A stretch of 33,639 bases of DNA from Alcaligenaceae bacterium (GTDB taxonomy: Bacteria; Pseudomonadota; Gammaproteobacteria; Burkholderiales; Burkholderiaceae_B), in contig CANCMG010000045.1 in the NCBI GenBank assembly GCA_947378965.1, positions 1 to 33,639 of the forward strand, read 5' to 3'. The notes beneath the pieces were generated by a model that did not search any database, was not told where the DNA came from, and saw only the letters and a list, made by a program, of their open reading frames with translations. The first letter of the stretch is position 1; each line of letters opens with the position of its first letter. The position numbers and the translations under genes are program-made. Shown here one piece after another: positions 1 through 33,639 of the stretch.

Positions 1-1707
1 ATGCGCCGCGATATCAGCCTCAGGGCGCACGCGGTAGGCTTTTTCTAGGTACTGAACCGCCGTCACATAGTCGCCAAGTCGAAACTTGATCCAACCCATG
101 CTGTCCATAATGAAAGGATCGTTTGGAGCAATCTCAAGTGCCCGTGTAATCAGCCTGAGGGCTTCGGGCAAACGCTGATTGCGATCGGCCAACGAGTAGC
201 CCAAGGCGTTGTATGAATGGGCATGCCCGGGATCTAGCGCGATCACTTCACGCAACAAGCGCTCGGTATCATTGAGCCGTTGATTGCGCTCGTACATCAT
301 CGCTAATTCATATTTAATTTCAACGGTGTCAGGTAGGCGCTCGTTGGCAGCCTCGAGGCGCTTAATCGCTTCAAGCGGGCGATTGGCCTCGCGCAACAGC
401 TGGGCGCCAGCAGAGGCTGTCAACACCTCTTCTTCGAGTGATTGAGGGTCGCTTGCATCAAGCAAGGCCACTGCCTCATCGACACGCCCTTGTTGAGCGC
501 GAATCGCCGCCTGACGCACGCGTGCATTGTGACGCGCCGCAGGCTCTTGGATGTTGTCGAGCAAGCTCACTGCGTCATCAAAAAAACCTTGGTCCTGGGC
601 GATTCGCGACAAAAGCTGGTACGCATCGACTAACCCCGAGCCCTCATCGCTTGCACCCTCAGGCAGGCCCGACTGACGCTGTTTTTGTCGGCTGACATAC
701 TGCTCAAGCAGGCTGCGCGAATCGGTTAAGCGCTTGGCACGATAGGCGATCTGCCCCTGCATAAACAGCAGGTCAACATCCTCTGGTTCGAGCTTGGCCA
801 TGGCCACAAGCTCAGCCATTGCCAAATCAAATTCGCGGCGCTCTGCCCACTGCGTGGCCAACAATAGGCGCAGTCGTCGTGCTTTGGGATGCGCCGCTGC
901 AAAGCCCTGCGCATCGCGAAAAGCTTGCTGCGCATCAACCGCCAAACCGTACTCGAACACCCGCATGGCGGCATCTTCGGATCGAGGGGCCACGTTTAAC
1001 GCCGCCTTGGCCGCACTGAGCGCGCGCGGTGCATCGCCCGCCGCACGTGCTAGGTCTGAAATCGCGATGTGTGCCGGCAGCGTGTCGCGCGCCTGACTCT
1101 CTTGAAGCACGCTGATTAAAATCGCCAAGCCCGCTCGCTTGTCTGGCACACGCCCCAATACCGCCATGGCTTGCCCGATCGCTGCAGTTTTGTCGCGAGC
1201 TTCGTCAATTTGTTTGCGCAGCGCCGTGGTCAAACCGCTTGTCTGCCCCGAAGCGGCAGACAGCGTCATCTCGGTCGACAACGCCTCTGCATCATTGGGC
1301 TCAAAGCGCAACCACAGACGTGACGACTCGAGCGCGCCGGCCAAATTGCCAGCGGCCAGATAAAACTCAAGCGCGCGACGCGCAAGGCGCACATCGCCAA
1401 CTTCTTTGGCAAGATCCAGCATGGTTTTACCAGCCGGAATAAACGCCGAACGTTGGGCTGAGATTTCGGCGGCCAAGATTCTGAAAACGATGCTTGAAGT
1501 CAGTGTGACCTCGGGCAGTTGCCCAGACCGCAACTGAATCTCTTCGGGCTCTGGCGTACGGGGCTTGATCTCAAGAGGTGTTGTTTGCGACACACCGTTG
1601 CTGGGCCCATTTTGTGCGCAGCCCGAGGCAGCCCAGACAGCACCAAAGAGACCCAAAACGAGGGCAAAAGGGATTTCTTTAAAACAGCATTTAAACAACG
1701 ACTTCAC
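1..1707 (-). CDS. TPR-repeat lipoprotein, C-terminus cut by window edge
   Basis: 569 codons are visible and the frame is still open at base 1, so the C-terminus is missing. I start it at GTG 1707: an in-frame TAG lies four codons upstream and no ATG gives a comparable N-terminus. Residues 1-29 form a signal peptide with a hydrophobic core (about 12-27), ending in a lipobox A-S-G-C with Cys30, so an exported, lipid-anchored protein is predicted. The rest is helical and repetitive; clear TPR-like units occur near the visible end (for example ALDPGHAHAYNALGYSLADR and the following IAPNDPFIMDSMGWIKFRLG). TPR proteins are scaffolds for protein-protein contacts; the partner cannot be told. It is divergent from mutM with about 60 bp between. 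In related Burkholderiales a TPR protein beside mutM is followed by lolB, which would lie off the left edge (inference from synteny). Confidence 0.85.
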   Translation of the reverse strand, partial: MKSLFKCCFKEIPFALVLGLFGAVWAASGCAQNGPSNGVSQTTPLEIKPRTPEPEEIQLRSGQLPEVTLTSSIVFRILAAEISAQRSAFIPAGKTMLDLAKEVGDVRLARRALEFYLAAGNLAGALESSRLWLRFEPNDAEALSTEMTLSAASGQTSGLTTALRKQIDEARDKTAAIGQAMAVLGRVPDKRAGLAILISVLQESQARDTLPAHIAISDLARAAGDAPRALSAAKAALNVAPRSEDAAMRVFEYGLAVDAQQAFRDAQGFAAAHPKARRLRLLLATQWAERREFDLAMAELVAMAKLEPEDVDLLFMQGQIAYRAKRLTDSRSLLEQYVSRQKQRQSGLPEGASDEGSGLVDAYQLLSRIAQDQGFFDDAVSLLDNIQEPAARHNARVRQAAIRAQQGRVDEAVALLDASDPQSLEEEVLTASAGAQLLREANRPLEAIKRLEAANERLPDTVEIKYELAMMYERNQRLNDTERLLREVIALDPGHAHSYNALGYSLADRNQRLPEALRLITRALEIAPNDPFIMDSMGWIKFRLGDYVTAVQYLEKAYRVRPEADIAAH

Positions 1708-1768
1708 GCGACCCGCCTAGTTGGTGGCACAATCTTCCGATTTATTCATTAGATGTTAGCACTCACCC

Positions 1769-2596
1769 ATGCCAGAATTGCCCGAAGTTGAAACAACTCG
1801 CCGTGGAATTGACGCCGTTGCAACAGGTCATCGCTTAAAGCGGCTGGTCGTGCACGAAACTCGCATGCGCTGGCCGATTCCGACCGATATGGCGCGACGC
1901 CTGCAAGGGCAGATTGTGCGTGCCTGCAAGCGCCGCGGCAAGTATCTGTTAATTGAGTTTGATGAAGGTACGCAGCTTGTGCATCTGGGCATGTCTGGCT
2001 CGCTGCGCAGCGTCATGCAGGGCGAATTATTGCGCAAACACGACCACGTTGAGTGGGAGTTTGAACACGCCACGCTGCGCCTGCACGACCCTCGCCGCTT
2101 CGGTGCGGTATTGTGGCACCCAAAGAATGACGGCCCCATTGAGCAGCACCCGCTATTAAGCAAACTCGGTATTGAACCCTTTGATGCGGCTTTTGATGCA
2201 GCCCACCTCAAGCGCGGGCTTGAGGGGCGGCAAATGTCGATCAAACAGGCACTGCTGGCGGGCGATGTGGTGGTGGGGGCTGGCAACATCTACGCCTCTG
2301 AAAGCCTGTTCAGGGCGCGCATTCATCCCAAAACTCAAGCGGCGCGCGTGTCACTTGCCCGCTGCAGTCGTTTAGTCGAGGCAATCCGCAGCACCCTGAG
2401 CGACGCGCTAGAGTCAGGTGGCAGCACGTTGCGTGATTACGTCAACGCGACAGGCGAAGCCGGGGCGTATTTCACCTTGCATGCCGCCGTCTACGACCGC
2501 GCCGGCGAGCCCTGCCGCATCTGTCAAACCGACATCAAGCGCCTCGTACAGGGCCAGCGCGCCACGTACTTTTGCCCGAACTGCCAAAAAATTTAA
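1769..2596 (+). CDS. mutM: Formamidopyrimidine-DNA glycosylase (Fpg/MutM)
   Basis: Base-excision repair enzyme that removes 8-oxoguanine and formamidopyrimidines and cuts the abasic site by beta/delta elimination. The 275-residue length is normal for the family. The protein begins MPELPEVET, so after Met removal Pro is the catalytic N-terminal nucleophile and Glu3 follows. Lys58 (in RRGKYL) corresponds to the conserved Lys of the family, LGMSGSLR and GNIYASESLF are family motifs, and a C-terminal zinc finger has Cys249, Cys252, Cys269 and Cys272. The start is fixed by the required MPELPE sequence although no strong Shine-Dalgarno is seen. It is followed by a tandem duplication and a probable terminator, so it appears monocistronic. 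Confidence 0.97.
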   Translation: MPELPEVETTRRGIDAVATGHRLKRLVVHETRMRWPIPTDMARRLQGQIVRACKRRGKYLLIEFDEGTQLVHLGMSGSLRSVMQGELLRKHDHVEWEFEHATLRLHDPRRFGAVLWHPKNDGPIEQHPLLSKLGIEPFDAAFDAAHLKRGLEGRQMSIKQALLAGDVVVGAGNIYASESLFRARIHPKTQAARVSLARCSRLVEAIRSTLSDALESGGSTLRDYVNATGEAGAYFTLHAAVYDRAGEPCRICQTDIKRLVQGQRATYFCPNCQKI

Positions 2597-2660
2597 TGAC
2601 GAACTGCAAGACGGTCTGTTTGATTTTCTAAAAATTATCGATTGACGCCAAAACAACTAA

Positions 2661-2694
2661 GTTATTTGCCCACAACCGTTATTTGCCCACAACC
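2661..2694. repeat. Perfect 17-bp tandem duplication after mutM
   Basis: The unit GTTATTTGCCCACAACC occurs twice, head to tail and identical, at 2661-2677 and 2678-2694. It lies 64 bp after the mutM stop codon and just before the probable terminator. No protein-coding or binding-site role is evident. Confidence 0.95.
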
Positions 2695-2701
2695 GACCTC
2701 C

Positions 2702-2724
2702 ACCGTCAAAACGGTTAATTTTTT
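2702..2724 (+). terminator. Probable Rho-independent terminator of mutM
   Basis: Stem ACCGT (2702-2706), loop CAAA, stem ACGGT (2711-2715), followed by TAATTTTTT. The T-run is on the + strand side, so it fits mutM. The stem is short (5 bp), which limits confidence. Confidence 0.55.
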
Positions 2725-2847
2725 CACTAACAACTCACTCTTAACGTCAGAATCGTTAACTGCATGCACCAACAAATGAACGTACGTCAGCGCTAGTTAA
2801 CGACTTTATTGCCTCACCATTCAATCTTTTTTATAGCGACTATTTTT

Positions 2848-4164
2848 ATGACCAATCTCAACGAAACCCACGACCCTGCTCTGACCAGCTGGCTGGCCAG
2901 CGCCAACGATTCAACCATAGGCTTTCCGGTGCAGCACCTGCCATTTGCGGTGTTTCGCCGAACCGGCAGCAGCGAGGCCTTCAGGCCGGGCGTGGCGCTT
3001 GGCGATCACATCATCGACTTAGCCCAATTCGCCGCAGCCAAGCCCTTTTCAGGCTTAGCCGCTGAAGCACTGAATGCGTGCACTGGGCCTACCCTAAACG
3101 CGCTGATGGCGCTTGGCAACGCCCACTGGTCGGCGCTACGTCTGGCCTTGTCGCGCGCGGCACGCACGGGTAGCGCGCTGCAGGCAACAATCGAGCCGCT
3201 GCTCGTGCCCCAAGCTCAGGCCGAATACAGCTTGCCTGCGCAAATTCGGGATTACACCGATTTTTACATCTCGATTCATCACGCCACAGCCGGTGGTCGG
3301 ATTTCACGACCCGATGCGCCCTTACTCCCCAACTTCAAATGGCTGCCCATCGGCTACCACGGCCGCGCCTCAAGTGTGGTGATCTCAGGCCACAACGTCG
3401 TGCGCCCAGTCGGTCAGTCGCGCCCCACCCAGGCAAGTGAAGCACCCGGCTTTGGCCCAAGCCAGAGACTAGATTTTGAACTTGAAATGGCGATGTTTGT
3501 CGGGCCCGGCAACGCACAAGGCAAGCGCATCACCATCGACCAAGCCGATGAACATATTTTTGGCGTCTGTATTCTCAATGACTGGTCAGCCCGCGACATT
3601 CAAGCCTGGGAAGTTCAGCCCTTGGGCCCCTTCTTGGCCAAAAGCTTTGCCACCACCATCTCACCCTGGATCGTCACGCGCGAAGCCCTCGAGCCGTTTC
3701 GCCAGCCCTTTAACCGCCCAGCCTCTGATCCACAGCCCCTGCCCTATCTCATGAACGAGACAGTGAAGCAAGCTGGCGTCTACGACATCGGCCTCAAAGC
3801 CCTGATTTCAACTGACGAATCACGTGCGGCCAAACACGCCCCCGCACTGTTGGCCCACAGCAATTTATGCCACGCATACTGGACACTATCCCAACTCATC
3901 ACCCACCACACCGTCAACGGCTGCAACCTGCAACCCGGCGACTTGATCGGCACCGGCACCATGTCAGGCCCCGAACCCGAACAAGCCTTGTCCTTCAATG
4001 AACTCAGCTTCGGCGCCACCAAAGCCGTCAAACTCCCGTGGGGCCAAGAACGCAAATTCTTAGAAGACGGCGACGAAATCACCCTCCAAGCCGAGTGCGT
4101 CAAACCCGGCTATCCCAGATTAAGCTTCGGCCAAGCAACAGGCAAAATCGTGCCAGCGATTTAA
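2848..4164 (+). CDS. fahA: Fumarylacetoacetase
   Basis: Last enzyme of tyrosine/homogentisate degradation: hydrolyses 4-fumarylacetoacetate to fumarate and acetoacetate. 438 residues from ATG 2848; the frame is open back to a TTG at 2809, but the extra 13 residues are not family-like. An N-terminal domain (about 20-125) precedes the catalytic FAH fold. The metal and active-site residues known from the mouse enzyme can be placed: DYTDF (Asp138), the HHATAGG segment (His145), Glu211 and Glu213 in LDFELEMAMF, and Asp245 in NDWSARDIQAWE. LPIGYHGRASS and GTGTMSGPE are also typical. Homogentisate dioxygenase, often its neighbour, is not in the window. It converges on the next gene. No good Shine-Dalgarno is visible before ATG 2848. 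Confidence 0.95.
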   Translation: MTNLNETHDPALTSWLASANDSTIGFPVQHLPFAVFRRTGSSEAFRPGVALGDHIIDLAQFAAAKPFSGLAAEALNACTGPTLNALMALGNAHWSALRLALSRAARTGSALQATIEPLLVPQAQAEYSLPAQIRDYTDFYISIHHATAGGRISRPDAPLLPNFKWLPIGYHGRASSVVISGHNVVRPVGQSRPTQASEAPGFGPSQRLDFELEMAMFVGPGNAQGKRITIDQADEHIFGVCILNDWSARDIQAWEVQPLGPFLAKSFATTISPWIVTREALEPFRQPFNRPASDPQPLPYLMNETVKQAGVYDIGLKALISTDESRAAKHAPALLAHSNLCHAYWTLSQLITHHTVNGCNLQPGDLIGTGTMSGPEPEQALSFNELSFGATKAVKLPWGQERKFLEDGDEITLQAECVKPGYPRLSFGQATGKIVPAI

Positions 4165-4230
4165 AACCTACCGCAATCCCAACCCTCAAGCCTTTTGCAG
4201 GATCCGATGCCGCGTATTTTTTGCTCAGCC

Positions 4231-4255
4231 AAAAAATCACCGGATCGGACTCCGG
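4231..4255 (-). terminator. Terminator for the FAD-linked oxidase gene
   Basis: On the - strand, stem CCGGA, loop GTCCGA, stem TCCGG (4255-4240) is followed by TGATTTTTT (down to 4231). It begins 25 bp after the stop codon of the minus-strand gene ending at 4280. The T-run polarity assigns it to the - strand. Confidence 0.6.
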
Positions 4256-4279
4256 CAAGGGGCGGGCGAATTAAGAGGA

Positions 4280-5695
4280 CTAAGCCTGCAACACCTTCCC
4301 AGGATTCATAATCCCCTGCGGATCCAGCGCCTGCTTAATCTGCTTCATCAGCGTCAACTCAAGTGGGCTCTTATAGCGCGTCAGTTCATCGCGCTTAAGT
4401 TGCCCCACCCCATGCTCAGCACTGATCGACCCCCCATGTGCATGCACACTATCGTGCACCAACTGATAAACATCGTACTGCTGCGCCAATAATTGCTCTT
4501 CAGTTTGGTCGGGTGCACGCGCCACGTTGTAATGCAAATTACCGTCACCCAAATGACCAAACACAATATGTTGAATGCCCGGAAACCTCACCTGCAAGGC
4601 AGCGTTAGTCGTCTTCACAAACGTACTAATCAACGAGATCGGAATCGACACATCATGCTTGACGCTTTTGCCTAAACCCGCCTCAGCCAGCGGGATGCTT
4701 TCGCGCAAATGCCACATCGCCCGACTTTGAGCGATCGATTCGGCAATCGCCGCATCCGTCACCAAACCATCCTCAATGGCCGCACCCAACACAGCCTCAA
4801 AACGACCTTGTGCGTGCTCGGCGCTCTCGCTATCCGACAGTTCAAGCAACGCGTACCAAGGGGAATGGGCCGAAGGCCCCTCGAACGGCAGACGCTGCTG
4901 TGGAAACAGCTTGACCACCGCTTGCAACACCGTACCCATCATGACCTCAAACCCCGTGAGCGAAGCCCCAAAGCCCGCGCGCGCCCGTGACAACACCGCG
5001 GTGGCATCTTCAAGCGAGTTCAGAGCCAGCATGGCCGTGCATTGCGCCACCGGCAAGGGATACAGCTTGAGCGTTGCTGCGGTGATGATACCCAGCGTGC
5101 CCTCGCTACCAATAAACAAATCTCTTAGGTCGTAGCCCGTGTTGTCTTTACGCAGACCACGCAGACCATGCCAAATCTCGCCTTCAGCCGTGACAACCTC
5201 GAGGCCCAGTGCCAGTTCGCGCGTGTTGCCGTATCGCAAAACTTGCGTGCCGCCCGCGTTAGTCGACAAATTGCCACCGATCGTGCAACTACCTTCAGCC
5301 GCCAAACTGAGCGGAAACAACCGCCCCGCCTCGCGCGCCGCCGTTTGTACCGCCTGCAAAATACAGCCTGCCTCGACCGTCATGGTGTCATTATCGGTGT
5401 CGACCGAGCGCACGCGGTTCAAGCGCGCCAAAGACAGTACCAACGCGCGACCGGTTTCGTCAGGGGTCGCGCCCCCGCACATACTCGTATTGCCACCCGA
5501 AGGCACGATTGGCACCTGGTGCTTGGCACACAGACGCACCACCGCTGCAACCTCTTCGGTTGACCCGGGCCGCACCACGGCCAGCGCCTGGCCCTTGTAG
5601 CGCCCGCGCCAGTCAACCAAAAAGGGGGCCGCAGCCTCACCGGTCAGTACCTGAGCGGCACCTAATACTTTTTCGAGTTCTGGCAAGAGGTTCAT
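4280..5695 (-). CDS. FAD-linked D-2-hydroxyacid dehydrogenase (GlcD/D-2-hydroxyglutarate dehydrogenase type)
   Basis: 471 residues, the usual length for the FAD-binding PCMH (VAO) family that includes D-lactate dehydrogenases, GlcD and D-2-hydroxyglutarate dehydrogenase. These oxidise a D-2-hydroxyacid to the 2-oxoacid and pass electrons to a quinone or flavoprotein. The FAD domain contains PSGGNTSMCGG (65-75), a glycine-rich segment GNLSTNAGGT and IGSEGTLGIIT. The C-terminal cap domain carries FGHLGDGNLHYN (from about 379), EHGVGQLK (427-434) and NPGK (464-467), the metal- and substrate-binding signatures. The substrate cannot be decided from sequence; D-lactate and D-2-hydroxyglutarate are both plausible. 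It is single, with a terminator downstream, and divergent from the phosphomannomutase gene across about 225 bp. Confidence 0.9.
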   Translation of the reverse strand: MNLLPELEKVLGAAQVLTGEAAAPFLVDWRGRYKGQALAVVRPGSTEEVAAVVRLCAKHQVPIVPSGGNTSMCGGATPDETGRALVLSLARLNRVRSVDTDNDTMTVEAGCILQAVQTAAREAGRLFPLSLAAEGSCTIGGNLSTNAGGTQVLRYGNTRELALGLEVVTAEGEIWHGLRGLRKDNTGYDLRDLFIGSEGTLGIITAATLKLYPLPVAQCTAMLALNSLEDATAVLSRARAGFGASLTGFEVMMGTVLQAVVKLFPQQRLPFEGPSAHSPWYALLELSDSESAEHAQGRFEAVLGAAIEDGLVTDAAIAESIAQSRAMWHLRESIPLAEAGLGKSVKHDVSIPISLISTFVKTTNAALQVRFPGIQHIVFGHLGDGNLHYNVARAPDQTEEQLLAQQYDVYQLVHDSVHAHGGSISAEHGVGQLKRDELTRYKSPLELTLMKQIKQALDPQGIMNPGKVLQA

Positions 5696-5919
5696 CAGTG
5701 ATTCTCTAGAGTTGTTGTGGCACTAGCTGCGACATCGATCCGTCTCAAGCTGACGTTTTGTGCAACGTGCCACTGATTTGAGCAAAATAAAAAAAGCGGC
5801 ATCAGTCACGTCAAATTGTAAGGGAGTTAGCGAGCATGAGCGTCACGGATCGGTGATAATGTGATGCCTAGATTTATTTAGTCAACTTTTACCATTTAAG
5901 AGCTTCGGAGCTTACCGAC
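5696..5919. other. Divergent intergenic region
   Basis: 224 bp between two outward-facing genes, so promoters for both must lie here. A GATAAT at 5855-5860 is a fair -10 box for the + gene, but no good -35 is found 16-18 bp upstream. A CGGAG at 5906-5910 is the ribosome binding site for the GTG start at 5920. No gene or repeat is seen. Confidence 0.4.
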
Positions 5920-7308
5920 GTGCCAGTTAACTACTCGTTTCCGCATTCTGCCTTTAAAGCTTACGACATCCGTGGCATTGTTCCCTCGGCACTGAACCCA
6001 GAATTTGCAAAGGATCTTGGCCGAGGTTTAGCGGCCCGGGCCAACGCAGCGGGCGTCACCACCATGGTGGTCGGTCGCGATGGCCGAATCAGCAGCCCCT
6101 CACTTGCGGCGGCGTTACAGCAAGGCATGCGCGACGGTGGCATCAGTACCATCGACGTGGGCGAAGTGCCCACCCCTTTAGTGTATTTTGCCGCTTACAC
6201 CTTAAAAACAGGTTCGGGCGTCGCAGTGACGGGCAGCCATAACCCCCCCGATTACAACGGTTTTAAGATGATGATGGGCGGCGGCACCCTGCACGGTGAG
6301 GCCATCTTGGCTCTGCGTGATGAAGTCGCTGCCGGTCCCGCGCACGCAAGCGCCTCTGGCAGCGCCACCAGCGTAGATATCTTGACGCCTTATTTGGCGC
6401 GCGTACTCAGTGACGTTAAGCTGAGCCGCCCCATGAAAATCGCCATCGACTGCGGCAACGGCGTTGCGGGCGCGGTTGCCCCACAACTGTTTCGCGCCTT
6501 GGGCTGCGAAGTGACCGAATTGTTTTGCGAAGTGGACGGCACCTTTCCTAACCATCACCCAGATCCAGCCGATCCGCATAACCTTGAAGACCTGATTCGT
6601 TGCGTGCAAACCACCGATTGCGAAATCGGCCTGGCCTTTGACGGCGACGGTGACCGCTTGGGCGTCGTCACAAAGTCAGGTGAAATCATTTGGCCTGATC
6701 GCCAACTGATTTTGTATGCGCGCGATGTGCTCACCCGCTGCCCCGGCCAGACCATTATTTATGACGTCAAGTGCAGTCGCCATGTTGCCGTCGCGATTCG
6801 CGAGGCGGGCGGTGTGCCGTTGATGTGGCAAACCGGCCACTCGCTGATCAAAGCCAAACTTGCCGAAACCGGCGCGCCGTTAGCCGGCGAAATGAGCGGA
6901 CACGTGTTCTTTAAAGAGCGTTGGTTTGGCTTTGACGATGGTTTGTACACCGGTTGCCGCCTGCTTGAGATTTTGTCGCGTTCCGCTGACCCGTCTGCTG
7001 TGCTTGAAGCGCTTCCACAAGGGGTTTCAACCCCCGAACTCAAGCTTGAAATGGCCGAGGGTGAGCCCCATGCCCTGATTAAACGCCTGCAAACCGAAGG
7101 TATGTTTGACGGCGCCACCGCAGTCCTCAAAATTGACGGTCTACGCGCCGACTACCCTGATGGCTTTGGGTTGGCTCGCGCCTCAAACACCACGCCGGTC
7201 GTGGTGTTGCGCTTTGAGGGCGACACCCCCGAGGCACTTTCCCGTATTCAAGACGCTTTTCGCAAGCAGTTGCTGGCGCTTGCGCCACAGGTCACGCTGC
7301 CCTTTTAA
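5920..7308 (+). CDS. Phosphomannomutase/phosphoglucomutase
   Basis: Alpha-D-phosphohexomutase of the AlgC/ManB type: interconverts the 6- and 1-phosphates of mannose or glucose, feeding GDP-mannose or UDP-glucose for surface polysaccharide. 462 residues, typical. The four family loops are present in order: TGSHNPP (104-110) with phosphoserine Ser106; the magnesium loop DGDGDR (241-246); the sugar-binding loop GEMSGH (323-328); and the phosphate-binding loop with RASNTTP near 419-425. The GTG start at 5920 has CGGAG nine bases upstream. The next gene, pgi, begins 21 bp after the stop, so the two are probably cotranscribed and link fructose-6-P to hexose-1-P. Whether mannose or glucose is preferred cannot be read from sequence. 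Confidence 0.93.
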   Translation: MPVNYSFPHSAFKAYDIRGIVPSALNPEFAKDLGRGLAARANAAGVTTMVVGRDGRISSPSLAAALQQGMRDGGISTIDVGEVPTPLVYFAAYTLKTGSGVAVTGSHNPPDYNGFKMMMGGGTLHGEAILALRDEVAAGPAHASASGSATSVDILTPYLARVLSDVKLSRPMKIAIDCGNGVAGAVAPQLFRALGCEVTELFCEVDGTFPNHHPDPADPHNLEDLIRCVQTTDCEIGLAFDGDGDRLGVVTKSGEIIWPDRQLILYARDVLTRCPGQTIIYDVKCSRHVAVAIREAGGVPLMWQTGHSLIKAKLAETGAPLAGEMSGHVFFKERWFGFDDGLYTGCRLLEILSRSADPSAVLEALPQGVSTPELKLEMAEGEPHALIKRLQTEGMFDGATAVLKIDGLRADYPDGFGLARASNTTPVVVLRFEGDTPEALSRIQDAFRKQLLALAPQVTLPF

Positions 7309-7329
7309 TTTTTTTGCTGAATCCTCACT

Positions 7330-8964
7330 ATGAGCTCGTTGTCCAGAAGTCCAGCCTGGCTTGCTTTTTCTTCAGCCGTACACACTAGCCCGCTGACGGC
7401 AGACAGCTTGCGCATTTTGCCTGCCGTCGATCTTGAAGTTGACTTGAGTACGCAGCGCTACTCTGCAGCGTTTGAAAAAGCCTCGGCTGCGCTGCTCAAC
7501 CAGCAAGGGTTTGAGTCAGCACGCCAAGGGCTCTTTGCAGGCGAGGCCATAAACTGGACTGAAAAACGTGCTGCTTGGCATACCGCCCTTCGGTCTGAGC
7601 ACCCACCTGCGGCCGTGGCCAGCGCTATTCAGGTCGAACAAGAACGTCTGGCCAATTTTGTTGATCTGGTGAACGCGCAAAATCTGTACCGCAACGTTGT
7701 GCATCTTGGCATTGGTGGTAGCGACTGGGGCCCAAGGCTCGCCGTTGAAGCACTGGCTGGCGGCAGCGGTCGGCGCACGATCCGTTTTGCCTCTAACGTT
7801 GATGCACACGCGATTATCGGCGCACTCGACGGGCTCGACCCGCTTGATACCTTGGTCATTATTTCGTCAAAGTCGTTCACCACCACCGAGTCTCTTGCCA
7901 ATGCGGCACGTGCCATCGAATGGTTCAAAGCCAACGGCGTCAGCGAGCCGCTCGAGCATTTCGTCGCTGTGACCGCCAATCCCGCAGCAGCACGTGCCTT
8001 TGGCATTCGTGACGACCGTATCTTTGAATTTTGGGATTGGGTCGGTGGCCGTTACTCACTGTGGTCATCAATCGGCTTACCCATTGCCTTAGGGCTTGGC
8101 CTCAATGCCCTGAACGACATGCGTCGCGGCGCATCCGAAATGGATGAGCATTTTTTGAATGCGCCGATCGCACGCAATGCACCCGTACAAATGGCCTTAA
8201 GCGCCGTCGCCAACTGCAGTGTGCTCGGCTATGCGTCGTTTGCCCTGTGCCCCTACGATGCTCGTTTGCGCCAACTCGTGCCATGGTTGCAACAGCTCGA
8301 AATGGAGTCCTTAGGTAAAGCAACCCAACTTGATGGCAGCACCCTAGACGTGCCAAGCAGCCCCGCCGTTTGGGGCATGCCAGGCACCGACAGCCAACAC
8401 ACGTTTTTTCAGTGGTTACATCAAGATGGCAAAGGGGCACCGGTTGATTTTGTGTTGTGTGCCAAGCCCGACCACCAACATACACGTCATCACCGCCTGC
8501 TGATTGCCAACTGTTTGGCGCAACGTGCGGCACTGCGCGAAGGTAAATCTTTTGAGCAGGCTCTTGCGACGGTGAGTCAAACTGAAAAAGATCCGGTCCT
8601 TGCGGCTCAATTGGCTCAGCATCGAGTTCATCCAGGCGGCCGCCCTTCTACCTTAATCGTGCTACCCCAGCTCGATGCCAAGCAGCTTGGATCGCTTTTG
8701 GCGTTGTATGAACACAAAGTATTTACCGAAGGCGTCTTGTGGGGTATCAACCCTTTTGATCAATGGGGTGTTGAGTTTGGCAAACGACTAACCGTTGATA
8801 TTGAAAAGAGCCTCGATGCCGAAGACAGCGAGGCGGCTGTCAGCGCCTTTGACCCTTCAACCGCTCACTGGATTCGGCGTTTGGCGACCAGCGCAGACAA
8901 CGATCATGCCTACGAACGCCGTCGCGCAGAACGTATCGCTCGCGGTCAACCGCCCGAAGCCTAA
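7330..8964 (+). CDS. pgi: Glucose-6-phosphate isomerase, with the catalytic Glu position occupied by Met
   Basis: Interconverts glucose-6-P and fructose-6-P in the cytosol. 544 residues, within the family range. Seen: [11 protein letters not shown] (125-135), [10 protein letters not shown], signature 1 around [14 protein letters not shown], signature 2 [10 protein letters not shown] with Lys485, and PCDF-like PVDF (371-374) followed at the usual distance by His382, which aligns without gaps to the ring-opening His (His388) of the rabbit enzyme. The odd point is residue 350: the family motif GEPGTNGQH reads GMPGTDSQH, so the general-base Glu (Glu357 in rabbit) is Met, encoded by ATG at 8377-8379. 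Everything else looks intact. It follows the phosphohexomutase gene and its stop codon overlaps that of the convergent epimerase gene. Confidence 0.93.
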
Positions 8965-9995
8965 GGGGCTCGCGACTTCGCGCAAAACTCAAGATACCAA
9001 GGCATTGCAGCTTGCAGACCTTGGAGGATTGTGTGGGTCGGTTGATAGCCAAGTAAACGCTGTGCCTTCGAGATATCGGCCTGCGAATGTCGTACGTCAC
9101 CCGCTCTAAAATCCCGATAATTTGGCGCTAACGAGTAAGACACTGCGTTTTCAGCAAGCGTTGACACCAGATGTTGATGTAAGACGTTTAAACTTGTTCG
9201 TGCGTTGACCGCAACGTTGTAGACCTGATTGGTGCCCTCATCGGCAGCCATGGCGGCCAAGATATTGGCTTGCACCGCGTTATCCACAAAACAAAAATCG
9301 CGACTCGTTTCGCCGTCGCCATTCACCGACACAACCTCACCACCGAGCATGGCCGCAATCCACTTTGGGATCACTGCAGCGTAGGCACCGTCGGGGTCTT
9401 GTCGTTTACCGAACACATTGAAGTAGCGCAGGCCGATCGTTTTGAAATCGTAAGCGCGTGCAAAGACGTCTGCGTACAACTCGTTGACGTACTTTGTGAC
9501 GGCATAAGGCGATAACGGCTTACCGATCTGATCTTCAACTTTAGGTAACGCGGGATGATCACCATAGGTGGAACTTGAGGCAGCGTAAACAAAAGACCGT
9601 ACCTTGGCATCGCGCGCCGCCACCAACATGTTCAAAAAACCAGAGATATTGACGTCGTTTGTAGTGAGTGGGTCAGCGAGCGAGCGCGGCACCGACCCAA
9701 GGGCGGCCTGATGCAGGACAAACTCGGCCCCAGCGATAGCTTGAGCACAGGTTGCCGCCTCGCGAATATCACCTTGTATAAAACGAAAATTTGACCACTG
9801 CACCGCGCTGACGTTCGCACGCACCTCGTCAAGGTTATGTTGATAACCTGTTGCGAAGTTATCGAGGCCCACCACATGCTGATCAAGCTTAAGCAAAGCT
9901 TCGATCAAGTTCGAACCAATGAACCCTGCACAACCTGTGACAAGCCAGTGGCGCGGTGCGGCGAGTAGTTGTTTTTGCACTTCGTGGTAGCGCAT
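8961..9995 (-). CDS. wbpP: UDP-N-acetylglucosamine 4-epimerase (WbpP/TviC type)
   Basis: Extended short-chain dehydrogenase that converts UDP-GlcNAc and UDP-GalNAc, or their uronic acids, at C4. From ATG 9995 it is 344 residues and begins [10 protein letters not shown], matching the start of Pseudomonas WbpP and Salmonella TviC as I recall them. An ATG at 10013 overlaps the upstream stop codon (ATGA) and would add six residues; AGGG upstream of 9995 makes that start preferable. Seen: NAD-binding GCAGFIG (21-27), the SVPRS segment (101-105), serines of AASSSTYGD (138-146), catalytic YAVTK (Tyr164, Lys168), and [12 protein letters not shown]. It is coupled to the dehydrogenase gene, as in the Vi antigen (tviB-tviC) and P. 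aeruginosa O6 (wbpO-wbpP) loci. Its stop overlaps the pgi stop. Confidence 0.92.
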
Positions 9996-10009
9996 ACTAA
10001 GCCCTGGGG

Positions 10010-11284
10010 TCATAGCCGCAAATCTGACTGATCAGCAGGCACAATATATTTCAGATCATACAGGACGTGTTCAGGCTTACCCAATGCCCGCAGCGCCGGC
10101 GCGCCCAACTCGATAAATTGACGATGCGCGACGGCAACAATAATCGCATCGTACTGAGCCGCTAGCAATTCAGGCACAAGTGTCAGACCGTATTCGTGCT
10201 GAGCCTCTTGCGCAGAGACCCAAGGATCATGCACATCTACCTCAACGTTGTACTCGCGTAGTTCTTTAACGATATCCACCACACGGGTATTACGCAAATC
10301 GGGGCAGTTCTCTTTAAAAGCCAACCCCATTACCAACACGCGTGCGCCTTGCACCTGGATGCGTCGACGTGTCATCAGCTTCACGAGCTGAGAGACGACA
10401 TAACCGCCCATACCATCGTTTAAGCGCCGCCCTGCGAGGATAATCTCGGGGTGATAGCCAATCGATTGCGCTTTGTGTGTCAGATAATACGGATCGACAC
10501 CAATGCAATGCCCACCCACCAAGCCCGGCCGAAAGGGTAGAAAATTCCATTTCGTGCCAGCTGCTTTCAAGACAGCTTCAGTATCGATACCTAGCTTATT
10601 AAAAATCAGTGCCAATTCGTTGATTAAGGCAATATTGACATCACGTTGGGTGTTTTCAATCACCTTGGCCGCTTCGGCCACTCGGATACTGGGCGCACAA
10701 TGCGTGCCCGCCACAATGATTTCTCGGTAGATTTGATCCACGAGCGCAGCGATCTCGGGCGTCGAGCCCGAAGTCACTTTTTTTATCGTACTAACGCGAT
10801 GCTCTTTGTCACCGGGGTTGATGCGCTCTGGACTGTAGCCAGCGAAAAAATCTTTGTTAAAGACTAAGCCCGAGACTCGCTCAAGGACTGGCACGCAATC
10901 TTCTTCGGTGGCGCCGGGGTAGACCGTCGACTCGTAAATAACAATGTCGCCTTTTTTTAGCACTGCACCGATAGTTTCACTGGCTTTAATCAGCGGGGTG
11001 AGATCCGGGCGCTTATATTCGTCGATCGGTGTGGGCACTGTCACGATGAACACATTTGCGGCAATTAACTCGGCTCGGTCAGCCGTGCAGCGCAAGCCTG
11101 TGGCGCTAGCAAGCTCGGCGTCATCTACCTCAAGGGTGTGGTCATGCCCCTGCTGCAGGGCCTGTATGCGCGCCGAATTGATGTCAAAACCGAGAACCGA
11201 CCTTTTTTTAGCAAACTCGACTGCGAGGGGCAGGCCTACATAGCCCAATCCAACTACCGCAAGTTTGACGTCGTGAATCAGCAA
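10010..11284 (-). CDS. wbpO: UDP-N-acetyl-hexosamine 6-dehydrogenase (WbpO/TviB type)
   Basis: NAD-dependent four-electron oxidation of UDP-GlcNAc or UDP-GalNAc to the uronic acid, a precursor of acidic surface polysaccharide. I choose TTG 11284 (424 residues, [15 protein letters not shown]): GGAG (11294-11291) is six bases upstream and the start then matches family length; a GTG at 11311 would add nine residues. Seen: Rossmann motif GLGYVG (12-17), [49 protein letters not shown], and catalytic Cys260 in [12 protein letters not shown]. The C-terminus SDLRL resembles TviB. The next gene overlaps by four bases. No glycosyltransferase or polymerase gene lies alongside. Confidence 0.93.
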
Positions 11285-11504
11285 AATAGTCTCCGTGATA
11301 CCGGCAAGCACTTAGGTTAGCTAAGAGGCTTACAACTCAAAGACGCGATTTTAAACGCTAGGGCAGCGTTTTGTTGCTCGGCGCAAAAACTTTTTGATGA
11401 CTGCTCTGCTAGTTCGAGTCAGTGGCGCCAGCTAGCCGGTTTTAGCTCAGTCGCTCTCGGCCAGTGACTTGCCTGCACAAGAGCGCGCCCCATATTGGAC
11501 GCAC
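11285..11504. other. Leader region of the wbpO-wbpP operon, no gene
   Basis: 220 bp upstream of wbpO and downstream of the small-RNA terminator, so the wbpO promoter should be here; I cannot name it. Seen: a hairpin AAACGCT (11353-11359), AGCGTTT (11365-11371), and two short tRNA-like fragments back to back: AGTTCGAGTCAGTGGCGCCA at 11411-11430, like a T-arm and acceptor end, and GCCGGTTTTAGCTCAGT at 11435-11451, like a tRNA 5' end. Neither can be extended to a cloverleaf. Confidence 0.4.
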
Positions 11505-11505
11505 C

Positions 11506-11538
11506 AAAAAAGAGGCCAAGACCTTGCGGTCTTGGCCT
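11506..11538 (-). terminator. Strong Rho-independent terminator
   Basis: On the - strand, an 11-bp perfect stem AGGCCAAGACC (11538-11528), loop GCAA, GGTCTTGGCCT (11523-11513), is followed by CTTTTTT. It lies about 270 bp beyond the coq7 stop codon with no protein gene between, and fits the end of the candidate small RNA described next. Confidence 0.88.
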
Positions 11539-11640
11539 AAATCCACCAAAGGAGGAGGGTGGAGGAGACAATCGTGGCAAATTGAGGAGAAAATCTTTGC
11601 GTTGCTGCACTGCCTAGACGCTTGACTAACTCTGTATGCT
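11506..11640 (-). ncRNA. Candidate small RNA with repeated anti-Shine-Dalgarno motifs
   Basis: A minus-strand transcript ending at the strong terminator is proposed; the 5' end is only approximate. Reading 5'-3', it holds UUUUCUCCUCAA (11591-11580), then UCUCCUCC (11568-11561), then a hairpin with stem UCCACC/GGUGGA (11563-11558 with 11547-11542) whose ten-base loop is CUCCUCCUUU. That loop nearly repeats the 3' end of 16S rRNA (CACCUCCUUU), so it could pair with Shine-Dalgarno sequences of mRNAs. C/U-rich loops of this sort are known in regulatory RNAs of alphaproteobacteria (the CcsR RNAs with the CCUCCUCCC motif). A possible promoter is TTGACT (11681-11676) with GATAAC (11656-11651), 19 bp apart, which is long. 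It could alternatively be a long 3' end of the coq7 transcript. Confidence 0.55.
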
Positions 11641-11650
11641 TTGCCTGAAC

Positions 11651-11666
11651 GTTATCCTTTGATAAC
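11651..11666. repeat. Palindrome upstream of the candidate small RNA
   Basis: GTTATC (11651-11656), spacer CTTT, GATAAC (11661-11666): perfect 6-bp arms. It overlaps the suggested -10 box of the small RNA, where an operator would be expected, but may also be a simple hairpin. Confidence 0.5.
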
Positions 11667-11716
11667 CACTTCTTCAGTCAAAACACTTATGACTCAACTT
11701 CCATAAACAAATAGTA

Positions 11717-11793
11717 ATCTATTTTTTTGTGCGATGCAAGAAAATAGATCGAATCATGAATAAATATTTATTTTGTTGTTTTTGTGCATCGCA
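11717..11793. repeat. Nested inverted repeats downstream of coq7
   Basis: Three overlapping symmetric elements in AT-rich DNA: ATCTATTTT (11717-11725) with AAAATAGAT (11741-11749); TGCGATGCA (11730-11738) with TGCATCGCA (11785-11793); and a perfect 14-bp palindrome AATAAATATTTATT (11759-11772). They begin 15 bp after the coq7 stop. The alternative pairings are mutually exclusive in part, since the first element's loop contains one arm of the second. Confidence 0.7.
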
Positions 11794-11808
11794 ACAAGAT
11801 TTTGTTGT

Positions 11809-12495
11809 TTAAACGCGATATGCCGTCGCGGTCATCAGTTTGGACATCAATCGCATCACCCCTCGTACAGGCGCAGGCATCCCCACCGCCCCTGCTCGCT
11901 CGGCCGTCACGCGATGACCGATCTCGTCTTGTTTCATTTGCTCGACAATTTTTCTTGAACGGGTGTCACCTACTGGCAAGCGCTGCAAGTGATCTTCAAG
12001 ATGCGCCTCAACCTGGCGCTCGGTTTCGGCCATAAACCCCAAATTACGCGCCACACCGGCACGGGCGGCCAACACCCCCAACGTAAATGAACCGGCGTAC
12101 CAAAGTGGGTTCAACACGCTAGGCCGGCTGTCAAGCTCGCGCAGCCGTTGTTGGCACCAGGCCAGGTGATCGATTTCGTCGGCGGCGGCGCGATAAAACA
12201 GTGCGGCGCTTGCGGCGTCTTTGCTGGCTGCGGCCTGCCCTCTATAAAGAGCCTGCGCACAGACCTCACCCACATGATTGACGCGCATTAAGCCGGCCGC
12301 GTGTGTTTTCTCTGGCGCGGTTAAGGCGTCACCAACGTTGGGCTTAACTGCCCCAGCCGGGTTAGACCGAGCGGCCGCAGCTTGCCCCGCCAGTACCTGT
12401 AGTGCCACATCGACCTCAGCGATGAAGGGATCAAGCCAATGCTGGCGACGAGTCAAGTGCGAGGATCCAACTGAAACCGCTTGGGGGGTTGCCAT
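11809..12495 (-). CDS. coq7: 3-demethoxyubiquinol 3-hydroxylase (Coq7)
   Basis: Di-iron monooxygenase that performs a late ring hydroxylation in ubiquinone synthesis, as a peripheral membrane protein. I start it at ATG 12495 (228 residues) with AAGGT six bases upstream; an ATG at 12525 lacks a ribosome binding site. The ferritin-like four-helix ligand set is visible: Glu77 in RVNHVGE, ExxH Glu107/His110 in ADEIDHLAWC, a Glu in FMAETERQVEAH (about 157-165), and ExxH Glu191/His194 in QDEIGHR. The first 55 residues are variable, Ala-rich and probably disordered. Downstream lie AT-rich inverted repeats and then the small-RNA candidate. It is divergent from the OsmC-like gene. Confidence 0.95.
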   Translation of the reverse strand: MATPQAVSVGSSHLTRRQHWLDPFIAEVDVALQVLAGQAAAARSNPAGAVKPNVGDALTAPEKTHAAGLMRVNHVGEVCAQALYRGQAAASKDAASAALFYRAAADEIDHLAWCQQRLRELDSRPSVLNPLWYAGSFTLGVLAARAGVARNLGFMAETERQVEAHLEDHLQRLPVGDTRSRKIVEQMKQDEIGHRVTAERAGAVGMPAPVRGVMRLMSKLMTATAYRV

Positions 12496-12619
12496 ACATA
12501 ACCTTAAGGTGAGACCCGCCTCCATCTACGCGAGGAAGCTTTGACTTCAATTTTAAGCTCTAGCCAAGATTTTGCTTAAAACTTGATTATCATTCTGACT
12601 TAACTATTAAGGATTGGAC

Positions 12620-13066
12620 ATGGAAGTCAAAATCGATTGGGGTGGCCCCGACGGCATGCTGTTCGTCGCGCAGACCGGCACCGGGCACATTGCCGCCATG
12701 GATGGCGCACCCGACGGCGGCGGCCACAACCTTGCCCCGCGTCCAATGGAACTGCTGCTTGTCGGCACGGGCGGTTGCACGGCCTACGACGTCGTACTGA
12801 TCCTCAAGCGCGGGCGCCATGCCATCGTGGGATGCTCGGTCAAGCTGATTGCAGAGCGCGCAGAGGTTGATCCAAAAGTGTTCACCAAAATCCACTTTGT
12901 GTTTACGGTGACAGGGCACAACCTGCCTCGCGCGGCGGTCGAGCGCGCCATCGCACTCTCGCACGAAAAATACTGCTCGGCTTCAGCGATGCTTGCGCAT
13001 ACCGCAGCAATCACTTGGGCTGCTGAAATTGTCGACACTGGCGGCGCTGCTGCCGAGAAATCCTAA
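12620..13066 (+). CDS. OsmC-family protein
   Basis: 148 residues from ATG 12620, with AAGGA eight bases upstream; an in-frame TTG at 12614 is a poorer start. The OsmC/Ohr fold is shown by Cys53 in [10 protein letters not shown] and Cys119 in [11 protein letters not shown], the two cysteines that form the peroxidatic pair in family members acting on organic hydroperoxides. The architecture, with PRPMELLL before the first Cys, is closest to the YhfA-like subgroup, whose physiological role is poorly defined. The gap to thyA is 17 bp, so it probably starts an operon with thyA, folA and the DUF945 gene. The shared upstream region with coq7 is about 120 bp. Confidence 0.88.
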
Positions 13067-13083
13067 ACACAGGATTCACGTAC

Positions 13084-13878
13084 ATGAACCAATACGAAAC
13101 CTTCATGCGCCACGTCTACACAACGGGCGTGAACAAGACCGATCGAACCGGAACCGGCACGCGTTCAGTGTTCGGGTATCAGATGCGGTTTGATCTGGCA
13201 AAAGGGTTTCCGTTGGTCACAACCAAAAAGCTGCATACCCGCAGTATTTTTGTTGAGCTTTTGTGGTTCTTACGTGGTGATTCGAACGTCAAATGGTTGC
13301 AAGACAATGGCTGCAGCATTTGGAATGAGTGGGCCAGGCCCGACGGTGACTTAGGCCCGGTCTACGGCGTGCAATGGCGTTCGTGGCCGACCCCTGATGG
13401 CCAACATATTGACCAGATCAGTCAGGTGCTTGAGCAAATTCGTACAACTCCTGATTCGCGCCGTTTGATTGTCTCGGCCTGGAATGTTGGCGAAATCAAA
13501 AATATGGCCTTGCCACCTTGCCATGCCTTCTTTCAATTTTACGTTGCACAGGGCAAGCTATCTTGCCAGTTGTACCAGCGAAGCGCCGATATCTTTTTAG
13601 GGGTGCCCTTCAATATCGCCAGTTACGCGTTGTTAACCCACATGGTGGCACAGCAGTGCAACCTTGAAGTTGGCGATTTTGTCTGGACCGGTGGCGACTG
13701 CCATATTTATAGCAATCACTTCGAGCAGGTTGAGTTACAACTCTCGCGCACGCCCAACCCCTATCCAACACTCGTCTTGCAACGCAAGCCAGACTCTTTA
13801 TTCGATTACCGCTACGAAGACTTTGTCATCGAGAATTACGAGCACCATCCACATATCAAGGCACCCGTTGCCGTTTGA
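13084..13878 (+). CDS. thyA: Thymidylate synthase
   Basis: Makes dTMP from dUMP using methylene-tetrahydrofolate, releasing dihydrofolate. 264 residues, the same length as the E. coli enzyme, and the nucleophile is Cys146 in [11 protein letters not shown] at the same number. Other conserved blocks: [12 protein letters not shown] (20-31), [14 protein letters not shown], the phosphate-binding [20 protein letters not shown], and the C-terminal APVAV. AGGA lies nine bases before ATG 13084. folA follows after 22 bp and regenerates the tetrahydrofolate that ThyA consumes. Confidence 0.98.
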
Positions 13879-13900
13879 TTTCGTTAAAGAGACTTGGCTG

Positions 13901-14386
13901 ATGCAGCTGAATTTAATTGTTGCCTACGCCCGCAACCGTACGATTGGGCGAGACAATACCCTGCCCTGGAAGCTGCCCGGTGATTTAGCGCACTTCAAGC
14001 GCACAACTCTAGGGTGCCCCATTGTGATGGGCCGCAAAACATGGGATTCGCTCGGAAGGCCGTTGCCCGGGCGACGCAATATCGTGATCACGCGCGACGC
14101 GAGCAAGGCGTTCGTGGGCGCAGAGAGCTTCACAAGCTTGTCTGAGGCACTTGAAGCCGTCAAAGATGCCAAGCAGGTATTTGTCATCGGCGGCGCGCAA
14201 ATTTACCGAGAGGCGCTACCGCTGGCGCACCGCGTCGTTGCGACTGAAATACAGGCCGATATTGAGGGCGATGCGATCTTTGGTCCGCTCGACAGCGCCG
14301 TTTGGCATGAAACCTCTCGTCTACCTCAACCCGCAGAAAACGGACTTGCTTACCATTTGGTCGAGTACCATCGCCTTAAAGGCTAA
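13901..14386 (+). CDS. folA: Dihydrofolate reductase
   Basis: NADPH-dependent reduction of dihydrofolate to tetrahydrofolate, completing the dTMP cycle with ThyA; the target of trimethoprim. 161 residues from ATG 13901, preceded by AAAGAGA. The active site is visible as LPWKLPGDLAHFK with Trp23 and Asp28 (E. coli Trp22/Asp27). NADPH-binding motifs are GRKTWDSLGRPLPGR and VIGGAQIY. The frame is open upstream into thyA, but that extension is only thyA in another frame. The next gene starts three bases after the stop. Confidence 0.97.
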   Translation: MQLNLIVAYARNRTIGRDNTLPWKLPGDLAHFKRTTLGCPIVMGRKTWDSLGRPLPGRRNIVITRDASKAFVGAESFTSLSEALEAVKDAKQVFVIGGAQIYREALPLAHRVVATEIQADIEGDAIFGPLDSAVWHETSRLPQPAENGLAYHLVEYHRLKG

Positions 14387-14389
14387 GTG

Positions 14390-16282
14390 ATGAACAAAAA
14401 ACTACTCAGCGCGGTCAGCGCGCTCGCCCTACTCTTTACACTCTATGCTGGTACCAGCTGGTACATCGGCGGGCGCGTGCAAGTCGAAACCAACAACGCC
14501 ATCGATTCGCTCAACACTTACATCGCAAAAAACTGGTCAGAGCAAGTGCGCGTCACCTTACGCAGCTATCAACGTGGCGTATTCACAAGCGAGGCCTCAT
14601 ACCTTGTGACCTTTCCCGCCAGCAAAGCCGCGACGCTAAGCCCTGAGGTCTTAGTGATCAACCGCATCGCCCACGGCGCACTGCCTGTCGCGCAAATTGC
14701 AAGCGGCAACTTCGAATGGTTATCCGCGTCCATTCACACCACACTCGCACCCACGGCGTTCACCGAAGCGCTCTTCAAGGCAACGGGTGGGCAATCGCTG
14801 ATTGACGGGCACACACAACTGAATGTTAAAGGCGTGGCCAAGCTCGACTGGGTGATTCGCCCAGTCGATCACACACAAGATACCGTGCGCTCGCGCTTTG
14901 CTGGGGCCACCTTGGTCGCTGAACTGGGCCCTACCTTTCATCACACAAAAGGCGAGCTCAACGTCAAGGCGCTAAACATTACCGACGGAAAAATCACGTT
15001 AGATATCAAGGCAAGTCGCCTGCACACCGACACCCATCCAGGGCAGTCAGGCCTGAGCATCGGTATGAGCGGTGCCGACATCGGCGAGCTCACGCTCACG
15101 TCTTTAAACTTTCCGACCGTAACTGCCAAACAGGTCAATACTCGTTTAATTCTGAACGAGAAAGACAATTTATTAAGTGGACAGTCTCACTACGATATTG
15201 AGCGCCTGACGATCGATAAAAAAGACTGGGGCACGCTGCAACTCACGGCCTCCTACGACAAACTAAACAGCAACACCGTTAAGTCACTTGGCGATCTGTA
15301 TAGCTCTATTCTGACCCGCTCGCTGAACAGCGAGCCTGAGGCCGACTTAATGACTGCGGCCGACCTGAAGCAGTTTTGGGGCCACTTGCAAACACTCGTT
15401 AAAAATAGCCCGACTCTCAGGCTTGACCCGTTGATTTGGCAGACGGCAAATGGTCAAAGCTCAATCACCCTAAGCACGGTGCTCGCCCCGTTCGAGCTGC
15501 GCAGCGGCGGCATGGGCATAAATGGAAATCCAATCCAAGCAATTGAGGGCACGTTTGCGATCTCGCGAGCGATGGCGGTTGGGGTACGCACCACGGGTCT
15601 GGAAGCAAACGGCATCAATCCGACTCAGGCGAAAAGTACTGCCGAAAAAGATATTGCAGCCGCGCTTGAAATCGCTGCGAAATTAAAGTTGGGCGCACTC
15701 AAAGGTGACCGCTTTGTCGCACAACTGAGCTTTAAAGACAATGTATTTAAAGTCAACGGGCAAGCAATTTCAGCCGAAACGTTACTCACGCTAGCGTCTT
15801 CACTGGTGCCCGCCAGTTGGCTTGCGGTAGACCCTGTTGCAAGCTCAGATGGGCCCGACGAGGCGGCCGCCATCAGACACCTAGACCCCTCCGTCTTGGC
15901 TAGCATTTTGACCGCCGCTGACTTCACGTTTGAAGAGACGAAAGACGAGCAAGGCGATCCGCTACTGAAGGTATCCCCCGGAGACTCAGGCGCTGCCAAA
16001 ATCGATATGCTGTTTGTGGGATGTGGTACTGATCCAAGCTGCGAAGACGTGCTATTACGCGCGACCTACTCTCCGAATAAGCCGGTGGCACTTAAAGTGG
16101 CAAACGACTGGAATTTGCGCAATCGATGGGCGCGCGCTTTTGTCAACGACAAAAAAGAGGCCGTGATCGAGATGGATATCAGTGCTTACGGAGGCATTGG
16201 GCGCGATGCCGTTGAAGGCATGGTCAATACGTTCTTTAAGATCGTGCGGGATTTTTCTAAAGAGCTCGATGTCCCGAACTAA
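14390..16282 (+). CDS. YdgA-like DUF945 protein, membrane-anchored
   Basis: 630 residues from ATG 14390, with AAAGG seven bases upstream; a GTG directly before it is an alternative. Residues 5-25 are a hydrophobic N-terminal anchor or signal, and the rest is predicted periplasmic. The early region with YQRGVFTSEA and the HGALP segment is like the DUF945/YdgA family, in which a bulky hydrophilic domain follows one anchor. The molecular function of the family is unknown to me. There is one likely disulfide pair in CGTDPSCED. It sits three bases after folA, so it is cotranscribed with thyA-folA, yet no link with folate metabolism is evident. Confidence 0.85.
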   Translation: MNKKLLSAVSALALLFTLYAGTSWYIGGRVQVETNNAIDSLNTYIAKNWSEQVRVTLRSYQRGVFTSEASYLVTFPASKAATLSPEVLVINRIAHGALPVAQIASGNFEWLSASIHTTLAPTAFTEALFKATGGQSLIDGHTQLNVKGVAKLDWVIRPVDHTQDTVRSRFAGATLVAELGPTFHHTKGELNVKALNITDGKITLDIKASRLHTDTHPGQSGLSIGMSGADIGELTLTSLNFPTVTAKQVNTRLILNEKDNLLSGQSHYDIERLTIDKKDWGTLQLTASYDKLNSNTVKSLGDLYSSILTRSLNSEPEADLMTAADLKQFWGHLQTLVKNSPTLRLDPLIWQTANGQSSITLSTVLAPFELRSGGMGINGNPIQAIEGTFAISRAMAVGVRTTGLEANGINPTQAKSTAEKDIAAALEIAAKLKLGALKGDRFVAQLSFKDNVFKVNGQAISAETLLTLASSLVPASWLAVDPVASSDGPDEAAAIRHLDPSVLASILTAADFTFEETKDEQGDPLLKVSPGDSGAAKIDMLFVGCGTDPSCEDVLLRATYSPNKPVALKVANDWNLRNRWARAFVNDKKEAVIEMDISAYGGIGRDAVEGMVNTFFKIVRDFSKELDVPN

Positions 16283-16320
16283 AAAAATCAAGCCGACGAT
16301 TGCCTAGACAATCATCGGCT
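16281..16320 (-). terminator. Terminator of the gcvTHP operon
   Basis: On the - strand, a 12-bp stem AGCCGATGATTG (16320-16309) with CAATCGTCGGCT (16302-16291), loop TCTAGG, then TGATTTTTTT. The one non-Watson-Crick pair is U-G in the minus-strand RNA but C-A in the plus-strand RNA, and the T-run lies on the minus side, so it serves gcvP. Its T-run abuts the stop codon of the convergent DUF945 gene. Confidence 0.85.
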
Positions 16321-16383
16321 CAAGGCTGCACAGCCACGCTCTTTTGATGAGAGCTAGGCCCTCACCGCGCTAGCTCAGCGTGA

Positions 16384-19248
16384 CTAGGCATACGCCTCAA
16401 TCGGCAAACACGCGCACACCAAATTACGGTCGCCCCAAGCGTTATCAACACGACCAACTGCCGGCCAGTACTTATTGTTACGCAAGCTGGCTAAAGGATA
16501 AGCGGCTTGTTGCCGCGGATAATCGTGGTGCCATTCTTCAGCAAGCAGCATCTGGGCCGTGTGGGGTGCGTTCTTGAGTACGTTGTCGCTACGATCGCGT
16601 TCGCCTCGCTCGATCTGAGCAATTTCTTGGCGGATCGCGATCATGGCGTCGACAAAACGATCAAGCTCAGCCAGGCCTTCAGACTCGGTTGGCTCAACCA
16701 TCAAGGTACCGGCTACCGGAAAACTCATGGTTGGCGCATGAAAACCGTAATCCATCAGCCGCTTGGCGATATCTTCGGCCGAGATGCCAGAGGCTTCTTT
16801 GATATCGTGCATGTCGAGAATACATTCGTGCGCCACACGCCCGTTACGTCCGCTGTACAGGACGGGATAATGCCCTGCTAAGCGACGCGCGATGTAGTTG
16901 GCACTTAAGATAGCAACCTCTGTGGCGCGACGTAAGCCAGCCGCCCCCATCAACGAAATATACACAAACGGTATCGGCAAGATACTGGCCGAACCAAACG
17001 GTGCTGCCGACACAGGGCCAACCGGCACCTTGCCAGACAGCGTGCCGTTTTCGCCGACAACACCGGGCAAGAACGGCGCCAAATGTGCGCGGACACCTAC
17101 AGGGCCCACACCGGGACCGCCGCCGCCGTGCGGAATGCAAAACGTTTTGTGCAAGTTTAAGTGCGACACATCCGAACCAAATTTACCTGGCTGAGCGACC
17201 CCGACCATGGCGTTCATGTTCGCGCCATCCATGTAAACCTGACCACCAGCGGCGTGGATCATGTCGCAGATCCCTGTGATCGCCTCTTCAAACACACCGT
17301 GCGTTGAAGGATACGTGACCATCAGGGCGGCTAGGCGGTCGCCTGCCTGTGCAATCTTGGCCTCTAAGTCTTCAAGATCAACGTTGCCGTGGGTATCAGA
17401 TTTCACGACCACAACATCCATGCCGACCATGTTGGCCGAAGCGGGGTTAGTGCCATGCGCCGACGACGGAATCAAACAGATGTCACGCTGTGACTGACCA
17501 TTGGCACGGTGGTACGCGCGAATCGCGAGTAGCCCAGCATATTCGCCTTGCGCGCCAGAGTTTGGCTGCAGGCTGATCGCGTCGTAACCAGTGATTTCGC
17601 ACAGATCTTTTGACAAACGCTCGATCATGGTTTGATAACCCAAGGTCTGCTCGGCTGGTGCAAACGGATGAATGCTGGCAAATTCGGGCCAGGTCACCGG
17701 AATCATCTCAACAGTCGCGTTGAGCTTCATGGTGCAAGAACCCAGCGGAATCATCGTGCGATCAAGCGCTAAATCTTTATCTGACAGTTTACGCATGTAA
17801 CGCAACATGTCGGTTTCGGATTGGATACTCGAAAAAATGGGGTGACTCAAAATCGCCTGTTTGCGTTTCACAGCACTCGGAATGCCAGGCAAACCGACGA
17901 GTGACGTGCCAAGGGCTGGTGCAGCTTTGCCCAGTGCTGCCGCAAACAGCCCCACCAGTTGCTCAAGGTCATCGCCCGTCACAGTTTCATCAAGCGAAAC
18001 CGAAAGCTGCGTCGCGCTGACGTGACGCAAATTCATGCGGGCAGCACGTGCGGCCTGCAAGATTTTGTCTGTTTGCGCGCCGGTATTTAACAGCAAGGTA
18101 TCAAAGAAAGTTTCATTGACGACCTCAAGGCCCAACGTGGTCAGGGCTTGGCGCAACAGCGCGGTCGCGTGCTGAACCCGGGTGGCCATCGCCGTCAGGC
18201 CTTTCGGGCCATGCCATAACGCATACATACTCGACATGACAGCGAGCAATACCTGCGCCGTGCAAATGTTGGATGTGGCTTTTTCGCGGCGAATATGTTG
18301 CTCGCGCGTTTGCAAAGCCAAACGCAGCGCTGGATTACCCTGCGCGTCTTTTGACACCCCAACCAAGCGCCCGGGCATATTGCGCTTGAACGCATCTTTG
18401 CAGGCCATGAAGCCCGCATGGGGGCCACCAAAACCAAAGGGCACACCGAACCGCTGAGCTGAACCGATCGCAATGTCGGCATCCCAGTGCCCTGGGGGCT
18501 CAAGCAAAGTCAGCGCTAACAGGTCTGTGGCACAGGCCACCACACCACCTTGTGCATGCACCTGCGCCGTCAGGGCACGGTAATCGGCCACCGAGCCCAA
18601 CGACTGCGGATATTGCACCAACAAGCCAAAGCAGTCTGGCACTCCCTTCAGTTCATCGCCCACGACCACATCGATATCCAAGCCATCGGCGCGGGTACGA
18701 ATCACTTCGATGGTTTGGGGATGGCAGTGCTGCGACACAAAAAATACTTTGCTGGCCGTTTGTGAGGCCCTGCGCGCCAGCGTCATCGCCTCGGCTGCTG
18801 CGGTACCTTCATCGAGCAACGAGGCATTTGAAATATCAAGCCCAGTCAGATCGGCCACCATCGTCTGATAGTTCAGGATCGCCTCAAGGCGACCTTGCGA
18901 GATCTCGGGCTGATAAGGCGTGTACGCGGTGTACCAAGCCGGGTTTTCAAGGATGTTGCGCAAAATGACGTTGGGCGTGTGCGTGCCGTAATAGCCCTGA
19001 CCAATGTAATTGCGAAAGACTTGATTGCCCGCTGCGATTTTTTTCATTTCGGCCAGCACGTCGGCTTCGGCGCGCGGGGCAGGAAGATTAAGCTCGCGCG
19101 TCATGCGAATATTGGCGGGCACAACCTCTTGCATCAAGGCCTCAAGCGTGGGCGACTCGATGGCGTCGAGCATGCGTTGTTGATCAGCCTCGCTGGGGCC
19201 GATATGACGAGGGATAAACTCGCCTGACGTATCCATGATGTTTGACAT
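16384..19248 (-). CDS. gcvP: Glycine dehydrogenase (decarboxylating), P-protein
   Basis: PLP-dependent decarboxylase of the glycine cleavage system: removes CO2 from glycine and passes the aminomethyl group to lipoyl-GcvH. 954 residues, the fused (single-chain) form with both halves. The N-terminal half begins with [17 protein letters not shown] and contains [15 protein letters not shown]. The PLP lysine is Lys701 in [20 protein letters not shown] 19248 has AGGG eight bases upstream and lies 11 bp after gcvH. It is the last gene of the riboswitch-controlled operon, ending 64 bp before the terminator. Confidence 0.98.
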
Positions 19249-19259
19249 AATGATTGCCC

Positions 19260-19640
19260 TTAACCTGCGTCAGCGACAGCCTGATAGCCTGCTGCATCGA
19301 GCAAGCCATTGACGTCGGCTGGGTTGTTAGCTTTGATTTTAAAAATCCAGGTGCCGTAAGGCGAAGCGTTAATGCTTTCGGGCGCATCGTTCAATGCCTC
19401 GTTAAAACCCACGATTTCGCCCGCGACGGGTGCGTAAATATCAGAAGCCGCCTTGACGGATTCAACGACCCCTGCCGTTGCGCCCGCTGCGAGTTTGGCG
19501 CCCACTTTAACGTCGCCCACAAAAACCAAATCACCGAGCTGCTCTTGCGCTGGGCCGGTAATACCGACCAACATGACATCGCCCTCGGCCATAATCCATT
19601 CGTGACTGGTTGCGTATTTACGATCGTTAGGAATGCTCAT
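19260..19640 (-). CDS. gcvH: Glycine cleavage system H protein
   Basis: Lipoyl carrier that shuttles the aminomethyl intermediate between P-, T- and L-proteins. 126 residues, typical. The lipoylation site is Lys63 in [15 protein letters not shown], and KYATSHEW near the N-terminus is diagnostic. AGGAGA precedes ATG 19640 at good spacing. It lies between gcvT and gcvP, but the 218-bp gap from gcvT is unusually long for this operon and holds a three-copy tandem repeat. Confidence 0.98.
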
Positions 19641-19731
19641 GAAAGTCTCCTGAAATATTGGGGTTCGATGTTGTCGAAAAAATAAAATGTGAAAATTTAA
19701 AATCTTGGATCTATGAAAATTCTTGTCACTG

Positions 19732-19828
19732 ACAACTTGTTTTGCTCACAGTTCGTGCCACTTACAACTTATTTTTGCTCGCAGCTCTTATGACTTAAAA
19801 CTTGTTTTGCTCACAGTTCGTATCACTT
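19732..19828. repeat. Three degenerate tandem repeats of about 32 bp, gcvT-gcvH gap
   Basis: Units at 19732-19763 (32), 19764-19796 (33) and 19797-19828 (32), each of the form ACAACTTGTTTTGCTCACAG followed by TTCGTnnCACTT. The first and third are nearly identical and the middle one has diverged. The repeats end 30 bp from the gcvT stop and do not touch the gcvH ribosome binding site. The unit is not a multiple of three in all copies, so it is not coding. Confidence 0.85.
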
Positions 19829-19858
19829 ACAAAGCGAATCAATGATTGCTTGTATGTC

Positions 19859-20962
19859 TTACTTTGCGTGCACGACCTCAGCGCCCTGCCGAACAAAAGG
19901 CAACTTGCAGACCTCAGCCGGCACCCACTTGCCACGAATATCAATTTCAACGTGATCACCCACCTCAACGCCTAGCGGCAAGCGTGCGAAACCAATTGAG
20001 ACGCCGAGCGTGGGCGACATCGTGCCGCTTGTCACCTCGCCTAAACCATCATCGGTGCGCACCGCCATGTGCGCGCGCATCACACCACGGTCTAACAGCT
20101 TGAGCCCGATAAACACTTTAGGATCCGCAAACTGTTCGAGTGCCTTGCGGCCAATGAAGAAACGCTCTGGGTCTTTAAGCGATACGGTCCAGGTCAGGCC
20201 CGCTTGATTAGGATGAATCAACTCATCCATGTCCTGACCGTATAAATTCATGCCGGCCTCTAAGCGCAGCGTGTCACGCGCGCCCAAGCCACAGGGGTGA
20301 ACCTGCTGACTGATCAGATCAGCCCACAACTGGGCCACGTCAGCCGCAGGCAACACAATTTCAAAGCCATCTTCACCGGTGTAGCCTGTGCGGGCCACCA
20401 ACACGTCGCCCACAAACACGGCAGCGGAAAACACACCCAGATTTTGCGTGGCGGCTTGCCAGGCTGGGCGCGCGGCCCAGACCTTGGCACGGGCGTTTGG
20501 CCCCTGCACTGCCACCATCGCCAGATCGCGCCTAGGCGCGACGGTGACGTTAAATTTACCCGCAGCAGCGACCCGCTGCATCCAGGCAATATCTTTATCA
20601 GCCGTGCCCGCATTAACCACCAAGCGCCACTGCGTGGCTGTGAAGAAATAAACGATCAAGTCGTCAATCACGCCACCCTGTGGGTTCAACATACAGGAGT
20701 AAAGCGCCTTGCCGGCCTGAGTCAGTTTAGTCACGTCGTTGGCCACCAGTCTGCGTAAAAACGCGGTCGCATCGGCGCCGGTCACATCGACGTTTAACAT
20801 GTGCGAAACGTCAAAAATGCCAGCATCGCGCCGCACCGCGTGGTGCTCTTCGATTTGTGAACCGTAATTGACGGGCATATCCCAACCACCAAAATCGACC
20901 ATGCGCGCGCCAGACGTGACATGGGTCTCGTGCAGGGGGGTGCGTTTTAACGTAGCAGACAT
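19859..20962 (-). CDS. gcvT: Aminomethyltransferase (glycine cleavage T-protein)
   Basis: Transfers the methylene group from aminomethyl-lipoyl-GcvH to tetrahydrofolate, releasing ammonia. 367 residues from ATG 20962, which has GGAG eight bases upstream and gives the family start [14 protein letters not shown]; an upstream ATG-like start at 20980 adds only six residues. Seen: [23 protein letters not shown], the folate-domain motif [13 protein letters not shown], and [16 protein letters not shown]. First gene of the gcvTHP operon, controlled by the riboswitch directly upstream. The fourth component, lipoamide dehydrogenase, is not in the window, as is usual. Confidence 0.97.
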
Positions 20963-20982
20963 GAACAGGCTCCAGAACAATC

Positions 20983-21041
20983 AAAGGGCGAACGGTTCAG
21001 CCACCCACGCCTGACGTGAGTGTTTGAACCAACGTTCGCCC
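20983..21041 (-). terminator. Expression-platform hairpin of the glycine riboswitch
   Basis: On the - strand GGGCGAAC (21041-21034), bulge GTT, GGTTCA (21030-21025) pairs with TGAACC (20999-20994) and GTTCGCCC (20993-20986), then CTTTGATTG. The outer 8-bp stem is perfect. The gcvT ribosome binding site lies outside it, which points to control of transcription, although the T-run is weak. A small internal hairpin CACG/CGTG is also present. Confidence 0.6.
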
Positions 21042-21267
21042 CTCTGTCCTTTTGCCTGAGAGTTGCCCTGCAAGACAGCAGGTGTGCACCTTCGGCGCCC
21101 GTTTTGGCCACAGGGCCGCGGGTCTCTCCAGAGTGTTGTGTTGTTGCACGCTTGTGTCACGGGCAACATTGCAGATTGCGGTATGGGAAGCCTGAGCGAT
21201 TCTGGGCGAATTGCGCCTTCGGCGGCAAACTAGGGCAACAATCGCGTCACCCGCTGCACTCTCCCGC
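21036..21267 (-). promoter_or_regulatory. Tandem glycine riboswitch upstream of gcvT
   Basis: Two glycine aptamers lie in series on the - strand. The first (about 21267-21178) shows GCGGGAGAG, the conserved core GCCGCCGAAGGCGCAA and CGCTCAGGC. The second (about 21133-21036) shows CTCTGGAGAGACC, GGCGCCGAAGGTGCA, CTCTCAGGCAAAAGGACAGAG. These are the GGAGAG, GCCGAAGG and CUCAGGCAAAAGGACAGA signatures of the family. Glycine binding normally switches on gcvTHP so that excess glycine is cleaved. The linker of about 45 bases is longer than usual, and the 3' part of aptamer 1 (CTTCCCATACCGC) is more diverged than that of aptamer 2. It begins 64 bp after the stop of the upstream flavoprotein gene. Confidence 0.95.
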
Positions 21268-21331
21268 AAACTGCGTTCACAGCGATGCCATCGTACCGCG
21301 AAACTACGACCTCGGACAACCCGCTCAGAAA

Positions 21332-22528
21332 TTAAAGGCTTCGCCCACAAGCGACGGCCGAGGCCCAGGCCCACTGAAAGTTATAACCACCCAGCCAGCC
21401 TGTTACATCGACCGCTTCGCCAATAAAGTGCAAGCCAGGCACCGTCTTAGCCTGCATGCTGCGTTGATCGAGTCCCTTGGTATCGACGCCACCACGCATC
21501 ACTTCGGCCTTTTTATAGCCAGCGGTACCGTCTGGGATCAAAGACCAAGACTGTATGCGAGCGGCAAGCTCGCGTAGCAAGCGGTCAGGCGCATCGGCAA
21601 TGCGCAAGGTAGCCTGCTCACCCAGCCACTTTTCAGCCAGGCGCTTGGGCCATAGCCCCCCCAGCAAATTACCCAGCTGTTGGCGTCCGCCCGCCTTTGC
21701 TTCAAGTAACACCGTCGTCATATCTTGACCGGGCGCCAAATCAAGCCGGATGGCCTCGCCTAGCTGCCAGTAGCTTGAGATCTGCAAAATACCTGGCCCT
21801 GACAGACCTCGGTGCGTAAATAGGACATCCTCAAGAAACCTAGGTGCGTTGCGACCAGCCCCGGTTGAAATATTGGCTTCAAGGGCCAGCCCGCTCAGCT
21901 CACCGAACTCAGCCCACTGCACACCATCGAACGTCAAGGGGACGAGTGCGGGACGAGGTTCGACAACTTTTAGACCGAATTGGCGCGCAATTTTTAAACC
22001 GTAGTCAGTCGCCCCAAGCTGCGGGATTGCCAAACCACCCGTCGCGATCACGACTTTACCGGCCTGCAACAGGCCTTCTGAGGTTGCAAGTTCATAGCCC
22101 CCCTCGGTGCCCGTAGCCACTCGGGTGATCTGTTGCACCGTGCAAGGCATACGCCATTGCACATTGCCCAGCTCACACTCGGCACGCAACATCTCGATAA
22201 TATCTTCGCTGCTACGATCGCAAAACAATTGCCCACGGTGCTTCTCGTGCCAGGCAATGTTGTAGCGCGCCATGAGTGCAATAAAGTCTTGCGGCGAATA
22301 ACCTGCTAACGCTGACTTACAGAAATGTGGGTTCGCTGAAATAAAGTGCTCAGGGCCCACGCGTCGATTCGTAAAATTGCAACGACCTCCGCCAGAAATA
22401 CGAATTTTTTCGGCTAGTTTTTGTGCGTGATCAATCAACACCACTCGACGCCCACGCTGCGCAGCAACCGCCGCGCACATCATACCGGCCGCCCCCGCAC
22501 CAATTACCGCAACGTCAAAGTGCTGCAT
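21332..22528 (-). CDS. NAD(P)/FAD-dependent oxidoreductase, HI0933/YhiN family
   Basis: 398 residues, standard for the HI0933-like flavoprotein family. The FAD-binding Rossmann motif is VAVIGAGAAGMMCAA (6-20), followed by KIRISGGGRCNFTNR (41-55), which is diagnostic. The C-terminus has HFIGEAVDVTGWLGGYNFQWA, the second FAD-contact motif. The substrate of most members is unknown; BaiN of gut clostridia belongs to this family, but a bile-acid role should not be inferred here. The gene lies between the decarboxylase and the gcv riboswitch. No terminator separates it from the riboswitch, so read-through into gcvT control is possible. Confidence 0.9.
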   Translation of the reverse strand: MQHFDVAVIGAGAAGMMCAAVAAQRGRRVVLIDHAQKLAEKIRISGGGRCNFTNRRVGPEHFISANPHFCKSALAGYSPQDFIALMARYNIAWHEKHRGQLFCDRSSEDIIEMLRAECELGNVQWRMPCTVQQITRVATGTEGGYELATSEGLLQAGKVVIATGGLAIPQLGATDYGLKIARQFGLKVVEPRPALVPLTFDGVQWAEFGELSGLALEANISTGAGRNAPRFLEDVLFTHRGLSGPGILQISSYWQLGEAIRLDLAPGQDMTTVLLEAKAGGRQQLGNLLGGLWPKRLAEKWLGEQATLRIADAPDRLLRELAARIQSWSLIPDGTAGYKKAEVMRGGVDTKGLDQRSMQAKTVPGLHFIGEAVDVTGWLGGYNFQWAWASAVACGRSL

Positions 22529-22540
22529 CGCGCCAGCCTA

Positions 22541-22682
22541 CAAGCAAAATACTGCATTGAGTTCGCCTCTTAGCGACGCGCTGCGTCGAAGCACCCTGCA
22601 AGCAAAGGCCGCATTGAACTCGCCTCTTGGAAACGCGCTGCGTCGAACACGCCTTCCGGCTGGGTACTGCATTCAACTCGCC
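22541..22682. repeat. Tandem repeats of 57-58 bp between the decarboxylase and YhiN-family genes
   Basis: The anchor segment GCATTnAnnTCGCC occurs at 22554-22567, 22611-22624 and 22669-22682 (periods 57 and 58). The two left copies also share CGCGCTGCGTCGAA; in the first this forms a perfect hairpin CGACGC (22574-22579), GCT, GCGTCG (22583-22588). The rightmost copy contains the end of the decarboxylase gene, so the unit appears to have arisen by duplication across its stop codon. It fills nearly the whole intergenic gap. Confidence 0.88.
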
Positions 22683-24943
22683 GGCTGCTCTAGCAAACAA
22701 TCAACGTAATAACGCTTCTCGCCATTAGGCAAAATCTCTTCGGCCAAGCCATGAATATAGGTTTCAAAGCCTGGAAACTTTTCGTTGAACGAACGCGCAA
22801 ACTGTAAATATTGCACGATAGTTTTATTAAAGCGTTCGCCGGGGATCAGCAACGGAATGCCCGGCGGATAAGGCGTGAGCAGCACACCAGTTACGCGACC
22901 CTCAAGCTGATCGATTGACACGCGCTCAACCTCGCGGTGTGCCATTTGGGCAAACGCATCAGAAGGCTTAAGCGCAGGGATCATGTCGCTCAAATACATC
23001 TCGGTCGTTAACCTTGCCACATCATGCTTACGGTATTCGGCGTGAATTTGCTGGCACAAGTCGCGCAAGCCAAGTCGTTCGTATTGGCGATGTCCCTTGC
23101 AATAGTCAGGCAAAATTCGCCACATCGGCTGGTTGCGGTCGTAGTCATCTTTAAACTGCTGCAACGCTGTCAGCAGCGTGTTCCAGCGGCCCTTAGTGAT
23201 GCCAATCGTGAACAAGATAAAAAACGAATAGAGGCCGGTCTTTTCGACCACTACGCCATGCTCTGTCAAATACTTCGAGACCAACGCTGCAGGGATACCA
23301 GTTTCACCGAAACTGCCCGACATGTCCAAGCCAGGCGTCACAATCGTCGCCTTGATCGGATCCAGCATATTGAACCCTTCGGCTAAGTCGCCAAAGCCAT
23401 GCCAATGATCATTTGATTTGAGCACCCAGTCGGCCTGCTCACCCACGCCGCGCGGCGCAAGGTAATCGGGTCCCCACACGGTAAACCACCAGTCATCGTC
23501 GCCGTATTCAAGGTCGACCTTGCGCATCGCGCGTCTGAAATCCAGTGCTTCACGAATACTTTCTTCAACTAGCGCAGAGCCGCCCGGGGCTTCCATCATC
23601 GCAGCAGCCACATCACACGAGGCGATGATGGCGTACTGTGGCGACGTCGACGTATGCATTAAATACGCTTCGTTAAAAATATTGCGATCAAGCTTACGCG
23701 TTTCGGGCTCTTGCACAATAATCTGCGACGCTTGCGAAATGCCTGCTAGTAACTTATGCGTTGAATGAGTCGCAAACACCATCGCTTTGCGACTACGGGG
23801 CCGATTGGGCCCAATGGCGTGCATATCTTGATAAAACTCATGAAACGCCGCATGCGGCAGCCAAGCCTCATCAAAATGCAAGGTGTCGATGGTGTCGCCC
23901 AGCTTCTCTTTAATCATCTCGACGTTGTAAATCACACCGTCGTAGGTACTTTGCGTCAAGGTTAAGATGCGCGGTTTTTTATTTTTGACTTTACGCGCAA
24001 ACGGATTTGCATCAATTTTTTTCTGGATACTTTCAAGATCAAACTCGGCCAACGGAATCGGCCCAATAATACCCATATGGTTACGCGTAGGGCGCAAAAA
24101 TACAGGGATCGCACCCGTCATGGTGATCGCATGCAAGATCGACTTATGGCAGTTACGATCGACCACGACAATGTCATCGGCAGCGACGTTGGCGTGCCAC
24201 ACAACTTTGTTTGAGGTCGAGGTGCCATTGGTCACAAAGTAGCAATGGTCGGCATGAAAAATACGCGCGGCGTTTAACTCAGACTCTGCAATCGGGCCGG
24301 TATGATCCAGCAACTGGCCAAGTTCATCAACCGCATTACAGACGTCAGCGCGCAACATGTTTTCACCAAAAAACTGGTGAAACATTTGCCCGACCGGGCT
24401 TTTTAAGAAGGCGACGCCACCAGAGTGCCCGGGGCAGTGCCACGAATACGAACCATCTTGCGCGTACTTGACCAACTCGCGAAAAAACGGCGGTGCCAGG
24501 CTATCCACATAACTACGCGCTTCGCGGATGATATGGCGCGCCACAAACTCTGGCGTGTCTTCAAACATGTGAATAAAGCCATGCAGCTCGCGCAAGATAT
24601 CGTTAGGGATATGTTCAGAGGTTCGGGTCTCTCCGTACAGATAGATTGGGATGTCGGCGTTACGAAAACGCAATTCGCCAATAAACGTGCGTAAATTTTT
24701 AATCGCGCCAGCCACGTCCTCGGGCGAATCGATATCAAACTCTTCATCATCGATCGATAAGATAAAGGCGCTTGCGCGGCTTTGCTGCTGCGCAAACGAG
24801 CTTAAATCGCCGTAGCTTGTGACGCCGATGACTTCCATCCCTTCAGCTTCAATCGCAGAGGCCAGGGCACGCACACCCAAGCCTGAGGCATTTTCAGAAC
24901 GATAGTCTTCATCGATGATGAAAATAGGAAAGCGAAATTTCAT
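22673..24943 (-). CDS. Orn/Lys/Arg decarboxylase (inducible AdiA/LdcI type)
   Basis: PLP enzyme that decarboxylates lysine, arginine or ornithine to the diamine, consuming a proton; in enterobacteria this supports acid resistance. 756 residues with all domains: an N-terminal receiver-like wing domain (1-140), the PLP aspartate-aminotransferase fold, and a C-terminal domain. Seen: SWHCPGHSGG, DRNCHKS, HFDEAWLPHA and the Schiff-base Lys397 in ATHSTHKLLAGISQAS. GAGGCGG precedes ATG 24943. No antiporter gene such as adiC or cadB is adjacent, so a biosynthetic or general role is possible. The substrate cannot be fixed from sequence alone. The C-terminal codons lie inside a tandem repeat unit. Confidence 0.93.
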   Translation of the reverse strand: MKFRFPIFIIDEDYRSENASGLGVRALASAIEAEGMEVIGVTSYGDLSSFAQQQSRASAFILSIDDEEFDIDSPEDVAGAIKNLRTFIGELRFRNADIPIYLYGETRTSEHIPNDILRELHGFIHMFEDTPEFVARHIIREARSYVDSLAPPFFRELVKYAQDGSYSWHCPGHSGGVAFLKSPVGQMFHQFFGENMLRADVCNAVDELGQLLDHTGPIAESELNAARIFHADHCYFVTNGTSTSNKVVWHANVAADDIVVVDRNCHKSILHAITMTGAIPVFLRPTRNHMGIIGPIPLAEFDLESIQKKIDANPFARKVKNKKPRILTLTQSTYDGVIYNVEMIKEKLGDTIDTLHFDEAWLPHAAFHEFYQDMHAIGPNRPRSRKAMVFATHSTHKLLAGISQASQIIVQEPETRKLDRNIFNEAYLMHTSTSPQYAIIASCDVAAAMMEAPGGSALVEESIREALDFRRAMRKVDLEYGDDDWWFTVWGPDYLAPRGVGEQADWVLKSNDHWHGFGDLAEGFNMLDPIKATIVTPGLDMSGSFGETGIPAALVSKYLTEHGVVVEKTGLYSFFILFTIGITKGRWNTLLTALQQFKDDYDRNQPMWRILPDYCKGHRQYERLGLRDLCQQIHAEYRKHDVARLTTEMYLSDMIPALKPSDAFAQMAHREVERVSIDQLEGRVTGVLLTPYPPGIPLLIPGERFNKTIVQYLQFARSFNEKFPGFETYIHGLAEEILPNGEKRYYVDCLLEQPAS

Positions 24944-25011
24944 GCGAACCGCCTCGCGAGCGAATGAGAGATTAAAGAGGGGCGACTATAGCGCCCAAAC
25001 ATGTTAATGGA

Positions 25012-25140
25012 ATGACAGCCTTGCAAACATTCAACTAATCGCTTGGCTTAAAACGGACAGCTTAGAAAACATTAGAGTGGCGGCCTGGCCTTAGACTGGC
25101 AGCCCGTAAAACACCTCAGACTGACCGCCCGGCTCACTGA
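25012..25140. repeat. Degenerate repeat-like stretch downstream of dcd
   Basis: Five copies of a weak motif nTGrCnGCC are seen at 25012, 25054, 25077, 25096 and 25121, several preceded by a (T/C)(T/C)(A/C)AGA segment. Spacing is irregular (42, 23, 19, 25). No gene is visible in the 249-bp gap between dcd and the decarboxylase gene. Confidence 0.3.
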
Positions 25141-25192
25141 CAAAAGCAATGACCCTCAGCACAACCGCAGCGTTTCAAGCAACACCGCGACC

Positions 25193-25759
25193 TCAAGTTT
25201 TAGGCAAGGTCACGCCACGTTGGCCCTGATACTTGCCGCCGCGATCTTTATACGATGTTGAGCACACTTCGTCGCTTTCAAAAAATAACATCTGCGCGCA
25301 GCCTTCACCAGCGTAAATCTTAGCGGGTAGCGGTGTGGTGTTCGAAAACTCGAGAGTCACATGACCTTCCCATTCGGGTTCGAGCGGCGTCACGTTGACG
25401 ATGATGCCGCAACGCGCATACGTGCTTTTGCCCAAGCAAATCGTTAAGACGCTGCGCGGAATCCGAAAGTATTCGACCGTTCGCGCCAAAGCAAACGAGT
25501 TAGGCGGAATAATGCAGATCTCGCCTTTGAAATCGACAAACGATTTTTCGTCGAAATTTTTGGGGTCAACGATCGTTGAATTGATATTGGTGAAGATTTT
25601 AAATTCGTTGGCACAACGCACATCGTAGCCGTAGCTACTGGTGCCGTAACTCACAATCCGACCCGATTCGTTTGAACGCACCTGACCCGGTTCAAACGGC
25701 TCTATCATGCCGTCTGACTGCGCCACGCGGCGAATCCAGTTGTCACTTTTAATACTCAT
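25193..25759 (-). CDS. dcd: dCTP deaminase
   Basis: Deaminates dCTP to dUTP, which a dUTPase turns into dUMP, the substrate of ThyA. 188 residues from ATG 25759 ([11 protein letters not shown]), the family start; the frame extends five codons upstream without a family match. Seen: SSYGYDVRC (41-49), the nucleotide-binding [11 protein letters not shown] with Ser112 and Arg116, and [18 protein letters not shown] carrying the catalytic Glu. YAGEGCAQ and the [10 protein letters not shown] tail are also conserved. It lies downstream of mrp with about 180 bp between. Confidence 0.97.
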
Positions 25760-25938
25760 GACTAAGTGCCCCAATCGTTATATATGCCAAGAGGGCGGAT
25801 TTTACCCCCAGACGGCAGGCTCCCGGTGTTAGCGGCTCTGTGAGCTGGCAAGCGTCATAGTGAGCCTCCCTTTGGAGGTTCGCCTGGCCGGCGTCGCCCC
25901 TCGCCACTTTCATCCACTTGACCTCGATTGTGGGATGC

Positions 25939-27024
25939 TCAAATCCGTTTGATCGCAATCGCCCCAAATTTCTCGCTCAGATCCCTGGGCAAAGTAGCCA
26001 CCCGCGCGGCCAGCCGCAAGGCGATCTCGCGATACAACCCTGCCGCCTCACTTTGGGGATGCGACACCACAATCGGACGACCCGCGTCTGCCTGCTCGCG
26101 TATCGCTAGCGCCAAGGGTAGGCTGCCCAGCCACGGCGCTTTGTAATCGGTGGCCATGCGGTGTGCCCCGCCCTGCCCAAAGATCGGCTCAGCGTGCCCA
26201 CACTGGCTACAAATATGAAGCGCCATATTTTCGACAATACCCAAAATGGGAACATTCACTTTTTCAAACATCTTCAAGCCCTTGCGGGCATCGATCAAGG
26301 CAAGGTCTTGGGGCGTGGTAACAATCACCGCCCCCACCACGGGCACACTTTGGGCCAAGGTCAAGGCAATATCCCCCGTACCCGGTGGCATATCGATAAT
26401 CAAGTAATCAAGATCATCCCAGGCGGTTTGACGCAGCAACTGCTCAAGCGCCTGCACCACCATGGGGCCGCGCCAAATAGCCGGCGTGTCGTCATTCATC
26501 AGAAAACCGATTGAATTCGCCTGTAAACCATGGCCTTGGATTGGAACCATTTTTTTACCATCAATACTGGCTGGTTTGACTGAGACCCCAAGCAACAACG
26601 GCACACTCGGCCCATAAATATCGGCATCCAATAAGCCTACGCGGGCACCCTCAGCCTGCAGCGCCAAGGCCAGATTGACCGCTGTTGTACTTTTACCGAC
26701 CCCACCCTTACCCGAGGCGACCGCAATAATATTGCGCACACCCTCAACCCGCGTCACGCCCGTTTGCACCGCGTGAGCCGCAATCTTGACGCTGATCTGA
26801 ACATCGGGGCTAGGCACCCCACGCGCCTTGAGCGCCGCGTAAATTTGAGCGCGCAACCCATCAAGTTGGCTTGCCACCGGGTAGCCCAGCTCAACGCGCA
26901 CGCTGACGTACTCGCCCACCAATTGGATGTGGTGATCTTTAACCACCGACCCAATCGAACGCCCCGTATTCGGGTCAATTACGGCTTCAAGCCCCTCACG
27001 CACCTCAGCCAGCGTTACACTCAT
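25939..27024 (-). CDS. mrp: Iron-sulfur cluster carrier ATPase Mrp/ApbC
   Basis: P-loop ATPase that binds and transfers Fe-S clusters to apoproteins. 361 residues: an N-terminal MIP18-like domain (about 5-80), then the ParA/MinD-type domain with deviant Walker A SGKGGVGKST (104-113), LLDADIYGPS, IIDMPPGTGD, and a CxxC cluster site in HICSQCGHAEP (near 272). It is divergent from the small membrane-protein gene with 42 bp between. In related genomes it commonly lies beside metG, which fits its position here. Confidence 0.97.
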   Translation of the reverse strand: MSVTLAEVREGLEAVIDPNTGRSIGSVVKDHHIQLVGEYVSVRVELGYPVASQLDGLRAQIYAALKARGVPSPDVQISVKIAAHAVQTGVTRVEGVRNIIAVASGKGGVGKSTTAVNLALALQAEGARVGLLDADIYGPSVPLLLGVSVKPASIDGKKMVPIQGHGLQANSIGFLMNDDTPAIWRGPMVVQALEQLLRQTAWDDLDYLIIDMPPGTGDIALTLAQSVPVVGAVIVTTPQDLALIDARKGLKMFEKVNVPILGIVENMALHICSQCGHAEPIFGQGGAHRMATDYKAPWLGSLPLALAIREQADAGRPIVVSHPQSEAAGLYREIALRLAARVATLPRDLSEKFGAIAIKRI

Positions 27025-27066
27025 GGGTATTCCTCTGTCATGTTTCTCCTATTTTAGGCTTGCAAT

Positions 27067-27336
27067 ATGCTATTTCTGCTCCAACGACTGGTTAGGCTTG
27101 TGGCGTTTGTCTTTCTCGCGCTAATCGGTATGTTTATGGCTGTTGTATTCGTCGCGTCAACCATTGTCGCGGTCGCAATCTTGGTCGTGGTGGCACGCTT
27201 GCGAGGTAAAACATTTTCAGCCAAAGAATATTGGATGGCGCGCAGTGCACGGCGCAAACCAATTTTGAAGAGCGGGTCTTTTTCAACGAAAAACACCGCC
27301 GACGTCACCGACGTCAAAGCCCGCGACATTTCTTGA
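27067..27336 (+). CDS. Small putative membrane protein
   Basis: 89 residues. Residues 4-45 are strongly hydrophobic and may form two short or one long membrane segment; residues 46-89 are basic and polar, so the tail is likely cytoplasmic. I recognise no family. The support is moderate: start ATG 27067 has AGG ten bases upstream, the gene fills the gap between mrp and the chromate transporter genes, and its hydrophobic pattern is more gene-like than the overlapping minus-strand frame. Confidence 0.5.
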   Translation: MLFLLQRLVRLVAFVFLALIGMFMAVVFVASTIVAVAILVVVARLRGKTFSAKEYWMARSARRKPILKSGSFSTKNTADVTDVKARDIS

Positions 27337-27480
27337 GCGTCTGGGTTCACCATGCTCTCACGATTACCCTCCCCCATCTCGCTTAAACAAGTTGTACCGA
27401 CGATCAGGTGCGGCGCGGGTCTCCTCGCGCATCTCTTTCAGTATTCTGTCGCGCTCGTTGCAGAACTTGATTCGTGAGTC

Positions 27481-28065
27481 ATGGATACGCCCCCTCAATC
27501 TACGCCGCAGCAACTGATGAACACCCCCGAACGCTCGATTAGTTTGTTTGAACTCTTTAAAGGGTTCGCCACCATTGGTGTACTGGGCTTTGGCGGGGTC
27601 GCTGTCATGGCGCGACACGTGATCGTTGAACAGTATCAGTGGCTCACTGAAAAAGAGTACGCGACCATTTTGGGCATGGGACAAGTCTTGCCTGGTGCCA
27701 ACGTCGTGAATGCCTCAGTGGTGATTGGCGATCGTTTTCAAGGGCCTAAAGGGTCGATCGTTTGCGTGCTCGGCATCATGGTGCTGCCCATCATGATCTT
27801 GCTGGCGTTTGCCATGCTTTACGACAAGTTTGCTCAACTGCCCGCAGTCAACGTGGCTCTCACTGGGGCTGGCGCTGCGGCCGCTGGGATGGTGCTCGCC
27901 ACTGGCCTAAAAATGGCGATCAAGGTCAAACTCGACTTGGCCGGCTGGCTCATCGCCGGGTTCGCAATCTTGGGGATTTTGGTCTTGCACCTACCCATGG
28001 TGTACGTCGTGCTGGCATTGATCCCGACAGCCCTCGTCATCACCGCATGGTTAGGTAAAAAATGA
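27481..28065 (+). CDS. Chromate transporter, N-terminal-type half (short ChrA)
   Basis: 194 residues, half the length of a classic ChrA. Family motifs: GFGGVAVMAR (36-45) and GQVLPGANVVNASVVIGDR (67-85). About five hydrophobic segments are seen, notably 93-114, 123-143, 153-170 and 172-190. Paired short ChrA proteins act together as one transporter in some bacteria; chromate export is the named function but sulfate or another anion may be the natural substrate. The start at ATG 27481 is the first in frame; ATG 27517 is an alternative. The stop overlaps the start of the second half by four bases. Confidence 0.88.
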   Translation: MDTPPQSTPQQLMNTPERSISLFELFKGFATIGVLGFGGVAVMARHVIVEQYQWLTEKEYATILGMGQVLPGANVVNASVVIGDRFQGPKGSIVCVLGIMVLPIMILLAFAMLYDKFAQLPAVNVALTGAGAAAAGMVLATGLKMAIKVKLDLAGWLIAGFAILGILVLHLPMVYVVLALIPTALVITAWLGKK

Positions 28066-28613
28066 GCGAGCCTAGTATCTTAGGGCAGTTAGCCCGTAGC
28101 TTCGCGATGATTTCTCTCATCGCCATTGGTGGTATCAATGCCGTGCTGCCGGCGCTTCGCGACGTTGTGGTCGACTCGATGCGCTGGATGGACGACGAGA
28201 AGTTTATGCAGCTGTTTGCCATCGCGCAGATCACACCGGGCCCAAACGTGGTGATCGTGAGCTTAGTCGGCTGGCAAATTGCCGGGTTTGCTGGCTTGCT
28301 GGTGGCCACGCTCGCCATGCTTGTGCCAGCCTGCCTGCTCGCCTTTTTAGTCGGGCGCTTGGCTAATCGGCTCGAAGGCAGCAAAGGCCTGCGCCTGGCA
28401 CAAAACGCTTTGGTGCCGGTAGCGATCGGCCTCATCCTCGCAGGTGGCTTAGATTTAAGCCACGCCGCTTACCGAGGCTGGCTAACGCCACTCATCGTGG
28501 CAGCTAATGTCGCTGGCATCCTGTTCACCAAGCTCAATCCCGTTTGGGGTTTGATGGCCAGCGCCTTAGTCTCCTTGGCGGCCCATTATTCGGGCCTGTT
28601 CGTCCTGGGCTAA
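28062..28613 (+). CDS. Chromate transporter, C-terminal-type half (short ChrA)
   Basis: 183 residues. It begins in an ATGA overlap with the preceding gene, so translation is probably coupled. It repeats the family pattern: a first helix with MISLIAIGGINAVLPALR, then IAQITPGPNVVIVSLVGWQIAG, then further hydrophobic helices around 81-100, 118-130, 142-155 and 164-182. The two halves are homologous to each other in layout (a G-rich first motif, then QxxPG), as expected for the internally duplicated ChrA. Expected to form a heterodimer with the upstream protein. Confidence 0.88.
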   Translation: MSEPSILGQLARSFAMISLIAIGGINAVLPALRDVVVDSMRWMDDEKFMQLFAIAQITPGPNVVIVSLVGWQIAGFAGLLVATLAMLVPACLLAFLVGRLANRLEGSKGLRLAQNALVPVAIGLILAGGLDLSHAAYRGWLTPLIVAANVAGILFTKLNPVWGLMASALVSLAAHYSGLFVLG

Positions 28614-28814
28614 GCCGCTCAAGCGCTAGGGCAGGCCGCCTGGCCTGCTGCTCGTCGTCACCGAATGGCGCTGTCGGCCCAAGGCCACACAGCATGAGTA
28701 GGCGAGCAAGATAGACACCCCCGCGCTCTGCTCATTGCCTGCCGCCCCTAAGCGGGGAGGATTTCCGCGCCTTCCGTTAAACTTGTGAGCTTGATTCTCT
28801 TACCAGCGCCCGCC

Positions 28815-31073
28815 ATGTCTCGCACCCTGTTCGTCACCACTGCCCTGCCCTATGCCAATGGTTCATTTCATATTGGCCACATCATGGAATACATCCAGGC
28901 CGATATTTGGGTACGCGCCATGCGCATGGCTGGCCACACTGTGCACTTTGTAGGCGCCGACGACACACACGGCGCACCCGTCATGCTCAAGGCCGAGGCC
29001 GAAGGGATCACGCCCAAGCAGCTGGTCGAGCGCATCGGTGCCGAGCGCCCGCAGTACCTGCGAGGGTTTCAAATTGAATTTGATCACTGGCATTCGACTG
29101 ACTCAGCTGAAAACGTAGAGTTGTCGCAGGATATCTATCGCAAATTACGCGCGGCGGGCCTGATCAGCACGCGCGAAATCGAACAGTTTTACGACCCCGT
29201 TAAGGGAATGTTTTTAGCCGATCGTTACATCAAGGGCGAATGCCCCAAGTGCCATGCCAAAGATCAATATGGCGACTCTTGCGAGGCCTGTGGCGCAGTC
29301 TATGCCCCGACTGATTTGATCGAGCCTTACTCAACCCTCACCAACGCGCGACCCATACTTAAAACGTCTGAGCATTATTTCTTTCAATTGTCTGATCCGC
29401 GTTGCATCGAGTTTTTACAAAAGTGGACAACCGGCAGCAACGTTCAGGGCAATAAACATTTGCAAGCAGAAGTCTTAGCCAAAACACGCGAGTGGCTTGG
29501 CAGTGGTGATGAAAAAGCCAATCTTGGTGATTGGGATATCTCGCGCGATGCACCCTATTTTGGGATCGAAATCCCTGATGCACCAGGTAAGTACTTTTAT
29601 GTTTGGCTCGATGCCCCTGTCGGCTATCTTGCCTCATTGAAATCGTATTGCGCCAAAATTGGTGTCGACTTTGAGGCACTGCTTGATCCAAACGGCACAA
29701 CCGAACAAGTGCACTTTATCGGCAAAGATATTATCTATTTTCACGCTTTGTTTTGGCCCGCCACTTTGCAGTTTTCAGGTCGTAAAACGCCCGACCAACT
29801 CAATGTGCATGGGTTTATTACGGTCAGCGGCGAAAAAATGTCAAAAAGCCGTGGCACCGGGATCTCGCCCCTGCGCTACCTTGAACTTGGCATGAACGCC
29901 GAATGGATGCGCTATTACATCGCCGCTAAGCTCAACGCGCGGGTTGAAGACATTGACTTTAATCCCGATGACTTTATCGCCCGAGTCAACAGCGATTTGG
30001 TTGGCAAGTACATCAATATTGCGAGCCGAGCTGCCAATTTCATTAGCAAATATTTTGACGGACAACTCGCCTACCCAGACGATGCTGCCTTGTTGGGCAG
30101 CAACTGGGCACAAGCTGCAGACCGCATTCGCGCCGATCTTGAGGCGCGCGAGTACGGGCGGGCGATTCGCGAGATCATGGCGCATGCCGATCAGATCAAT
30201 CAAGCCTTTGATACGGCCCAGCCTTGGCTCATTGCAAAAACCTTGGCGTCTGCCGAGCCCTCGCAGCGGGTCGCACTACAGCACATCTGCTCGTCGGCAC
30301 TGGCAGGTTTCAAGGCCTTATCCGTCATGCTGGCACCGATCTTGCCTGCCTTGTCACAGCGCGTCGCCACTGAATTGTTTGGCCAGACTAGCAGCTTCGT
30401 CTGGACCGATGCTGGCGTGTTGCCCCGCCAAATCAACCCCTTCAAGCATCTCATGCAACGGGTAGAGCCGACGATGCTCGATGAATTGTTTGAGATTCCG
30501 ACGCAGATAGCTTCAACCAAGCAGGCTAGCTCTACGCAACAGGGTGCTGCGGCTAAGCAGAGTGGCTCTACGAAACAGGGTGCTGCGACTAAGCAGACTG
30601 GTTCAGATAAGCAAGGTGCTGCAGCGACCCAAGCGACCGCGGCCCACGACCAACAGCCTGCAAGCGCACAAACCACTGCTGGCAATCTTGCCGAGGCGAA
30701 CGCGCTGGCCCCCGGCGGCGAGCCGCTCGCCCCCACCATCACGATTGATGACTTTGTCAAAATCGATTTGCGCGTGGCCCGTATCGTCAACTGTGAACAG
30801 GTTGAGGGTTCGACCAAGTTATTGCGGCTAACGCTCGATGTGGGCGAAGGCCGCCTGCGCAACGTTTTTTCTGGAATTAAGTCTGCCTACACACCAGAGC
30901 AGCTGATTGGGCGCCTGACCGTTGTCGTGGCCAACTTAGCGCCCCGCAAGATGAAGTTTGGCGTGTCTGAGGGCATGGTGTTGGCGGCAAGCCATTTTGA
31001 CGACAAAATTGATAGCGGCATCTATGTGCTCGACCCATCGTCAGGTGCGCAGCCCGGAATGCGGATTCACTAA
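28815..31073 (+). CDS. metG: Methionyl-tRNA synthetase
   Basis: Charges tRNA-Met and initiator tRNA. 752 residues from ATG 28815 ([17 protein letters not shown]); a GTG at 28785 adds ten non-family residues. Class I signatures: HIGH at 19-22 and KMSKS at 341-345. The zinc knuckle has Cys142, Cys145, Cys155 and Cys158. A C-terminal EMAPII-type tRNA-binding domain starts near 641 ([14 protein letters not shown]) and is the dimerising form found in E. coli. Between them, residues 572-607 are three 12-residue repeats of the type [12 protein letters not shown] in a low-complexity linker of about 60 residues rich in Gln, Ala, Lys, Ser and Thr. Confidence 0.98.
30528..30635 (+). repeat. In-frame 36-bp tandem repeat in the metG linker
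   Basis: Three copies at 30528-30563, 30564-30599 and 30600-30635, each encoding 12 residues: [36 protein letters not shown]. The phase is a multiple of three, so changes in copy number keep the frame and lengthen or shorten the linker only. Confidence 0.92.
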
Positions 31074-31076
31074 GAC

Positions 31077-31150
31077 TGGAGCGGGTGATGGGAATCGAAC
31101 CCACGCCTGAGGCTTGGGAAGCCGCCGTTCTGCCATTGAACTACACCCGC
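31077..31150 (-). tRNA. tRNA-Gly (anticodon CCC)
   Basis: 74 bases with encoded CCA. Acceptor stem GCGGGTG/CACCCGC, D-arm GTTC...GAAC, anticodon loop TTCCCAA (anticodon CCC, reading GGG), T-arm GTGGG-TTCGATT-CCCAT. One anticodon-stem pair, 28-42, is C-U (GCGGC against GCCTC), a mismatch. The 3' end lies three bases after the metG stop codon on the opposite strand. Confidence 0.95.
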
Positions 31151-31234
31151 TCTGGCGCTCAGTCGAAACGAATTATACGAGATCATTGCCAAACAGTCTG
31201 ACAGACTGGGCTGGCAACCACTACAATGCTCGGC

Positions 31235-31435
31235 ATGGAAATCGTACTCAATGGCCAGGCAAAAACTTTAGCCGGCCCCCTCTCTGTTGCAGCACTTGTT
31301 GCCGAGCTTGGTTTTACCGGCAAACGCATCGCGGTCGAGCGCAATGGCGAAATCGTCCCTAAAAGCACACATGCGCAGGTGCTGATCGCTGCAGGCGACC
31401 AGCTCGAAATCGTCGTCGCCGTAGGCGGGGGTTAG
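31235..31435 (+). CDS. thiS: Sulfur carrier protein ThiS
   Basis: Ubiquitin-like carrier: its C-terminal Gly-Gly is adenylated and thiocarboxylated to deliver sulfur for the thiazole of thiamine. 66 residues from ATG 31235 ([12 protein letters not shown]); an ATG at 31226 would add three residues. The C-terminus AVGGG carries the required terminal glycines, with VAVGGG as the usual motif. trmB begins two bases after the stop, so the two are cotranscribed. The partner thiG, which normally follows thiS in related bacteria, is absent here. Confidence 0.92.
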
Positions 31436-31437
31436 CC

Positions 31438-32106
31438 GTGCACCCAGCCCACATCCGTAGTTTTGTGAATCGACGTAGTCACATTACGCAAGGTCAACAA
31501 GAGGCCCTTGACGCCTTTTTAACTAAGTGGTCGCTACCCTATCGCCCCAGTCTGTTGAGCTTGGCCGAGACCTTTGAACGCGAAGCGCCAACGATTCTTG
31601 AAATTGGTTTTGGCATGGGCGAAACCACTGAAAAAATAGCGCTTGCCCGTCCTGGTGATAATTTTTTAGGCGTCGAAGTGTTTAACGCTGGTGTCGGCGC
31701 CCTGCTCAAGCGCATTGAGGCCTCAAGCCTGAAAAATATCCGTATTATTCAACATGATGCCGTTGAGGTTTTGCGCGATATGCTTGCCCCTCAAAGCCTG
31801 GCGGGCGTGCACATTTATTTTCCGGATCCATGGCCTAAAACGCGTCACCATAAACGCCGCTTAATTCAACCGCCGTTAATCGAGTTACTTGCAAGCCGGT
31901 TGGCACCAGGTGCCTATATCCATTGCGCCACCGACTGGCAACACTACGCCGAGCAAATGTTAACGGTGCTATCGGCCGACACCAGCTTGCAAAACACCTG
32001 CGAGGGCTTTGCGCCTCGACCTGAGTTCAGGCCGTTAACCAAATTTGAAAACCGCGGCCTACGCTTGGGCCACGGTGTTTGGGACGTCATTTTTACAAAA
32101 CGCTAA
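31438..32106 (+). CDS. trmB: tRNA (guanine-N7-)-methyltransferase
   Basis: Methylates G46 of tRNA with S-adenosylmethionine. 222 residues from GTG 31438, which has GGGGG about eight bases upstream inside the end of thiS. Motifs: SAM-binding [10 protein letters not shown] (55-64), [16 protein letters not shown], and the C-terminal [16 protein letters not shown], all diagnostic. It converges on ffh across about 65 bp. Confidence 0.96.
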
Positions 32107-32172
32107 GTCTCTGCTGCGCTGGGGCACACCCTGAAACCAGTTGCCCCGTTGAGATTTCTAAGGCTCAAGCCT

Positions 32173-33585
32173 TTAGCGCCCAAAGCCGCCAAGTTTGCCT
32201 AGGTTTTTCATGCCGCCCATGGCGCGCATCATTTTGGCCATCCCGCCTTTTTTCATTTGCTTCATCATGCCCTGCATTTGCTCAAACTGATTGAGCATGC
32301 GATTGACCTCTTGCACTGGCACGCCGGCCCCCGCCGCGATGCGACGCTTACGTGACGCTTTGAGCAACTCGGGTTTGGTGCGCTCAAGCGGCGTCATTGA
32401 GTTGATGATGCCTTCGGTGCGGCGCATCTGTTTTTCGGCCTGACCACTTTGCAGCTGGCCCGCGGCTTGCGCAAACTGTGCAGGCAGTTTTTCGAGCATT
32501 GAGCTCATATCGCCCATTTTTTTCACTTGGGCAAGCTGGTCTTTAAAATCATTTAAATCAAATTTATCGCCCGACTTAATTTTTGCCGCAAACTTGTTGG
32601 CCTCGGCGACATCAATATTTTGCTGAGCCTGCTCAACGAGCGACAAAATATCGCCCATGCCCAACACCCGCTGCGCCATACGCTCGGGGTGAAAGGGTTC
32701 AAGGCCATCAAGCTTTTCAGATACGCCCACAAACTTTAGAGGCTTGCCAGTGACATGACGCACCGACAACGCCGCACCACCGCGCGCATCGCCATCAAGC
32801 TTGGTCAATACGACGCCCGTTAACGGCAAGGCGTCAGCAAAGGCGCGCGCCGTATTCACAGCATCTTGACCCTGCATGGCGTCAACCACAAAGAGCGTTT
32901 CGATCGGCTTGAGCACGTCGTGCAACAGCCGAATTTCAAGCATCATCTCTTCGTCGATGCCTAAACGACCTGCCGTATCGACAATCAGCACATCAAAATG
33001 ATGGCGCTTGGCATAATCAAGCGCCGAACGCGCGATATCAACTGGTTTTTGGCTGGGGTCAGAGGCGATCCACTCAACCCCTACCTGCGCCGCCACGGTT
33101 TTTAGCTGCTCGATGGCCGCCGGGCGATAGACGTCGGCGCTGACCACGGCAACTTTCTTTTTGCCAGTTTTGCGACCATGTGCAACATGACCACCCTCGG
33201 TCAGCCAGCGGGCCAATTTACCGGTGGTGGTCGTTTTACCCGCACCTTGCAAACCGGCCATTAAAATGATGGCTGGCGGCTGCATCGCTAAAGACAGCTC
33301 GCTGGCGTCTGGGCCCAAATCGCCGCCCATCAGCGCCGTCAGCTCTTTGTGCACCACGCCCACTAGCGCCTGGCCCGGCGACAAGCTACCCACAACTTCT
33401 GCGCCCAGGGCCTTTTCTTTCACGTTAGCCACAAACTCGCGTACGACCGGCAGCGAGACATCGGCCTCGAGCAGGGCTAAACGCACCTCACGCAACATCT
33501 CTTGCGTATTGGCTTCGGTCAGGCGGGCTTCGCCCCGAATGGTCTTGACGACTCGGGATAGTCGTTGGGTTAGATTTTCAAGCAT
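32173..33585 (-). CDS. ffh: Signal recognition particle protein Ffh
   Basis: GTPase of the signal recognition particle; with 4.5S RNA it targets nascent membrane proteins to FtsY. 470 residues. N domain 1-95, G domain with GLQGAGKTTTTGK (111-123), DTAGR and TKLDGDARGG, then the methionine-rich M domain with the RNA-binding RKRRIAAGAGVPVQEVNRML and a Met-rich tail (QMQGMMKQMKKGGMAKMM). A basic insertion of about 14 residues (GGHVAHGRKTGKKK, near 131-144) inside the G domain is of the kind seen in betaproteobacteria. Start at ATG 33585. Confidence 0.98.
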   Translation of the reverse strand: MLENLTQRLSRVVKTIRGEARLTEANTQEMLREVRLALLEADVSLPVVREFVANVKEKALGAEVVGSLSPGQALVGVVHKELTALMGGDLGPDASELSLAMQPPAIILMAGLQGAGKTTTTGKLARWLTEGGHVAHGRKTGKKKVAVVSADVYRPAAIEQLKTVAAQVGVEWIASDPSQKPVDIARSALDYAKRHHFDVLIVDTAGRLGIDEEMMLEIRLLHDVLKPIETLFVVDAMQGQDAVNTARAFADALPLTGVVLTKLDGDARGGAALSVRHVTGKPLKFVGVSEKLDGLEPFHPERMAQRVLGMGDILSLVEQAQQNIDVAEANKFAAKIKSGDKFDLNDFKDQLAQVKKMGDMSSMLEKLPAQFAQAAGQLQSGQAEKQMRRTEGIINSMTPLERTKPELLKASRKRRIAAGAGVPVQEVNRMLNQFEQMQGMMKQMKKGGMAKMMRAMGGMKNLGKLGGFGR

Positions 33586-33613
33586 GGCAACAGTTTCGCT
33601 TTACACTAGACAC

Positions 33614-33639
33614 ATGTCTTCGCCCATTGTATTTCACTC
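33614..33639 (+). CDS. Possible start of a divergent gene, cut by window edge
   Basis: ATG 33614 opens a frame MSSPIVFH running off the window, divergent from ffh. Related bacteria often have a CcsA/YpjD-like membrane protein beside ffh, which would suit, but eight residues prove nothing and no ribosome binding site is evident. Confidence 0.25.

Follow-up and report, generated by a model that had tools for sequence, protein, structure and literature searches.

A predicted PhaR-controlled promoter at the gene of an S17-type (RF02278) small RNA in an Alcaligenaceae bacterium

The closest described relative of the RNA analysed here is the small RNA S17 of Bordetella pertussis, which is summarised below according to the relevant passages of PMC11722255. 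The S17 gene is located between a glycosyltransferase gene and coq7, and its mapped promoter consists of TTGCAT, a spacer of 17 bp and TACTAT, with an A as the start 7 bp downstream. RNase E converts the 190-nt long form, which survives an exonuclease requiring a 5' monophosphate, into a stable form of 67 nt (Hfq-dependent). The deletion of S17 raised 91 genes (92 according to the abstract), 70 of which are complementary to single-stranded sites of the RNA. The targets are rich in transporters, and for BP2158, which encodes a sigma-54 activator, direct repression was proven by compensatory mutations. S17L carries a frame of 32 residues, while S17S did not impair the exponential growth of E. 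coli. The level of S17 tracks the Bvg mode, and its authors postulate an unknown repressor.

Four RNAs of Burkholderia cenocepacia, ncS03, ncS05, ncS27 (bdhR1) and ncS62, belong to the same Rfam family and share the two-hairpin form (passages of PMC5688073 and PMC4603805). Like the RNA analysed here, they carry C/U sites directed against ribosome-binding sites; they differ in that several copies occur per genome and that three of the four are transcribed directly in the short form, and the same passages describe them as toxic upon overexpression. Three of the four have a common upstream motif, which is unnamed in the passages of PMC5688073 concerned, and glucose medium raises the three homologues measured there 4.3- to 8.0-fold. 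A review attributes slower growth on several substrates to NcS27 (PMC10987360, relevant section), and four related RNAs are mentioned for Herbaspirillum (PMC7011215, relevant section). NmsR of Neisseria meningitidis, as described in a passage of PMC5688073, likewise exposes two unpaired C/U stretches against ribosome-binding sites; it differs in its tandem copies and TCA-cycle targets, and it is set beside our RNA by description only. As regards regulation, MmgR of Sinorhizobium meliloti is reported to be linked to polyhydroxybutyrate (PHB) and negatively controlled by PhaR/AniA (Ceizel Borella 2018, as cited in a passage of PMC12542648), so this kind of circuit is already known. MmgR differs in belonging to another RNA family (described as r8s1) and another bacterial class, and it is reported to act on phasin genes.

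The window, i.e., the whole stretch of DNA that was analysed, comprises 33,639 nt of contig CANCMG010000045.1 of an Alcaligenaceae bacterium (GenBank assembly GCA_947378965.1). A preliminary description of this DNA had proposed a regulatory RNA at 11506..11640 that belonged to no recognised family. The Rfam search assigned it to a named one: the covariance model RF02278 matched the minus strand at 11570-11507 over its full length (1-64) with 68.1 bits against a cut-off of 50, and no other family reached its cut-off within 11480-11820. The conserved RNA is this shorter segment, and its promoter (11739-11711) lies outside the interval proposed. RF02278 bears the Rfam name 'Betaproteobacteria toxic small RNA', which derives from toxicity to E. 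coli upon overexpression. S17 and the window locus have in common the RF02278-type RNA, the coq7 neighbour, the promoter hexamers with their spacing and the terminator, and in both RNAs the 5' part is conserved and includes two C/U sites; their leaders differ in sequence and length. The window RNA almost certainly belongs to RF02278 and is the S17 orthologue, and the RNA itself is an already known family member, ordinary as such. The coordinates of the features are given in Table 1.

Table 1. Features of the small RNA locus and its surroundings in the window.
Feature	Position	Strand	Basis
UDP-sugar dehydrogenase gene, other flank	10010-11311		Pfam
Conserved short form of the small RNA (site 1, hairpin 1, terminator)	11507..11570	-	RF02278 match
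Intrinsic terminator, 11-bp stem, then CTTTTTT	11513..11538	-	Sequence and fold
Hairpin 1, 6 bp, loop holding the second C/U site	11542..11563	-	Fold and compensatory changes
5' leader of the predicted long form, with motif 1	11571..11704	-	Analogy with S17
Predicted sigma-70 promoter	11711..11739	-	Hexamers, spacing and start as in the mapped S17 promoter
Predicted PhaR operator A, over the -35 element, TTCTTGCATCGCACAAA	11726..11742	-	16/17 positions of the R. eutropha consensus
Predicted PhaR operator B, 55 bp upstream of A, TTGTTGCGATGCACAAA	11781..11797	-	17/17 positions of the R. eutropha consensus
coq7, conserved upstream neighbour	11809-12525	-	Pfam PF03232

The source genome contains a single RF02278 copy. 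The RNA was found in 234 of 250 genomes of the same family, while in the order-level survey of 399 genomes, matches reached E 0.001 in 244 and the cut-off in 144, with up to nine matches per genome. Both searches gave zero matches in 14 control genomes; in the single-genome copy search, run at a lax E of 1, weak matches appeared in 11 of the 14 controls, none of them above the cut-off. Among the 16 family genomes that lack the RNA, 13 lack PhaR as well. Small genomes lacking both are G007, G048, G078, G101, G121, G140, G155 and G170 (genus g8, 0.7-0.8 Mb) as well as G023 and G058 (g24, 1.6-1.7 Mb). Genus g34 (G034, G066; loci L123, L133, L139-L142) has 4-5 RF02278-like copies, and the four weaker ones examined (L139-L142) have a different hairpin loop and lack the PhaR core. 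A tandem pair of copies with starts about 0.4-0.5 kb apart occurs in seven genomes of genus g43: G043 (C14:15579-16176), G073, G166, G179, G190, G199 and G205.

The three CUCCUC motifs reported earlier for the minus strand are present at 11589-11584, 11567-11562 and 11557-11552. A segment of 38 nt thus holds three of the four occurrences of CTCCTC in the whole window; counted on both strands, these four compare with a shuffle mean of 8.7, so there is no overall excess. The perfect 6-bp hairpin with the third motif in its loop was likewise confirmed (TCCACC at 11563-11558 pairs with GGTGGA at 11547-11542 around a 10-nt C/U-rich loop), as was the terminator hairpin with its T6. The loop sequence is presumably a copy of the anti-Shine-Dalgarno tail of 16S rRNA. 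CcsR and the cuckoo RNAs of Alphaproteobacteria carry a C/U-rich anti-Shine-Dalgarno motif in a loop; the likeness to CcsR proposed before holds for the way of working and fails for family membership, these RNAs being from other hosts, distinct from the Rfam match of the window RNA and comparable to it by description only.

The 67-nt segment 11573-11507 folds with -29.7 kcal/mol (z -5.9), a value equalled by none of 200 shuffles. The covariation check suggested for the hairpin gave a positive result. Over 63 sequences, selected by us out of 109 distinct ones, the five outer pairs of hairpin 1 are formed in 98.4% of cells and the closing pair in 96.8%, and both sides have changed with pairing retained at four of the six pairs; as judged from this alignment, hairpin 1 is maintained through compensatory changes. 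In the terminator region, where the alignment is poor, 32.9% of cells are paired. Of 84 family loci, 72 have an identical 31-nt 5' part, as do 14 of the 53 loci from other families, while motif 1 (11589-11584) is present in only 8 of 136 loci (7/83 in the family, 1/53 in other families). As motif 1 is non-conserved and lies in the leader that would be cleaved off, the three-motif design is not upheld, even though the three motifs themselves exist.

The region between coq7 and the next open reading frame measures 497 nt, given a start of the latter at GTG 11311; the 524 bp stated previously requires a later start. Of the 38 family loci in the first set, 34 have a coq7 gene near the small RNA, and in the window this gene is on the same strand. 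Elsewhere in the window, Rfam detected tandem glycine riboswitch aptamers at 21034-21141 and 21169-21276 (minus strand; RF00504, 59.4 and 53.5 bits) and a tRNA gene at 31080-31150 (minus strand; RF00005, 66.9 bits).

The predicted promoter is composed of a -35 element TTGCAT at 11739-11734, a spacer of 17 bp and a -10 element TACTAT at 11716-11711, and the predicted start is the A at 11704, 7 bp past the -10 element as in S17. A generic promoter scan of the window did not pick up this promoter. By analogy with S17, a primary transcript of about 198 nt, from 11704 to the terminator, is predicted instead of the 100-140 nt suggested at first, and its leader is expected to be cut off by RNase E. 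For the window copy, we infer the promoter, the processing, the need for Hfq and the repression of targets from S17. An inverted repeat, GTTATC-AAAG-GATAAC, is present at about 11645-11660 (minus strand) within the predicted leader.

The promoter region contains two sites resembling published PhaR operators (Table 1). The PhaR site is given as YTKNTGCRNYGCANMAR for Ralstonia eutropha in a passage of PMC12849132, which also describes PhaR as capable of activation as well as repression. For Bradyrhizobium diazoefficiens, it is given as TGCRNYGCASMA (PMC6201568, relevant passages), where one site overlaps the -35 element of phaP4 and the phaP5 site reads TGCATCGCACAA, and for Herbaspirillum seropedicae as TGNTGCN3GCAA (PMC3206438, relevant passage). 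The phaP5 sequence given is a 12-mer that is identical in the window. Promoters of relatives have TTGC-R-N-Y-GCA over the -35 element, which gives the operator core TGCRNYGCA, and two cores 56-57 bp apart occur in 9 of the 16 other loci that have multiple cores. PhaR is encoded in the source genome as a 189-aa protein that matches both PF07879 and PF05233, and a phasin gene of this genome has a PhaR-type site upstream. A search of the genome with TTGCRNYGCAMMA gave 53 matches, some of which are one site counted on both strands, versus 18 with the backward pattern.

The conservation of the operator was assessed in 56 PhaR-positive family genomes with exactly one generic promoter, the operator itself not being required; they were drawn from 73 genomes, 59 of which had at least one generic promoter. 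These promoters read C-TTG-C-R-N-Y-GCA-N-M-A-R, with R in 54, Y in 56, G, C and A in 55 each, M in 56, A in 56 and the final R in 50 of 56. The spacer half-site GCA is thus 98% conserved, while in the nine spacer columns outside the consensus the commonest base accounts for 38-68%. At position K, all 56 promoters have C, contrary to the consensus.

The core TGCRNYGCA was further sought within 220 nt upstream of the small RNA. Among loci of PhaR-positive genomes it was present in 67 of 76 in the family and 47 of 67 in other families, and the loci of PhaR-negative genomes, i.e., genomes outside the 229 and 266 with a PF07879 match, had it in 0 of 4 (family) and 0 of 26 (other families). Counted by genome, this corresponds to 111 of 127 versus 0 of 29 (Fisher 2e-20, a value inflated by relatedness, which is uncorrected), with 16 of the 127 PhaR-positive genomes lacking the core in the loci examined. 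The reversed pattern occurred upstream in 0 of 176 loci, and the core occurred in 2 of 137 loci in a downstream control on an earlier set. The first searches contributed their best-scoring loci, to which we later added others so as to cover genera and PhaR-negative genomes; the PhaR-negative genomes are concentrated in few families. Loci L040 and L060 (unplaced) and L113 (23 nt upstream only) were dropped before counting, and G201 was left out, its RNA being at a contig start. Three drafts in which PhaR was not found and the operator is present (G193, G194 and G247) were set aside; counted as PhaR-negative, they would change the result to 3 of 32. G193 and G194 have their PHB synthase gene at or near a contig end, so the absence of phaR may be a gap, and G247 is a draft of 540 contigs without PHB synthase.

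Comparisons within genera were also made. In four genera the sole firm PhaR-negative genome examined lacked the operator, while PhaR-positive congeners had it in 4/4, 3/6, 6/6 and 5/6 cases (product of probabilities 0.005); two of these four PhaR-negative genomes, G119 (91% complete) and G186 (86%), are drafts, both without PHB synthase. Genus g51 gives no support, because the core is missing from PhaR-negative G257 and equally from PhaR-positive G387 and G567; in G539, the third PhaR-positive congener, it is far upstream. G057 has kept PHB synthase and lacks both PhaR and the operator. As to position, 74 of 129 operators are followed by a -10-like hexamer at exactly the distance of a -35/17-bp spacer, and in several relatives whose RNA seemingly starts at the short form the core is 33-34 nt upstream, in the expected place of the -35 element. 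A scan of named genomes with TTGCATCGCACAAAA-N8-TACTAT gave 30 places, including Achromobacter, Advenella, Bordetella hinzii and another Bordetella (B. pertussis is outside the list), and the small RNA follows 88-192 nt downstream in 30 of 30.

We consider with good confidence, on the strength of these sites and their distribution, that PhaR is a direct regulator of the RF02278 promoter, and the operator appears to be a strong and new addition to a known RNA. A literature search covering titles and the starts of abstracts gave no link between PhaR and RF02278 RNAs, with an earlier mention possible in Kimelman 2012, Sass 2019 on NcS27 and Ceizel Borella 2018. The word PhaR is absent from the main texts of PMC11722255, PMC5688073, PMC10987360 and PMC7011215; the 12 passages covered out of 17 in PMC9049629 on small RNAs or on PhaR binding hold no such link, PMC10888616 has zero small RNA terms and PMC11332829 has one, in its reference list.

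An unlikely alternative is a plain S17 orthologue without PhaR control, in which TTGC..GCA would belong to a strong promoter or be bound by a different regulator. It is favoured by the fact that TTG belongs to the -35 element and by the different promoter of most PhaR-negative loci: the generic pattern is missing in 19 of 30 of them versus 34 of 143 PhaR-positive loci, so the loss of the operator may be part of a wider promoter change. However, GCA stands in the spacer, where sigma-70 needs no fixed bases, and is nevertheless conserved; the degenerate positions track the PhaR consensus, a second full site is present upstream in the window, and operator and PhaR co-occur across the genomes compared.

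The remaining alternatives concern the RNA itself. As coq7 is just upstream on the same strand, the RNA might be a 3'-UTR fragment of its mRNA that has no promoter of its own; this is very improbable given the mapped S17 promoter, whose hexamers and spacing are kept in the window, and the resistance of the S17 long form to the exonuclease. Even less credit is due to a small peptide gene with a leader frame running into the RNA. Such a frame was described in S17L and one of 32 residues also occurs in locus L027, but an ATG frame across the junction of leader and RNA is present in 20 of 84 family loci, is thus not family-wide, and is absent from the window; a conserved leader peptide was rejected on these grounds. 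The idea of a new, unnamed family of three-motif anti-Shine-Dalgarno RNAs accounts for the three motifs that do occur, yet the full-length RF02278 match rules it out as far as the name is concerned and the rarity of motif 1 speaks against the design, which leaves it a negligible chance. The reading as an S17/RF02278 RNA with a PhaR-repressed promoter that is released by granules is, taken as a whole, likely.

According to this preferred reading, the sigma-70 promoter would give the transcript of about 198 nt, and RNase E would remove the leader to leave a stable form of about 65 nt with two single-stranded C/U sites. Together with Hfq, these sites would pair with ribosome-binding sites and block translation of mRNAs, many of which would serve the transport and breakdown of carbon compounds and amino acids. 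Binding to ribosome-binding sites of several mRNAs, which had been suggested for the window RNA from the outset, is published for S17 (PMC11722255, relevant passages), and by this analogy the window RNA very probably masks such sites. In the absence of PHB, PhaR would occupy the -35 element and the second site upstream, so that the promoter is repressed and the RNA low. Under carbon excess, PHB granules would titrate PhaR, the promoter would open, and the rising RNA would slow further uptake of substrates. That RF02278 RNAs act across Burkholderiales as a PHB-granule-gated brake on nutrient uptake is an extension that we favour with some reserve.

As for targets in the source genome, BP2158 has no evident orthologue there; five PF00158 matches were found, and the sole strong one (sigma-54 activator) adjoins an NtrB-like kinase gene. 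Start sites with GGAGGAG show no excess (9 versus 10 in the control). Three of the nine open a frame of at least 300 aa, and two of these resemble periplasmic solute-binding proteins by eye, which is suggestive only as to targets. The glucose induction of the Burkholderia homologues, the transporter targets of S17, the growth effect of NcS27 and the repressor postulated for S17 back the working model, being supporting but not decisive, while the dependence of S17 on the Bvg mode is left unaccounted for by PhaR alone.

If the model is true, the operator ties a very widespread small RNA of Burkholderiales to carbon storage. PhaR would then be the missing repressor of S17 and would account for the induction of the Burkholderia homologues by glucose, and the pair would be a separate counterpart, on an unrelated RNA, to the rhizobial PhaR-MmgR pair. 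The PhaR link also offers a testable answer to the question of why genomes without PhaR are often without the RNA.
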